Below the pieces are notes generated by a model. That model was not told the origin of the DNA. It did not search any database and worked only from the letters and a program-made list of their open reading frames with translations. This document shows, piece by piece, positions 1 to 64,000 of a DNA stretch of 64,000 bases. The DNA is from Cryomorphaceae bacterium. GTDB lineage: Bacteria > Bacteroidota > Bacteroidia > Flavobacteriales > Schleiferiaceae. Numbering within the stretch: the stretch's first letter is position 1; each line of letters opens with the position of its first letter. The stretch lies in assembly GCA_017858515.1 (NCBI GenBank), contig JAFMBM010000005.1, positions 1-64,000 on the forward strand, given 5' to 3'. The translations under genes were made by a program, and so were the position numbers.

Positions 1-31
1 TCCTTTTGGGTTTGTTTTTTTATTGGGTGTA

Positions 32-655
32 TCAAGGCTGTAGAATGAGTTTTTCTGTTTGTAAGAGCCTATCTCCATCCCAAACCTGAAGACTGTCTAC
101 TCCTGCTGCCAAATGGCCCAAATGCAAGGTGCAGGCAGAGTTTTCGGGTTCGCACTCTAGCGTATATACTTCCTTTCCATGTACATCCATTACAGCAATG
201 GTCATACTCGGTAATTTCTCTAACCACTCTATTCCATACCAATTTACAAAAACAAGGTCTGAACTTGGGTTGGGAGAAATACGTACCGATGGAGTGTACT
301 GCATGGGTCTGCTGGTTGCAGTAGCACTGCTATTTTGTCCGCGTTTAGAGCTTGAAGATTGCGGATTGGGAATGGGTTCTACATAATGGGTTGTATCGCC
401 ATTTAAATAAAGCAGTGCCGTTGCTTTTAAAGAAGTAATGGGGTGTAAAGTGTCGTTTGCAATGGGTGTTAAGGAAAATGTGCCTGGATAACCCGTAAAC
501 AGTACTATATAAAACTGGGTAGAGGTGGTATTATGGGCTACGTATTTTATATCGCTCAACATCAGTTCGGCATTTATGCGCATTAAGCCGTCTATTTGTG
601 GGGTAAAAGCACCATTAAAATCCATATTCAAAAGAACCGCCTGAATGTAGTCCAT
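32..655 (-). CDS. T9SS type A sorting-domain protein, probably N-terminally truncated
   Basis: C-terminal SPNPSSDLVFVNW...MTIAVMDVHGKEVYTLE... resembles a Por secretion C-terminal domain; no recognisable catalytic domain upstream. Confidence 0.5.
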   Translation of the reverse strand: MDYIQAVLLNMDFNGAFTPQIDGLMRINAELMLSDIKYVAHNTTSTQFYIVLFTGYPGTFSLTPIANDTLHPITSLKATALLYLNGDTTHYVEPIPNPQSSSSKRGQNSSATATSRPMQYTPSVRISPNPSSDLVFVNWYGIEWLEKLPSMTIAVMDVHGKEVYTLECEPENSACTLHLGHLAAGVDSLQVWDGDRLLQTEKLILQP

Positions 656-866
656 ATTTGTATTTCCACACCATTAACTTTCTACTTTAACATTCATAGG
701 AATCCCGCGCCCAGACTGACTTTCAGCGGACTACAGAAAATACGCACAGCTTTTTTTGGATTGTTTTCGGCTGTTTTCTATTGTTGTAAGCGTATTCTTT
801 ACGATTGCTTTTGTATTGTGCTCGTTGGCTTTTGAAATGTTCTGTTCATAAAGAAATAGAAGGCCT

Positions 867-1118
867 CTACCGAAACAAATGCAGCTCCCCATGGTATTCG
901 GTTTCGCCTAGTTTGAGCTGATAGAAATACACTCCGCTGGCTAGGCTTCCTCCGCTTGGGTCTATGCCTTGAAAGGGGCTTTGTACTTCTTCGCTTTCAA
1001 AAACCAAGGCGCCCCATACCTTCGGAATTATCAAAAACATAAAAGCCCTCATTCCCCTAGCCTTTCTCAAATATTCCCCTGATAAACGCATTCTAGATCT
1101 CTTGGGCCAACCTCCCAT
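867..1118 (-). pseudogene. Remnant of a gliding-motility/T9SS type B (CHU_C-like) C-terminal domain
   Basis: VWGALVFESEEVQSPFQGIDPSGGSLASGVYFYQLKLGETEYHGELHLFR is a typical CHU_C tail, but only the end is present and the preceding residues do not continue the fold. Confidence 0.5.
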
Positions 1119-1143
1119 TTGTCGAATAACTCTAACTTAAACG

Positions 1144-1172
1144 AAAAAAAGCCCTCATAGAGCGGGCTTTTC
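1144..1172 (-). terminator. Rho-independent terminator
   Basis: Minus strand AAAAGCCCGCTCTATGAGGGCTTTTTTT, downstream of ORF 1217..1411. Confidence 0.6.
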
Positions 1173-1216
1173 ATATCCGATTTTTTCGGTCTTGTACTTT
1201 GTGCAATAGCTGCTCT

Positions 1217-1411
1217 TTAGTTCGCTTTTATTTTGCTCCTTCTTTCTTTCGAGTACAAATAAAACCCAATACACATTAATGCAATAAACATCAAGGTCTG
1301 GGGTATCCAAGGAAGGTCTTCCCATAACCATCGAACTTCTTTTTCATTGCCACTAAAGGGCAGACAAACAATGAATAGAAACAGGGCGGCATACAAAAAA
1401 TAGCTTTTCAT
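1217..1411 (-). CDS. Small two-TM membrane protein
   Basis: 64 aa ORF with two hydrophobic segments and a downstream terminator. Confidence 0.4.
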   Translation of the reverse strand: MKSYFLYAALFLFIVCLPFSGNEKEVRWLWEDLPWIPQTLMFIALMCIGFYLYSKERRSKIKAN

Positions 1412-1523
1412 ATTGATCTAGTTTTGATTAAAAATTCACTGCCGCAAACTTCCCATTAACGATGCGTTTAAATGAGTAATTCGGGCTTGAGAAAAGGTTG
1501 ATTTTTTAATTAAAACCCGATTG

Positions 1524-1967
1524 TCAATGCCTTAATTTTGATTTCAATTCATTTCTGCTCTTAATATTCAGCTGCTTATAGATCTAATTGATGTGTGATT
1601 TCAGCGTGCTTTGTTCGATGAAAAGCTCAGTTATTATTTCTTTATTCGACTTTCCGGCTATAATCAAATCATACACTTCCTTTTGTCTACTCGTCAGCCC
1701 AAGCCGCAAAGCGTTCAAATCTTCCCCTTTCTCCCTAGACTCAGTTTTAATCTGATTTGAAAGAAGGTCCATTTTCCTTTCGCTATTTTGAAAATAGAAT
1801 ACAACTAAGAAGGTGCTAATGACTACCATTTAAAAAATAGCGATTGGGTAAACCTGCAAGATTAAAGTCACCTTTCCATCTCCAGACCGAATGGATATAG
1901 CCAAAGAGGATAGCAAAATAGCGATGCCAAGAAAATACTTTTGATACTTTGAAAGTAGGTTTTTCAA
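1524..1967 (-). pseudogene. Membrane-anchored LuxR-type HTH regulator with two in-frame stops
   Basis: One frame reads (TTG)KNLLSKYQKYFLGIAILLSSLAISIRSGDGKVTLILQVYPIAIF*MVVISTFLVVFYFQN...LTSRQKEVYDLIIAGKSNKEIITELFIEQSTLKSHIN*IYKQLNIKSRNELKSKLRH*; stops are TAA at 1830-1832 and TAG at 1584-1586. Confidence 0.8.
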
Positions 1968-2206
1968 TTTTATTCAGTTAGCCGGCAGGATTCTGCGCAA
2001 CAGCTGATTTGCTCAAAAGTATTAAAATCCTCAAGGCCATAAGGTTGCTTAGACCGCCTGATATCTGTTGAATTTGCTCAAAAGTGCCTAAGGTAAAATC
2101 ACCTCAAACCTTTTTGCCATACCCCAACCTTGCCTACTAAAAACCAGGCTCAACAAAAGGTGTCTGTACGGGGCTCTGTTCGTATTCCTTTTATTTTTAG
2201 GGGGTT

Positions 2207-2232
2207 GTGCAACGGCTGCTGGTGTTGTGATG
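2207..2232 (-). repeat. Truncated/degenerate attC-like site at the end of the DUF2007 cassette
   Basis: Minus strand CACAAC-ACCAGCAG-CCGTTGCAC: R''-like CACAAC and CCGTTG as at the other R' boundaries, but only about 26 nt. Confidence 0.35.
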
Positions 2233-2238
2233 TCGTAT

Positions 2239-2646
2239 TTATTTAAATTCACTACCGCAATTTTTGCATTTGTAAACAGTCTTGTAGTAAATTGGAAATA
2301 CCATAAACATAAAAGAAAAGATTGCAGATAAAATTCCTTTTATCCCTTTCATTGACTTAAAACTGCTATAAATGTCTTCTGATTCACATTTGGGACACTT
2401 GATAACTTCTCCTTGGTCATTTGTTAGAGCGGATTTTACCGTCTCGTCAATGATTAAACTCGCTTTATCTAGATCCGATTTATTAATCTTCAATTTAATT
2501 CCGCCAACAGTTACGTTGTATAAAGGGTAAAGTCCAACTATATTTTCGTCAAACAGAAAGCATACAATATTCTCGCTTTCGAGTTTAGACCTCATCATAT
2601 GAGCCTCAATCGAGTTGTCAAATGTCTTAATAGTTACTAATTCCAA
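2239..2646 (-). CDS. DUF2007-type (putative signal-transducing) protein with C-terminal zinc-ribbon/TM segment; cassette gene
   Basis: MELVTIKTFDNSIEAHMMRSKLESENIVCFLFDENIV... typical DUF2007; CPKCES / CKNCGSE Cys pairs; TTG start. Confidence 0.7.
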   Translation of the reverse strand: MELVTIKTFDNSIEAHMMRSKLESENIVCFLFDENIVGLYPLYNVTVGGIKLKINKSDLDKASLIIDETVKSALTNDQGEVIKCPKCESEDIYSSFKSMKGIKGILSAIFSFMFMVFPIYYKTVYKCKNCGSEFK

Positions 2647-2661
2647 GTCTCATTTTTTTTA

Positions 2662-2745
2662 GCACCGCAACGGTTCTGCGGCAGGAAAAGTGGCGCCTTT
2701 CTCGAGTGTAATTGTGCGCCATTTTTTTACCGCATGTTATAGAGC
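2662..2745 (-). repeat. attC site of the DUF4375 cassette
   Basis: Minus strand GCTCTATAAC-ATGCGGTAAAAAAATGGCGC...GGCGCCACTTTTCCTGCCGCAGAACCG^TTGCGGTGC; imperfect inverted repeat with asymmetric spacers next to the core. Confidence 0.75.
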
Positions 2746-2747
2746 GT

Positions 2748-3299
2748 CTATTTAAATTCATTTTTGTTCGCTTTCACGTAAGTCAGTAATAATGAAGAAA
2801 TATCTTCCTCATATTCAAAAAACTGCGTATCACAATTGTTCCAAGTTTCTTCTGCCTTTTCTTCTATTTTATCTAGTATGTTTTGTCTGGATGTTCTATC
2901 ACTTGGAATTTTAGAGTCTGGCCATTCAGCATACACACGAGATACAATTTCCGCAGTTTTATTCGCTCCAATTAATTTTAGCGCATTCAGAGTTTCATTG
3001 GCATAATCACCACTAGAGTTCCAAAAAAACTGATGGAATCCTCCATTATTCACTTCACGCTCGAGATTTTCAACAAACAATACAACTTTTTCGGCATCAC
3101 TTAAAACATCTAGATTGTCTCCGTAATCGGATATTTCGTTGAGTTTAGAATCTAGTTCGATAATCGCCTGAATTGGATCTTCTATTTTTAATATTTCTTC
3201 AATCATATATGTTGAATCGCTTTGATTGTCTTGACCAGTACAGTTAGTGAAAATTATCAGCGAACTTATAATAAATGTTATTTGTACTCTGGTTGTCAT
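2748..3299 (-). CDS. DUF4375 (DMP19-like) lipoprotein; cassette gene
   Basis: Signal peptide ending TNCTG; NNGGFHQFFWNSSGDYANETLNALKLIGA motif. Confidence 0.7.
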   Translation of the reverse strand: MTTRVQITFIISSLIIFTNCTGQDNQSDSTYMIEEILKIEDPIQAIIELDSKLNEISDYGDNLDVLSDAEKVVLFVENLEREVNNGGFHQFFWNSSGDYANETLNALKLIGANKTAEIVSRVYAEWPDSKIPSDRTSRQNILDKIEEKAEETWNNCDTQFFEYEEDISSLLLTYVKANKNEFK

Positions 3300-3305
3300 G
3301 CTCTA

Positions 3306-5284
3306 GTAGAGTAGAGCCTGACATCCAATCGCCTTAGCTCTTTCTTTCAAAAGTAGCCTATGTTCATGAATGTCAGCGCCCCCTTCATCAAACCGTACGT
3401 GAACTTTTCGCTCATACGGCTTACCGATAGACTTCTTCATTGAGCTTTCGCAAGGGTTTTCAAGCGGGCATATTTTTCTATGTCTAGCAATTGGTAAAAC
3501 TTTACCAAATTCTCATAGGGGCGCTGGCGTAGCTCCCGATGCGCTTTCCTTCCTTTACTTTTCATCCACTTAAATAGTTTGTAGTCTAAATGCTTTTTGA
3601 TCACTTTTATGGTCTCCCAGATATGGGTCACTTTGCTAATAGAGAAGTAATTCAACCAGCCAATGAGCAGCTCGTTTAGCTTCCATACTATCCACTCTAT
3701 TGTCCAATGCCTGCGTTTGGCTAGCAACTCGCGTAGCTTGGTATAGAGTTTCGATCGCGACTTCATACTCGGACGTACATTGGTGTAGTTTTTCTTGTTC
3801 CACTCAAACTTTGATGGAACCTTTCTGAACTCAAAGCCTAAAAAGTGCAGACTGCTCTTACTGGTATGCAAGAGCTTGGTCTTCTCTTGGTTTAGGCTCA
3901 GACCCATGTTCTCCATTATTCTATTGATGTAACTGAGTATTTCTTTACTGAAATATCCCTTGCCCATCAGTAGAAAGTCATCGGCATAGCGTACAATGCG
4001 GATGTTGGCTTTTGCAAATTTCCCATCGGGATTATTTACAATTCGGTCAAAGGCGTGGAGATAAATGTTCGACAGCAAGGGCGATATTACTCCGCCTTGT
4101 GGACTCCCTTTATGACTCGCTTCTAGCTGGCCATTGGGTAATGCAACGGGGGCTCTTAACCATTGCTGTAGTAACCCTAGGATGCCTTGGTCTACCAACC
4201 GCTCTCTCAGCAATATAAACAGCTTACCATGGTCGATACTGTCAAAATACTTCGACAGATCTGCATCATAGACAAATTGATGTCCTGCGTAAATGTTTTC
4301 TTTTACTGCCTTGATCGCTTCCTTTGCGCCTCGTTTTGGTCTAAATCCATACGAGCTGTCGCAAAAATCCGCCTCCCATAGTGGCTCTATCAGCATCTTT
4401 ACTGCCATCTGAACCACTCTGTCGCGTATAGTCGGTATCCCCAACTTCCTACCCTCTCCTTTCTTCTCTTTAGGGATAAGTACTTGCCGTACGGCTGAAC
4501 TCTTGTAGGTGCGGTCTGTGAGCGATTGCTGTATATCTTCCAGAAACAAGCGCACTCCCCTCTTTTCGATAGCATCAAAACTCTCATTGTCTACACCTAC
4601 TCCCTTCGAGTAGTTTTGCCTGACCCTGCGGTACGCTTCCTCTAGGGTACTGTCTTCACAGAGTTTTCCGTAAAGACTATACGCCTTAAAGCTACCGTCT
4701 CGCTTGGCTCTAATGTATAGCTTCCTCTGGAACACACGAATTTGCTCATCGGTGCTTACCACCAATGGACCTGCTGTTAGACGCTTGTCAATACCTGTCT
4801 TTCTGTGTTCCATATAAGCTCGTCTAAAGTAGAGTCCCTTCCCTAGTTCAGGGTTTTGTTGTCCCTAACATCATCGGTACTATGAACTCCTCCGACTTCT
4901 CTTCTAACAGCTTGTAATTTCGTAGTACTTATATACATGCTTTTAAGATTGCCATCCTTTGCTAAAAGAGACCTCCCACGTTTAACACCTATCCATCTAT
5001 ACTAACGCCACCCCTTTGACTCCGGTAATTTACTACAACTCATACAACTGTTTATCATTGTAGTATGGCAGGGTTCCAGACCGTCAAAACGGTCCCCAAA
5101 TCTACGGGTACACATATCGAAGCTACTTGCGGGTTCACGCTTGCGCATTGCGGCTTGAGTATTTGATTATACGGAGCTTCAGCGTACTCCTCACAAAGTC
5201 TACTGTCCGTACATCTTCAGGGTGAACAGTCAATTGCCCTGGTAGGATTCTCACCTACTGGATAGATGCCACCTCGTGGCACAC
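3306..5284 (-). mobile_element. Group II intron 1, inserted inside the R' core box of an attC (GTTG^TAGAGC)
   Basis: 5' end GTGTGCCACGAGGTGGCATC..., RT ORF, domain V-like AAGCCGTATGAGCGAAAAGTTCACGTACGGTTT, 3' end ...GCTCTACTCTAC; removing it rebuilds GTTGTAGAGC, complementary to the cassette's own R''. Confidence 0.8.
3437..4813 (-). CDS. ltrA: Group II intron reverse transcriptase/maturase
   Basis: RT motifs SYGFRPKRGAKEA, GSPQGGVISPLLSNIYL, IVRYADDFLLMG; C-terminal maturase region LIGWLNYF; no HNH motif. Confidence 0.92.
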   Translation of the reverse strand: MEHRKTGIDKRLTAGPLVVSTDEQIRVFQRKLYIRAKRDGSFKAYSLYGKLCEDSTLEEAYRRVRQNYSKGVGVDNESFDAIEKRGVRLFLEDIQQSLTDRTYKSSAVRQVLIPKEKKGEGRKLGIPTIRDRVVQMAVKMLIEPLWEADFCDSSYGFRPKRGAKEAIKAVKENIYAGHQFVYDADLSKYFDSIDHGKLFILLRERLVDQGILGLLQQWLRAPVALPNGQLEASHKGSPQGGVISPLLSNIYLHAFDRIVNNPDGKFAKANIRIVRYADDFLLMGKGYFSKEILSYINRIMENMGLSLNQEKTKLLHTSKSSLHFLGFEFRKVPSKFEWNKKNYTNVRPSMKSRSKLYTKLRELLAKRRHWTIEWIVWKLNELLIGWLNYFSISKVTHIWETIKVIKKHLDYKLFKWMKSKGRKAHRELRQRPYENLVKFYQLLDIEKYARLKTLAKAQ

Positions 5285-5418
5285 CAACGGTTTTTTGGTA
5301 TGAAATGTATGGCATTACGGAGCGAGTCGCGTTCCACCGATGCCAAAGATAAATGCAAGCTACAAACCTTGTTTAACCTACTGACTGCCATATATTTTAT
5401 ACCAAATGTTGGGCTTTC
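5285..5418 (-). repeat. attC site of the HigBA cassette (R' box split by group II intron 1)
   Basis: Minus strand GAAAGCCCAACATTTGGTATAAAATATATGGCA...TGCCATACATTTCATACCAAAAAACCGTTG; arms near-perfectly complementary. Confidence 0.8.
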
Positions 5419-5426
5419 GTGTTTTA

Positions 5427-5735
5427 TCAGTCGAACTTGATCGAGATGTTTAAATGTCCACCAAGTCCGTCGTTAATTATTCTCTGTAAGGTTGAAAAAC
5501 GGATGTCTTTTAAGTTCTTTTCAAGTTTTGAGATATAAGATTTATTCGTTCCAGCTAGTTGAGCTAGCTGCTCTTGAGTCAGTCCACGTTCTTCTCTTGC
5601 TTGTTGAATGAGAACTCCAATTTTAAACGCTTCGTATTCATTTTCAAACTGTTCTCTTTCATCAGTTCCAATTGCACCAACTTCTTGGTTGATAAACTCG
5701 TCAAGGCTCGTCAAGTTTTTATTCTTTGTCGTCAT
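5427..5735 (-). CDS. HTH (XRE/HigA-like) antitoxin; cassette gene
   Basis: GVLIQQAREERGLTQEQLAQLAGTNKSYISKLEKNLKDIRFSTLQRI; overlaps the upstream toxin gene; likely start MTTKNK. Confidence 0.8.
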   Translation of the reverse strand: MTTKNKNLTSLDEFINQEVGAIGTDEREQFENEYEAFKIGVLIQQAREERGLTQEQLAQLAGTNKSYISKLEKNLKDIRFSTLQRIINDGLGGHLNISIKFD

Positions 5736-6060
5736 AATATTCCTTTTTAATTTGTTCAGCTCGTTCAATTTCACTTTTAGGAGTTTTTTGAGTCTTCTTT
5801 TGAAAGCCATGTCCAACTACAACTAAATTGTCAATATCGAAAAAGCAAAAGATTCGAAAAATGTTGTTTCCAACTTGAACTCTTATTTCATAAATCCCTG
5901 ATGAGTTTTTAATGAATTTAAAATAAGTTTCAGGAATTTGGTCCAACTCTTCAATCACTCTAAAAGTCCATAAAATCTTCTTTTTGACTTTATCTTCTTG
6001 TTCGTTGTAGAATGACTTAAAATAGTCCTTATAGAAGTAGAGTTGTCGTGGTTTACTCAT
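5719..6060 (-). CDS. RelE/HigB-family toxin (phage Gp49-like); cassette gene
   Basis: GIYEIRVQVGNNIFRIFCFFDIDNLVVVGHGFQKKTQKTPKSEIERAEQIKKEY is typical of this family. Confidence 0.85.
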   Translation of the reverse strand: MSKPRQLYFYKDYFKSFYNEQEDKVKKKILWTFRVIEELDQIPETYFKFIKNSSGIYEIRVQVGNNIFRIFCFFDIDNLVVVGHGFQKKTQKTPKSEIERAEQIKKEYYDDKE

Positions 6061-6138
6061 CTGGCAAAATTACCAAAAGTAGTCCAATTGAGCAACTCAT
6101 GTTTTCGAGTCCTTACATGAAGCCCAACGGTTTGCGTA

Positions 6139-8041
6139 ATCGAGTAGGCAGGGGGAATTTCACCCCAAGCCTCTCACAGAACCGTACGTGATAGTCTCCC
6201 ATCATACGGCTCTTGTTGTACAAATCTAAGCTACTACATTAATGTCAGAGAAGCTCCAATGGTAAAACAGAGTTGGATGTTGTTTCCTAACTGTTGCTAA
6301 CCATTTGTATCCTTTTCTGATGCTGGTTTTGTAGCGCTTATACCTTTTCCTTGCCCACCAAACTAATCGAACACTTAATAGTCTAAAGACTTTTGTGAGT
6401 TCGTACATCTTAAATTTACCATAGTAATTAACCCATCCCCTAATCATCGGATTGAGGTATTGAGCTACGCCTACAATGCTTTTAAAACTTAATTTGCTCA
6501 CGTTCAATTCTTCCAGCTTGTCTGCGATTCGTTTTCTTGAACTTATACTTATAGCACAGTCGTACCCTAAAAATAAACCACCTGTCTTTTTAGATATGGC
6601 TGTTCGGGGTTGAAAAGAATAGCCCAAAAAGTCAAATTTGACTATTGGGTAATTTCCTTTTCTTCGATAGTCGCGGCAATAGACAAGTTTTGTCTTCTTT
6701 GGATGTAATTCCAAGATTACCGATTCCATACGTTGATGCACTAACTCTAGTATTCGTTCTGCATGAGCTTTGCTTTTACAGTGTATAATTACATCATCGG
6801 CATAACGAATGTATTGTACACTTCTATCTGTTGTCTCTAACCATTTATCAAAAGCATAATGTAGAAATAGGTTTGCCAATAATGGGCTTATTACTCCGCC
6901 TTGTGGCGTGCCTTTTCCTTGCTTTTGGATTAGCTCTCCAGATACTTTAAAAACGGGTGCTTCTAACCATCTTTTAATGTAGAGTTTTACCCAGTTTTCG
7001 GGTACGTGTTTCTCTACGGCAAGCATCAGTTTGTTGTGGTCAATATTGTCAAAAAATCCTTTGATGTCAAGGTCTATCACCCAGTCTTGTTTCCAACAGT
7101 TTTCTCGAACTTTTTCTAATGCCTGATGGGCATTTTTATTGGGTCGATAACCATAGGAGTTTGGACTAAATTCTGCCTCTAATCTGGGTTCTATAAACAT
7201 CTTGACTACCATTTGTCCAACCCTATCGCTGATGGTAGGCACTCCCAATTTCCGGACACTTCCGTCCTTCTTGGGTATTTCTACTTCTTTAACTGGGGGT
7301 GGAAAATAGCTCCCTGATGCCATTCGATTCCAAAGTTTGTACAAGTGTTTGCTTCGATTGGCATCAAATTCTTCCATGCTTATCGAGTCTACTCCTGCAC
7401 TCCCTTTGTTAGAACGCACTTTTTGATAAGCTGCCCAAACCATTTGGCGGCTTATCGGTATTGATTTTGTTTCATTCCATAAATTCATCCTCAAATCTTT
7501 TGAGTTGGTAAATAAAATGTTACAGTACAACCTAAGCCCTTCGCTCCAAAGCCATTACAGCCCCTTCATCGCTACTACGACTTAGTCTGCCACTGCTTAC
7601 ACTATTGGTATTTTGCCTCTAAGTTGGTCTTATTGTGCATTTTCCTTGGCATTTGTAAGCAGCTTCCCAAGTTCCGTAAATAAGCCTGAATAAAGTTCTT
7701 GCCATCTGAATGACGCCAGTCTTACAGAAAGTAAATAGGTGACTTCTGTAATCAATGATATTGCTATCATCGCTTTTAATTCTGTATCATACTTCATAAT
7801 TTTTGACTGGGGGTTCCCACTTCTCGACACCTCATCAATGGTTCACTTTCGTTCAACTCCTTTATTCCTACCTGATAATCTCGTGGACTACCTTTTCCTA
7901 AACGCTCAGTACCAAAACTATTAATTAAAGCACCTTTAGGTGGTTTAGAGCCCTCGCCTATACAACGACTCTGATGGACCTACCATCATCTTACTTACAG
8001 CATTCAACCATTTTTATTGCCGTGGTTGATTCTTGGCACAC
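6139..8041 (-). mobile_element. Group II intron 2, inserted in the stem of the first cassette's attC
   Basis: 5' end GTGTGCCAAGAATCAACC..., RT ORF, domain V GAGCCGTATGATGGGAGACTATCACGTACGGTTC, 3' end ...CTGCCTACTCGAT; removal rejoins CCGCCACAAGTCATA+TACGCAAACCGTT, complementary to AACAGCGTATATAACTTATGGCGG. Confidence 0.82.
6226..7530 (-). CDS. ltrA: Group II intron reverse transcriptase/maturase (distinct from the first)
   Basis: NSYGYRPNKNAHQAL, GTPQGGVISPLLANLFLH, YIRYADDVIIHCK; maturase region MIRGWVNYYGKF. The N-terminal ~15 aa of the listed ORF are probably upstream of the real start (MNLWNETKS). Confidence 0.92.
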   Translation of the reverse strand: MYCNILFTNSKDLRMNLWNETKSIPISRQMVWAAYQKVRSNKGSAGVDSISMEEFDANRSKHLYKLWNRMASGSYFPPPVKEVEIPKKDGSVRKLGVPTISDRVGQMVVKMFIEPRLEAEFSPNSYGYRPNKNAHQALEKVRENCWKQDWVIDLDIKGFFDNIDHNKLMLAVEKHVPENWVKLYIKRWLEAPVFKVSGELIQKQGKGTPQGGVISPLLANLFLHYAFDKWLETTDRSVQYIRYADDVIIHCKSKAHAERILELVHQRMESVILELHPKKTKLVYCRDYRRKGNYPIVKFDFLGYSFQPRTAISKKTGGLFLGYDCAISISSRKRIADKLEELNVSKLSFKSIVGVAQYLNPMIRGWVNYYGKFKMYELTKVFRLLSVRLVWWARKRYKRYKTSIRKGYKWLATVRKQHPTLFYHWSFSDINVVA

Positions 8042-8159
8042 TATGACTTGTGGCGGTTTTCGAAGCACTTTCTTGTCGGCTTGCACCAAATTTACTTAAA
8101 AGCACTAAGCTCGAATTTACTACTTTCCCCGCCATAAGTTATATACGCTGTTAGCGCCT
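8042..8159 (-). repeat. R''-side portion of the attC of the first cassette; remainder at 6128-6138 beyond intron 2
   Basis: AGGCGCTAACAGCGTATATAACTTATGGCGG...CCGCCACAAGTCATA | intron | TACGCAAACCG. Confidence 0.8.
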
Positions 8160-8163
8160 GTTT

Positions 8164-8811
8164 TTATTTTTTCTTTATATAATCGTCAGTTAAACAACCA
8201 CATACGCATTCAGGTTCGGTAAATGATAATTCTTGTCCGTTCTCGGAAATGAGCAGTTGTCTAATCTCATTCTTATCCTTAAATTTTATAAGTTTGACTA
8301 AATAACCACCAAGCCAATCGGGTTCTGTTGTAATGTTAATTTCAGTTCTGCGTTGCAACGAATCATTTCGATAAAACTCAGCAATTCTACCTTCTACAAT
8401 CTTTAGTTCCTGCTTGCAATTGCATTTAAATGGTGAATTTATTTCTCCCCAATTAGTATATGTTTCTTTCCAAGTCCAAGCACCCGATATTTCGTTTATG
8501 AAGTTTACTTTGTTCTTACTAGAAGTCAGGAAAGACAATCTTTTTTTGGCTTGGTTTGCCCAAAAGGAATTGCTGTCTGATTTTATGATTAATTCGTAAA
8601 TCACTTTCGATTCTCGTTGCTTACTTTCTTCAAGGTCTAATGCTTTTTGAAATCTCATGGAACTAAGGTTCGATATCGAGTCTAATTTCAAATCTAACGA
8701 ATCTATTTTCTGAGTCAATCTGTTGTTCTCATTGATTAAGTTGTCAGTTTCTAATTGATTACATGAAGAAATCAAAATAAGTAATGTCAATATAAGTACT
8801 ATTCTGGTCAT
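8164..8811 (-). CDS. Hypothetical lipoprotein with coiled-coil; first cassette gene
   Basis: Lipobox LLILISSCNQ; start codon 20 nt from the cassette boundary. Confidence 0.6.
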   Translation of the reverse strand: MTRIVLILTLLILISSCNQLETDNLINENNRLTQKIDSLDLKLDSISNLSSMRFQKALDLEESKQRESKVIYELIIKSDSNSFWANQAKKRLSFLTSSKNKVNFINEISGAWTWKETYTNWGEINSPFKCNCKQELKIVEGRIAEFYRNDSLQRRTEINITTEPDWLGGYLVKLIKFKDKNEIRQLLISENGQELSFTEPECVCGCLTDDYIKKK

Positions 8812-8822
8812 TTTTTTTTAAT

Positions 8823-8945
8823 AGGCGCTAACAATTGTATAACAACAACTCGTTGTTGTTATCCCTCTAATTTGCGGATAAAGTACAACGCCTTGTTGTT
8901 GTTATCCCGCCAAATTGCGGATAAAGTACAATGAGTTGTTGTTAT
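8823..8945 (-). repeat. Three tandem hairpin units (~40-43 bp spacing), candidate attI/integrase-binding region
   Basis: ATAACAACAACTCATTGTACTTTATCCGCAATTTGGCGGG / ATAACAACAACAAGGCGTTGTACTTTATCCGCAAATTAGAGGG / ATAACAACAACGAGTTGTTGTTATACAATTG^TTAGCGCC, directly abutting the first cassette. Confidence 0.6.
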
Positions 8946-9042
8946 TTTCGCTTTATGCACTCCACCTCCTGTGGAGCACTTCGCCCCTAATGTAAGACTT
9001 ATTGCGTTTGAGATGTGGTAATACTTATAAAATAATCTGGAC

Positions 9043-9255
9043 TTATAAAGTATCAAACCGACTGTAAATCTCCTTTGGATTCATGATGGCTATGTGGGTG
9101 TATCTCCCTGTGCTTTCGCTGCCTCCATGCCCTAGCTAAAAGGGGCCTTGTACCGGCGCACCCCCTCTTCAAACCAATGCCTGGCAAAAGTTTTCCTTCT
9201 TTTTAATGCCCTCTTTCTTTGCGGCTTTTTGCATAGTTTGAACAACACCGCCTCT
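9043..9255 (-). pseudogene. Decayed tyrosine recombinase C-terminus (candidate integron integrase remnant)
   Basis: VQTMQKAAKKEGIKKK ... FARHWFEEGV ... LGHGGSESTGRYTHIAIMNPKEIYSRFDTL* spread over shifted frames; contains LGH and the YTH nucleophile. Confidence 0.7.
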
Positions 9256-9784
9256 GCTCTCTTGGGTTCTGGTTCGACTTTCGGAATTTACAATCGACTT
9301 ACCATGGGTGTACCAGAGGCGCAAGTCGCTACCAACTTCCTGCAGCTGAAAAAGGGGTCGGCTTTATTCTCCCTCATATGTCCATTTTCATAGACACACT
9401 TTATTGAACACTCCCTTTAAACGTTTGGCTTGGCGTCTAAGAACTTCGTGTTTTTGGCTCTTTTGGGCCAAAAATGGAGTGCTATCTACCAAACAATACC
9501 CCTGCTTTTGTTTATTGAGGAGGTATTGTTTCCGTTAGCAGCATCTGAAAGGGGCGTAAGGGGCTGCAAAAGTCCGTGTGCGGGAGTTCTGAGGTTTTAG
9601 GCGTCCCTTAGAGGCGGGCTCTTCGTTCGTGCGCTCTTGGTTCTATTTCATCCTCTTTCCATCTGCCTCTTGGCTAAGTCGTTTCCGCTTTTCCTTTCTA
9701 CTTTACCATTCTTTGTTCACCTCACATCTTTTGTCTGACTTTTCTTCCGAGCCCACAGCTGCCCAAGACGGCTGTGGATAGAAA

Positions 9785-9827
9785 TAAAAAAGCTTCCAAC
9801 CCCATTGTATCAACAAGGTTGGAAGCT
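9785..9827 (-). terminator. Rho-independent terminator of nrdBA
   Basis: AGCTTCCAACC...GGTTGGAAGCT perfect 11-bp stem followed by a T run on the minus strand. Confidence 0.85.
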
Positions 9828-9851
9828 GTATTTAACTTCTCTGTTCTACTC

Positions 9852-12350
9852 TTAACTACCGCAAGCTTCGCAATCGTCTGGATTGTCAATGGAGCAAGCC
9901 AAAGCCTCCGCTTCGGTATACTGCTTGCGCACGGCTTCAGCCATGGTTTTGGCATTCATCTCTGCGGCTCCTTTCTCAAAGCTGGCTGCCGATGCTTTCA
10001 AACTTTCTGGAGAAACAACTGGGTTTTCCTTCCCTTCTTCTTTGCCGCTTACCATAGGCGTTACCTGCGATTTCGACTGCTTTTCTACTGTAAACTTAAT
10101 GGCGTCTGTTGCGCTCTTGGTTCTCAGATAATACATTCCGGTCTTCAATCCCGCCTCCCAAGCATACATATGCATACTGGTGAGCTTGCCCATATTAGGC
10201 GCTTCAACAAACAGATTCATAGACTGCGACTGATCTACAAACACTCCCCTATCGGCGGCCATGTCTATAATATCCTTCATGCTCATCTCCCAAACCGTTT
10301 TGTACAGTTCTTTGATGTTCTGGGGGATGATGTCTATGTTTTGGACGGATCCATTGTTCCGAACGATGTCGTTTTTCAATCCATCATTCCACAATCCTAG
10401 ATTTACCAAGTCGAGCAACAAATGCTTATTCACCACCACAAACTCTCCGCTCAATACTTTGCGGGTGTAGATGTTGGATGTGTAGGGTTCAAAACACTCA
10501 TTGTTTCCAAGAATCTGAGAGGTAGAGGCGGTAGGCATGGGAGCCAACAACAAAGAGTTGCGCACTCCGTGTTCCATAACTTCTTTGCGAAGGGCATTCC
10601 AATCCCATCTTCCACTGAAATCCTTGGAATCTACGCCCCATAAATCGAACTGGAACTTACCTTCTGAAATCGGACTACCTGGGAAGGTCTCGTAAGGTTC
10701 GTCTACTTTGGCTTCTTCTACCGAAGCTGTAACTGCGGCAAAATAGATGGTCTCAAAAATGTCTTTATTCAATTGCTTCGCCTCTGGAGAAGTGAAGGGA
10801 TAGCGAAGTTTTATAAATGCATCGGCCAATCCTTGCACACCCAATCCAATAGGGCGATGGCGCATATTCGACTTGCGGGCTTCCTTAACCGGATAGTAGT
10901 TGCGGTCTATGATGCGATTGAGGTTGTGGGTAGCCTTCTTGGTAACTTCAAAGAGGCGGATGTGATCAAACTTTCCGTCTTCAATAAACATTGGAAGGGC
11001 AATAGATGCTAGGTTACACACGGCTACCTCATCGGGAGCAGAGTACTCCATAATCTCAGTGCAGAGGTTGGAAGAACGAATAACCCCAAGGTTTTTCTGA
11101 TTGCTCTTTTCATTGGCCGCATCCTTATACAACATATAAGGAGTGCCGGTTTCTATCTGAGACTCCATGATCTTAAGCCATAGGTCGCGGGCTTTAATCA
11201 CCTTGCGGCCTTTGTTCTCTGCCTCATACTTGGTATAAAGTGCATTAAACGTAGCCCCATAGGTATCGTATAAGCCTGGGCACTCATTCGGACACATTAG
11301 GGTCCAATCGCCATTATCGCGAACGCGCTCCATAAATAAATCTGGAATCCAAAGGGCGTAAAACAAATCGCGGGCGCGCATTTCTTCCTTGCCATGGTTC
11401 TTTTTCAGATCTAAGAAGTCGTTGATATCGGCATGCCAAGGCTCAATATACATGGCAAAACTGCCCTTGCGCTTTCCTCCTCCTTGATCTACATAGCGAG
11501 CGGTATCGTTGAATACACGCAGCATCGGAACAATTCCGTTGGAAGTTCCATTGGTTCCTCTGATATACGAACCTGTGGCGCGTACATTGTGAATGCTCAA
11601 TCCAATTCCGCCTGCCGACTGAGAAATCTTCGAACACTGTTTAAGTGTATCGTAGATGCCATCAATGCTGTCGTCTTTCATAGAAATCAAGAAGCAGCTC
11701 GACATCTGCGGCTTGGGGGTTCCTGCGTTAAAGAGCGTAGGCGTTGCATGCGTAAAATAACGCTTAGACATAAGATCGTAGGTCTCAATGGCGCCTTCAA
11801 TATCGTCTTTGTGAATTCCAATGGCCACACGCATAAGCATCTGCTGCGGACGCTCGGCAATCTTGCCGTTGGTTCTAAGCAGGTACGAACGCTCTAGCGT
11901 CTTGAAACCGAAATAGTCGTAACCAAAATCTCGGTCGTAGATAATGGTGCTATCCAACAAAGGCGCATTGGCTTCAATAATCTCCATTACATCGTCTGCA
12001 ATAAGCGGAGAGTGTAAATCGGTTTTAGGATTTACATACTGATGCAAAGTGCGCATGGTTTCTGAGAAAGACTTCTCTGTATTCTTGTGAAGATTAGAAA
12101 CGGCAATACGGGCAGCCAACTGAGCATAGTCGGGGTGGCGGGTAGTTAAGGAGGCCGAAACCTCAGCGGCCAAACTATCCAACTCCGAGGTGGTAACCCC
12201 CGAGTAAATACCTTCAATAACCTTCATGGCTACCGCCGTAGGGTCTACCATTTCACTTAGACCATAGCAAAGCTTCTGAATGCGAGCGGTGATCTTATCG
12301 AATTTTACGGCCTCTTTTCTACCGTCGCGTTTAATAACGTGCATTGACAT
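9852..12350 (-). CDS. nrdA: Ribonucleoside-diphosphate reductase, alpha subunit (class I)
   Basis: N-terminal ATP-cone, [20 protein letters not shown]-terminal CxxCGS. Confidence 0.95.
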
Positions 12351-12368
12351 ATTCTTTCTCTTTACTTC

Positions 12369-13349
12369 TTAAAAATCTGCGTTGAAATCAAAAATCTCAG
12401 TATCTACTACATCTGTAGAGGTCTTAACCGAAGCCTTGCGGTACTCGGCTACTCGTCCCTCGAAGAAGTTGGTTTTGCGTTGAAGGGAAATCATCTCCAT
12501 AAAATCAAACGGATTAGTAGAATTATAGTGCTTCTCGCAATTCAATTCTACCAACAGTCGATCGGCAACAAACTCGAGGTACTGAATCATAAGATCCGAA
12601 TTCATTCCGATAAGCTTCACAGGAAGCGACTCGGTAATAAACTCTCTTTCTATATCTAAGGCTTCTATAATAATTTGTTGGATGCGTTCTTTGGGCACCT
12701 TATTCACCAAATGCTCGTTGTGAAGGTGACAGGCGAAGTCGCAATGCAGGGCTTCATCTCGGCTGATAAGCTCGTTCGAAAAAGTCAAGCCAGGCATAAG
12801 TCCTCTCTTTTTCAACCAAAAAATAGAGCAGAAAGAACCACTGAAGAAGATTCCCTCCACCGCAGCGAAAGCAATCAATCTCTCGGCAAAAGAAGGCGAC
12901 TCTATCCAACGAAGGGCCCAATCGGCCTTTTTCTGAATAGCCGGGAAATTCTCCAAGGCGTTAAATAGGCGATCTCTGTCTACAGGGTCCTTAATATAAG
13001 AGTCAATAAGAAGTGAGTAGGTCTCTGAGTGGATGTTCTCCATCATTATTTGGAAACCATAAAAGAACTTCGCCTCCGTATACTGAACCTCGTTAACAAA
13101 GTTCTCCGCCAAGTTTTCGTTCACAATGCCATCACTGGCCGCAAAAAAGGCCAAGATGTTTTTTATGAAATACTTCTCATCGTCGTTTAACTTATGCTCC
13201 CAGTCTGTGAGGTCTTGCTGAAGATCTATTTCTTCGGCAGTCCAAAAACTGGCCTCCTGTTTTTTATACCAATCCCAAATATCGTGGTGTTCGATTGGAA
13301 AAAGTACAAAGCGATTCTTGTTTTCGCTTAAGATGGGTTCTGTATGCAT
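12369..13349 (-). CDS. nrdB: Ribonucleoside-diphosphate reductase, beta subunit
   Basis: Metal-site and radical-Tyr region ([43 protein letters not shown]). Confidence 0.95.
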
Positions 13350-13678
13350 GAGCTCTAATTATCTACTAATTTATGCCGACAAGATTGGCGTGTGACCCCA
13401 ATAAAAAGATCACAAATCAATGAATATCAGCCGTTTATTTTAACGTGAAATCTGTATCGCCCAAAACAGGGCAACAATCCCTTTCCCACTACTCCAACAA
13501 ATTTTGTCAATCATTCGTTCCCTACCAAGCGTTCTTTTTACACAAAGGCCCTCATTTATTAACACGCTCAATTTTCAAAGGCCCTAAACCCTCAAATTGG
13601 TACAGCAAGCGATTTCGCAAGACATTAACGCTTCTATAAGAAATACTAATTCACACAAATTGTGGATAACCATACCCC

Positions 13679-14251
13679 CTAATAGGTTTTTTTGTAGAGT
13701 AAGAAGGCTTGATGGAGTTCTTGGAACCAATCGTCTCCATATTTGCGAATGAGGGCCTCTTTCAGGAAAGCATAAACGGGCACTTTGAGTTCATTTCCGA
13801 GCGAACAGGCTGGAGAGCAAACCTCCCAACGATCGTAGTTCATGGCTTCAAAAGTTACATACTCCTTCGTGCGTATGGGGTACAAATGGCAACTCAAGGG
13901 TTTGCGGAAAGAGGTGGCGCCAGCCTTCCAGGCTTTTTCAATACCACACATCGCCTTTCCACCTTCAAAAACGGTATAGGCGCATTCCTTGCCGTCGCGC
14001 AGCGGAGTAACCGGCTCTCCATCAAAATCAATTACGCTTGTGCCTAACTTTTCTACATATTCTATCCCTTCAGGCCTCAAAAAAGCCTTAAAGTTGGGAT
14101 ATTCTCTTTCTAAAATATCGGTTTCTTCCTGGCTCAGCGGTGCGCCTGCATCGCCTTCAATACAGCAAGCACCCTTGCAAGAATCTAGATCACAAACGAA
14201 ATGCTCGGTAAAAAGCTCTTCAGATACCAGTGTATGGCCTATTTCAATCAT
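13679..14251 (-). CDS. DUF3109 family protein
   Basis: Cys-rich DLDSCKGACCIEGDAGAPLSQEE...LSCHLYPIR. Confidence 0.85.
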   Translation of the reverse strand: MIEIGHTLVSEELFTEHFVCDLDSCKGACCIEGDAGAPLSQEETDILEREYPNFKAFLRPEGIEYVEKLGTSVIDFDGEPVTPLRDGKECAYTVFEGGKAMCGIEKAWKAGATSFRKPLSCHLYPIRTKEYVTFEAMNYDRWEVCSPACSLGNELKVPVYAFLKEALIRKYGDDWFQELHQAFLLYKKTY

Positions 14252-14302
14252 GCCATAAAGGTATAGATGGAAAGGTGTATAGGTTATGCCTATTTTTGCC
14301 GC

Positions 14303-14653
14303 GTGCAAATAGAAGTACTAAAGTCGAAAATACACCGTGTTAGCATCACGGGGGCCGATTTACACTATATCGGAAGCATTACCATTGACGAAGATTTAAT
14401 GGATGCTTCTAACCTAATTCGTGGAGAAAAAGTAACCATTGTGAATGTAAACAATGGCGAAAGACTGGAAACCTATGTTATTCCAGGAGGAAGAGGAAGT
14501 GGAGAAATTACTATGAATGGTCCGGCGGCGAGACGCGTTCAGAAGGGAGATATCGTTATTATCATCTCTTACGCTTTCATGGAATTCGAAGAAGCTAAAA
14601 ACTTCCAACCCAAGGTTATTTTCCCCAACGAGACTAACAACTCGCTTCACTAA
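14303..14653 (+). CDS. panD: Aspartate 1-decarboxylase precursor
   Basis: GTG start; [25 protein letters not shown] with Gly-Ser self-cleavage site; NGPAARR. Confidence 0.95.
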
Positions 14654-15652
14654 GTGGCTTCTAAAACGTCTAATGTTGTCAAATACCTATTGTTTGTAGG
14701 TTTAGCCATGCTGTTGTTGTGGTTGGCTTTTAGAAAAACCGATCCAACCGAACTTTGGGAGTCGCTTCGGCATGCAGACTATCGCTATGTTATCCTTTCT
14801 ATGCTTATGGGCTACGCGGCCTATATAAGTAGAGGTATGCGCTGGCTGCTCTTGCTAGAAACCATGAACTATAAGCCCAGGTCATGGGCTTCCATCCACT
14901 CTGTTGCCATTGGATATTTCGCAAATATGGCGGTTCCTCGAGCTGGAGAAGTAGCCCGTTGTACCTCATTAAATAAGTTGGAAGACATTCCTGTTTCTAA
15001 GCTGTTCGGAACGGTAATAGTGGAAAGAACCATTGATTTTATTATGCTCATCAGCTTTGTGTCGGGCGCCTTATTCACCTCCTATTCAACTTTCACTGAG
15101 TTTTTTTCTACCGCAACCGGTAACACTCAAAGCAGCGACACTCCCTTCTTCCAATCGCCTGTCTTCTTCATTTTGTTGGCCGGATTGGCATTCTTCTTTT
15201 TCCTATACCTCTTCCGAAACCTATTAACTCGCCAACCTTTTTACGCTAAAATCCGCTCCTTTCTAGCTGGGGTATGGGAAGGCTTTCAAGCGGTCTTTAA
15301 GATGAAGAAAAAGCTGGCCTTCATTCTCCACACTCTCTTTATCTGGATTATGTACTACCTCATGGTGTATGTGGTCATCTTTGCTATTCCTGAAACCCAG
15401 CACTTAAGTCCGTCTAATATGCTTTTCGTAATGGTTGCTGCAGGAATGGGAATGGTGGTTCCCGTGCCAGGTGGTGTGGGGGCATATCATTACCTTGTTG
15501 TACTAAGCTTGGGCTTATTGGGCATTTCAGATACTGTGGGTCTAAGCTTTGCTACCCTGGTACATAGCGGTCAATCTGTAATGGCCATCATTACTGGGGT
15601 AATAGCCATGCTGTATATTTACTATAGAAAACGCAAAAGCCTGCTTGCCTAA
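14654..15652 (+). CDS. Lysylphosphatidylglycerol synthase TM-region (UPF0104) flippase-like protein
   Basis: Multi-TM; YFANMAVPRAGEVARC, VPVPGGVGAYHYL motifs. Confidence 0.85.
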   Translation: MASKTSNVVKYLLFVGLAMLLLWLAFRKTDPTELWESLRHADYRYVILSMLMGYAAYISRGMRWLLLLETMNYKPRSWASIHSVAIGYFANMAVPRAGEVARCTSLNKLEDIPVSKLFGTVIVERTIDFIMLISFVSGALFTSYSTFTEFFSTATGNTQSSDTPFFQSPVFFILLAGLAFFFFLYLFRNLLTRQPFYAKIRSFLAGVWEGFQAVFKMKKKLAFILHTLFIWIMYYLMVYVVIFAIPETQHLSPSNMLFVMVAAGMGMVVPVPGGVGAYHYLVVLSLGLLGISDTVGLSFATLVHSGQSVMAIITGVIAMLYIYYRKRKSLLA

Positions 15653-16011
15653 TGATCTTCTCTGATATTATTCACTCCAAGATTTTAAGTCCTTCCGACA
15701 TAGAAAAGAGGCGAAACATATGGGGCTTTTACAACTATAGGGTGGCTGCTGTTCTGGTTTCAGAACAAACTGTTTCTGCTGAGCTTGTTCAAGCCATAAA
15801 CCTTGCTGCTGATAAGGCCGACATTCTGGTGGTGGCCGTAAATGGCAGCGCTTCTTTTGCAGAAATCATTGCCTCGCTTCATTCGGTAAGCTCACTCCTT
15901 TTAACCCAAGATGTAGAAGGTTGGGTGGCAAGTCTGCAACCTGATCTGGTTCTAGATAAACCTGGCCTTTTAGAAACCCCGTCTTTCGACGGTGAATGTA
16001 TTCGCATTTAA
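15652..16011 (+). CDS. RfaE2/cytidylyltransferase-like protein lacking the HxGH motif
   Basis: KILSPSDIEKRRNIWGFYNYRVAAVL...AINLAADKADILVVAVNGSASF...LQPDLVLDKPG follows the heptose-1-P adenylyltransferase layout without TNGCFDxLHxGH. Confidence 0.55.
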   Translation: MIFSDIIHSKILSPSDIEKRRNIWGFYNYRVAAVLVSEQTVSAELVQAINLAADKADILVVAVNGSASFAEIIASLHSVSSLLLTQDVEGWVASLQPDLVLDKPGLLETPSFDGECIRI

Positions 16012-16014
16012 AAA

Positions 16015-17370
16015 GTGGCTAAATCCACAACTGTATTTATATGCCAAAGCTGTGGCAGCAAGCACAACCAATGGATGGGACAGTGCAATCGCTGCAATCA
16101 ATGGAACACCATTGTAGAAGAGCGCGTGAGTGCCGAACAGCTTAAAAGAGCCAAGTCGGGCGCTACCAACAGCAAGAAAGCTACCAATTTAATAGAGATT
16201 CAATCGGCCCAATACAGCCGCACTCAACTGCACGACAAAGAGCTGCAAAGAGTTACCGGCGGCGGATTGGTTCCGGGCTCTGTGATTCTTTTGGGCGGCG
16301 AACCTGGCATTGGGAAGTCGACCCTCATGCTTCAACTGGCTTTGGAATTTGAAGGCAAACCTGTATTATACGTCAGTGGTGAAGAGAGCATAGAGCAGAT
16401 TAAAATGCGAGCCGACCGCATTGGTAGTCCTAAAGGAGAGGTTTTGCTTCTTGCCGAAACCGATACGGCCAGCATTCAGGCTCAATTGGAAAGTTTGCAG
16501 CCCGGCCTGTGCATCATCGATTCCATCCAAACACTGCAAAGTCCAAACTTAGACTCTGCTCCTGGCACCGTTTCTCAGATTCGCGAGGCCGCCAATGAGC
16601 TCATTGGTTTCGCAAAGAAGAATCAGGTTCCCATGATTCTCATTGGTCATATTACCAAAGAAGGCAGCCTCGCTGGTCCAAAACTCTTGGAACATATGGT
16701 GGATGTGGTTCTTCAGTTCGAAGGAGATCGCAATCATGTATACCGACTATTGCGCTCACAGAAAAACCGATTTGGTTCAACCGCAGAATTGGGTATTTAT
16801 GAAATGCATGGAAGCGGATTAAGAGGCGTTGACGATCCGTCTGAAGTGCTCATTAGCCGAAGAGACGATACATTGAGTGGCGTAGCCATCGGAACCCTTA
16901 TGGAAGGAGCCCGTCCCTTACTAATTGAAACCCAATCTTTAGTTAGTACCGCGGTCTACGGAACACCTCAACGCAGTGCAACCGGTTTCGATAGCAAGCG
17001 ACTGAATATGCTTCTGGCGGTTTTAGAAAAGCGCTGTGGCTTTCGTTTGGGAACCAAAGACGTATTTCTAAATATCACAGGAGGCATACGAGTAGACGAT
17101 CCGGCCATAGACTTGGCGGTGGTTTGCGCTGTATTGTCTTCGTCTGAAGACATTCCCATTCCGTCTAAATATGCCTTCTGCGGAGAGGTAGGTTTGGGGG
17201 GAGAAATACGCACCGTTAGTCGGATGGATCAACGGATACGTGAAGCCGCCAAGCTGGGCTACGAGAACATTCTAATCTCTTCCTTCGCCCGTTTAGAAAG
17301 CAAGCATCCCGGCATAAACATTATTCCCATTAACAGGGTAGACCAAGCTCTCGCTCAACTTTTCGGCTGA
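16015..17370 (+). CDS. radA: DNA repair protein RadA
   Basis: Zn finger CQSCGSKHNQWMGQCNRC; Walker A GGEPGIGKST; KNRFGS. Confidence 0.95.
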   Translation: MAKSTTVFICQSCGSKHNQWMGQCNRCNQWNTIVEERVSAEQLKRAKSGATNSKKATNLIEIQSAQYSRTQLHDKELQRVTGGGLVPGSVILLGGEPGIGKSTLMLQLALEFEGKPVLYVSGEESIEQIKMRADRIGSPKGEVLLLAETDTASIQAQLESLQPGLCIIDSIQTLQSPNLDSAPGTVSQIREAANELIGFAKKNQVPMILIGHITKEGSLAGPKLLEHMVDVVLQFEGDRNHVYRLLRSQKNRFGSTAELGIYEMHGSGLRGVDDPSEVLISRRDDTLSGVAIGTLMEGARPLLIETQSLVSTAVYGTPQRSATGFDSKRLNMLLAVLEKRCGFRLGTKDVFLNITGGIRVDDPAIDLAVVCAVLSSSEDIPIPSKYAFCGEVGLGGEIRTVSRMDQRIREAAKLGYENILISSFARLESKHPGINIIPINRVDQALAQLFG

Positions 17371-17404
17371 GAAAAGTATCTTCGCTCCAAAATTCCCAAT
17401 CTGG

Positions 17405-18367
17405 ATGAAGAAATTATTACTCTCCTTCTCTCTCATTGTATCGCTTGCCGCTTCCGCTCAAATTGAACAACACGCCAAAGCCCTTCGCGATTCTTCAAAG
17501 CTTGCAATGGCACGCTTAGGCACCCTAGAAGAAGCCCTTTGGGACAAAGGCGCAAAAGGCACATTCTTGCTCAATCAAGTTACCTTGAGCAACTGGCAAG
17601 CCGGCGGACAAAACTCTGTGAGCGGAAACCTAGCTCTGAACTTTTTCGCTAATTATTACCACAAAAAGTGGCGCTGGGCAAACCGCTTAGACATTGGATA
17701 CGGCAAGCAATGGGCCAATGATCTATTGATTAAAACCGACGACCGTTTTGAATTAAACTCAAGAGCCGACAGAACCATAAGCAAAAATTGGAGCGCCTCC
17801 TTGAACTTGAATTTCCGAACACAGTTCGAAAATGGATTTGAAAATCCCGAGGACCTGGTACCGATAAGTACCTTCCTCGCTCCTGCCTACACCATTCTCG
17901 GTATTGGATTCACTTATAGCCCAAGCGATAAGTTCAGTGTTTTCCTTTCGCCCGCAACTATGAAATACACCCTAGTAAACGATCAGCGCCTTGCCGATCT
18001 AGGGTCTTATGGGGTTGAAGCGGCCGAAATTGATACCAATGGAACTATAATTACCTCAGGGAAAAAGCACCGTATAGAAGTGGGAGCCTATGTAAATGCC
18101 TACTTCAAGACACCCGTAATGAAAAATATTACCTTCGAATCTAAACTCGACCTTTTCTCAAATTACCTAAACAATCCACAGAATATAGACGTGAATTGGG
18201 AAAACGGTTTATTCATGAAGGTAAACAAATACATCACCGTTAACCTGGTTGCCCATCTTATTTACGACGACGACATCTTGTTTATAGATGCCGATGGCGT
18301 TGGTCCAAGAACACAGTTTCGCCAAAGTTTAGGCGTTGGTCTTAGCTACCAATTGCGTTCTAAATAA
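17405..18367 (+). CDS. DUF3078 outer-membrane protein
   Basis: LSNWQAGGQNSVSGNLALNFFANYYHKKWRWANRLDIGYGKQ. Confidence 0.8.
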   Translation: MKKLLLSFSLIVSLAASAQIEQHAKALRDSSKLAMARLGTLEEALWDKGAKGTFLLNQVTLSNWQAGGQNSVSGNLALNFFANYYHKKWRWANRLDIGYGKQWANDLLIKTDDRFELNSRADRTISKNWSASLNLNFRTQFENGFENPEDLVPISTFLAPAYTILGIGFTYSPSDKFSVFLSPATMKYTLVNDQRLADLGSYGVEAAEIDTNGTIITSGKKHRIEVGAYVNAYFKTPVMKNITFESKLDLFSNYLNNPQNIDVNWENGLFMKVNKYITVNLVAHLIYDDDILFIDADGVGPRTQFRQSLGVGLSYQLRSK

Positions 18368-19028
18368 ACACATCCTTTAGTAAATTCCTAACGTGAGCAG
18401 CAGCTCGATGAAGACGAATAAGCTCTTCATCGAGCTTTTCATTTAATACCCAAGAAGGATCGAGCTCTGTCCAATAGTACAATTGTTTCTTCAACAAGAG
18501 CGGTTGTTTGCTGGATGCCTCCATAAAAGGCGCCGGAAGACGTTTGTTTTCTTCGCCCTTTAGTCCTCCAAAATTTTCCATAAAACTCGAATCGAAGGCC
18601 GCTTTGTTCCACTGAGCCGAATGCTTGTAAATATGCTCGCGCAGTTGAAGCAGTTGGTCTTTATCCATCTGATAAGCCCCGCCCGCTACAACGACCTTCT
18701 CTGGGCCTAACTCGAAATACATTCCCGGATAGCTGTGGTCTTTTCTTCCCAAAGGCGATATCAGCCCAGAGAGATTTAACTTATAGGGCTCTTTTACTTT
18801 GGAAAATCGTATATCACGATTGATCCGTAAAATGCAGTCTTTGGCTTCAATTTCCTTTAAGGCTGCCTCCTCTTCCGCCATTTTGGCAATTAAATGCTCC
18901 ACAAATCGCTTAAAGGGCTCTTTAACATTGAGCTCATACCGCTTTCGGTTCTCATCAAACCAGTCTTTGTTGTTGTTCGGAGCTAAGTCGATGAAGAATT
19001 GTTGAAAGTCTGGATTAAAGAAAGCCAT
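18360..19028 (-). CDS. DUF2461 (TIGR02453) family protein
   Basis: FFIDLAPNNNKDWFDENRKRYE...RINRDIRFSKVKEPYKLN. Confidence 0.85.
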   Translation of the reverse strand: MAFFNPDFQQFFIDLAPNNNKDWFDENRKRYELNVKEPFKRFVEHLIAKMAEEEAALKEIEAKDCILRINRDIRFSKVKEPYKLNLSGLISPLGRKDHSYPGMYFELGPEKVVVAGGAYQMDKDQLLQLREHIYKHSAQWNKAAFDSSFMENFGGLKGEENKRLPAPFMEASSKQPLLLKKQLYYWTELDPSWVLNEKLDEELIRLHRAAAHVRNLLKDVFI

Positions 19029-19090
19029 GGGATATAAGTTTCAAACGAAAATACCATAATCAGGGTATTTCACCAGCCACAAAGCTTAGA

Positions 19091-19191
19091 TAAGTTTGTC
19101 TTGATAGTCGATAAACCGTTCTTTCCATTCCTTTACTCCTTATCGATCTATTTGCCCGACCTCATCTCCCACTCGTAGGTCGGGCTTTTTT
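19091..19191 (+). ncRNA. Candidate small RNA upstream of glyS with its own promoter and terminator
   Basis: TAAGTTTG (TAnnTTTG -7 box) at 19091-19098, TCGATAA/TTATCGA stem with a pyrimidine-rich loop, terminator GCCCGACCT...AGGTCGGGC+T-run; no plausible + strand ORF. Confidence 0.35.
19154..19191 (+). terminator. Rho-independent terminator without an obvious upstream + strand gene
   Basis: GCCCGACCTCATCTCCCACTCGTAGGTCGGGCTTTTTTA. Confidence 0.8.
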
Positions 19192-19213
19192 ATTCCCAAT
19201 TGAGTATTCAGTT

Positions 19214-19221
19214 TATCTTTG
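19214..19221 (+). promoter_or_regulatory. Bacteroidota-type -7 box for glyS
   Basis: TATCTTTG matches TAnnTTTG, 20 nt before the glyS ATG. Confidence 0.4.
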
Positions 19222-19240
19222 GCCCCACTAAAATCTACCA

Positions 19241-20773
19241 ATGGACGATCTATTTAAAAAGATTCTTTCTCACAGCAAGGAGTATGGATTTGTATTCCAA
19301 AGCAGCGATATATACGACGGCCTTGGCGCTGTGTATGACTATGGTCAAAACGGCGTTGAACTTCGCAAAAACCTCAGAGAATATTGGTGGAAGGCCATGG
19401 TTCAGTTGAATGAAGAAATTGTAGGCCTAGATTCTGCCATCTTCATGCATCCAACCACATGGAAAGCATCGGGCCATACAGATGCCTTCAACGATCCGCT
19501 TATTGACAATAAAGATTCTAAAAAACGCTATAGAGCCGATGTTCTTATTGAAGATCAGATCGAAAAATACCGACTGAAAGCAGAAAAGGAAGTAGAAAAA
19601 GCCGCGAAACGATTTGGAGATTCCTTTGATGCCGATTTATACAGAAGCACCAATCCTAAGGTTTTAGAGAATCTACAAAAGGCAGAAAACCTCCGCAAGC
19701 GCTTTGCTCAGTCGGCAGAGGCCGAGGATTTGAAAGAAATGCAACAAATCATTCTCGATGAGGCCATTGTGTGTCCGGTAAGCGGTTCTAAAAACTGGAC
19801 AGAGGTTCGTCAGTTTAATCTTATGTTCTCAACGGAGCTAGGTTCCGTAGCAGATGGCGCAATGAAACTCTATTTAAGACCCGAAACAGCTCAGGGTATT
19901 TTCGTGAACTTCTTGAATGTTCAGAAAACGGGCAGAATGAGGCTTCCCTTTGGAATTGCTCAAACAGGAAAGGCGTTTCGAAATGAAATTGTAGCCCGAC
20001 AGTTCATTTTTCGAATGAGAGAATTCGAGCAGATGGAGATGCAATATTTTGTAAAGCCAGGAACCGAAATCGAATGGTATGAGCACTGGAAAGCCAAGCG
20101 TATTCAATGGCACCTTTCTCTGGGTCTGAGTTCTTCCTTCTATCGCTACCACGATCACGACAAACTTGCGCATTATGCCAACGCAGCAGCAGATATTGAG
20201 TTTGATTTTCCTTTCGGCTTTAAAGAGTTAGAGGGAATCCATTCCCGAACCGACTTCGATTTAAAAAGACATGAGGAATTCTCGGGAAAGAAAATGCAGT
20301 ATTTTGATCCAGAATTGAATGAATCTTATGTACCCTTTGTTGTAGAAACAAGCGTTGGTTTAGACCGCCTCTTCCTATCTGTCTTAAGCAGATCTTACGA
20401 CGAAGAAACACTAGAAGATGGTTCACAGCGCACCGTTTTACATCTTCCCGCGCCCTTAGCCCCAATAAAAGCAGCCATTTTACCCCTAGTGAAAAAAGAT
20501 GGAATGCCGGAGTTGGCGAGAAAAATTCAGAAAGAACTCTCGATCCATTTCAATTTGCAATACGATGAAAAGGATGCTATCGGCAGAAGATACAGACGAC
20601 AAGACGCCATTGGAACTCCTTTTTGTATAACCATAGATCCGCAATCGCTAGAAGATGGCACGATAACCATACGCGAAAGAGATTCTATGAAGCAAGATAG
20701 AGTAGATCTTAACTCTATAAAAGAAAGGCTTTTAAATGAGTGCTCCATGGAATCAATGTTACTAAAACTCTAA
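19241..20773 (+). CDS. glyS: Glycyl-tRNA synthetase
   Basis: FQSSDIYDGLGAVYDYGQNGVELRKNLREYWW; RPETAQGIFVNF class II motif. Confidence 0.95.
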   Translation: MDDLFKKILSHSKEYGFVFQSSDIYDGLGAVYDYGQNGVELRKNLREYWWKAMVQLNEEIVGLDSAIFMHPTTWKASGHTDAFNDPLIDNKDSKKRYRADVLIEDQIEKYRLKAEKEVEKAAKRFGDSFDADLYRSTNPKVLENLQKAENLRKRFAQSAEAEDLKEMQQIILDEAIVCPVSGSKNWTEVRQFNLMFSTELGSVADGAMKLYLRPETAQGIFVNFLNVQKTGRMRLPFGIAQTGKAFRNEIVARQFIFRMREFEQMEMQYFVKPGTEIEWYEHWKAKRIQWHLSLGLSSSFYRYHDHDKLAHYANAAADIEFDFPFGFKELEGIHSRTDFDLKRHEEFSGKKMQYFDPELNESYVPFVVETSVGLDRLFLSVLSRSYDEETLEDGSQRTVLHLPAPLAPIKAAILPLVKKDGMPELARKIQKELSIHFNLQYDEKDAIGRRYRRQDAIGTPFCITIDPQSLEDGTITIRERDSMKQDRVDLNSIKERLLNECSMESMLLKL

Positions 20774-20852
20774 TTGTTTTTTATTTCTCGGTTTCATTGT
20801 AAGCTTCTGTAAATTGTATACATTTGCCGCTTCAAATCAAGCAAGCAAAAAA

Positions 20853-21077
20853 ATGAAAAAGTTCAATCTTTTCCTTATCGCAGCCTCTTTCGGTCTATTC
20901 GTAGCATGTAACAACGCCCCTGCAGAGGAGGTAATGGATGATGCAACTGAAATGACTGAAGAAGTTGTTGAAGAAGTAACTGAAACAGTTGAAGAAGTAG
21001 CTGACTCTACAATGGAGGCTATGGAAGAAGTAACCGAAGAGGTTACCGAGGCTGTTGAAGGTCACAGCGCTCACTAA
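20853..21077 (+). CDS. Small acidic low-complexity lipoprotein
   Basis: Lipobox LFVACNN followed by repeated EEV(T/V)E units. Confidence 0.65.
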   Translation: MKKFNLFLIAASFGLFVACNNAPAEEVMDDATEMTEEVVEEVTETVEEVADSTMEAMEEVTEEVTEAVEGHSAH

Positions 21078-21100
21078 GACGCTCACTTTTAAAAGTTAAT

Positions 21101-21124
21101 ATCCCGCCGAGGCGGGATTTTTTA
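21101..21124 (+). terminator. Rho-independent terminator
   Basis: ATCCCGCCGAGGCGGGATTTTTTA. Confidence 0.8.
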
Positions 21125-22669
21125 TTTAGTCAAAATTTGTAAGCCTTCAATAACAAAGGGATCGTCTTGTAAAAAGACAGGGTAAAATCCTTGGTCGCCA
21201 AAAAGATTGCGCGCCAATAAGGCTTTTAGTCTATTGCTAATTTCTTTCCTCGAACTATCTGTCCAAGCAGGATGAGGTGTTTCCGCCAATACATCCTTAG
21301 ACATCTTGTCTACCAAAGAATCTACACTGTAATTCTGCTCAAACTCTTGGCTGTCTAAGACAGAAAACTGCTTTCTGTTTTTATCTACAAAACCAAACAC
21401 CCATTGATCCATTAAGCCGGGGGGAAGTAAATGGTACACCCAAGGATTAGAAAACACCGAGTCTAAACGCACCAAGTGTTCAGGTGCAATTCCTCCCTCC
21501 TCTAAATTTCTAGCCTCTTCTTCCGTTCTCTTTTCCGTAGAGTCCATAGGCCTTTCATAAGCCTCTCGAATATAAGACTCATAGTCATTTGAGAAGGGTT
21601 TCTGAATACTTCTGCCATTTGGAGTGTAATATCTAAAGCTAGTCAAACGTACCCTAGAACCATCGATTAATTCTACCTCTCTTTGCACTAATCCTTTACC
21701 AAAGCTTCTTCTTCCCACTATACTTGCTCTTCGATGATCTTGGAGGGCTCCCGCTACAATTTCACTTGCCGAAGCAGAGCCTTCATTAATTAAAACCACC
21801 ATTTCTCCGTTTTCAAACAGGCCCTTTTTGCTGGCTTTGTATTCTATCGCTTTTCCCGCCCTGTCTTTGGTAATCACAACAATTTTTCCTTTCTCAAGAA
21901 ACTCATCTACAATTTCTTGGGCCGCAGACATCAATCCACCAGGATTGTCTCTTAAATCAAGAATGAGTTTTTTCATTCCCTCCTTCTTTAAAGTCTTCAA
22001 AGATTGGTGCACTTCTTTGCTGCTTTGCTCAGAGAAACGACTCAACTTAATATAACCTACCGAATCTTTAATCATAAAGCTAGCATTCACGCTAGGAAGA
22101 GGGATAAAATCTCTTTCTACCTCTAGCGTTTTGGTTACTCCGTCTAGTTGCGATCGTATTCCTAATTTTACAGTAGTACCTTCTGGACCCTTAATAACTC
22201 CTACCAAGTCTAGGCTATTGAGATTGGGCCCAAACATTAGGCTGTCGTTTACCTCATAGATTCGATCTCCCGCTAAAATGCCCCTCTTAAATGCAGGTCC
22301 GTTTTTTATCACGCGCACCACGGTCATGGTATCTCGATACATTTGAAATTCTATTCCAATTCCTTGAAAAGATCCCTGCATATCTTCTTGATTTGCTAGA
22401 ACCTCTTCTGCGGAAACATAGGAACTATGGGGATCGAGCCTGTGGAGCATTTCGGTAATGGCCAACTCCATTATGCTGTCGGCGTTTACCTGATCTACAT
22501 ATTGGTCTTCAATTAATCTCAACAATTGGCGAACCTTAGCCTCCTCTGGAGATTGGAGTGAAAGGCTGCGAATAGAAACTCTATCCGCGCTCATATGTCC
22601 TATCCAGAGTCCTAGTGCAAGCACTAAACTTAGAACTATTGGAGTATAAATCGTCTTAATCCACCTCAT
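21122..22669 (-). CDS. S41 family C-terminal processing peptidase
   Basis: PDZ plus SxxK-type region (EGSASASEIVAGALQDHRRASIVGRRSFGKGLVQ). Confidence 0.93.
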   Translation of the reverse strand: MRWIKTIYTPIVLSLVLALGLWIGHMSADRVSIRSLSLQSPEEAKVRQLLRLIEDQYVDQVNADSIMELAITEMLHRLDPHSSYVSAEEVLANQEDMQGSFQGIGIEFQMYRDTMTVVRVIKNGPAFKRGILAGDRIYEVNDSLMFGPNLNSLDLVGVIKGPEGTTVKLGIRSQLDGVTKTLEVERDFIPLPSVNASFMIKDSVGYIKLSRFSEQSSKEVHQSLKTLKKEGMKKLILDLRDNPGGLMSAAQEIVDEFLEKGKIVVITKDRAGKAIEYKASKKGLFENGEMVVLINEGSASASEIVAGALQDHRRASIVGRRSFGKGLVQREVELIDGSRVRLTSFRYYTPNGRSIQKPFSNDYESYIREAYERPMDSTEKRTEEEARNLEEGGIAPEHLVRLDSVFSNPWVYHLLPPGLMDQWVFGFVDKNRKQFSVLDSQEFEQNYSVDSLVDKMSKDVLAETPHPAWTDSSRKEISNRLKALLARNLFGDQGFYPVFLQDDPFVIEGLQILTK

Positions 22670-23082
22670 AAATCCACCTTAACAATCTCTACACCCGCCT
22701 TTTCAAGAAAATCCAATCCGCTTCTGTCTTTATATTCTTCTATATAGATCAACCTCTTTATCCCGGCTTGATGAATGAGCTTGCTACAATCTTTACATGG
22801 AGAAAGAGTGAGGTAAAGGCTTGCTCCCTCGCAACTGTGATTTGAAGAAGCCACTTTTAAGATGGCATTGGCTTCTGCATGCAGCACGTACCACTTTGTG
22901 TAGCCCTCTTCATCTTCGCAATAATTTTCAAATCCAGTGGGTGTTCCATTGTAACCGTCCGAGATGATCATCCGACCCTTAACAATTAATGATCCCACTT
23001 TTCTTCTTTCACAATGCGAGAGCTTAGACCACTCAATAGCCATTCTCAAATACGCTCTGTCGTACTTCTCTTGTTTACTCAT
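22666..23082 (-). CDS. dCMP/deoxycytidylate deaminase-family protein
   Basis: HAEANAI and PCKDCSKLI zinc motifs. Confidence 0.9.
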   Translation of the reverse strand: MSKQEKYDRAYLRMAIEWSKLSHCERRKVGSLIVKGRMIISDGYNGTPTGFENYCEDEEGYTKWYVLHAEANAILKVASSNHSCEGASLYLTLSPCKDCSKLIHQAGIKRLIYIEEYKDRSGLDFLEKAGVEIVKVDL

Positions 23083-23095
23083 AAAACTTGTCTGC

Positions 23096-24502
23096 TTAAG
23101 GGAGGCGCAAGGTGTCTCCGCTCAGCGATCCATCCTCGAACTGAATTTGTAAAACGTAGGTTTTGTTTTTTTGGATGGATAGTATTCCACTCCAATCTTT
23201 CGAACCAAGGCCACTTATTCGCATGCACTCCTTCCCTTCCAGATTAAATAAACGCAAATCGCGGATGTTTCGTTCGCACTGAATGTGCCATCTATCTAAA
23301 TTAAGATTGTAGCTTATTCTATAGTCTCGATTTAACTGGTTTTCTACCGCCGTTACCCATCCTCGGGTGAGCCAGATGTAGGCCTCTGCAAATTCTCTGG
23401 CCCAATACCACTCCGAATGTTGTCCATCGCTATGAATATACTCCCTCGTTCTATTGTCGGTGAATCCAGAACGAATGAGCATGGTGTCCATCCTAAATAC
23501 ATTGGTAGCCACGCTCCCAGAGCCTTCCGATGAGCCCGCTATAGAATAGGTGCGTGTATTTCCTGTAGTGCTGGAAGTGTGATTCTCAACGTAGCCGAAA
23601 ATCTGTTGATTATACCAATAGGCGGGTGAAAAAAGTAAAGCTCCAGCAAAAGAATTCGGATACTTCGCTAGGGCCGCAACACTAATTAAAGCTCCTAGTG
23701 AACTGCCTCCAATAAAAATTTGGTCTTCTTGAACTCGATAATTCGTAGTCATAAAGTTCATAAGACTGTCGTGAACAAAGTCTATATAATCCCATCCTTC
23801 TCCACCACCTTGACTTCCAACCCAAGGTGAATATTCATCAATCCGCAAGCCACCTCCATTCTCTATCCCAACCACTATGGCGCCATAATCTCCCTGATTA
23901 AATAAATCATTTAAACTTTCGTCTACCTCCCATTCGCCCGAAAAGGACGTTTGACTATCAAAAAGATTTTGTCCGTCTTGAAGAATAAAAAGTGGGTAAT
24001 CTTTCACCGAAGTATTGTAATCGGGTGGAAGATAAATCCACACATCTCGTTGTCTATTAAGTGGATGCATAGAAAATTGTGGAATAATGGAAACATTCGA
24101 TGCCGCAGTGCTTCCTCCTCCACCTATGCCTTCCCAACCGAGAATTTGCACTCTTAAAGTATCGCCTTGAGAATACGTGGCATTTCTATTGGGAATGAAG
24201 GCACCCGAAGCACTCCCCTCCACCGTTGGCCAGCTACCACGGGTAAATTTGAACTGAAAACTACCGCTAGTCAAAATCTCTACGCGATAAACCAAATGGG
24301 TAGAATCGTAGAGGCATTCATGAGTGGCACTCATGGGGTTCCAGCTGTTAATGCTTCCAGCCAAATATATTTGCGATGCTGGAGGAGTGGTAGGAGGAAT
24401 AGATGTGACCTCTATATACATCTGAGCTTCAGAACGAAAGCCCACAATGTTAAAAAACAATAGGCCTAAAAAAACAAATGCTTTCATGTAAGCAATATAC
24501 AT
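23096..24502 (-). CDS. Secreted esterase-like alpha/beta hydrolase with T9SS-like C-terminus
   Basis: YPLFILQDGQNLFD, IFIGGSSLGALIS; C-terminal region resembles a T9SS sorting domain. Confidence 0.75.
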   Translation of the reverse strand: MYIAYMKAFVFLGLLFFNIVGFRSEAQMYIEVTSIPPTTPPASQIYLAGSINSWNPMSATHECLYDSTHLVYRVEILTSGSFQFKFTRGSWPTVEGSASGAFIPNRNATYSQGDTLRVQILGWEGIGGGGSTAASNVSIIPQFSMHPLNRQRDVWIYLPPDYNTSVKDYPLFILQDGQNLFDSQTSFSGEWEVDESLNDLFNQGDYGAIVVGIENGGGLRIDEYSPWVGSQGGGEGWDYIDFVHDSLMNFMTTNYRVQEDQIFIGGSSLGALISVAALAKYPNSFAGALLFSPAYWYNQQIFGYVENHTSSTTGNTRTYSIAGSSEGSGSVATNVFRMDTMLIRSGFTDNRTREYIHSDGQHSEWYWAREFAEAYIWLTRGWVTAVENQLNRDYRISYNLNLDRWHIQCERNIRDLRLFNLEGKECMRISGLGSKDWSGILSIQKNKTYVLQIQFEDGSLSGDTLRLP

Positions 24503-24507
24503 GAAAG
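24481..24507 (-). promoter_or_regulatory. Perfect 10-bp inverted repeat overlapping the esterase start codon(s)
   Basis: CTTTCATGTA-AGCAATA-TACATGAAAG; both candidate ATGs (24500-24502, 24485-24487) lie in the arms. Confidence 0.6.
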
Positions 24508-24518
24508 CACTGCAATTG

Positions 24519-24600
24519 TACCCAGGACCGGGGTCGAACCGGTACAGGTCGCCCTACTGGTGTTTGAGACCAGCGCGTCTACCAATTCCGCCACCTGGGC
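24519..24600 (-). tRNA. tRNA-Leu (anticodon CAA)
   Basis: GCCCAGGTGGCGGAATTGGTAGACGCGCTGGTCTCAAACACCAG...GGTTCGACCCCGGTCCTGGGTA. Confidence 0.95.
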
Positions 24601-24758
24601 GCTAATAAATAGCGAAGCGCAAAAGTAGCACCAAGTTGTTGAAATAAAAAGCTATTCAAATCAGATATTTTCACACTAGTTTTAAACAATATTTTCACTA
24701 GATTTGCAGCCCTTTTTCAGGCCTCAAGGTCAAGAGGAACAAAAGATTAAACAACACA

Positions 24759-25691
24759 TTGGAACCAAAAGCTAAGATCTTTGCTGCCAGAGGCTCGATG
24801 GAGCTCGCCTCTAAGATTGCGTTGGCCTATGGTCAGGACCTTGGCAATGTGATTGTCACTGAGTTTGCAGATGGTGAATTTCAGCCTTCTTTTGAAGAGA
24901 CGGTTCGAGGTGGGCGAGTGTTTCTCATTGGAAGTACTCATCAGCCGAACTCGAATCTTATGGAGTTGTTATTGATGTGTGATGCGGCTAAACGTGCTTC
25001 TGCCAAGCATATAACCGCTGTAATGCCGTACTTTGGTTGGGCAAGACAAGATAGAAAAGACAAAAGCCGAGTTCCGATAGGGGCTAAGCTTGTGGCCAAT
25101 TTGTTGAAATCTGCGGGTGCAACACGCGTGATGACAATGGATTTACATGCCGATCAGATTCAGGGGTTTTTCGAAATGCCTGTAGATCATTTATACGTTA
25201 GCTCTCTCTTTGTTCCGCATATCAAGGCGAAGAATATAGAGAATTTGGTGATTGGTTCGCCTGATATAGGTGGATCAAAAAGAGCCAATAGCTATGCTAA
25301 AATGTTGCAATCGGAAATGGTAATCTGTTACAAACAGCGCAAACGTGCCAATGTAATTGATTCCATGACGGTTATAGGAGATGTACAAGGACGCAATGTG
25401 ATTCTTGTAGACGATATGATTGATACTGCTGGAACTTTAACAAAAGCGGCAGATATGTTAATAGACCAAGGAGCTGCTAGTGTTAGTGCTTATTGTACCC
25501 ACCCGCTACTCTCTGGAAATGCTTATGAAAGAATTGAAGCGTCGAAGCTAGATGAGTTGGTGGTATCAGACACTATTCCTCTGCGAATACAAAGCCCAAA
25601 AATCAAAGTGATTTCTGTGGCTGACCATTTTGCCAGAGTAATGTGGAAGGTTCATCACCATGAGTCCATCAGCTCGCACTTTATAATGTAG
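24759..25691 (+). CDS. prs: Ribose-phosphate pyrophosphokinase
   Basis: PYFGWARQDRKDKSRVPI; VILVDDMIDTAGT; TTG start. Confidence 0.95.
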   Translation: MEPKAKIFAARGSMELASKIALAYGQDLGNVIVTEFADGEFQPSFEETVRGGRVFLIGSTHQPNSNLMELLLMCDAAKRASAKHITAVMPYFGWARQDRKDKSRVPIGAKLVANLLKSAGATRVMTMDLHADQIQGFFEMPVDHLYVSSLFVPHIKAKNIENLVIGSPDIGGSKRANSYAKMLQSEMVICYKQRKRANVIDSMTVIGDVQGRNVILVDDMIDTAGTLTKAADMLIDQGAASVSAYCTHPLLSGNAYERIEASKLDELVVSDTIPLRIQSPKIKVISVADHFARVMWKVHHHESISSHFIM

Positions 25692-25714
25692 AACAGAAGG
25701 ACAAATTCGATACC

Positions 25715-26338
25715 ATGAAGTCGTTAGAAATCAAAGGCGCATTGCGCACTGAACTGGGAACAAAGCACGCAATCCATTTACGCAGAGAAGGACAAGTTCC
25801 TTGCGTAGTATACGGAGGCGAGGCACCCATCCATTTTTCAGCTGATACAGCAGCATTCCGTACGTTGGCTTATACGCCAGATGTATATGCGGTTACCATT
25901 AACTTGGGCTCCAAGTCTGTTAAAGCGGTTATGATGGACCTTCAGTTTCATCCCGTTACTGATGCTATTCTCCACGTAGATTTCATGGAGTTAGTAGATG
26001 GTAAAGCGGTACAAGTAGATATTCCTATTTCGCTTATGGGTGTTGCAAGGGGTGTTAGAAACGGAGGAAGAATGAAGCAAAACCTTCGCAAACTTTCCGT
26101 TAAAGCCCTTCCGATGAACCTTCCCGCAAATATTGAGATTAATATTTCAGACTTGAGAATTGGTCAAAGTATTAAAGTGGAAGATCTGAAGAAAACCGGC
26201 GATTTCGAATTCATCAACTCTGGTGGAGCTGTAATCGTAAGCATTGCAACCTCTCGTAAGGTTGTTGCAGATGAGGAAGAAGATGAGGATGCTCCCGAGG
26301 CAAGCTCTGAAGCTAACGAGGCTGCTGCTGAGGCTTAA
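25715..26338 (+). CDS. rplY: 50S ribosomal protein L25/general stress protein Ctc
   Basis: L25 N-domain and TL5-like C-domain; acidic tail. Confidence 0.92.
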   Translation: MKSLEIKGALRTELGTKHAIHLRREGQVPCVVYGGEAPIHFSADTAAFRTLAYTPDVYAVTINLGSKSVKAVMMDLQFHPVTDAILHVDFMELVDGKAVQVDIPISLMGVARGVRNGGRMKQNLRKLSVKALPMNLPANIEINISDLRIGQSIKVEDLKKTGDFEFINSGGAVIVSIATSRKVVADEEEDEDAPEASSEANEAAAEA

Positions 26339-26346
26339 TTTTAACT

Positions 26347-26913
26347 ATGAGGCGTTTCCTTATTACTGGACTGGGCAATCCTGGTTCGGAGTATTCTGAA
26401 ACAAGACATAATATAGGATTCAAAGTGCTAGACTCTTTAGCTAAAGAGTCTGGCATTTCTTTTTCTAGCTCCCGATATGGCGATTTGGCTGAACTTTCTC
26501 TCAAAGGAAGAAAGCTCTTTCTCTTAAAGCCAAACACCTACATGAACTTAAGCGGAAAGGCCGTTCGGTTTCATTTAAATACATTAAAGCTTACTCCACA
26601 GGAGCTTCTTGTCGTTACCGATGAACTAGCCCTACCATATGGGAAACTGCGTTTAAAATCGAAAGGAAGCGATGGTGGCCACAATGGTCTCAAAAGCCTT
26701 ATCGCTGAGCTTTCAACAAGCGACTTTCCTAGACTACGTTTTGGTATTTCTAACGAATTCCAAAAAGGAAGACAGGTAGATTACGTCTTAGGTCTGTGGG
26801 ATGAGACTGAACTTAAAGATCTTCCCCAACATATTCAAAAGTGTTCTGATTGTATAAAGAGTTTTGCGCTGGAAGGAATATCCAATGCAATGAACACCTA
26901 CAACTCTAAGTAA
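26347..26913 (+). CDS. pth: Aminoacyl-tRNA hydrolase
   Basis: GLGNPGSEYSETRHNIGF; FLLKPNTYMNLSG; GGHNGLKS. Confidence 0.95.
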   Translation: MRRFLITGLGNPGSEYSETRHNIGFKVLDSLAKESGISFSSSRYGDLAELSLKGRKLFLLKPNTYMNLSGKAVRFHLNTLKLTPQELLVVTDELALPYGKLRLKSKGSDGGHNGLKSLIAELSTSDFPRLRFGISNEFQKGRQVDYVLGLWDETELKDLPQHIQKCSDCIKSFALEGISNAMNTYNSK

Positions 26914-27207
26914 TTAACTGTCTTTAAGCACTCGCGGAAAGCGGAAATAATCTGTGTCTCTATTAGGCGCATTCTTTAGCGCATCTTCTTTTGTGATGCG
27001 TATTTCGGCCTTGTCCTCTCTCAACTTATCTACCTCAGGATTCATATAAATCAAAGGCTCTACGCCTTTTAAGTCTAGTTCTGATATACGATCTACAAAT
27101 CCCAGCATCTTATCTAAATCATTCATCATCTCATCCATCTCAGAATCTGAAAATTCTAATCGGGCTAAATGGGCTAATTTTTCTATTTGATCTCGTGTTA
27201 ACTTCAT
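26914..27207 (-). CDS. gatC: Asp/Glu-tRNA amidotransferase subunit C
   Basis: KLAHLARLEFSDSE...MLGFVDRISELDLKGVEPL. Confidence 0.93.
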   Translation of the reverse strand: MKLTRDQIEKLAHLARLEFSDSEMDEMMNDLDKMLGFVDRISELDLKGVEPLIYMNPEVDKLREDKAEIRITKEDALKNAPNRDTDYFRFPRVLKDS

Positions 27208-27935
27208 TCCTTTATTTCGTAATAATCTAATTCGTTTGAAATCACATTCCTAGCTTCTTCTCTCAATTCCTTTATCGTTTTTCCAGCGGTTTCAATAACC
27301 GGATGAACGGTTACATTTAAGCGCCCCGGTCCGCCCTGGAACCAAGAGTAAGGAAAATGTTTTTTATTGTCTCCAAAGGTAATTGGAAGAATAGGAATGT
27401 TCTTTTCTAAGGCCAAACGGAAAGCCCCGTCCTTAAAATTTCCCAAGCGTACCGATGGATCTGGAACGCCTCCCTCTGGATAAATACATAAACTCAAGCC
27501 CTCATCTAGCTTTTGAGCCGCTATTTCAAAAGCACGAGACCTACTACGCACGGAACTTCTATCTACAAGAATATTGGTCCGTTTATAAAAAAAACCAAAA
27601 ATGGGAAGTTGTGCAAGCTCCTTTTTACCGATAAATAAAAAGGTTCTCGGCACTAACAGCAAGGTGCATGGTATATCGAGCATACTGGTATGATTGGCTA
27701 CGATTATAAGTTGTTCTGGTAAGTTTGGAACTGGTTTCTTGACCTTTAATGGTGTTCCAATTAGCAGTAAAACACCTTTTGCCCAGATGCGGGCAAACTT
27801 GAAAAACTGCGGATATTGCTTTTCACTTTTACTGTAGTAAAGAATGAAAGACGAAATAGCTAGAATTACACAGAATACGACTATGTAAAACCAAACCTTC
27901 CAAAGAAGTGAAAATGGGGCCGCAATCGCTTTCAC
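27204..27935 (-). CDS. plsC: 1-acyl-sn-glycerol-3-phosphate acyltransferase
   Basis: VANHTSMLDIP; YPEGG motif. Confidence 0.9.
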   Translation of the reverse strand: MKAIAAPFSLLWKVWFYIVVFCVILAISSFILYYSKSEKQYPQFFKFARIWAKGVLLLIGTPLKVKKPVPNLPEQLIIVANHTSMLDIPCTLLLVPRTFLFIGKKELAQLPIFGFFYKRTNILVDRSSVRSRSRAFEIAAQKLDEGLSLCIYPEGGVPDPSVRLGNFKDGAFRLALEKNIPILPITFGDNKKHFPYSWFQGGPGRLNVTVHPVIETAGKTIKELREEARNVISNELDYYEIKE

Positions 27936-27997
27936 TTCGCAAAAGTAGGTAAACCAAAGGGGTCCAACGTACCTTTGTGCTCTATAGAATTTGATTT

Positions 27998-28972
27998 ATG
28001 TCGAGAATCCTTACTGGTATACAAAGCTCTGGAAAACCGCATCTGGGAAACATTTTAGGCGCAATTCTGCCTGCTTTAGATCTGGCCAGACATTCTGAAA
28101 ACGACTGCTTCTATTTTATCGCAGATCTGCACTCTCTAACTACGGTGAAAGATGCGGCTCTTCTGAAAGAGAACACGCGCGCAGTGGCAGCAGCTTGGCT
28201 GGCTTGTGGGCTCGATACCTCTAGACATACTTTTTACAGACAAAGCGATCTTCCACAAGTAGCTGAGTTTACTTGGTATTTAAGCTGCTTCACTCCCTAT
28301 CCAATGCTCGCGAATGCGCATTCGTTTAAAGATAAAAGCGATCGGTTGAAGGATGTTAATGCTGGCTTGTTTGTTTATCCTGTACTCATGGCAGCCGATA
28401 TTCTTATGTACGATGCACAATTCGTTCCTGTTGGAAAAGATCAGAAGCAACACCTAGAAATTACCCGAGATATTGCTAATGCAGTGAATAAGTATCATAC
28501 ATCTGAACTACTAGTGGTTCCAGAAGCCAGCATTCGTGAAGATGTTATGACTGTTATTGGTACAGATGGACAAAAGATGAGTAAGAGCTACGGAAATATT
28601 ATTGATGTTTTCGCGACTGAAAAGACACTAAAGAAACAAATTGGGACGATTATTACTGATTCTATTCCACTTGAAGAACCAAAGGAGCCTGAGTCTTGCA
28701 ATGTTTTCAATCTCTATAAACTATTGGCCTCACCTGAAGCGGTTGAGGAAATGGCGAACCTTTATAGACGTGGCGGTTACGGCTATGGACATGCTAAAAG
28801 TGCACTGCTTGGGGTAATCTTGGATCGCTTTGCGGAGGAGCGTAAACGGTACGAGTTCTTTATGCAAAACCCAGAAGTACTTGAAGAAAGACTTAAAGAA
28901 GGTGCAGAAAAAGCAGCTGAAACGGCCAATGTCGTACTATCGAGATTGAGATCTGCTCTGGGTTATTCCTGA
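27998..28972 (+). CDS. trpS: Tryptophanyl-tRNA synthetase
   Basis: GIQSSGKPHLGNILGA; KMSKSYGN. Confidence 0.96.
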   Translation: MSRILTGIQSSGKPHLGNILGAILPALDLARHSENDCFYFIADLHSLTTVKDAALLKENTRAVAAAWLACGLDTSRHTFYRQSDLPQVAEFTWYLSCFTPYPMLANAHSFKDKSDRLKDVNAGLFVYPVLMAADILMYDAQFVPVGKDQKQHLEITRDIANAVNKYHTSELLVVPEASIREDVMTVIGTDGQKMSKSYGNIIDVFATEKTLKKQIGTIITDSIPLEEPKEPESCNVFNLYKLLASPEAVEEMANLYRRGGYGYGHAKSALLGVILDRFAEERKRYEFFMQNPEVLEERLKEGAEKAAETANVVLSRLRSALGYS

Positions 28973-29424
28973 TTTCTTTGCCTGGCGGGGCGCATCATAT
29001 AAAAATGCGCAATCTCGTCTTCCCAGAATTTTTCAGATATAATTTCGAATCCAAAACTTTGATAAAAAGGAACCAGATAATACTGAGCCATTATTTTAAT
29101 TTCAACATTGCCAAATGCAGTTTGACAAGAACTTAAAGTGTGCTGCATTAAACCTCTCCCTAAATTTTTACCTCGATTTTCTTTAGAAATCAGCACTCGG
29201 CCAATGGATAATTGGGGATACAATTCTTTGGGTGGAAGGATTCGCGCATAGGCAATTAGCTTTTGATCGCTAAATCCAAGAATGTGAATAGAGTGGGCGT
29301 CATGATTATCTAAGTCCTGATAAACACAATTCTGTTCTACAACAAAAACCTCTTGACGAAGTCGAAGAATAGCATAGAGCTCTTCCACTCCCAAGTCATA
29401 TCCCCTTTTCTCTACAATCTTCAT
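28963..29424 (-). CDS. GNAT family N-acetyltransferase (ElaA-like)
   Basis: LYAILRLRQEVFVVEQNCVYQDLDNHD...IGRVLISKENRGKNLGRGLM. Confidence 0.85.
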   Translation of the reverse strand: MKIVEKRGYDLGVEELYAILRLRQEVFVVEQNCVYQDLDNHDAHSIHILGFSDQKLIAYARILPPKELYPQLSIGRVLISKENRGKNLGRGLMQHTLSSCQTAFGNVEIKIMAQYYLVPFYQSFGFEIISEKFWEDEIAHFYMMRPARQRNQE

Positions 29425-29436
29425 TTGGTGAAAATA

Positions 29437-29466
29437 AAAAACGCCCTTGATAAAAGGCGCATTTTT
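29437..29466 (-). terminator. Rho-independent terminator
   Basis: Minus strand ATGCGCCTTTTATCAAGGGCGTTTTTTA. Confidence 0.5.
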
Positions 29467-29480
29467 ACTTGTTGTCTTTT

Positions 29481-30725
29481 TTAGAATGAAAATCCAATAG
29501 TGACATTCATATTATTTAGTGAGGAAATCTCATTTCCAGCAGCGTCAAGCGGGCCATATCCATCTCTAAACAAAGGATTCAAATCGTACTGAGCAGTGAT
29601 TTTAAAACTGTTAAACCCTATCTGACCCATTAGACCATAGCGCAAGGAATTGGTGTATAAATTACCGCTTGTCTCTTGGGAAACATCATCATTAAAGGAG
29701 TCTATATACTCTATTTCACTTTTGGAACCGAGTCTAATTCCCCCATAACCTCCTACACCCAGTGTGAAGCCATTGTCCATTCCTTTATCACTTAAATCAA
29801 GTTGAAACATTAGAGGAACATTTAAATAGCACATGCTCCATTCTGAGTCTTGAATATTCAGGCTCGGATCGTTAATGAATGCTACACGTTGATCGCCACC
29901 ATTATCCACCTTACTCAGGTAATTGTTCCCCCTTAGTTTCCAATCGTGCCAAGAAAATCCAAATCCGTATTTCACATAAAGCTTGTTCCCTGGTGCGCCT
30001 AGTCTAGTTTTCCAGTTGAAACCCAAATCCCACACATTAGATGAATAATAATCTAGTTCGCCATTGTCTGCCAAGGTGTTTCCATCCTGATCGATAAGAA
30101 AATTCCATCCACCGTGAAAGTCGAGTACAAAATTGGTGGTATTGTCGTTTTTCTTCTTTTTATCCCAATCAAACTCATCCTCCCAATCGAATTCTAAATC
30201 TTCAATCTCATCTGAGTCTGAGTCAAATTCGAACCAATCTGAGCCCTCGTCTCCTTCAATATTTGCTGGAGACTCCATGGCGCTTCCCTCTTCATAGGAC
30301 TTTGCTTCTGCCAACCACTGTTCTTCGAATGTTTCACCCGACTTATTAGTGGTTGTTTTGTTCTTATTGGTTACGGCCTCGCTGTAATTTTTTCCAGCAA
30401 CTTCAATTTCTGCCTCTAGCTCTTCTAATCTTTTTTCGGTTTGTTCAACAATCTTATCTCTTTGTTTTTGAGCTTCATCTTGCGAAATTTTACCTTCTTT
30501 GAACTGTTTATTTACCGCGCTCATCTTTGTGTTTTGCTCAGAGATTACCTTCTGTATTTCGCGGGTTTTCATTTGAATCTCTTGAAGCATGGTTGCCAAG
30601 TCTTCACCATTCGGCACCATTTCTACTCTTGTTCCATTCATGTCTACCACTACGGTGTCTTTCTGACCGGCTAGGGAAAGACTGGCAGCAATAGAGATTG
30701 CTGCAATAACAACTGTTTTTTTCAT
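29481..30725 (-). CDS. Outer-membrane beta-barrel protein with N-terminal coiled-coil and acidic linker
   Basis: Signal peptide MKKTVVIAAISIAASLSLAGQ; Gly/aromatic-rich C-terminal strands. Confidence 0.6.
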   Translation of the reverse strand: MKKTVVIAAISIAASLSLAGQKDTVVVDMNGTRVEMVPNGEDLATMLQEIQMKTREIQKVISEQNTKMSAVNKQFKEGKISQDEAQKQRDKIVEQTEKRLEELEAEIEVAGKNYSEAVTNKNKTTTNKSGETFEEQWLAEAKSYEEGSAMESPANIEGDEGSDWFEFDSDSDEIEDLEFDWEDEFDWDKKKKNDNTTNFVLDFHGGWNFLIDQDGNTLADNGELDYYSSNVWDLGFNWKTRLGAPGNKLYVKYGFGFSWHDWKLRGNNYLSKVDNGGDQRVAFINDPSLNIQDSEWSMCYLNVPLMFQLDLSDKGMDNGFTLGVGGYGGIRLGSKSEIEYIDSFNDDVSQETSGNLYTNSLRYGLMGQIGFNSFKITAQYDLNPLFRDGYGPLDAAGNEISSLNNMNVTIGFSF

Positions 30726-30730
30726 TTTTT

Positions 30731-31465
30731 TTACTGTTTTGGTTGGATTGATTTTGCCGAAAATAGACCCTTCGGTATGGCTGTGGTAATAGAATTCCAC
30801 TTTGCTTTTAGTTCTTCTATGCTCCCTTTTGGAGCTGGGGGTGCCTGCATGCTCTCGCCTTCAAAAACCTGGTTCATAGATCGAGCTGCATAAATCTTTA
30901 ATTCCTCTCCATAAGTAGTGGGGGTTTCAAGTTTTGCAATTAAGTCTTCGGCCTTTCCTATTTCAATGGTGAAATACCCTGATTTCTCAATATTCAAATC
31001 TTCTTTAGAAAGAGTGGCTTCTGCAAAAGCACGTATATCCTCGGCTTCGTCTTCTCTTTCAAAATCAGACAGCACCCTTTTCTCTACCCTCTTAGTCTTA
31101 GAAACTTGGGCTAATGTGCTTTCAGCATTTTGAATATCCAGCGATTTACTCTCTTTTTGACCTATTTCTATGCGAGGATTTAGGTCGGTATTATTCGGTT
31201 CTTCATATGAAATAGGTACTTCTGTATTCTCTTCCTCAATGGGCAAATCCAAGGATTGATTTGTGCCTGTGGGATAAAACCGAAATAATCCGATTCCGAT
31301 CAAAAAAACAGCTGCAACAGCCCGGCGCGCCATTGGATAATACGCTATCTTATGTTCTGGTTCTAATTCTCCCTCTATTTTTTCCCATAGAGAAGGAGAA
31401 ACGGGGGTTGTATGATGGGCTACTTTTTCTTGTAGCTCCACATCAAATAGATGTTGCTCTTTCAT
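30731..31465 (-). CDS. Putative single-TM anti-sigma-like protein
   Basis: Overlaps the ECF sigma gene; one TM segment AVAAVFLIGIGLF. Confidence 0.45.
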   Translation of the reverse strand: MKEQHLFDVELQEKVAHHTTPVSPSLWEKIEGELEPEHKIAYYPMARRAVAAVFLIGIGLFRFYPTGTNQSLDLPIEEENTEVPISYEEPNNTDLNPRIEIGQKESKSLDIQNAESTLAQVSKTKRVEKRVLSDFEREDEAEDIRAFAEATLSKEDLNIEKSGYFTIEIGKAEDLIAKLETPTTYGEELKIYAARSMNQVFEGESMQAPPAPKGSIEELKAKWNSITTAIPKGLFSAKSIQPKQ

Positions 31466-32024
31466 TCTTCACTATATAATTTCTTTCTGTAATCTGTTTT
31501 TGCAAAAGTTGCCTTGCCTTAACAAGCTGACTTCTTGATGTATACTCTTCTATTCTCAATAATTCTGAGACTTCTTGGTGATTAAAGCCTTCTATTGCAA
31601 CCATTGTAAATACTGTTCTATATCCTAGAGGAAGCCGTTCAATCATTTTCTGTATTTCCTCTACCGCCCATGGATCTTCCTGGTTATGAGAGCTGTGATT
31701 CTCATATAGGCTATGGTTGTCATCTAACTCTAAAAAAATACTGCGCTTGATTCTAAGATGATTTAATGATTCGTTGATACATATTCTTCGCATCCAGGCC
31801 TCCAAAGGAACCTCTGGTTCTAAACCTCCAATCGACTTGAACACCTTCAAAAAAACCGTAGACAACACTTCTTCTGCCTCCTCTCTCTTAGCTATAATGC
31901 GCATGCAAACAGACATCAATAAAGGCGAGTACTTGGTAAAAAGCTGATGCTGCGCCTTTCGGTCACCTTTTTTGCATCGCTCTACGATGTCTTCTTCTTT
32001 GCTATATAATTTGAATAACTTCAT
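31443..32024 (-). CDS. ECF RNA polymerase sigma factor
   Basis: Sigma70 region 2 (ERCKKGDRKAQHQLFTKYSPLL) and region 4 (RLPLGYRTVFTMVAIEGFNHQEVSELL). Confidence 0.93.
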   Translation of the reverse strand: MKLFKLYSKEEDIVERCKKGDRKAQHQLFTKYSPLLMSVCMRIIAKREEAEEVLSTVFLKVFKSIGGLEPEVPLEAWMRRICINESLNHLRIKRSIFLELDDNHSLYENHSSHNQEDPWAVEEIQKMIERLPLGYRTVFTMVAIEGFNHQEVSELLRIEEYTSRSQLVKARQLLQKQITERNYIVKNERATSI

Positions 32025-32225
32025 TCGGACTGCTGTAAATCTTTATATACACCTTTTGACCCACTTTCGCTGCCTAGGCTTTCAAATTTATTTCTAAATA
32101 ACTGATAATCAGAAATAAAAATTTGTGGTTTTTCCACAGCATTAAAAGGTAAAGCGCAAACTCTATGTTTATGATACCTTTAAAATACTCAGTAAGGCCT
32201 TACCTTGCAGTCACATAGAATAAAT

Positions 32226-34370
32226 ATGAGCGGAAAGCGAAAAATCCCTAGAGGGAAAAAAATATCTGAAAAACTAAAACATCAAATTTTATCCGTGCTC
32301 GGAGAAAGCGGGAAAAACGCGCTTAATTACAAACAAGTTTCATCAAAATTAAATTTAGAGTCGGCAAACGAAAGACAGAACGTTCTTCAAGGTTTGAATT
32401 CTTTGGCGGCGGAGGGCGTTGTAATAATGGAGTTGCCCGGGAAGTTTCGTCTACACACTCTAGGCAATGCATTGACTGGACGGGTAGATATGACTTCCTC
32501 AGGCGCTGCCTATGTGGTTGTTGAGGGCCAAGAATCGGATGTATTCATCCCTCCAAAAAGACTTAGGCACGCATTAAATGGAGATACGGTAAGTATCCGA
32601 ATTTATGCTCGTAAAAAACACCAAAAGCCAGAGGGGGAGGTAATTGAGATTTTAGAAAGAAAACGCACTGAGTTTGTCGGTGTTTTAGAGGTCAGTGGAC
32701 ACTTTGGTTTTCTCGTTCCTGACAACCGAAAAATGTTGGTTGATATTTATATTCCTCAAGAACGTTTTAATGGGGCCAAGCATGGTGAAAAATGCATTGC
32801 TCGAATGACAGAGTGGCCCGAAAGAGCTTCCAGTCCTTTTGGAGAAATAATAAAGGTGTTGGGAGATCCTAAAGATCACAATGTGGTTATTCACTCCATT
32901 TTGGCAGATTTTGGTCTGCCTTATGATTTTGAGGAAGAGGTAAACAAAGAAGCCGATGCCATTCCAACCAATATTTCACAAGAAGAAATTCAAAAAAGAC
33001 GTGATTTTAGATCGATTACTACGCTCACTATTGATCCTGCCGACGCGAAAGATTTCGACGATGCTCTTTCCATTCAAAAGCTTGAAAACGGTCTTTGGGA
33101 AGTAGGGGTTCATATTGCCGATGTAACTCATTATGTTCTTCCAAATACAGCTCTAGAAAATGAAGCCTTCAATCGGGCAACCTCGGTTTATTTAGTGGAC
33201 AGGGTTGTACCTATGCTGCCTGAGGCGTTAAGTAATGGACTTTGCTCCCTTCGCCCTCATGAAGATAAATGCTGTTTTTCTGCTGTTTTTCAGTTGGATG
33301 AAAAGGGTACTATACACCATAAATGGTTTGGAAGAACGGTTATTCACTCTGATCATCGATTCGCTTATGAAGAGGCACAAGCGATTATTGAAGGAGGTGA
33401 TGGGCCGTTAAAAGAAGAAATTCTCGTGCTCGACTCGATTGCTAAAAAACTTCGCGAAGAACGCTTTACAAAGGGTGCGCTCTTGTTCGATAAAGAAGAG
33501 GTTAAATTTTACTTAGACGACAAAGGAAGTCCTACCGGTATCTTTTTCAAACTGAGTAAAGATGCCAATCATTTGATCGAAGAGTTTATGCTCTTGGCTA
33601 ATAAAGAGGTTGCCCGTTTTATTGGAGAAGGAGAGGACGGTAAACCGAGCGGACAGACTTTTATTTATAGGGTACATGATGAACCCGATCCTGAAAAAAT
33701 ACGTAACCTAAGCACAATGGCTAAAGCTTTGGGCTATCAAATAAAGCCACAAAGCCGAAAAAGCTTAACGCAAAGCATGAATGTTATGCTGCATGATGTT
33801 AAAGGAAAGGGAGAGGCTAACCTGCTCGAAACTTTGGCCATACGCTCTATGTCTAAAGCTGAATACAGCACCCAAAACATAGGACATTACGGATTATCTT
33901 TCCCTTATTACTCGCACTTTACCTCCCCCATTCGTAGGTATCCAGACATGATGGTTCATCGTCTTTTACAACACTATTTAGACAAGGGAAAATCTCCCTC
34001 TCCATTTGAATGGGAAGAAAAATGCAAACACTCCTCTGGAATGGAAAGATTGGCTGCTGAGGCTGAAAGAGCCAGCATAAAGTATATGCAGGTGAAGTTT
34101 ATGGAATCGCACTTAAACGAAGAGTTTGACGGAGTTATCTCTGGAGTAACCGAAAGGGGTGTTTATGTGGAAATCATTGAAAATAAATGCGAAGGAATGA
34201 TACGAATTCGCGATTTTCGTGACGACTATTATGTTTACGATGAAGCTAATTTTTCTATTGTGGGAGAATCTCGTGAAAAAAGATACCGCCTTGGCGATCC
34301 TATTCGAATTCGAGTAAAGCGAGTAGACATAGAAAAGAAACAAATGGATTTTAGTCCAATAGAACAATAA
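32226..34370 (+). CDS. rnr: Ribonuclease R
   Basis: DPADAKDFDDALS; YSHFTSPIRRYPDMMVHRLL; S1 domain. Confidence 0.95.
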   Translation: MSGKRKIPRGKKISEKLKHQILSVLGESGKNALNYKQVSSKLNLESANERQNVLQGLNSLAAEGVVIMELPGKFRLHTLGNALTGRVDMTSSGAAYVVVEGQESDVFIPPKRLRHALNGDTVSIRIYARKKHQKPEGEVIEILERKRTEFVGVLEVSGHFGFLVPDNRKMLVDIYIPQERFNGAKHGEKCIARMTEWPERASSPFGEIIKVLGDPKDHNVVIHSILADFGLPYDFEEEVNKEADAIPTNISQEEIQKRRDFRSITTLTIDPADAKDFDDALSIQKLENGLWEVGVHIADVTHYVLPNTALENEAFNRATSVYLVDRVVPMLPEALSNGLCSLRPHEDKCCFSAVFQLDEKGTIHHKWFGRTVIHSDHRFAYEEAQAIIEGGDGPLKEEILVLDSIAKKLREERFTKGALLFDKEEVKFYLDDKGSPTGIFFKLSKDANHLIEEFMLLANKEVARFIGEGEDGKPSGQTFIYRVHDEPDPEKIRNLSTMAKALGYQIKPQSRKSLTQSMNVMLHDVKGKGEANLLETLAIRSMSKAEYSTQNIGHYGLSFPYYSHFTSPIRRYPDMMVHRLLQHYLDKGKSPSPFEWEEKCKHSSGMERLAAEAERASIKYMQVKFMESHLNEEFDGVISGVTERGVYVEIIENKCEGMIRIRDFRDDYYVYDEANFSIVGESREKRYRLGDPIRIRVKRVDIEKKQMDFSPIEQ

Positions 34371-34414
34371 GCTCTCACTACTTTCTTTAAATTCACTGAA
34401 TAATAAGCTCTCTT

Positions 34415-35569
34415 ATGAAAAGATTTTTATTTCTCAGCCTGTTTATCCTTCCTTTTCTATCTATGGCTCAGGTAGAATTTAGTACCAAATCTACTTGGGA
34501 AGAGATAAGAAATAATGCAGCAAATACTGGTAAGTTCATCTTTATAGATGCCTATACAGATTGGTGTGGTTGGTGTAAGGTAATGGATAAGAACACCTTC
34601 AGTCAGCCTACTGTTGCCGAAATGATGAATGATAATTTTGTCAACTATAAAATAGAAATGGAAAAAGAGGAGTTGGGAAAAATGCTTGCAATGAAATATG
34701 GCATACGCAGCTTTCCTTCCTTTATTATCCTCAATAAAAAAGGAGAGCTACATGCCATTTTGGGTGGATATTCTCCCCCAGAAGAGTGGATGAAGTCTTT
34801 AGAAGAAACCCTGAATAAAGAAACTCCAGAGCGCCTAGCTATATCTAATACACTGGAGGTGAAGTGGCCTAGTTTATACTCAAACTACTTCGGCTACAAA
34901 ATTGAAAAGCGTTCGGCTCCTAGCGCCAGTGAATTGGATGCTTATTTCTATGAAAATCAAAGTCTAGACGAAGTATATTTCAGAATGACCATGACTTTTA
35001 TGAGTAGCCTTCCATCCAAAACAGGCAATGATTTACTTAGTCGAGGAGAAGAGATGACAAAACTCTTTGGAAGGGATCTAGCGGAGGAATGGAAGAAAAA
35101 TTGGTTAACAAGAAACCTCAGCGCCTCGAAGATTAAAGGAATGAGTCTGGATGAGCTCAATGCAGAACTACAGTCTTATGAAGAATACTATCCCGAGGAT
35201 ACTCAAACAAGAATTTACACTACTCTAAACTTCCAATTAATAAAAGAAGATTATCCCGCAGCCGTTGAATGGGTTAATGAGCACGAACCAGTCTTAGGTA
35301 ATGGTACCTTAAATCGAGTAAGTTGGAACTTATATGAAAAAAGTGATGATCAATTGCTTCTTCAAACCGCCAATAGATGGATGAAGAAGGTGGTTGACTC
35401 TGAGCCAACTTATTCCTATCTAGATACTCAAGCTGCTCTTCTTTATAAAACAAACGACAATACAAAAGCTGCTGAAGTTGCAAAACAGGCTATTCGAGTT
35501 GGCAAAGAGGCTGGTGAAAATGTTGCTGAAACAGAAGCGCTATTGGAAAAAATACAATCCGCTCAATAA
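34415..35569 (+). CDS. Secreted thioredoxin-fold protein
   Basis: FIDAYTDWCGWCKVMDKNTF (CGWC). Confidence 0.85.
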   Translation: MKRFLFLSLFILPFLSMAQVEFSTKSTWEEIRNNAANTGKFIFIDAYTDWCGWCKVMDKNTFSQPTVAEMMNDNFVNYKIEMEKEELGKMLAMKYGIRSFPSFIILNKKGELHAILGGYSPPEEWMKSLEETLNKETPERLAISNTLEVKWPSLYSNYFGYKIEKRSAPSASELDAYFYENQSLDEVYFRMTMTFMSSLPSKTGNDLLSRGEEMTKLFGRDLAEEWKKNWLTRNLSASKIKGMSLDELNAELQSYEEYYPEDTQTRIYTTLNFQLIKEDYPAAVEWVNEHEPVLGNGTLNRVSWNLYEKSDDQLLLQTANRWMKKVVDSEPTYSYLDTQAALLYKTNDNTKAAEVAKQAIRVGKEAGENVAETEALLEKIQSAQ

Positions 35570-35574
35570 GAACC

Positions 35575-37419
35575 TCAATCTTTGGCCTGTGGCCAAAGAT
35601 TGTTCTTCTCATTTATATCTGCCATAAATCCTTCTTTATCAATGCGAATACTCTCAATTTCGCCCAAACTAGCTTCAATCTCGAAGGTGTAGTCTGATTG
35701 TGTCCAAGGCCAAGTTGGAAGTGTTGTTTCTTCCGTTTGTTTTGCCTTAGTTGTAAGGTCTACAGGAATATAATAACGCTCTGTTTTCCCAGATCTGAGT
35801 ACCACTTCTAAAGAAAGAGGCATTGGAAAACTTCCCCCATTCTTTAAAGATATAGACAGCTTTCCTTCTTGCGTTTCATTTACACCCACAATTTCATAGT
35901 CAATTTTTTGCGTTGTACCGATCCACAGATCATGAAACCAATGCAACTGCATGCCTGAGTTTCGCTCTAAAATAAAAAGGAGATCGTCTGGACTGGGATG
36001 TTTAAACTTCCATACATTGAAATATTGTTTTATAGATCTACGGAAGACCTCTTCTCCTACAATATACTCTAATTGAGTTAAATACAATGAACCCATTGAG
36101 TAAGAAGAAACCCCGTAAGCTCTATTTCTCATATAATGATCTGCTGGGGTACTAAGAGGTTCTTGCCAACCCTTTTCAACCAAATATCTGTACGCTCTTA
36201 GAGAAGAAAAATGCGGGTTCTGCTGATTTTCTTCAAATAAAGCGTTCATTACTTCTTCCTCAGCAAAAGTTGTAAAGCCTTCATCCATCCAAGGATATTG
36301 CTGTTCGTCGGTAGCTATAATTCCATAAAACCAATTATGTGCGGCCTCGTGTACTACTAATCCAACCATACCTTTTATGTCTTTTGCCTCAGATCTTCCT
36401 AAAATCATGGTACACATTGGATACTCCATTCCTCCATCTCCTCCCTGAATAACAGAAAATTGAGGGTAAGGATACTGTCCAAACCTATTTTTCATCTCTG
36501 TAAAAAACCCATGGGTATAGCCTTCCAATAAATCCCAGGCATCCTTGTCTGTGTCTTTCTTTCTCACAAAATAGACGGGTGTTCCTTCATTGTTTAATGT
36601 CTTCTTCACCAAAAAATCACGATCAGCCGCCCAGGCAAAGTCATGAACATCCTCCGCCTTAAAATGCCAGGTTTGTCTCTTCTCCTTCCCATTTTTGGCT
36701 TCACTGCAATAAGAAAAAGCAACTTTTTTATCTAATTCACAGGCATTTACTATTTCTCCTGTACCGGCTAAGACAAATTTAGAATCTATCTCAATTTTAA
36801 CATCAAAACTTCCAAAAACACCAAAAAATTCCCTGTTTACATATTGCTGCGTATGCCAACCTCTAGGACTGTATTCTGCTATTTTAGGGTACCACTGAGT
36901 CATTGTATATTCTACGCCCTCTGAATTATTTCTTCCACTTCTACGAATCTGTTTAGGAACCTGTGCATCAAATTGGGTCTCCAAAAGAACCTCTTCACCA
37001 GGTAGTATAGCACGGTTAAGGTCCATTCTCAAGAGAGATCCATCCACGCTAAAAGATTGTGATTCACCATTAATACGTAAATCATTTATTTTCTGAAATC
37101 CTATTTCCGACTCACTCATATCCTTTATTCGCTTTGCGATTCTTCCATCTGGATCGGGCAATTGATCGCATCTCTGATCCATCCTACTTCCAGGCTTAAA
37201 GCTGTTGAAATAGAGGTGGATATACATTCTTCTTAAGGTATCTGGACTATTGTTCACATATCGAATACTCTGTTTACCTGTAATTTGATGCTTGGTATGA
37301 TCGAGACTTAACTCCATGGTATAATGCGCTTCTTGCTGCCAATAGGAAGAATGTTGTGCAGAAAGTGCGCAGCAAAAAACCAAGGAGAATGCTAGCAAAG
37401 TCTTTTGTATACTATTCAT
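35575..37419 (-). CDS. M1 family metallopeptidase
   Basis: VVHEAAHNWFYG...WMDEGFTTFAEE (HExxH...E). Confidence 0.93.
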   Translation of the reverse strand: MNSIQKTLLAFSLVFCCALSAQHSSYWQQEAHYTMELSLDHTKHQITGKQSIRYVNNSPDTLRRMYIHLYFNSFKPGSRMDQRCDQLPDPDGRIAKRIKDMSESEIGFQKINDLRINGESQSFSVDGSLLRMDLNRAILPGEEVLLETQFDAQVPKQIRRSGRNNSEGVEYTMTQWYPKIAEYSPRGWHTQQYVNREFFGVFGSFDVKIEIDSKFVLAGTGEIVNACELDKKVAFSYCSEAKNGKEKRQTWHFKAEDVHDFAWAADRDFLVKKTLNNEGTPVYFVRKKDTDKDAWDLLEGYTHGFFTEMKNRFGQYPYPQFSVIQGGDGGMEYPMCTMILGRSEAKDIKGMVGLVVHEAAHNWFYGIIATDEQQYPWMDEGFTTFAEEEVMNALFEENQQNPHFSSLRAYRYLVEKGWQEPLSTPADHYMRNRAYGVSSYSMGSLYLTQLEYIVGEEVFRRSIKQYFNVWKFKHPSPDDLLFILERNSGMQLHWFHDLWIGTTQKIDYEIVGVNETQEGKLSISLKNGGSFPMPLSLEVVLRSGKTERYYIPVDLTTKAKQTEETTLPTWPWTQSDYTFEIEASLGEIESIRIDKEGFMADINEKNNLWPQAKD

Positions 37420-37426
37420 TTGTGCT

Positions 37427-38278
37427 TTAAATAAAATCTATTAATCTGCCTTTTTCTAGTAGTCTTGGTCCTTTTTCTGTCTTTTGAAGAAGGATACATT
37501 CATTTTCCGAATCGTGTTCTAAGAAAAGAATATACTCTTCATCGGTTGCCAGATTCAGAATACGGGCCTTTTCATCGAGAGTTAAAAGAGGTCGCGTATC
37601 ATATCCCATTACAAACGGGAGCGGAATATGACCGGAAGAAGGCAATAAATCGGCCATAAAGAGAATCTTTTTCCCGTTGTATTCAATAAGTGGAAGCATT
37701 TGAGCATCGGTATGCCCATTCACTAATTCGAATGAAAAACCAAGGGTTGTGCTATTTCTACCTTCTACTAATGGGTCTACAAACTTCAATTGACCACTTT
37801 CCTGAATAGGAAGAATATTCTCTGCCAAAAAAGAAGCCTTTTCTCTAGCGTTTGGTTCAGTGGCCCATTTCCAATGGCGCTCGTTCGACCAAAAAGTAGC
37901 ATTTTCAAAAGCTGGTCTTAGTTTGCCTTCTCCCTTTCTTTCAATAGCTCCTCCGCAATGATCGAAATGTAAATGAGTTAAAAACACATCGGTAATATCT
38001 GAGCGGTGATAACCCAAAGCACGGAGATTTCCATCCAAACTATCATTGCCATGTAAATAATAGTGACTCAAAAATTTCTCATCTTGCTTATTTCCTATTC
38101 CGGTATCAATTAAAATGAGCTTATTTCCATCTTCAATCAGAAGACTTCTCATTGCCCAAGTACATAAATTTCGCTCATCCGCAGGGTTGGTACGCTGCCA
38201 AAGGCTTTTTGGAACAACTCCAAACATTGCCCCTCCATCTAGTTTAAAATATCCAGTATTAAGACTAAACAACTTCAT
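37427..38278 (-). CDS. MBL-fold metallohydrolase
   Basis: THLHFDHCGG; VNGHTDAQMLP. Confidence 0.9.
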   Translation of the reverse strand: MKLFSLNTGYFKLDGGAMFGVVPKSLWQRTNPADERNLCTWAMRSLLIEDGNKLILIDTGIGNKQDEKFLSHYYLHGNDSLDGNLRALGYHRSDITDVFLTHLHFDHCGGAIERKGEGKLRPAFENATFWSNERHWKWATEPNAREKASFLAENILPIQESGQLKFVDPLVEGRNSTTLGFSFELVNGHTDAQMLPLIEYNGKKILFMADLLPSSGHIPLPFVMGYDTRPLLTLDEKARILNLATDEEYILFLEHDSENECILLQKTEKGPRLLEKGRLIDFI

Positions 38279-38310
38279 ACGTTTGTATCTTTATTTCAGT
38301 TTTTAAAACT

Positions 38311-39156
38311 ATGCTAAAAGTAAGCCTTCCGTATATTTTAATTCTTGCACTTGCTTTTAGCTCCTGTAAGCAAAAAGATAGCGTTTTCATTGAAAATAAA
38401 GCAAGAAACGAGATGGATTCTGTTTCTTTTGTTATCAATACCGTAGACAAATCTGTTGGACGATGCGATACAGAAGGTACAGATGCGTGTGCAGAAGTGT
38501 ATTTGCAGCTGCTGAAACTAAATCCACAGAAGCCAAATGGTACACTAGATAGCATTCAAAAGTCTATTGATAAAGAGTTCCTAAACCTATCCAATACAGA
38601 TACAGCCGAAATTCGCACACCTCATCAATTGATTTATGGTTTTTTAGATGAGTTCAGCCAGATCATTACTGAACTTCCAGACTATGTAACTCGTTGGGAA
38701 ATGGAAAGATCTGCGGACGTTAACTACAACAAGTTTGGCATTTTAGGAATTAGTCTTTTCGATTATAGCTATACAGGTGGTGCCCATGGAAATAGCTTTA
38801 TCCAATTTTTGAACTATGATTTAATCTCAGGTAAAGAATTGGGTTTAAAGGAATTTATTTTGGACTCGGATGGAAGTGCTTTTACTCAATTTTCAGAAAA
38901 TCAGTTTCGCAAAAGTCAAAACATCAAACCAGAAACCGCTTGGTCTGAAGCAGATTTTTGGTTTGAAGAAGGATTTTATCTCCCCGAAAACTTCAAAATA
39001 TCCGACCAAGGCTTGCATTTTATTTATAACTCCTATGAAATTGCTCCCTACGCTATTGGTCAAATTGAATTACTTATCGGATGGAAAGAATTAGAACCTT
39101 TTCTACAAAGTGAATGGAAATCTTTGTTCTCTAAAGCTGAATTACCCGCTTCTTAA
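38311..39156 (+). CDS. DUF3298/DUF4163 (RsiV-like) lipoprotein
   Basis: YTGGAHGNSFIQFLNYDLISGKELGLKEFI; lipobox FSSCK. Confidence 0.8.
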   Translation: MLKVSLPYILILALAFSSCKQKDSVFIENKARNEMDSVSFVINTVDKSVGRCDTEGTDACAEVYLQLLKLNPQKPNGTLDSIQKSIDKEFLNLSNTDTAEIRTPHQLIYGFLDEFSQIITELPDYVTRWEMERSADVNYNKFGILGISLFDYSYTGGAHGNSFIQFLNYDLISGKELGLKEFILDSDGSAFTQFSENQFRKSQNIKPETAWSEADFWFEEGFYLPENFKISDQGLHFIYNSYEIAPYAIGQIELLIGWKELEPFLQSEWKSLFSKAELPAS

Positions 39157-39167
39157 CTTCTTCGCTT

Positions 39168-40061
39168 TTGAATTCAATTAAGAACTACATTCCTAAAATA
39201 TTCTTCTCTCCTTATCCCTCTGTTAAAAAGGGTGTAGAGCAACTAAGACAAGCAGCAACAGTTGGAATTTTAGTTGCGCTCATTCTATTTTTTGTTGGAC
39301 CCTTTGGTCTTAACACCCTTCAGCCTGATGCTCTAAAAGCAGCTATTTGCGTAACCTTTGGGGGCATCACCATTGCCACAGTTTTAGCCACTCATTACAT
39401 CGCAATTCTCTCTTTCCCTTCCTTTTTTAAATCAGAGAACTGGAATGTAGGTAAGAATATAGGTATGACCCTCATTCACTTCTTTATGGTTGGAAGTGCC
39501 AATTTCATCTTTGTCTGGAGCAAAGGTTGGTCTGAAATGAAGTTGGATTTGTTTCTTTTAATGCAACTTTCAACTTTAGCTGTGGGCGCTCTTCCAGTGG
39601 GAATATTGACTATTATAAGACACAATCGATTATTGCGTAATTCTTTACGTGATGCACAGAAGTTAGACGACCTACGTTCAAAACACAAAAGAGAAAAACA
39701 AACAGATACAATAGTTCTAAGTGGAAGCAATAGAGATGAAGAGTTGCACACCAGCTTAGATGAATTGCTTTTTGTACGAGCCGAAGGAAACTACGTAGAA
39801 ATCTATACTTCTTTAAATAGCAATAGAGCTCATTTACTTCGAAGTACGCTGAGCTCTATAGAAGATACACTTCAGTTCTACCCTCAACTAATTCGAAGTC
39901 ATCGCAGTTATATTGTTAACATCGAAAAAGTAGAAGGCATACAAGGTAACGCACAAGGCTTACGTCTTGTCTTGGGCCCAGACGATTTAAAAATTCCTGT
40001 CAGTAGAACCTATCTACAAACGGTTCAATCCTATCTTAAAAATTCTGATCTATCTTCTTAA
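39168..40061 (+). CDS. Membrane-anchored LytTR-domain transcriptional regulator
   Basis: Four TM segments followed by LytTR domain (FVRAEGNYVEIYT...FYPQLIRSHRSYIVNIEKV). Confidence 0.88.
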   Translation: MNSIKNYIPKIFFSPYPSVKKGVEQLRQAATVGILVALILFFVGPFGLNTLQPDALKAAICVTFGGITIATVLATHYIAILSFPSFFKSENWNVGKNIGMTLIHFFMVGSANFIFVWSKGWSEMKLDLFLLMQLSTLAVGALPVGILTIIRHNRLLRNSLRDAQKLDDLRSKHKREKQTDTIVLSGSNRDEELHTSLDELLFVRAEGNYVEIYTSLNSNRAHLLRSTLSSIEDTLQFYPQLIRSHRSYIVNIEKVEGIQGNAQGLRLVLGPDDLKIPVSRTYLQTVQSYLKNSDLSS

Positions 40062-40470
40062 CTCTATTTTCATGTCTTCCTCCTTCAAAAGAGGTTGAAA
40101 TGAAACGAGAAACACATTTCAAGGCAAGTTCTTCAGAAATAAAGCGAGCAGGAAGAGCCAAAACATTGGCGTTATTATGTAAGCGGGCCAGTTCTGCCAA
40201 TTCCTCATTCCAACAAAGAGCAGAGCGTATACCTTTATGTTTGTTCACTGTCATGTTTATACCATTCCCACTTCCACAAATAACAATTCCTATTTCACTC
40301 CTACCGCTCTTCACATCCTCTGCTACAGGATGACCAAAATCTGGATAATCTACACTAGATGAATCATTTGTACCGTGATTCGTAAGTTTATGTCCTTGAC
40401 TTTCAAGTAAAAGTATTATGGTATTTTTCAATTCTACCCCTGCGTGGTCGTTTCCAATGGAAATGTTCAT
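40036..40470 (-). CDS. rpiB: Ribose 5-phosphate isomerase B
   Basis: IGNDHAGVELK; IVICGSGNGINMTVNKHKGIRSALCW. Confidence 0.93.
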   Translation of the reverse strand: MNISIGNDHAGVELKNTIILLLESQGHKLTNHGTNDSSSVDYPDFGHPVAEDVKSGRSEIGIVICGSGNGINMTVNKHKGIRSALCWNEELAELARLHNNANVLALPARFISEELALKCVSRFISTSFEGGRHENRVKKIDQNF

Positions 40471-40501
40471 AGTCCTATCATTTAATGCAAAGATGCAACC
40501 T

Positions 40502-40763
40502 TGTTAATAAATGTGAATAAGCTATCCAATCAACTCATAATCAAATAGGAGTTTCTAGACCTTCTATTAACAATAAACCGTTTGAAGTGTTGATAGAGTG
40601 TGATAAGAAGAGTGAAAAGAATTGGAATATTATTCGCCTTGCAATAAAATTGAATAATATGGATACACAACTTTTGATTAGGTTTAAACGTCTTATCAAC
40701 AGAATTACGTCGAGTAATGAATAACGTTGTCTTTAAATAATTCAAACATTGATCTTATCAACA
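40502..40763. promoter_or_regulatory. DnaA-box-like cluster in AT-rich intergenic region (oriC candidate)
   Basis: TGTTAATAA (40502), TGTGAATAA (40512), TGTTGATAG (40588), TTATCAACA (40693), TTATCAACA (40755). Confidence 0.35.
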
Positions 40764-40839
40764 TCCTTTTTCAACTTGTCAATTCTACAAGTATATCTTT
40801 GCTTAAGAAGCTTTTAAAAGCTCAGCCTAGGTTAGTAAA

Positions 40840-42471
40840 TTGTTAATATATAAACATTCCGTTAACATCAAAGCTATTTTGAAACAAAGTATTCACACTG
40901 TGAACAAGACAATAATAAGAACATATCCTTTTTTAATTAAAAGAATAAAGAATACTATATTAATTATAGCTTCCCTTTTCTTCTGCCTTTCATTGAACGC
41001 CCAAGATTCTTCTAAGTTTGTTACCTATTACTACGAGAACGGAGTTAAGAGCTCAGAGGGATTCTTGCGAGACGGACAGCCAGATGGCTATTGGAAAAGT
41101 TTTTATTTAAATGGATTACTTAAGACAGAGGGGAACAGAAAGGAATTTAAGCTAGATGGAACCTGGAAATTCTATTCTGAGTTTGGAGATTTAGCTCTTT
41201 CTATAGATTATATTGAAGGAGTGAAGGAAGGCCATCGGAAGACTTACCTGGATAACATAGTGCAAAAGGATGAGCTGTTCTCGAATGATAAAAGGGAAGG
41301 TTTAACTGTCTTGTATGATGAAAAGGGTAGACGAATGGAGGAAATTCCATTCGTTCAAGATTTGCAACAAGGTCAAGGTTTTGGTTTCGATAGTCTCGGC
41401 TTAATTATTAATTTAAATATTTATAAATCAGGTGTTTTAGTAAAGAAACAACCTATTAATCGCACCAATAGATTGGGATTGAAGGTTGGAACTTGGATTG
41501 ATTTTTACGACAATAGAAATACTCGAATAGAGGGAACTTATAGGAACGATTTAAAGCATGGTTATTTTAAATACTACACCAAGGGTGGAAGTTTAATTCG
41601 CACTGAACATTGGATAGATGGTGTTCTACAGGAACCAAGTATTGAAACCGCAAAAATTGATATTCGTAAAGAAATCAGTCCTGAAACAGGTCAGCTTGTA
41701 TTCAAAGGATCTTATGTAAATGGAAAGGAAAATGGGGTTCATAGGTTTTACGAAGATGAAGGGAATATTATCTCATCTAAAGTTTATACTTCTGGTATCT
41801 TAATGGAGGAAGGCGGTACAGTAGATGAATTGGGGCGTAAACAGGGGCGCTGGAAGGCTTTTTATGCAGATGGTACACTTAGACATGAAGGAGCCTATAA
41901 AGACGGCTTACGCACCGGCCCTTGGATTTATTATTTCAACGATCAATCTATAGAACAGAAAGGATCTTATGTGGAAGATGAACCGAACGGAGAATGGGTT
42001 TGGTTTTATCCGAATGGAGATATTTGGCGCGAAGAATCATATTTAAACGGACTAGAAGATGGATTGTCTATTGAGTATGATACTGAGGGTATTGTATTAG
42101 CTAAGGGTGAATTTATAGATGGATTTAGAGAAGGAGAGTGGGTCTTTATATCCGGCGATCATCGCGAAGAAGGTACTTTTTTTGAAGGTGAGAGAATAGG
42201 TGTATGGAAGCATTATTATTTAAAGCCTGAAGAGAGTTTACGCTTTGAAGGTGAATACGATAATGGAAGAGAAAATGGAAAACATATAGTCTATTATCCA
42301 AATGGAGGCGTAAAAATTAGAGGAAATTACAATAGCGGAATAAAAACAGGTATTTGGGAGCTCTTCAAGGAAGACTCAACCAGATATCTAACTATTGAAT
42401 ATGATTCAGAAGGGCAAGAGATTAAATACAATGGAGTTAAGATTCAATATGGCAGAAGATTTAGAGAGTAA
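40840..42471 (+). CDS. MORN/YwqK-like repeat protein
   Basis: Repeated YYxNGxxxxEGxxxDGxxxGxW units. Confidence 0.75.
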   Translation: MLIYKHSVNIKAILKQSIHTVNKTIIRTYPFLIKRIKNTILIIASLFFCLSLNAQDSSKFVTYYYENGVKSSEGFLRDGQPDGYWKSFYLNGLLKTEGNRKEFKLDGTWKFYSEFGDLALSIDYIEGVKEGHRKTYLDNIVQKDELFSNDKREGLTVLYDEKGRRMEEIPFVQDLQQGQGFGFDSLGLIINLNIYKSGVLVKKQPINRTNRLGLKVGTWIDFYDNRNTRIEGTYRNDLKHGYFKYYTKGGSLIRTEHWIDGVLQEPSIETAKIDIRKEISPETGQLVFKGSYVNGKENGVHRFYEDEGNIISSKVYTSGILMEEGGTVDELGRKQGRWKAFYADGTLRHEGAYKDGLRTGPWIYYFNDQSIEQKGSYVEDEPNGEWVWFYPNGDIWREESYLNGLEDGLSIEYDTEGIVLAKGEFIDGFREGEWVFISGDHREEGTFFEGERIGVWKHYYLKPEESLRFEGEYDNGRENGKHIVYYPNGGVKIRGNYNSGIKTGIWELFKEDSTRYLTIEYDSEGQEIKYNGVKIQYGRRFRE

Positions 42472-43012
42472 TCCTTGGATAACAAAGAGTGAAACCGTTG
42501 CATACGAAAACCCATGGATTCGTTTAGAACACCATGAGGTAATTACCCCAGGTGGAAGCGATGGAATTTATGGAGTAGTTCGATTTAAAAATTTGGCTAT
42601 TGGAATTATTCCATTGGATGAGAACTACAATACTTGGATTGTAGGGCAGTTTCGATACCCACACAATAAGTACTCATGGGAAATGCCAGAAGGAGGTGGA
42701 GCGCTAATAGCTGATCCGATTGAATCTGCCAAAAGAGAACTTTTAGAAGAATGTGGTTTAAAAGCAAAAAATTGGAAGTTGATTCAGAAAATGGATCTCT
42801 CCAATTCTGTATGTGATGAAGAGGCTTTAATTTATGTTGCAACAGAATTAACAGAGCATAAAGCCTTACCTGAAGATACCGAACAATTGGTCATCAAGAA
42901 AATTGCATTTAGTGAAATGTTCACAATGGTTCTGAACGATGAAATTCGTGATGGTATGACTGTAGCGGCAGTATTTAAGGTCAAGTATATGATTGACCAA
43001 GGTTTACTTTAA
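42449..43012 (+). CDS. NUDIX hydrolase
   Basis: Nudix box PEGGGALIADPIESAKRELLEECGL. Confidence 0.9.
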   Translation: MAEDLESNPWITKSETVAYENPWIRLEHHEVITPGGSDGIYGVVRFKNLAIGIIPLDENYNTWIVGQFRYPHNKYSWEMPEGGGALIADPIESAKRELLEECGLKAKNWKLIQKMDLSNSVCDEEALIYVATELTEHKALPEDTEQLVIKKIAFSEMFTMVLNDEIRDGMTVAAVFKVKYMIDQGLL

Positions 43013-44551
43013 CTACAGATCGAACTTTATACCTTGAGCAAGGGGAAGGCTTGTCCCGTAATTGAGAGTATTGGTTTGTCTTCGCATATAAGCTTTCCAA
43101 GAATCAGAGCCTGACTCTCTTCCACCTCCTGTTTCCTTTTCTCCACCAAATGCACCGCCAATTTCAGCACCAGAGGTACCAATGTTTACGTTCGCAATTC
43201 CACAATCAGATCCAGAAGCCGAAATAAAGCGATGGGCAAAAGACATATTACTCGTCATTAGGGCTGAGCTCAATCCTTGAGGTACTCCATTTTGAAGAGC
43301 AATGGCTTCCTCTTCCGTAGAGTACTTCATTAAGTAAAGGATGGGTGCAAAAGTTTCGGTTTGAACTACTTCTGCTTCGTTATTCACTTCCGCTATGCAA
43401 GGCTTCACATAACAGCCACTCTCATAACCATCGCCCTTACAAACACCACCAGGTACTATTATTTTACCTCCTTGTGCTTCAATTCTATCAAGAGCATTCA
43501 AATAAATCTGAACGGCATCACGATCAATTAATGGGCCTACGTGATTGGTTTCATCTAACGGATTGCCAATCCTGATCTGACTGTAAGCACCCTTTAGAAT
43601 CTCTTTCATTTTATCATAAAGGCTTTCGTGAACAATCAGCCTTCGTGTACTTGTACATCTTTGACCTGCCGTTCCAACTGCTCCAAAAACTGCTGCAATA
43701 GTGGTCATCTTTAAATCCGCATCTGCCGCAACAATCATGGCGTTATTTCCACCCAATTCAAGAATAGACTTTCCTAGTCTTGAAGCAACGGCAGCACCCA
43801 CAATTTTGCCCATTCTAACGGATCCCGTAGCAGAAATAAGAGGTATTCTGGAATCTGAAGTCATCCATTCTCCTACTTTGTAGTCGCCAGTAATGATTCC
43901 GCTTATGGCTGGAGAAACACCCTTACTGGCTAATACTTCTTGAATTATGTTCTGACAAGCAATGGCACACAGGGGTACCTTCTCAGAAGGTTTCCAAACA
44001 CAAACATCTCCGCAAACCCAAGCAAGAGCTGCATTCCAAGCCCAAACAGCAACAGGAAAATTAAAGGCGCTAATCACACCCACTATTCCGAGCGGATGCC
44101 ATTGTTCCATCATATGATGGTTTGGACGTTCAGACTTCATGGTTAACCCATATAATTGTCTAGATAAACCAACTGCAAAGTCGCAGATATCTATCATTTC
44201 TTGCACTTCGCCTAAACCTTCTTGAAGCGATTTACCCATTTCGTAAGAGACAAGTCTTCCTAGGTCATGTTTCTTCGCTCTCAGGCTTTCTCCGAATAAT
44301 CGTACGATTTCACCTCTTTCGGGCGCGGGTACATTTTTCCATTCGCTAAATGCCGAGGCGGCTGATTGTATAACTTTTTCATATCCTTCCTTCGAAGTGA
44401 TGGAAACAGATCCTATAACACGACTGTCTACGGGAGAAGAAGAAACGATATTGGATGTTTCTTCCTTCAACCATATTCCGTTGCTACTGCCGCTATTGAA
44501 TTCCTTAATTCCTAGATTACGTAGAACGTCATCCATACTTGATGCCTTCAT
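43013..44551 (-). CDS. Aldehyde dehydrogenase family protein (ALDH7-like)
   Basis: LELGGNNAMIV; GQRCTSTRRLIVHE. Confidence 0.92.
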   Translation of the reverse strand: MKASSMDDVLRNLGIKEFNSGSSNGIWLKEETSNIVSSSPVDSRVIGSVSITSKEGYEKVIQSAASAFSEWKNVPAPERGEIVRLFGESLRAKKHDLGRLVSYEMGKSLQEGLGEVQEMIDICDFAVGLSRQLYGLTMKSERPNHHMMEQWHPLGIVGVISAFNFPVAVWAWNAALAWVCGDVCVWKPSEKVPLCAIACQNIIQEVLASKGVSPAISGIITGDYKVGEWMTSDSRIPLISATGSVRMGKIVGAAVASRLGKSILELGGNNAMIVAADADLKMTTIAAVFGAVGTAGQRCTSTRRLIVHESLYDKMKEILKGAYSQIRIGNPLDETNHVGPLIDRDAVQIYLNALDRIEAQGGKIIVPGGVCKGDGYESGCYVKPCIAEVNNEAEVVQTETFAPILYLMKYSTEEEAIALQNGVPQGLSSALMTSNMSFAHRFISASGSDCGIANVNIGTSGAEIGGAFGGEKETGGGRESGSDSWKAYMRRQTNTLNYGTSLPLAQGIKFDL

Positions 44552-44593
44552 AAAAGTGGACTTAGATTTGGCACAAAGGTAATAGGCTTATCT

Positions 44594-44980
44594 ATGATAG
44601 AAGAGGACAAACAAGGATTTAGAATATATAAACTGCACGAAATAGGTGCGAACGCCAGCGGTGAGACTTATGAAGTTTTGAATAGTGGAGGAGAAGGAAT
44701 GTTAGTGGCTTATCGAAAAGCAGGTAGTTTAAGTGGTAATCATTACCACAAGGGACAGGTGGAAGCAAAGAATCCAGAACAACTTCTTTTGCTCCAAGGG
44801 GAGGTGGATGTGGTTGCAACGCATCTGGAATCGGATATATCTGTAGAATCTAAGGCTACATCTCCCTGTAGAGTAGAGTTTTATCCAAATTGGATTCACA
44901 CTATTAAAGCCAGAACGGATGTGCTGTTTATTGAATTAAATAGCTTGGCAGAACACAAAAAAGACACTTATTATCCATAA
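44594..44980 (+). CDS. Cupin-like protein
   Basis: KAGSLSGNHYHKGQVEAKNPEQLLLLQGEV...FYPNWIHTIKA. Confidence 0.6.
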   Translation: MIEEDKQGFRIYKLHEIGANASGETYEVLNSGGEGMLVAYRKAGSLSGNHYHKGQVEAKNPEQLLLLQGEVDVVATHLESDISVESKATSPCRVEFYPNWIHTIKARTDVLFIELNSLAEHKKDTYYP

Positions 44981-45030
44981 TCCTTATTTGGAATGATTAT
45001 AAATAATATTGACTTTGTTACTTTTGCCGC

Positions 45031-45942
45031 ATGAAAAAGATAATCCTTCTCATTGCCTTTGGCTCGGTACTTTTTGGTTGCAAGAACGATGCGGTTGAAA
45101 CAAAGAGTAACAGCATTTTAACCACAACGAGTATTTTAGGTGATATTGTGCGCAATATGGTTCCAGAAGAGATTGAGGTATTTAATCTAATGGGCCCTGG
45201 AACAGATCCTCATTTGTATAAAGCGAGTCCGAGCGATTATGTTCATATACGTGAAGCCCAGTACATTATTCTATCTGGTCTTCATTTGGAAGGAAAGATG
45301 GCTGAGGTTATTTTAGGGATGGAAGGAGAAAAAGAGGTGAGAGAATTTGCCTCAGCTATGAGCGCAGATCAAATTATTAATAGCGACGGCTTTTCAGATG
45401 GCCATGATCCTCATATATGGATGGATGTTGAGATGGTGCGTTTGTGTGTTTTGAGATTAAGAACTGATTTAATCAAATGGTTTCCAGAACACAGTCAGAT
45501 TATAAATTCTAAATCAGAGGCATACATTACCAATCTAGGAAGATTAAACAGAGAGATTTTAGGGATTTTGAATGAAGTTCCAGAAGAGAATAGAATTATT
45601 GTGACATCTCATGATGCTCTCAATTATTTTGCACGTGCCTATCAATACGAAGTACGCAGTCTTCAAGGGTTTTCTACAGCTGCAGATTTTGGCTTAAAAG
45701 ACGTTACAGCTTTGGTCGATTTTATCATTGAGCGCAAGGTGCCTGCTATTTTTGTTGAAAATATTGTGAGTGATCAAGCCTTAAAAGCGGTGCAATCTGC
45801 CTGCCTTGAAAGGGGTTTTGATGTACAATTAGGCGGATCATTATATACAGACGCTTTGGGTATGGAAGATTCAAAGGCGCATACCTACGAAGGAATGATT
45901 CGTGCCAATGCATTAACCATTAGTCAGGCTTTAAAAAATTAA
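45031..45942 (+). CDS. Metal (Zn/Mn) ABC transporter substrate-binding lipoprotein
   Basis: GPGTDPHLYKASPSD; GHDPHIWMDVEM; VTSHDALNYFARAY. Confidence 0.92.
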   Translation: MKKIILLIAFGSVLFGCKNDAVETKSNSILTTTSILGDIVRNMVPEEIEVFNLMGPGTDPHLYKASPSDYVHIREAQYIILSGLHLEGKMAEVILGMEGEKEVREFASAMSADQIINSDGFSDGHDPHIWMDVEMVRLCVLRLRTDLIKWFPEHSQIINSKSEAYITNLGRLNREILGILNEVPEENRIIVTSHDALNYFARAYQYEVRSLQGFSTAADFGLKDVTALVDFIIERKVPAIFVENIVSDQALKAVQSACLERGFDVQLGGSLYTDALGMEDSKAHTYEGMIRANALTISQALKN

Positions 45943-47235
45943 ATGCACGATTTTCTCGAATTCATGAGCTTGCGCGAACCTAGTGTTCGCTATGTGGTTT
46001 TGTCTTGTGTTCTTTTGGGGGCCGCTGCTTCAATGGTGGGGGTTTTTGGATTTTTAAGAAAGCGTTCTCTCGTGGGCGAAACAGTTGCCCATAGCATGTT
46101 GCCGGGTATCGGTCTTGCTTTTATTATTTCTGGCTCAAGAGATCCTATCTATCTTGTAACGGGGGCAGTAATTACGGGATGGATGTCTATGGGCTTTATG
46201 AATTGGCTTACGCGCAAAGGACCAATAAAAGTGGATCTGGCTTTAGCCATTACGCTGACCGGATTTTTTGCTATTGGAATTGGTATTATGACCTACATTC
46301 AACGAGGTTCCTTTGGTGATCATAGTGGATTAGATCACTATATCTTCGGTAGGGCTGCTGCAATGGAACCAAGCGATATTCGTGTTTTCGGCGGTTTGGC
46401 AGCTTTTGTATTTGTCTCGGTTCTTTTGCTCTTTAAAGAATTTATGGGTTTGTGTTTTAATAGAGAATTCTTAAGCGTTCTAGGATTACCTGTACGTTTT
46501 TTAGAATTTGCCATCTCATTTCTAACCATTTTGGCTATTTCATCTGGAATAAAAGCCGTTGGAATTGTATTAATGGCAGCCTTAATGATTATTCCCGCGG
46601 CGGCAGCGAGATATTGGACCGGTAGTTTGAGATGGCTTTTAACTTTAGCCATTTCCTTTGGTGTAATTGCAGGAGTAGCAGGAGCCTATATTAGTTTCCA
46701 AGCGCGCTCGCTTCCAACAGGGCCATTTATAGTTATCGTTCTCGCGCTCATCACGGCCATAAGTGTAATTTTTGCGCCAGAAAAAGGACTTTTTTCACGC
46801 TGGGCTAAGAAGAAAAGACTTAGTAGAAGAGTGGCAGCCGAGAATTTTGTTAAAGAGGTATACCAAATCATTGAAAAGGGGAAGGATAAAAACTCAAATA
46901 TTTCAAAGAGTGAATTTATTGTTCACTTTCATTATTCTCCCAGGTTGTTTTTTAGGAGTTTGCGTTGGGCCGTTGCAAGAGGATGGATCGTACCGGCGGT
47001 GGATGGTATGAAATTAACTCAGCGTGGTTTTTCAAAGGGAGAGGAATTGAATAGGTTACATCGTTTATGGGAAATATATTTGGCTCGAAAGGCTCAAACT
47101 CCTTTAGAGAAAGTGCATCATTCAGCCGAAATTATTGAGCACATTTTAACTCCAGAATTAGAGGCGGAAATCCGATTAGAGCTTGACCTATGTGATAATT
47201 TCAGTCCCCAAAACGAGATTCACATAAAGGCATAA
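45943..47235 (+). CDS. Metal ABC transporter permease fused to a C-terminal DtxR-like domain
   Basis: ABC-3 permease (VGETVAHSMLPGIGLAF) then DtxR-like wHTH and dimerisation region (LTQRGFSKGEELNRLHRLWEIYL...VHHSAEIIEHILTPELEAEI). Confidence 0.85.
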   Translation: MHDFLEFMSLREPSVRYVVLSCVLLGAAASMVGVFGFLRKRSLVGETVAHSMLPGIGLAFIISGSRDPIYLVTGAVITGWMSMGFMNWLTRKGPIKVDLALAITLTGFFAIGIGIMTYIQRGSFGDHSGLDHYIFGRAAAMEPSDIRVFGGLAAFVFVSVLLLFKEFMGLCFNREFLSVLGLPVRFLEFAISFLTILAISSGIKAVGIVLMAALMIIPAAAARYWTGSLRWLLTLAISFGVIAGVAGAYISFQARSLPTGPFIVIVLALITAISVIFAPEKGLFSRWAKKKRLSRRVAAENFVKEVYQIIEKGKDKNSNISKSEFIVHFHYSPRLFFRSLRWAVARGWIVPAVDGMKLTQRGFSKGEELNRLHRLWEIYLARKAQTPLEKVHHSAEIIEHILTPELEAEIRLELDLCDNFSPQNEIHIKA

Positions 47236-47237
47236 GT

Positions 47238-48125
47238 ATGGATGCTTTGTATATAATCCTTACCGGAACATTGGTTGCTTGGCTTTGTGGGATTCTGGGT
47301 GTTTTTATTGTTCTACGCAAACTCAGTATGCTTGGCGATGCTATTTCTCACGCAGTTCTACCAGGTATTGTTATTGCCTATTTAATTAGTGGAGATCGTA
47401 GTAGTCCGCTGCTTTTTATTGGCGCCGCATTATTTGGAGTAGCCGTAACCGTCTTGATCGAATTATTGAATAAGAAGGCTTCAATGCAATCCGATGCTTC
47501 GGTTGGAACAAGCTTTACTCTTTTCTTTTCCGTTGGAATTGTCCTTGTGAGCCTATTGGCTTCGAGGGTGGATATAGATGCAGACTGCGTTTTGCATGGT
47601 GAAATAGGATTAGTTCCTTTCGATAGAATTAATAGGGGAGGAGTAGATTTTGGCCCTCGTCAATTATGGGTGATTGGAATTAGCTTCTTAGTGGTAGGCC
47701 TTGTATTGCTGTGGGCCTATAAGGGACTCTATCTGACTTCATTTAATTCAGAGTTTGCCGCTAGTTTAGGGGTAGGAATAACGAGTTGGCACTATTTACT
47801 AATGAGCAGTGTCTCCTTGGCCACAGTGGTTTCTTTTGAAGCGGTAGGGGCTATCCTGGTCGTTGGTTTTCTAGTCATTCCACCGGCAAGTGCATGGCTT
47901 TGGTCTAGAAGGTTGAATGAAATGATTATTTTAACCCTGATTATGGGTTTTATTTCGGCCGTGGCGGGTTACTTTTTGGCGGTTTTATTGGATTCATCGA
48001 TAGCGGCAACTATGTGTGTGGTGGCTCTTATACAGTTTATTATTTCCTTTTTAGTGAATCCAAGGCATGGTGTCTTGAAAAAGTGGATTTACAAACCACA
48101 GTACAGTCCGCATAAACCTATGTAA
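47238..48125 (+). CDS. Metal ABC transporter permease
   Basis: ABC-3 family; MLGDAISHAVLPGIVIAYLI, VGAILVVGFLVIPPASA. Confidence 0.92.
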   Translation: MDALYIILTGTLVAWLCGILGVFIVLRKLSMLGDAISHAVLPGIVIAYLISGDRSSPLLFIGAALFGVAVTVLIELLNKKASMQSDASVGTSFTLFFSVGIVLVSLLASRVDIDADCVLHGEIGLVPFDRINRGGVDFGPRQLWVIGISFLVVGLVLLWAYKGLYLTSFNSEFAASLGVGITSWHYLLMSSVSLATVVSFEAVGAILVVGFLVIPPASAWLWSRRLNEMIILTLIMGFISAVAGYFLAVLLDSSIAATMCVVALIQFIISFLVNPRHGVLKKWIYKPQYSPHKPM

Positions 48126-48130
48126 AAGAA

Positions 48131-48163
48131 AAACCCCCAACACTTAGCGTATTGAGGGTTTTG
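48131..48163 (-). terminator. Terminator hairpin downstream of tRNA-Cys (possibly bidirectional)
   Basis: Minus strand AAAACCCTCAATACGCTAAGTGTTGGGGGTTTTTC. Confidence 0.6.
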
Positions 48164-48164
48164 G

Positions 48165-48235
48165 AGGTCTCGAGCGGATTCGAACCGCTGTACAAGCTTT
48201 TGCAGAGCTCTGCCTAGCCACTCGGCCACGAGACC
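48165..48235 (-). tRNA. tRNA-Cys (anticodon GCA)
   Basis: GGTCTCGTGGCCGAGTGGCTAGGCAGAGCTCTGCAAAAGCTTGTACAGCGGTTCGAATCCGCTCGAGACCT. Confidence 0.95.
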
Positions 48236-48253
48236 ATTGAGGCGCAAAAATAG

Positions 48254-48619
48254 CTAATTCATTGTTCTTTTCCGATGCATTTGTATAGAAACATGAGATA
48301 CGTCTCCATTAATGGGTGGGTTAATTTTTTTTAGCTCTAAATCAATCTCTTGGACTAATTCTAATTCTAAAAAAATTGAATCAATGATACGTTTTGCGAC
48401 ATGTTCTATGAGTTTGCTTCTAATTTTTATTTCTCGTTGAGCAATTCGGTAGAGGTCTACATAATCAACCGTTAGAGTAAGATCGTCCGTTTCTGACGCT
48501 CCCACAATATCTGCCTTTATTGCTAAATCAAGTACGTATTCCGAGCCAATAGTCGACTCTTCATCCAAGCAACCGTGATTTGAATAACAGCGCAGACCAG
48601 CCAAATGAATCGTATCCAT
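48254..48619 (-). CDS. folB: Dihydroneopterin aldolase
   Basis: MDTIHLAGLRCYSNHGCLDEES; KINPPINGDVSHVSIQ. Confidence 0.9.
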   Translation of the reverse strand: MDTIHLAGLRCYSNHGCLDEESTIGSEYVLDLAIKADIVGASETDDLTLTVDYVDLYRIAQREIKIRSKLIEHVAKRIIDSIFLELELVQEIDLELKKINPPINGDVSHVSIQMHRKRTMN

Positions 48620-50139
48620 TAGCCTAAAGTCTGAATAGCTGAATCCATTCTTAGGAGACACTCGGGTTTTCCAAGAATTTCGGCAATTGAAAATGCAGAA
48701 GGTCCGGTGAATCTTCCTGTTAGAGCAATGCGAAATATAGGGCCTAATTGCCCGAAGGAAAGGCTTCTCTCGCTTAATTCAAGGCCAAAGGCCTTTTCTA
48801 TGGCGGCTGCCGTAAAAGTGGGTAATTCAGACAGTCTATCTTTTAATGAACGAAGTTGAGATGCAGAGTCTGGCTTCCATTTTTTGCTTACCGACTGGGG
48901 GTCGAATTGTATTGGCTTAAAGAAGAAATCTCCTTCCTCAATAATATCGGCAGGAAAAATGGCTCTTTCCTTCATTAATTGACAAATGGAAGCCAATTGG
49001 TCAGGAACGGCAATTTTCTGTTTTTCAAGTTCGGTTTTAACATCTTCGGATAGATGTGCTCCGGTTCTACGTCTGAGGTATTGCTGATTGAACCACTTCG
49101 CTTTTTCGAAGTCGAATTTTGCACCGGATTTACTAACGCGCTCAAGAGAAAACTCTTCAACTAGTTGGTCCAAAGAGTATATTTCTTGATCGGTTCCCGG
49201 ATTCCATCCTAAGAAGGCAAGCATATTCACGAAGGCATCAGGATAAAATCCTTTCTCGCGATAGCCACTGGCTGTTTCAGCGGTTTCTTTATTTTCCCAG
49301 TCAATTGGGAATACTGGAAATCCCAGGCGATCGCCATCTCTCTTACTTAATTTACCATTTCCATCGGGTCGAAGTAATAAGGGTAAATGAGCAAACTGGG
49401 GCATATTTTCTTCCCAGCCTAAATATTTATAGAGTAGAACATGCAGGGGGGCAGAAGGAAGCCACTCTTCGCCACGAATAACATGGGTGATCTTCATTAG
49501 ATAGTCATCTACAACATTAGCCATGTGATAGGTTGGCATGCCATCAGACTTAAAAAGTACTTTGTCATCCATATTACTGGTATTTACACTTACCCAGCCG
49601 CGGATGGTGTCGTTCAGACGAACCTCTTCATTGCGTAATAGCTTAATGCGTACAACGTACTCATCTCCTCGAGCAAGCCGTTCCTCTACCTCCTGTTGAG
49701 GAAGGGTTAGGCTATTTTTCATCTGCGTGCGAGAAATGTGGTTGTATTGCCAGTTAACACTTCCAGCTGCTTTAGCTCTCTCACGAATGAATTCAAGTTC
49801 TTCAGCGGTGTCAAAGGCATAATAGGCATGACCCTTTTCCAATAATAAATCGACATATTGTTTATAGAGAGGTTTGCGTTCACTTTGTCTATAAGGTTCG
49901 TCGCCAGGAAGATTCCATGGAGATTCATCGGGAATGAGATTACACCATTCTAATGCTGTGCGTATGTATTCTTCGGCCCCTTGAACAAAGCGTGTTTGAT
50001 CCGTGTCCTCTATTCTTAAAATAAATTGACCGCCATGTTTTTTAGCAAAAAGGTAATTGTAAAGTGCTGTACGTACCCCGCCCATGTGAAGGGGCCCTGT
50101 AGGACTGGGTGCAAATCGTACTCTTGGTTTTATAGACAT
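48619..50139 (-). CDS. gltX: Glutamyl-tRNA synthetase
   Basis: RFAPSPTGPLHMGGVRTALYN; KLSKRDGD. Confidence 0.95.
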   Translation of the reverse strand: MSIKPRVRFAPSPTGPLHMGGVRTALYNYLFAKKHGGQFILRIEDTDQTRFVQGAEEYIRTALEWCNLIPDESPWNLPGDEPYRQSERKPLYKQYVDLLLEKGHAYYAFDTAEELEFIRERAKAAGSVNWQYNHISRTQMKNSLTLPQQEVEERLARGDEYVVRIKLLRNEEVRLNDTIRGWVSVNTSNMDDKVLFKSDGMPTYHMANVVDDYLMKITHVIRGEEWLPSAPLHVLLYKYLGWEENMPQFAHLPLLLRPDGNGKLSKRDGDRLGFPVFPIDWENKETAETASGYREKGFYPDAFVNMLAFLGWNPGTDQEIYSLDQLVEEFSLERVSKSGAKFDFEKAKWFNQQYLRRRTGAHLSEDVKTELEKQKIAVPDQLASICQLMKERAIFPADIIEEGDFFFKPIQFDPQSVSKKWKPDSASQLRSLKDRLSELPTFTAAAIEKAFGLELSERSLSFGQLGPIFRIALTGRFTGPSAFSIAEILGKPECLLRMDSAIQTLG

Positions 50140-50216
50140 AAGGTAGAAAGTGAGCGGACAAAGATACAGTTGAGAGGGGGTAGGGAATACCAAACTGCAT
50201 TAGGTAACTTTGTATT

Positions 50217-53200
50217 ATGACGAGAGATCCAAAGAAGGAACTAAAGGCCTTCATTTTAAGGTATCATGGACAACAAGCAATTACAGGCTTAGTGATGTTT
50301 ATTACCCTTGGCGTTAGTATCTGGTTGGTTTTTGCGGTAATAGGGTTCTTTGGCCTACACGATAGAGCGTTGAGGACGGCACTCTTCTTCATATACTTAG
50401 TTGTATTTGTTGCTCTTTCTATAAAGTATTGGATTCCAGGTGTTTTGGCTTTGGTTGGATGGAGGAATCGACTATCTGAGAAGGAGGCGGCACGTATTCT
50501 AAAGAGATGGATGCCCGGTATAGACGATAAGTATGTGAATCTAATTGAGCTAGAGGAATCTGATTATCGTCTTATTAGTCCAGGTCTGTGGAAATGGGGG
50601 GTAGAAAAGAAAGCAGCGGAGGTCAGTGGCTTTCCATTGGAGATTGCTAGTCCCTGGAAGGACGTAAGACCCGCATTGAAGTGGCTTATGTTACCAGTTG
50701 TTCTTGTATTGTTCTTTATTGTTTTAGGCAAGTGGAACTGGGTTCAAGAGGGTTCGACTGCAGTATGGTCCTATCAGAGGGAAATATTGCCAAGGGCCCC
50801 TTTTGAATTTGTTTTGAATGAAAAAGTTTTTCTGGTTGAAAGGGGAGGCTCTGTACGAATAGAATTGGCGACAAGGGGAGAAATTGAACCCGATATGATT
50901 CATTCAGATTTTAATGGCATTCAACAAAAGTTGAGAAAAGAAGGTCAATCATGGACATTGATGTTACCGAATGTTATGAGCTCTGGCAAGGTTTATTTCG
51001 AAGGAGGAGGATTAAGGAGTAAGCCAATAGAGGTGTTAGTTGTAGATGTTTCTCGCCTTGAGAACGTGAAGTTATTGCTGAGGTACCCCAAGTATTTAGG
51101 GAGAGAGACTGAAGAAAGGGAGTGGTCAAACAGAGTTGTTGTTCCACGTGGAACCGAGATTCTGGTGGAAGCGGATAAGGTGGCGGTGAATGAATGGAGG
51201 GCTAGTTACAGAAATCGAGGTCTTGCGTTATTGGAGAATGGTTTTTCATTGCTTGCAATTGAAGGTGGCAAGGTAGATATAGAGCTTTTAAACGGCCTCA
51301 ATAAATGGGTTTCTTGGGGTGGATTAGATGTTGAAGTGGTTTTGGATGAAAGACCCACAATTGATGTGAGCTATGAAGGGGGCGATTCTCTTGTTAGAGC
51401 AGATTTGCTTGCCTCAGATGATTTCGGAATACGGTCTCTAACATGGGTTCTGTTTGAGAAAAGCACGGAGTTATGGCGTAAAGAACTTTCAGGCCCCCAA
51501 GCAGGAAGTATTTCTATGTCGCACAAGGTTAACAAAGATTGGTTATTGAGAAATTTTCCAACTGCTGATTCTTGGGCGTACAGTGTTTTGGATAATGATG
51601 CGCCAGCAGGGTATAAGTCCAGTATTTCTGAAAGATATAGATTGGAGCGAGTAAGTGAGGAAGAGAAGTTAGAAGCTTTGCGGAATCAAACAGCGAATAT
51701 GAGTAGTGGAGCCAATAATTCGCAGAAGGAGTTGATGGAACAGAAAAAGCTGCTTGAGCAGTTAGCAGCTGAATCAAGAGGGTCGAAAATGAATTTTGGC
51801 GAGCGGAATAAGGTGGAAACGCAAGTAGAGAAATTGAGGAAGAATCAGGAGGCGAGACAGAAAAGACTACAAGGGTTAGAAGAAAGTTTGAAGGACCTTA
51901 AGACCGATTCTAAAGCAGAGGATAAGGAGGAAATCCTAAATCGAATTGAAGAAGCGAAGGAGAAGAGTGCTGGTGTTGATTTGGAGAAACTTCAGGAGCT
52001 ATTAAACAAAGAGAAGAAGGAAGAGCTTTTAAAGCTTTTACAAGAAAGTCAAAAGAAGGAGAAAGAGGCGGTCTTTACAGAAAAACAATTGGCGGAGTTA
52101 CTAAAGAGATTGGATGTGGAACTGCAGTTCGAACAAAGTTTGGAGCAATTAGAGGGTTTAAAGGATAAACAGATGGAGCTTGCTAATAGAGAAGATTTAG
52201 ATGAAAGTGAGCAAGAGAAGCTAAATGCCGAAATAGAGAATTGGAATAAAGAGTACGAGGAATTGCTAGAAAGTAATAAGGGACTAAAGGAAGATTTTGA
52301 TATAGAAAGCTTAGAGAAGGAACGATCGGAGGTGTTGAAAGAAGCATCCGAGGCGGCGGCGGCAAGCAAGTCCGGTGATTCAGAGATGGAGCAGAAAGAG
52401 CAAAAAGAAAGTGCTGAGAAGTTGGAGGAGATGTTGAGTGCTTTGAGCGCTATGTCGGAGTCAATGAACAATGATTCACATGAAGAGAACATGGAAACCC
52501 TTAGGCAGATTCAAGACAACCTAATTCTTTATTCACAAAGGGAGGAGGCTATAGGAACCAAATTGAACCAGATGGATCCAAAAGACCCTTCTATTACGGT
52601 TTTAATGCAAGAACAGCAGGAACTGCAGCAAGGAGCTGTAGTTATAGAAGACAGTCTTCGGGCTTTGGCAATGAGGGTTCCCATGATTGGTAAAACCATT
52701 TTTGGCGCATTGGCACGTATGAATATGGGCGCTTCCTCCGCGAAGCTTGCTTTAGCAGAAAGGGAGGTGGCCAAAGGTCAGGCTGAGACACGATATTCTA
52801 TGATGGCAGCGAATGAACTAGCTCTTTTACTTGATGAGGTAAGCAAAAAAATGCAGGCTCAGTTAAAGGGAATGAAGGCTGGGAAGAGTAGTTGCAACAA
52901 GCCTGGAGGGGCCAAACCAAGTCCTTCTGGAATGAAAGCAGAGCAGAAAAAGTTGATGAAAGAAATGGGGGATAAATTGGGAAAAGGGAAAAAGGGTGAG
53001 AAGAAGGGTGAAAAGGGAAAGGACGGAAAGAAGGGTGAAAAAGGAAAGGAAGGCGAGGGCTTATCTGGAAAGGAATTCTCTGATTTATTGCAGAAGCAAG
53101 AGGCTTTGAGACAAATGTTGCAGGAGATGATAAAGGAGGATGGTTCGTTAGGCCTTGGGGGAAGTGGTGAAGAGTTAATGGAATTAATGGAAGAAAGCGA

Positions 53201-53471
53201 AAAGGAGTTAGCAGAAATGGTTTTGAATGCAGCTTCTTTAGAGCGGCAGAGAGAGATTGAGAGCAGGCTCTTGGAGGCGGAGGAGGCTTTGCGCGAAAGG
53301 GGTGAAGAGGAGCGAAGAGAGAGTAAGGGGTCTGAGAGAAAAATGGAGTTCATTGGTGAGTGGGGCTCAAAGGATGCAGACTCACAAAACGAAATAGAAA
53401 GAATTAAGCAAGACCCGATACGGTACAAAAGCTTTTATAAAGAGAGAATCATTAAGGTGCCTAGTCGATGA
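50217..53471 (+). CDS. DUF4175 family protein with TM N-terminus, long coiled-coil and Lys/Gly-rich linker
   Basis: Architecture and length typical of DUF4175; KGKKGEKKGEKGKDGKKGEKGKEGEG linker. Confidence 0.75.
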   Translation: MTRDPKKELKAFILRYHGQQAITGLVMFITLGVSIWLVFAVIGFFGLHDRALRTALFFIYLVVFVALSIKYWIPGVLALVGWRNRLSEKEAARILKRWMPGIDDKYVNLIELEESDYRLISPGLWKWGVEKKAAEVSGFPLEIASPWKDVRPALKWLMLPVVLVLFFIVLGKWNWVQEGSTAVWSYQREILPRAPFEFVLNEKVFLVERGGSVRIELATRGEIEPDMIHSDFNGIQQKLRKEGQSWTLMLPNVMSSGKVYFEGGGLRSKPIEVLVVDVSRLENVKLLLRYPKYLGRETEEREWSNRVVVPRGTEILVEADKVAVNEWRASYRNRGLALLENGFSLLAIEGGKVDIELLNGLNKWVSWGGLDVEVVLDERPTIDVSYEGGDSLVRADLLASDDFGIRSLTWVLFEKSTELWRKELSGPQAGSISMSHKVNKDWLLRNFPTADSWAYSVLDNDAPAGYKSSISERYRLERVSEEEKLEALRNQTANMSSGANNSQKELMEQKKLLEQLAAESRGSKMNFGERNKVETQVEKLRKNQEARQKRLQGLEESLKDLKTDSKAEDKEEILNRIEEAKEKSAGVDLEKLQELLNKEKKEELLKLLQESQKKEKEAVFTEKQLAELLKRLDVELQFEQSLEQLEGLKDKQMELANREDLDESEQEKLNAEIENWNKEYEELLESNKGLKEDFDIESLEKERSEVLKEASEAAAASKSGDSEMEQKEQKESAEKLEEMLSALSAMSESMNNDSHEENMETLRQIQDNLILYSQREEAIGTKLNQMDPKDPSITVLMQEQQELQQGAVVIEDSLRALAMRVPMIGKTIFGALARMNMGASSAKLALAEREVAKGQAETRYSMMAANELALLLDEVSKKMQAQLKGMKAGKSSCNKPGGAKPSPSGMKAEQKKLMKEMGDKLGKGKKGEKKGEKGKDGKKGEKGKEGEGLSGKEFSDLLQKQEALRQMLQEMIKEDGSLGLGGSGEELMELMEESEKELAEMVLNAASLERQREIESRLLEAEEALRERGEEERRESKGSERKMEFIGEWGSKDADSQNEIERIKQDPIRYKSFYKERIIKVPSR
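51141..51154. promoter_or_regulatory. parS-like ParB-binding site 1
   Basis: GTTCCACGTGGAAC, perfect 14-bp palindrome (context TGTTCCACGTGGAACC). Confidence 0.75.
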
Positions 53472-53923
53472 AACAAAAAATTCTTGAAATCGAAGACACC
53501 GAGGTTTTTCGTTGGCCTTGGACCCAGTTGCAATTAGAAGAGTGGCTGTGCGATGTTGCAAACATGCATAATAAGTCATTGGGAAAGTTGAAGGTTTGTA
53601 TCGTTTTAGATCAGGATCTTTTGAAGAAGAATGTGGAGTTCTTAGACCATGATACGCTTACAGATATTATCACTTTTGATTATAGCAGTCGGTTTCGCTT
53701 AAAAGGAGAGCTTTGGATCAGTATAGATAGGGTGCTAGAGAACGCCACGAATCTTAAGTTGAGTCTAGAGGAGGAATTGTTGAGGGTAGTTGTACATGGC
53801 TTGTTGCATTTGTGTGGTCAACAGGATAAAACAGAAATGGAATCCAAAGAAATGAGGGAGAAAGAGAATGAGGCGTTAGTTAACTGGAATAAAAGAGCGG
53901 TTCCACGTGGAACATTGATATGA
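53468..53923 (+). CDS. ybeY: rRNA maturation RNase YbeY
   Basis: HGLLHLCGQQD zinc motif; small size; adjacent to mnmG. Confidence 0.92.
   Translation: MKQKILEIEDTEVFRWPWTQLQLEEWLCDVANMHNKSLGKLKVCIVLDQDLLKKNVEFLDHDTLTDIITFDYSSRFRLKGELWISIDRVLENATNLKLSLEEELLRVVVHGLLHLCGQQDKTEMESKEMREKENEALVNWNKRAVPRGTLI
53900..53913. promoter_or_regulatory. parS-like ParB-binding site 2
   Basis: GTTCCACGTGGAAC, identical 14-bp palindrome (context GGTTCCACGTGGAACA). Confidence 0.75.
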
Positions 53924-55782
53924 TGGATTACGATGTAATAGTAGTTGGTGCGGGGCACGCGGGCAATGAGGCTGCTGCGGCTGCGGCCAATATGGGATGC
54001 AAAACCCTTATGGTTACCATGAATATGCAAACCATTGGTCAAATGAGTTGTAATCCCGCTATGGGTGGTGTGGCGAAAGGACAGATTATTCGCGAAATTG
54101 ATGCTCTAGGTGGATGTTCTGGCATTGTTTCAGACAAAACAATGATTCAATTCCGAATGCTTAATCTTTCGAAGGGACCAGCCATGTGGTCTCCAAGGAC
54201 ACAGAATGACCGTTGGATGTTTGCAGAAGAGTGGCGCTTGAGTCTAGAGCGAATACGCTTGTTGGATTTCTATCAAGATATGGTGGTAGACCTATGTGTT
54301 GAAAACGGAAAGCTTAAAGGAGTTGTGGGTTCAAGTGGTCAGATCTTTAAAAGTAAAACGGTAATTCTAACCAGCGGAACCTTTCTAAATGGAGTGATTC
54401 ATATCGGTGAAAGGCAGTTGGGCGGCGGACGTGCGGGAGAAAAGGCCTCTCATGGAATTACAGAATGTCTTAATAAACTGGGCTTCGAATCGGGTAGAAT
54501 GAAAACAGGCACTCCTCCGAGGATCGATGGAAGAAGCTTAGATTACTCTCAGTTCGAAGAACAGAAGGGCGACCTAGCTATACAGAGATTTAGCTTTACA
54601 AAGACACCTATTCCAAAGACTCAGAGAAGCTGTTGGATAGCACACACTAATTCTGAGGTTCATGATCTTCTTCGAACGGGCTTCGACCGTTCTCCTATGT
54701 TTAATGGAAGAATTCGTGGCTTAGGACCTCGATATTGTCCAAGTATTGAGGATAAAATAGATCGCTTCGCTGATAAATCCAGTCATCAGCTGTTCATAGA
54801 ACCAGAAGGGTGGAATACAATTGAAATCTATTTGAATGGATTTTCTACAAGTCTTCCAGAAGAGGTACAGCAAAATGCGCTGCGAAAAATAAAGGGGTTT
54901 GAGAATGCAAAATTCTTTAGGCCAGGATACGCTATTGAATACGATTATTTCCCCCCCACTCAATTGAGTCATACTTTAGAAACCAAGAAAGTAGAGGGAC
55001 TGTATTTTGCTGGCCAAATAAATGGCACTACAGGCTATGAAGAAGCCGCGGGACAAGGAATTATGGCTGGAATTAACGCTGCGAGAAAGGTAAAAGGAGA
55101 GACGCCTATTGTTCTGAATAGAGACGAGGCCTATATAGGCGTTCTGATTGATGATTTGATCACTAAGGGAACGGAAGAGCCCTATCGCATGTTTACTTCA
55201 AGGGCAGAATACAGAATTCTCTTGAGACAAGACAATGCCGATCAAAGACTAACTCCTTTAGGGCATTCTATTGGACTCGCGTCAGAAGAGAGACTCCTGA
55301 ACTTAAGAGATAAAGAATCAAAGGTGGCTTCCCTTAAGCGTGCTTGGGAAAACGTAAGCGTTGGTCCTGAGGAACTAAATCCTGTTTTGGAGGCAGCGGC
55401 AACGGCAGAGGTTACTCAAAAGGCTAAAGCAATAAAATACCTGTCGCGCCCACAACTCTCAATTCAACAGTTACTGAGGGTAGAAAAGCTGCGCAGTATA
55501 ACAGATGAGATCACAACGGACACAGAATGTCTTGAACAATTTGAAATTGCAACGAAATACGAGGGATACATTGATCGAGAGCGCGAAAACGCTAAGAAAT
55601 TGCATCGACTTGAAGGGATTCATATACCCAAAGACTTTGACTATTTTCCGTTGAACTCACTGAGTTTAGAGGCAAGACACAAACTAGATAACCAAAGGCC
55701 AGAAACCATCGGACAAGCTTCGAGAATTAGCGGGGTGTCACCATCCGATGTACAGGTCTTGCTGGTTTTCATGGGCAGATAA
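53920..55782 (+). CDS. mnmG: tRNA uridine-5-carboxymethylaminomethyl modification enzyme
   Basis: VVGAGHAGNEAAAAAANMG; CNPAMGGVAKGQIIREIDALGG; GQINGTTGYEEAAGQG. Confidence 0.96.
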   Translation: MMDYDVIVVGAGHAGNEAAAAAANMGCKTLMVTMNMQTIGQMSCNPAMGGVAKGQIIREIDALGGCSGIVSDKTMIQFRMLNLSKGPAMWSPRTQNDRWMFAEEWRLSLERIRLLDFYQDMVVDLCVENGKLKGVVGSSGQIFKSKTVILTSGTFLNGVIHIGERQLGGGRAGEKASHGITECLNKLGFESGRMKTGTPPRIDGRSLDYSQFEEQKGDLAIQRFSFTKTPIPKTQRSCWIAHTNSEVHDLLRTGFDRSPMFNGRIRGLGPRYCPSIEDKIDRFADKSSHQLFIEPEGWNTIEIYLNGFSTSLPEEVQQNALRKIKGFENAKFFRPGYAIEYDYFPPTQLSHTLETKKVEGLYFAGQINGTTGYEEAAGQGIMAGINAARKVKGETPIVLNRDEAYIGVLIDDLITKGTEEPYRMFTSRAEYRILLRQDNADQRLTPLGHSIGLASEERLLNLRDKESKVASLKRAWENVSVGPEELNPVLEAAATAEVTQKAKAIKYLSRPQLSIQQLLRVEKLRSITDEITTDTECLEQFEIATKYEGYIDRERENAKKLHRLEGIHIPKDFDYFPLNSLSLEARHKLDNQRPETIGQASRISGVSPSDVQVLLVFMGR

Positions 55783-55794
55783 TCGTATTCAAAA

Positions 55795-56676
55795 ATGAGA
55801 AGTGAAAATCAATGCCCAGTATGTGGCAACAATCATCTTGAGAAGGTATTCAAAGTTCTGGATTTTAGAGGGAGCGATGAAGCCTTTGATTTAAAGCGAT
55901 GTACGGCCTGTAGCTTTATCCTAACAAGCCCACGGCCACAGGATGCAGAGCTTGGAAGGTATTATCCAAAAAGCAGTTATGTTTCTCATAATGAGAGGCC
56001 TACTGGTGTGTTTGATCGAATTTACTTTCAAGTTCAAAAAGCTAATCTCAGAGATAAGCTAAATAAAATTCAACTTTATTCTAAAAAAGGGTTTTTATTG
56101 GATTATGGTTGTGGATCGGGTTCCTTTTTAGGCTTCATGCAACAAAATGGTTGGATGGTTGAGGGAGTAGAACTGTCAAAAGAAGCCGCCGAGATTGCGT
56201 CTAAGCGAACCAACTCGAGCATCTGGAGTCCAGATGAGTTTGTAATTCAGCCGAATAAGTACGATGTGATAAGCCTTTGGCATGTGTTAGAACATTTGCC
56301 AGACTTTGAGAGGGTCATCGATAAATTAAAGGCAAGCCTAAAACCAGGAGGAATATTATTGATTGCCGTCCCCAATCACAAATCGTATGATGCCCAATTT
56401 TTTGGGAATAAGTGGGCGGCTTGGGATGTACCCATTCACTTATGGCATTTTAACAAGGAGGTAATAAATAGGTTGGCGAAAAAGTGGAAAATGCAGTTCC
56501 TTGAAACACTTCCAATGCCTTTTGATGCTTTTTATGTAAGCATGCTTTCTGCTCAAAATCAAAAAAGCAAAGGCTGGTTCCTGAAGGGTGCTTGGATTGG
56601 ATTGTTATCTAATTTTAAGGCAAAGAGAAATAAAGAAGCTTCGAGCCTGATCTATATTCTAAAAAAGGGCAATTAG
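55795..56676 (+). CDS. Class I SAM-dependent methyltransferase
   Basis: Zn-ribbon N-terminus CPVCGN; LLDYGCGSGSFL; LWHVLEHLPD. Confidence 0.9.
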   Translation: MRSENQCPVCGNNHLEKVFKVLDFRGSDEAFDLKRCTACSFILTSPRPQDAELGRYYPKSSYVSHNERPTGVFDRIYFQVQKANLRDKLNKIQLYSKKGFLLDYGCGSGSFLGFMQQNGWMVEGVELSKEAAEIASKRTNSSIWSPDEFVIQPNKYDVISLWHVLEHLPDFERVIDKLKASLKPGGILLIAVPNHKSYDAQFFGNKWAAWDVPIHLWHFNKEVINRLAKKWKMQFLETLPMPFDAFYVSMLSAQNQKSKGWFLKGAWIGLLSNFKAKRNKEASSLIYILKKGN

Positions 56677-56775
56677 AGACCCTTAGAGCTCTTTTTGTGC
56701 CTCGCTGGTGTCTTGTGTCTCGGATCAAAAGAAAGTTTAAAAAAACACCGCCTGAGCGATAGGCTTTTTGTGCGC

Positions 56776-57906
56776 CTAATCCTTCATTTTGTAGGTTCGC
56801 ATCAATTCTGTACTCAAAGCGAATAAAACGGGTTTGGGATTTAGATTTCTTCCGATTTCAAAATGCGCTAGATCCAAAGCATCCAACATTCTTTTTAATC
56901 GTTTTGGATTAAAGAGGCGCGAGAATCCCTCCATGCGAAATTCAACTTTTTGAAAAGAAGGGTGACTAAATCCCGACTCCAGAATTCGTTCGCCCAAACT
57001 TTCCTTAAAGAGAAAACTAGAAAAACTAATGAATCCTTGAAGTCCTTCACGACTCATACGAGCCATATCATTTATCCAAGGCACAATTTCTAAAAGGCGC
57101 GCATTGTAGCACATTCGGCTCCAGCTTACAAACTCTGCGGCGAATTCTTCGAGAGAAACATCCGTATGCGCTAATCGAAAAGCTTTTGCAACATCTCCAT
57201 CGCAAAAGCGACTGGCAAGTTCTGCCATTTCTGGCTTAACAGAATGTGTATCTTTTAGATATTCACTTATTTCCTCCTCCTTTAAGGTAGGTAAATGAAT
57301 TTGTTGGCAACGACTCAAGATGGTTGGAAGAACCGTTTCGGTAGATCGCACAATTAGAATGAATACGGTGCCGGGTTCTGGCTCTTCAATGATCTTAAGC
57401 AACTTATTGGCGGCAGAAGCATTCATCCTCTCGGCCATCCAGATAATTACAATTTTCCAAGGACTATTAAAAGTCTTCAATTGGGTTTTGTGCAGAATAT
57501 TCTCTGCTTCGCGAGTAGAGATAAGGGGCTGCTTCTTGTCATCACCCAATGTAGTGAGCCAATCATTTAGATCGAAGTAGGTCCTGTTTAAACAGAGCGA
57601 TCGCCATTCTGGCAAGTAATAATCGGTGGTTTGCTTTTTCGTTTCATCGTTGATGATAGGAAAGGATAGGTGTACATCTGGATGAGCAAGCTTTGAAATC
57701 TGAAGACAACTGGAGCACTTCCCGCAAGAGTCTTCTTCGCTGCGGTTGGTACACTGAAGATAGCGCGCATAGGCCCACGCCAAGGCAAAGGCACCGCTTA
57801 CCAGGTGTTCGCGAATTAAAACGGCATGCGCAATTCTGCCTTCGCGAGCAGACTGGAGCATCTGTTTTTTAATGAAATCCTGACCAATTACATCCGAATA
57901 AAACAT
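56776..57906 (-). CDS. holB: DNA polymerase III subunit delta'
   Basis: FYSDVIGQDFIKKQML...AHAVLI; CGKCSSCLQISKLAHPDVH; ANKLLKIIEEPEPGTVFIL. Confidence 0.9.
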   Translation of the reverse strand: MFYSDVIGQDFIKKQMLQSAREGRIAHAVLIREHLVSGAFALAWAYARYLQCTNRSEEDSCGKCSSCLQISKLAHPDVHLSFPIINDETKKQTTDYYLPEWRSLCLNRTYFDLNDWLTTLGDDKKQPLISTREAENILHKTQLKTFNSPWKIVIIWMAERMNASAANKLLKIIEEPEPGTVFILIVRSTETVLPTILSRCQQIHLPTLKEEEISEYLKDTHSVKPEMAELASRFCDGDVAKAFRLAHTDVSLEEFAAEFVSWSRMCYNARLLEIVPWINDMARMSREGLQGFISFSSFLFKESLGERILESGFSHPSFQKVEFRMEGFSRLFNPKRLKRMLDALDLAHFEIGRNLNPKPVLFALSTELMRTYKMKD

Positions 57907-57959
57907 GCTACAAATTTGGACTATTCCGCTTGCAAATCCCATAAATTTGAACACAAATA

Positions 57960-59156
57960 ATGCATATGATAACGATAGACCAAATTGACCTAAAAAATAA
58001 GAGGGCGCTCATCCGTGTAGACTTTAATGTTCCTTTAAACGATCTACTCGAAATAACCGATGACACCCGTATTGTGGCCACTTTGCCCACGATTTCCAAA
58101 ATTTTAGAAGAAGGAGGATCGGTTGTGCTTATGTCGCATCTGGGAAGGCCCAAAAACGGACCAGAGGATAAATTTTCCCTGAGACACATCGTAAAGCATC
58201 TTGCCCAATGCCTAGATAGAGAGGTTCAATTTGCAGACGATTGCATTGGAGAAGAGGCATTCAAGCGCTCATCTAGCCTGCAGCCCGGACAAGTATTGTT
58301 GTTAGAGAACCTTCGTTTTTATCCTGAAGAAGAAAAGGGTGATTTAGACTTTGCAGCCAAGCTGGCTAAGCACGGAGATTTGTATGTGAACGACGCATTT
58401 GGCACCGCTCATAGGGCACATGCCTCAACGGCAATTATTGCACAATTCTTCCCCGGAAAGAAAGCCTTCGGTTACGTAATGGCTCAAGAAATAGAGAATG
58501 TTGGCAAGGTTTTGCACAGCAAGGAAAAACCCGTTACCGCCATTATAGGCGGAGCAAAGGTGAGCAGCAAGCTTTCGATCATTGAAAACCTGTTGCCGAA
58601 AGTGAATCATCTTATTATTGGCGGTGGTATGGCCTATACTTTTGCGAAAGCTAAAGGGGGCAAAATCGGATCTTCCTTGGTTGAAGACGATCTTTTAGAC
58701 AAGGCCAGCGAGATTTTGCTTAAGGCGAAGAAGCAATCCGTAGAGGTTCATCTTCCGATCGACAGCCTAAATGCAGATGCATTTTCGAATGATGCAAATA
58801 CAGAGATTACCGATATTATGGCCATTAATGATGGATGGATGGGTCTAGATGTTGGGCCAGAAACATCAAAAATGTTCAAAGAGGTTCTGTTGAAAAGCAG
58901 AGTGATTCTTTGGAATGGACCAGTGGGTGTATTCGAAATGCCTCGTTTTTCACAAGGAACAAAGGACTTAGGTGCCGCTATTGTTTTAGCAACGGAAGGA
59001 GGTGCGTTTAGCCTTGTAGGAGGTGGCGATTCTGTGGCCGCCGCGAAGCAATTTGAACTAGATGAAAGAGTTAGCTACGTTTCTACTGGAGGAGGCGCAA
59101 TGCTCGAATACTTAGAGGGCAAGGTGCTGCCTGGTATAGCGGCAATACTAGACTGA
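57960..59156 (+). CDS. pgk: Phosphoglycerate kinase
   Basis: [34 protein letters not shown]. Confidence 0.96.
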
Positions 59157-59645
59157 AATTGAATTGGGAATGTTCTCTTGGGCGCTTTGTACTAAAAAGG
59201 CGCCTAATTGGTTTAAAAAGGGAAGCATGAACGAGTCTTCAATTAAAGCAGACTCTACCCAGTGAAATTGATCGTTGATATAAAAGAATAGGCGGGTTAA
59301 AAGGCACAATATAATTAACCACTTACTCGCAGAGAAAAGGGCCCCTCCTAGGCGATTAAGGGTTTCTAGTTGAGCGCCGTGAGTCACTTTTGTTAATAGA
59401 CGAGCGAGAAGGTTTAGCACAATAAGGGTTCCAATGAACAAAAGAGAATAACTTAGAACGCCCATTCCTGAGCTATCCTCCCCCGTTCTTTCAACCAACC
59501 AATTGAGAAGCGGTTCACGGAAGCTGTGTGAAATGATGAGTGCAATCACAATGGAAATGAAGCCAATAAGCTCACGTATAAGTCCGGCCGTCCAGCCTTT
59601 ATACAGACCAAAAAGAAGAGGGGCCAATAGAAAATAATCAATCAT
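59148..59645 (-). CDS. CvpA family protein
   Basis: [23 protein letters not shown]. Confidence 0.85.
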
Positions 59646-59673
59646 TGTAGCGAGCTAAAAGCTCATTAAAACT

Positions 59674-60018
59674 ATGGATTACAAAGAAAGGTGGGAGCAA
59701 TTGATTCACACTTTAACAGAAAGATTTTCACAAGGTGAAGAACTAGACGTCAGCGGTGTTTTGTTTTTGATTGGCGTTCAAGAAAAAGGAGACATCAACC
59801 AGAAATTTAAGAAAGATCAGAAAATTGATCTTTTGCATATTGCCCTTTGCAGAGTACTAGAACCCTATGGTTTTTATAAGTATGAAGGGATAGATGAAGA
59901 GGGTTGGCCGCATTATTCGCTCGTAGAAAAATTGCCAGATTTGAAATCAGGAGAACAGTCTATTCTAATTAAACAAGCGATACTACAATACTTTGAAGAA
60001 AGTGGATACTTCGACTAA
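59674..60018 (+). CDS. Conserved hypothetical protein
   Basis: 114 aa ORF, good coding context. Confidence 0.55.
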   Translation: MDYKERWEQLIHTLTERFSQGEELDVSGVLFLIGVQEKGDINQKFKKDQKIDLLHIALCRVLEPYGFYKYEGIDEEGWPHYSLVEKLPDLKSGEQSILIKQAILQYFEESGYFD

Positions 60019-60025
60019 AAAGTCT

Positions 60026-60394
60026 TTAACAACCGCCAACACTTGCGTCGTAGGGCTGAATAATGATGATTTTTTTAACATCAACGCCTGCCTCTAATCG
60101 AACAAATCCGCATCCAATCCAACTCAATGGATTGCCTCGTTTGGCCTCTACTTTTAGAACGGCTTTGTTGTTGTACTCAAAGCGTACCCGGCCTTCAACA
60201 TCTGTTACTCCTTCGAAGTCAGGAATGGAATTAGGAACATCGGCTTTGGCCTCAACAAATACGTTTTGAGCCGGCGTTCCATCCTCAAATAGCACCTGAA
60301 TCTCAAAGGGGTATTCTGTTACGATCTCTTTTTTGCAGGAAGAGAAAGAGAAAACCATTAAACTAAGGGTGAAAAGGGAAAGAAGTTTTTTCAT
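60026..60394 (-). CDS. Hypothetical lipoprotein (paralogue of next gene)
   Basis: Lipobox FSFSSCKK; WIGCGFVRLE...IIIIQPYDASVGGC. Confidence 0.6.
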   Translation of the reverse strand: MKKLLSLFTLSLMVFSFSSCKKEIVTEYPFEIQVLFEDGTPAQNVFVEAKADVPNSIPDFEGVTDVEGRVRFEYNNKAVLKVEAKRGNPLSWIGCGFVRLEAGVDVKKIIIIQPYDASVGGC

Positions 60395-60765
60395 TAGGCT
60401 GGTGGACATCCGTTATCTGTATCGGAGAAAGGTTTAATAACAACGACTACTTCCATATCATTTTGGTCCGAAAGTTCAGTGAATGCACAACCCTTCCAGC
60501 TACTTTTTGTGGCATCTATTCGCAGAAAAGAGGTGTATTTGTATTCAAAGCTTGCGTAACCCGCAATATCCGTTCGATTATAATAGTTCACCGTTCCATC
60601 AGACCCAATAGGTGCATAAAGGCGAACATCTACGTTCTGAACGGGAATACCATTAGAGTTAACCACCCGAACACGAATGGTATAGGGCCCTAAAACATCC
60701 TGTTCACATCCCGTAAAAAGGAAAACAAGTGAAAAAAACAGAAATACTTTCGAAAAGAAATGCAT
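60394..60765 (-). CDS. Hypothetical lipoprotein (paralogue of previous gene)
   Basis: Lipobox FLFTGCEQ; WKGCAFTELS...VVVIKPFSDTDNGC. Confidence 0.6.
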   Translation of the reverse strand: MHFFSKVFLFFSLVFLFTGCEQDVLGPYTIRVRVVNSNGIPVQNVDVRLYAPIGSDGTVNYYNRTDIAGYASFEYKYTSFLRIDATKSSWKGCAFTELSDQNDMEVVVVIKPFSDTDNGCPPA

Positions 60766-60853
60766 AGAGTAATGGTTTTGTGCCAAATTTGCTTAGCAAA
60801 AATAAGACTTTGAGGCCCAATGTGCTTCAAGGATGAGAAGAATGATATTCTGC

Positions 60854-61870
60854 ATGAAAGAACGTATAGAACTACTTAGTAAAGAGCTCAACGACTTTTC
60901 GTCTAATTTATTGGATGAGATTGAGGCTAAACGCATTAGCTGGATAGGAAAGAAGGGGGCAATTACCAATCTATTCGAAGAGTTTAGGGAGGTTTCCCCG
61001 GAAGAAAAACGTCTCTTGGGAAAGGCTCTGAACGAGTTAAAGAATCAAGCTGAAGGGAAAATCAAGGAGCTAAAGGAGCAAGCGGGCCAACTTTCGGTTT
61101 CGGCAGCATCTGAAAAGCTGGATTTAACACGTCCTGCTTTGTCACATCTTAAAGCAACGAGACACCCGGTTAGCCAGGTTATCGGAAGAATTACCGATAT
61201 TTTTAGAAGAGTGGGCTTTTCTCTTTCTGTGGGACCTGAAATTGAAGACGATTGGCACAACTTCTCGGCCTTAAATTTTCCGGAAGAGCACCCCGCTAGG
61301 GATATGCAAGACACTTTTTTTGTGTCGATGGATCCTGCCAAAGCATTAAGAACCCACACCTCTTCCGTTCAGGTGCGTGCTATGGAAACCCAAGGACTGC
61401 CCATTCGAACGCTGTCTCCGGGTAGAGTTTTCCGAAATGAGGCCATTTCCTCTCGTTCTCACTGTATTTTTCATCAGGTAGAAGGACTTTATATTGACAA
61501 GGGGGTTTCGTTTGCTGACATGAAGCAAACCCTATTGTATTTCGCTCAAGAATTGTTCGGGGCCGAAGTAAAAATCCGCCTGAGACCGTCTTATTTTCCC
61601 TTTACCGAACCTAGCGCTGAAATGGATGTTTGGTGGGGATTGGAATCGGAATCGGACTATCGTATTACCAAAGGAACCGGTTGGTTGGAAATATTGGGAT
61701 GTGGAATGGTAGATCCGCAGGTATTAGAAAACAACGGAATTGATTCCAAAGAATATTCTGGCTATGCTTTTGGAATTGGAATTGAAAGAATCGCTATGAA
61801 CCTTTTCGGAGTGTCTGATTTGAGGTGGTTCTTTGAGAATGATATGCGATTCTTAAGGCAGTTTAAATAG
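60854..61870 (+). CDS. pheS: Phenylalanyl-tRNA synthetase alpha subunit
   Basis: ATRHPVSQV; HTSSVQVRAME; FGIGIERIAM. Confidence 0.95.
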   Translation: MKERIELLSKELNDFSSNLLDEIEAKRISWIGKKGAITNLFEEFREVSPEEKRLLGKALNELKNQAEGKIKELKEQAGQLSVSAASEKLDLTRPALSHLKATRHPVSQVIGRITDIFRRVGFSLSVGPEIEDDWHNFSALNFPEEHPARDMQDTFFVSMDPAKALRTHTSSVQVRAMETQGLPIRTLSPGRVFRNEAISSRSHCIFHQVEGLYIDKGVSFADMKQTLLYFAQELFGAEVKIRLRPSYFPFTEPSAEMDVWWGLESESDYRITKGTGWLEILGCGMVDPQVLENNGIDSKEYSGYAFGIGIERIAMNLFGVSDLRWFFENDMRFLRQFK

Positions 61871-62102
61871 GATAAACACTATCGATCCAAAGGGCAAATT
61901 CACGATCCAAAGGGGTGACGGTATTTCCCTTGTCTTTGGTGGTTAGCAGAATATTAAGCTCGTCATAGTCCCAACAAAGGGTAGGATGATGATTTACCTC
62001 TTCGGCATGCTGAGCCATCTTTTGGACAAAAGCAAAGGCATCTAAATAGCTTTTAAAAGATAGGCGCGCCCTCAGCGCGCCCTCTTCTTCTTCCCAACGC
62101 AC
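61863..62102 (-). CDS. 4a-hydroxytetrahydrobiopterin dehydratase-family protein
   Basis: VQKMAQHAEEVNHHPTLCWDYDELNILLTT. Confidence 0.85.
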   Translation of the reverse strand: MRWEEEEGALRARLSFKSYLDAFAFVQKMAQHAEEVNHHPTLCWDYDELNILLTTKDKGNTVTPLDREFALWIDSVYPI

Positions 62103-63529
62103 TATTCTACGTGACTGATTTTAAGGGTGTTTGTCATACCCATTTCTTGAATCGGCATACTGGCAATTTTTACAACTAAATCACCCTTCCGAACAACACC
62201 CTTTTCGGCAACAATTTTCATAATGTTCGCAAAGCTTTCGTCTGTGCTGCTTACATCATCGTAAAAGAAGCCTCGAACGCCCCAAAGCAAGCTTAAGGTG
62301 TTTAAGATGGTTCGGTTGGCTGTAAACACTAAGATATTCGTTCTAGGTCTATGTGAGGATATTTTAAAAGCAGTATAACCTGAATGAGTCATGGTGAGTA
62401 TGCCCGAGGCACCGATCTGATCGGCAATTTTACTGGCATTATAACAAATAGAATCTGTTACAAATCGTTCGTTTCTGTACCTAGGTGGATTTTCTGTCTT
62501 TACACGGATTTCGCTGGTTTCCTCAACGTGAGCAATAATCTTGTTCATTGTTTGAATAACTTCTACCGGATATTTTCCAACGGAAGTCTCACCACTTAGC
62601 ATCAAAGCATCCGCTCCATCCAACACGGAGTTGGCCACATCACTCACTTCTGCCCTAGTTGGAGTCATACTAGTAATCATTGTCTCCATCATTTGGGTAG
62701 CAATAATCACAGGCTTAGCAGCCCTATGACTCTTATTCACAATCATCTTTTGAATCAGGGGTACCCCCTGCATCGGCACCTCAACGCCTAAATCGCCGCG
62801 AGCAACCATTACGCCGTCTGTAGCTTCAATGATGTTGTCGATGTCTACTACCGCCTCAGGTTTTTCAATCTTAGCTACAATCTTTGTGTTTGAGCCAAAA
62901 TCATCTAGGATTCTTCTAAGCGCGTAAACATCTTGGGCCGAGCGAACAAAGGAAAGTCCAACCCATTCTATTTTCTCTTGCATAACTACCTCTAGATCTG
63001 CAAGATCTTTTTCGGTAAGACAGGGCAAAGAAATACGAGTGTTTGGAAGGTTAACCCCTTTTTTGGACTTTAATGGTCCACCTTGAATTACTTCCCCAAC
63101 CACATCGCTTACGCCGTCTGTAGATTTTACTTTAAGAAGCAGTTTACCATCGTCAAGCAGTATGTTTTCACCCACTTTTACGTCGCGAGCAAATTGCTGA
63201 TAGGTCATGAACACCTTTTTTGCACTGCCCATGCAGGGTTCGTTGGTAAAGGTGAGTAAGTCTCCAGGTTCAATTAGAGCGCCCTCCTCAACGGATCCTA
63301 TGCGCAATTTAGGGCCTTGCAAGTCTGCAAGAATTGCTAGGTTATATCGATCGGTTTCATTGTCTACCTGACGAATTCTGCTCACCAAGGTGCGCGCATA
63401 GTCATGAGATCCATGAGAGAAATTGATTCGGAATACATTCACGCCCGCATTGGCCATATCTCGAATCTTTTCGATCGATTCGCTGGCAGGGCCGAGGGTT
63501 GCTACAATTTTGGCTTTGTTGAAATTCAT
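62102..63529 (-). CDS. pyk: Pyruvate kinase
   Basis: KIVATLGPAS; MVARGDLGVEVP; MLSGETSVGKYPVE. Confidence 0.96.
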   Translation of the reverse strand: MNFNKAKIVATLGPASESIEKIRDMANAGVNVFRINFSHGSHDYARTLVSRIRQVDNETDRYNLAILADLQGPKLRIGSVEEGALIEPGDLLTFTNEPCMGSAKKVFMTYQQFARDVKVGENILLDDGKLLLKVKSTDGVSDVVGEVIQGGPLKSKKGVNLPNTRISLPCLTEKDLADLEVVMQEKIEWVGLSFVRSAQDVYALRRILDDFGSNTKIVAKIEKPEAVVDIDNIIEATDGVMVARGDLGVEVPMQGVPLIQKMIVNKSHRAAKPVIIATQMMETMITSMTPTRAEVSDVANSVLDGADALMLSGETSVGKYPVEVIQTMNKIIAHVEETSEIRVKTENPPRYRNERFVTDSICYNASKIADQIGASGILTMTHSGYTAFKISSHRPRTNILVFTANRTILNTLSLLWGVRGFFYDDVSSTDESFANIMKIVAEKGVVRKGDLVVKIASMPIQEMGMTNTLKISHVE

Positions 63530-64000
63530 TTAGTCAAGTATAAAGTTTTCTTCTTCTTTTAGGTTCTGGAGCTGGAGCTCAAAAGCGGTTTGAATGCCTT
63601 TAATTTCCATTATTCTCTGAATAAGGCTGCTCATGTCTTCTGAAGCATTGAAGTTTTCGGTAGACATAAGTATAAAGTCGGGTTTTAATCGGTTCTTGGT
63701 GAGAGATATGGAGGTTTCTAAAGAAGGAAACAAACCATTATCAGTTTCCCCCTGCTGTTCAGACCAACCTCTGTTTTCTAGAAGATATAGGCTTGCCTGA
63801 TTGCTCATATCCATTCCTTGATATTTAGAAAACAAAAAATTTCTACCTCCAAAAAGTATCGAATGATCTTCTTTTACTCGGTGTAGACCAAATCTCAATT
63901 CAGTGTTTATTCGGAAGGCTAAGGTATAGCCATCTAGATTGGTTTTGATTCCAATCTTCGGGTTGCTATTCAAGTAGTCTAAAAACTGTAGCTGTAATTT
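63530..64000 (-). CDS. IPExxxVDY family protein (runs off the window)
   Basis: Position next to pyk; frame stays open upstream of the listed ATG (KLQLQFLDYLNSNPKIG...) to the window edge. Confidence 0.65.
   Translation of the reverse strand, partial: KLQLQFLDYLNSNPKIGIKTNLDGYTLAFRINTELRFGLHRVKEDHSILFGGRNFLFSKYQGMDMSNQASLYLLENRGWSEQQGETDNGLFPSLETSISLTKNRLKPDFILMSTENFNASEDMSSLIQRIMEIKGIQTAFELQLQNLKEEENFILD

Follow-up and report, generated by a model that had tools for sequence, protein, structure and literature searches.

A probable decaying chromosomal integron with a patch-less integrase family in a Cryomorphaceae bacterium

The definition of integrons, and with it every search and survey, rests on the patched integrase IntI, and the Bacteroidia, to our knowledge, have been regarded as a class with almost no integrons. 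What, then, is the gene array near the start of a 64,000-nucleotide stretch of DNA (the window) from a Cryomorphaceae bacterium of this class, which an earlier note had read as an IntI integron? We consider it about 90% likely that the array is a chromosomal integron in decay, with a mechanism inferred from sequence, of a family found throughout the Bacteroidia whose integrase lacks the IntI patch.

The minus strand from 2212 to 8832 comprises four cassettes, into which two group II introns are inserted:

6128..8831, minus strand: cassette 1 (801 nt without intron), a predicted lipoprotein gene (8811->8164) and attC1
5288..6127, minus strand: cassette 2 (840 nt), a HigB-like toxin gene (6060->5719; Gp49/HigB), an HTH antitoxin gene (HTH_3) and attC2
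2671..5287, minus strand: cassette 3 (638 nt without intron), a DMP19/DUF4375 lipoprotein-like gene (3299->2748; PF14300, E 4e-31) and attC3
2212..2670, minus strand: cassette 4 (~460 nt), a DUF2007 and zinc-ribbon gene (2646->2239) with a degenerate attC at its end
6139..8041, minus strand: group II intron 2 (1903 nt, GTGTG...CTACTCGAT), RT/maturase 7530->6226; Rfam RF01999 and RF00029; RVT_1 and GIIM
3306..5284, minus strand: group II intron 1 (1979 nt, GTGTG...CTACTCTAC), RT/maturase 4813->3437; Rfam RF02003 and RF00029; RVT_1 and GIIM

The cassettes are mostly single-gene, bounded by attC and in one orientation, and their intron-free lengths reproduce the sizes of about 800, 840, 640 and 460 nt estimated earlier. 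All the boxes named in the earlier note were located on this strand. The lipoprotein cassette starts with GTTAGCGCCT (8832->8823) and ends with AGGCGCTAAC (8159->8150), and the HigBA cassette runs from GTTGGGCTTC (6128->6119) to GAAAGCCCAAC (5418->5408). The DMP19/DUF4375 cassette ends with GCTCTATAAC (2745->2736), while its start, GTTGTAGAGC, is split in the DNA and restored only once intron 1 (5284->3306) is removed. The end of cassette 4 is a degenerate attC (2232->2212, ATCACAACACCAGCAGCCGTTGCAC) without a hairpin, whose bottom strand folds weakly and whose R'' mismatches its own cassette start. The array thus consists of three good attC and one relic attC; the good sites are as follows:

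8042..8159, minus strand: left-hand part of attC1, comprising R'' AGGCGCTAAC, spacer A, L'', the loop and the larger portion of L'; 36.8 bits, E 3.3e-6 with model R1 (below)
6119..6138, minus strand: right-hand part of attC1, comprising the final 5 nt of L' (TACGC), then AAACC and G^TTGGGCTTC
5286..5418, minus strand: attC2, intact, with R'' GAAAGCCCAAC, A, a stem of 21 bp, AAACC and G^TT; 50.9 bits, E 2e-9 with R1; bottom-strand fold
2662..2745, minus strand: attC3, short-loop; R'' GCTCTATAAC ... GAACCG^TTGCGGTGC; 30.7 bits, E 8e-5 with R1; fold

When the three attC of the window were first aligned with MAFFT, attC3 was misplaced, and the covariance model (R1) was therefore built from relatives, namely 29 attC of other Bacteroidota genomes with the window sites left out, which kept the window as an independent test. 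Searched over the whole 64 kb, R1 found exactly the three attC proposed earlier (E 2e-9, 3e-6 and 8e-5), well away from background, and no further site at E <= 1. When intron 2 is removed in silico (joining to 6138->6119), attC1 measures 121 nt from AAC to GTT, with spacers of 1 and 5 nt as in relatives, and is predicted to form a 20-bp bottom-strand stem. The notion of one homogeneous attC family also holds, as the left spacer is A, the right spacer is 5 nt and often ends in AACC or AAAC, and AAC-to-GTT length is about 121 nt. Sites with R''...AAC, G^TT and a bottom-strand hairpin are therefore present; of the hairpins with extrahelical bases that had been expected, the hairpins fold, and the extrahelical bases are absent from the stems of attC1 and attC2 (20-21 bp without bulges).

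Short motifs were of little use here. AACCGTTR occurs 5 times in the window against 2.9 expected, and in the absence of enrichment such a motif proves nothing; the hairpins and model scores carry the proof. A sequence pattern for the stem (TGGCG..CGCCA..ACCGTT) performed no better over 198 relatives than its reversed control, because the stems vary by compensatory change and require structure models. In R1, 21 of 22 stem pairs show covariation, which is circular if taken alone since the sites were picked for pairing. That selection did not favour an A.C over a true pair, and yet stem position 14 is A.C in all 29 training sites. Among 134 sites outside the training set, this position is Watson-Crick in 11%, compared with 31-74% at other positions; it has a fixed A, which mostly reads as A.C from the top strand and as T.G from the bottom. 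R1 also matches a few attC in genomes with true IntI (7/20), and hence it is not specific to one recombinase.

Just upstream of the array lie two further features, both overlooked in the earlier note (9327->9046 and 8945->8833):

9046..9327, minus strand: integrase relic, the C-terminal part, now decayed, of a tyrosine recombinase from the patch-less integron-integrase family (...LGHGGSESTGRYTHIAIMNPKEIYSRFDTL*)
8833..8945, minus strand: attI-like stretch, palindromic and direct repeats ending TTATACAATT^GTTAGC, immediately before cassette 1

The relic has stops and a frameshift and has lost box II. It was matched by tblastn with patch-less family queries, true IntI not being among them (best E 3e-7 within a 1.4-kb region). 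The attI-like stretch has a single-strand fold z of -6.3. In relatives, a conserved TATANNC(A/T)A^GTT marks where the first cassette begins, in most cases 73-125 nt past the integrase stop, so that attI lies beside the integrase; in the window, the attI-like stretch stands next to the relic, with its junction 214 nt from the relic's stop. An intact relative of the relic, of a 389-aa type, is encoded on another contig of the same genome (C55), where the gene ends 64 nt short of the contig edge and any array beyond that edge is not readable.

What kind of recombinase is this? In the patch-less family, boxes I and II are 94-95 aa apart compared with 134 aa in IntI, and the IntI patch is absent. 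None of the genome's proteins exceeds the cut-off of the integron integrase model TIGR02249 (172 bits against 265). Of the IntI integron proposed earlier, the integron is thus supported and the recombinase is not an accepted IntI. The best sequence and fold matches are XerA (4a8e and 5hxy), followed by 2a3v. In our tree, the patch-less integrases and IntI group together, apart from XerC/XerD. Support for placing IntI among the patch-less integrases is weak (83/99) and IntI itself stands on a very long branch, so the tree does not show the patch-less type to be ancestral.

Could the hairpins simply be transcription terminators or scattered intergenic repeats? They fold well and stand between same-strand genes, as such elements would. 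Neither terminators nor repeats are expected to show the bookkeeping that the earlier note had described, in which R'' corresponds to the beginning of its own cassette rather than of the neighbour, and which persists in arrays it had not seen. R'' matches its own cassette start in 99 of 108 cassettes and the neighbour's in 15. Among the 81 cassettes flanked by attC on both sides, 68 match at 5/5 positions, and the mean match is 4.64 with the own start, 2.1 with the neighbour's and 1.95 with shuffled starts. Four arrays outside the R1 training set give 31 of 35 own-start matches against 3 of 35 for the neighbour. R'' is thus complementary to the R' of its own cassette, the pattern of a circular intermediate. 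Together with the fixed AAC and GTT ends and the placement of sites on one side of one recombinase gene, this makes the terminator or repeat explanation hardly tenable.

That placement also bears on which enzyme is involved. Homologues of the patch-less integrase stand at the head of cassette arrays across Bacteroidota: R1 matches number 130 in 280 kb downstream of these genes, from the conserved attI on, against 1 in 650 kb upstream, and 129 of these 131 are on the strand of the integrase gene. Downstream R1 attC are missing at 42 of 80 integrase loci, and 29 of the 80 have less than 800 nt of DNA on that side. Cassette ORFs in relatives follow the array direction in 106 of 115 cases. On the single-contig chromosome G131, the integrase (147.4->146.6 kb) is followed on the same strand by about 25 attC from 144.9 to 107.7 kb (~37 kb). 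If the array were instead an attC cluster remaining from a canonical IntI integron of external origin, with the patch-less recombinase as an unrelated neighbour, one could point to true IntI genes in 84 of 296 genomes, common in other classes of the phylum, and to the few attC that R1 scores in such genomes. Yet nearly all of those IntI matches fall outside the window's class, where R1 attC occur in 178 of 246 sampled Bacteroidia genomes (~70%), the source genome has nothing above the TIGR02249 cut-off, and the relic beside the array matches the patch-less family (again, with true IntI not used as queries); we regard this origin as quite unlikely. Mobilisation by the host XerC/XerD, both of which are encoded in the source genome, appears very improbable, since what accompanies the arrays is a single additional gene family at attI, whose relic is also in the window; among related genomes, 19 of 23 with this array-head gene carry R1 attC compared with 47 of 129 overall.

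Our preferred reading remains a decaying patch-less integron, and the evidence supports a system that would be an integron by mechanism while failing the patch criterion and having attC hairpins without classical extrahelical bases. Its tyrosine recombinase would have two kinds of substrate, attC hairpins folded from the bottom strand and a repeat-rich attI some 100 nt past its own stop codon, and would exchange strands at G^TT; cassettes would thereby leave as circles with matching R'' and R' and enter beside the integrase in one orientation. Judging from the sites themselves, the strand may be chosen through the 1/5-nt spacer asymmetry and the fixed stem-14 A rather than classical extrahelical bases. 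With a dead integrase in cis, an intron splitting attC1 and no hairpin left at the last attC, the array would be immobile except if the C55 enzyme acted on it in trans.

Compared with known systems, this integron type shares much with the sedentary chromosomal integrons of IntI (Vibrio superintegron, IntI4/VchIntIA 2a3v): single-ORF cassettes in one orientation and large arrays, bottom-strand attC hairpins with R''AAC/GTT, a putative G^TT exchange, attI beside the integrase, toxin-antitoxin cassettes and group II introns in attC. It differs in that the integrase has no ~40-aa IntI patch and has a ~110-aa N-terminal domain, its gene runs in the array direction with attI after its stop codon, and, in place of clear extrahelical bases, attC has the spacer asymmetry and the fixed blemish at stem position 14. 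The patch-less catalytic core is also that of XerA, XerH and XerC/D. The task of Xer enzymes is to resolve chromosome dimers, and the dif sites they use for it are double-stranded, whereas the patch-less integrase gene heads cassette arrays with hairpin sites. The window resembles a CALIN (an attC cluster without integrase) in retaining only attC and a dead integrase, but it has kept the relic and the attI-like stretch in their positions, and elsewhere the genome encodes an intact integrase of the family.

We found no description of a patch-less integron-integrase family in our literature search, and IntegronFinder 2.0 names one complete Bacteroidetes integron, in Salinibacter (PMC9024848). 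It seems reasonably probable that most Bacteroidia have class-wide integrons with a patch-less recombinase, whether ancestral or an independent branch, that strand choice relies on spacer asymmetry and the stem-14 wobble, and that IntI surveys miss nearly all of them. If so, counts of the known cassette pool fall far too low in a bacterial group that is among the largest, and both the role of the IntI patch and attC strand choice without extrahelical bases become questions for the bench. No identical whole cassette was seen in two different arrays among those compared. A complete Chryseobacterium plasmid carries a patch-less integrase copy and six attC, which suggests that the system can travel between strains.

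The introns of the window recall group IIC-attC introns, which are also found within attC sites and whose described insertion point is TGT/T of R'', on the bottom strand (PMC7923331). Both window introns differ in being on the top strand in cassette direction, intron 2 in the L' arm of attC1 and intron 1 just past G^TTG, within the opening bases of cassette 3. For group IIC, one top-strand case is cited in PMC7923331, which itself reports a same-orientation group IIB intron. The usual arrangement (bottom strand, TTGT/T of R'', antisense to the cassettes) was found at locus L164; in the Chryseobacterium plasmid, the group II introns occupy the described IIC-attC site, with TGT/T of R'' as their position and the bottom strand as their strand.

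On the minus strand, the window runs from a relic recombinase (a decayed integrase gene, 9327 to 9046) through a repeat-rich stretch to cassettes 1, 2, 3 and 4, and the array is interrupted by two group II introns, each with an RT/maturase. Every core-site box named in an earlier note is present in the window sequence at its position. The short core-site motif by itself is no more frequent in the window than chance, and a structure scan of other genomes was therefore used to gather attC sites; 29 of these from other Bacteroidota, and none from the window, were aligned to train a covariance model, R1. Over the 64-kb window R1 finds three sites and nothing further at E <= 1.

Cassettes and attC sites of the array
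Cassette 1, minus strand, lipoprotein
Cassette 2, minus strand, HigB-type toxin and HTH antitoxin
Cassette 3, minus strand, DMP19/DUF4375
Cassette 4, minus strand, DUF2007
8143 to 8042, minus strand, attC1, R1 36.8 bits, E 3e-6
5414 to 5282, minus strand, attC2, R1 50.9 bits, E 2e-9
2742 to 2665, minus strand, attC3, R1 30.7 bits, E 8e-5

The three sites that the earlier note had proposed all score well above background for 64 kb. After in silico removal of intron 2 (8041 to 6139), attC1 measures 121 nt from AAC to GTT, its stem is 20 bp long and its two spacers are 1 and 5 nt; removal of intron 1 (5284 to 3306) gives attC2 the R' box GTTGTAGAGC. The array is genuine and part of a decaying integron.

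The source genome encodes XerD, XerC and a third tyrosine recombinase of 389 aa (C55:65-1231, with 64 nt between its end and the edge of the contig), and none of its proteins passes TIGR02249 as an integron integrase. In an alignment with the solved IntI (2a3v), a segment of 68 residues in IntI corresponds to 25 in the 389-aa protein. Judged by sequence, its family lacks the IntI patch, since the spacing between boxes I and II is 94-95 residues in 21 members and 134 residues in the seven true IntI compared from this phylum. Its predicted fold (pTM only 0.50) has an N-terminal alpha/beta domain followed by the standard core, and best matches XerA, then IntI. The window system works like an integron, yet falls outside the patch definition. 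We infer that the patch-less recombinase is catalytic, and the C55 enzyme might act in trans on the window array. The intact integrase lies 64 nt and an attC 41 nt from their contig edges (G000:C55 1-62 and G000:C23 41-171), so the active array of this genome is probably broken across contigs. Relatives on Acinetobacter, Klebsiella and Aeromonas plasmids share 46-49% identity over the core, one being annotated TnpF. No description of the patch-less family was found in the open literature; preprints and subscription journals were outside reach, so priority is not certain.

A search with the 389-aa protein gave 80 loci, nearly all from Bacteroidota (including Flavobacterium, Algoriphagus, Winogradskyella, Pedobacter and Kaistella). 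At E <= 1, R1 detects 131 sites in 38 of them: 130 lie on the downstream side of the integrase gene, in 280 kb of sequence, and one on the upstream side, in 650 kb, with 129/131 on the integrase strand. At 29 loci there is less than 800 nt of downstream DNA, as would be expected if assemblies break in repeated sites. The single-contig chromosome G131 carries about 25 attC after its integrase over 37 kb, genomes G017 and G089 about 12 and 17, and a complete Chryseobacterium sp. SNU WT5 plasmid (L164, NZ_CP041688.1) a patch-less integrase and six attC. The source genome has a second small attC cluster (L149; G000:C67 4302-4433, 5896-6027), in which two tandem HigBA cassette copies, each followed by an 80-bit attC, are flanked by RHS-repeat gene fragments.

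In relatives, the first cassette starts at TATANNC(A/T)A^GTT, mostly 73-125 nt past the integrase stop. The window counterpart, TTATACAATT^GTTAGC, 214 nt past the relic's stop, resembles this attI sequence but is diverged. A 43-nt repeat (GTTGTTGTTATCCCGCCAAATTGCGGATAAAGTACAA) at 8839-8945 is arranged near-palindromically and can fold as one long hairpin (z = -6.3).

That R'' is complementary to the start of its own cassette, and not to its neighbour's, as first noticed in the window, holds widely. Among 81 cassettes with an R1 site at both ends, the five bases before AAC exactly complement the cassette's first bases in 68; on average 4.64 of the 5 positions are complementary to the own start, whereas the neighbour's start gives 2.10 and shuffled starts give 1.95. 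For arrays that played no part in training, the own start matches in 31/35 cassettes and the neighbour's in 3/35. Exchange at G^TT via circles would account for this pattern and is the only explanation known to us. Complementarity of R'' and R' extends about 6-7 nt, falls to 4% at position 8 and resumes for three to four positions; position 8, well below chance, is a fixed unpaired position of the family attC.

The R1 stem covaries at 21/22 pairs. Stem position 14 is A.C in 29/29 training sites, and just 11% of 134 sites not used for training have a Watson-Crick pair there. All three window sites share the A.C feature, shifted by one base in attC3; read on the bottom strand, it is a T.G wobble. 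The choice of attC strand is one that we infer from such features. Of the bottom-strand hairpins with extrahelical bases that had been predicted, the stems are there, while the folded stems of attC1 and attC2 contain no bulged bases.

Intron 1 sits directly after G^TTG and is therefore now part of cassette 3, its 3' splice site 6 nt ahead of the ATG; intron 2 interrupts the L' arm of attC1 and should block its folding in DNA. Both run in the cassette direction, whereas IIC-attC introns are normally antisense to cassettes, in the bottom strand; PMC7923331 cites one group IIC case in the top strand and reports a group IIB intron in the same orientation as the cassettes. Plasmid L164 carries two group II intron copies antisense on the bottom strand, inserted at the TGT/T of R'', the placement of IIC-attC introns.

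R1 sites at E <= 1e-6 occur in 178/246 genomes of class Bacteroidia, many with at least 13 scored candidates. True (patched) IntI was found in 84/296 phylum genomes, nearly all outside that class, with one among the genomes listed for it; this is far more than complete-genome surveys suggest. IntegronFinder 2.0 reported one complete Bacteroidetes integron, in Salinibacter ruber M1; before that, only In0 had been recorded (PMC9024848). R1 matches a few sites in 7/20 IntI genomes, so the two attC types overlap. At locus L176 (G202:C1:1196000-1214000), four R1-type attC are oriented toward a true IntI that shares their strand and is located about 4 kb further on, a layout unlike either known arrangement.
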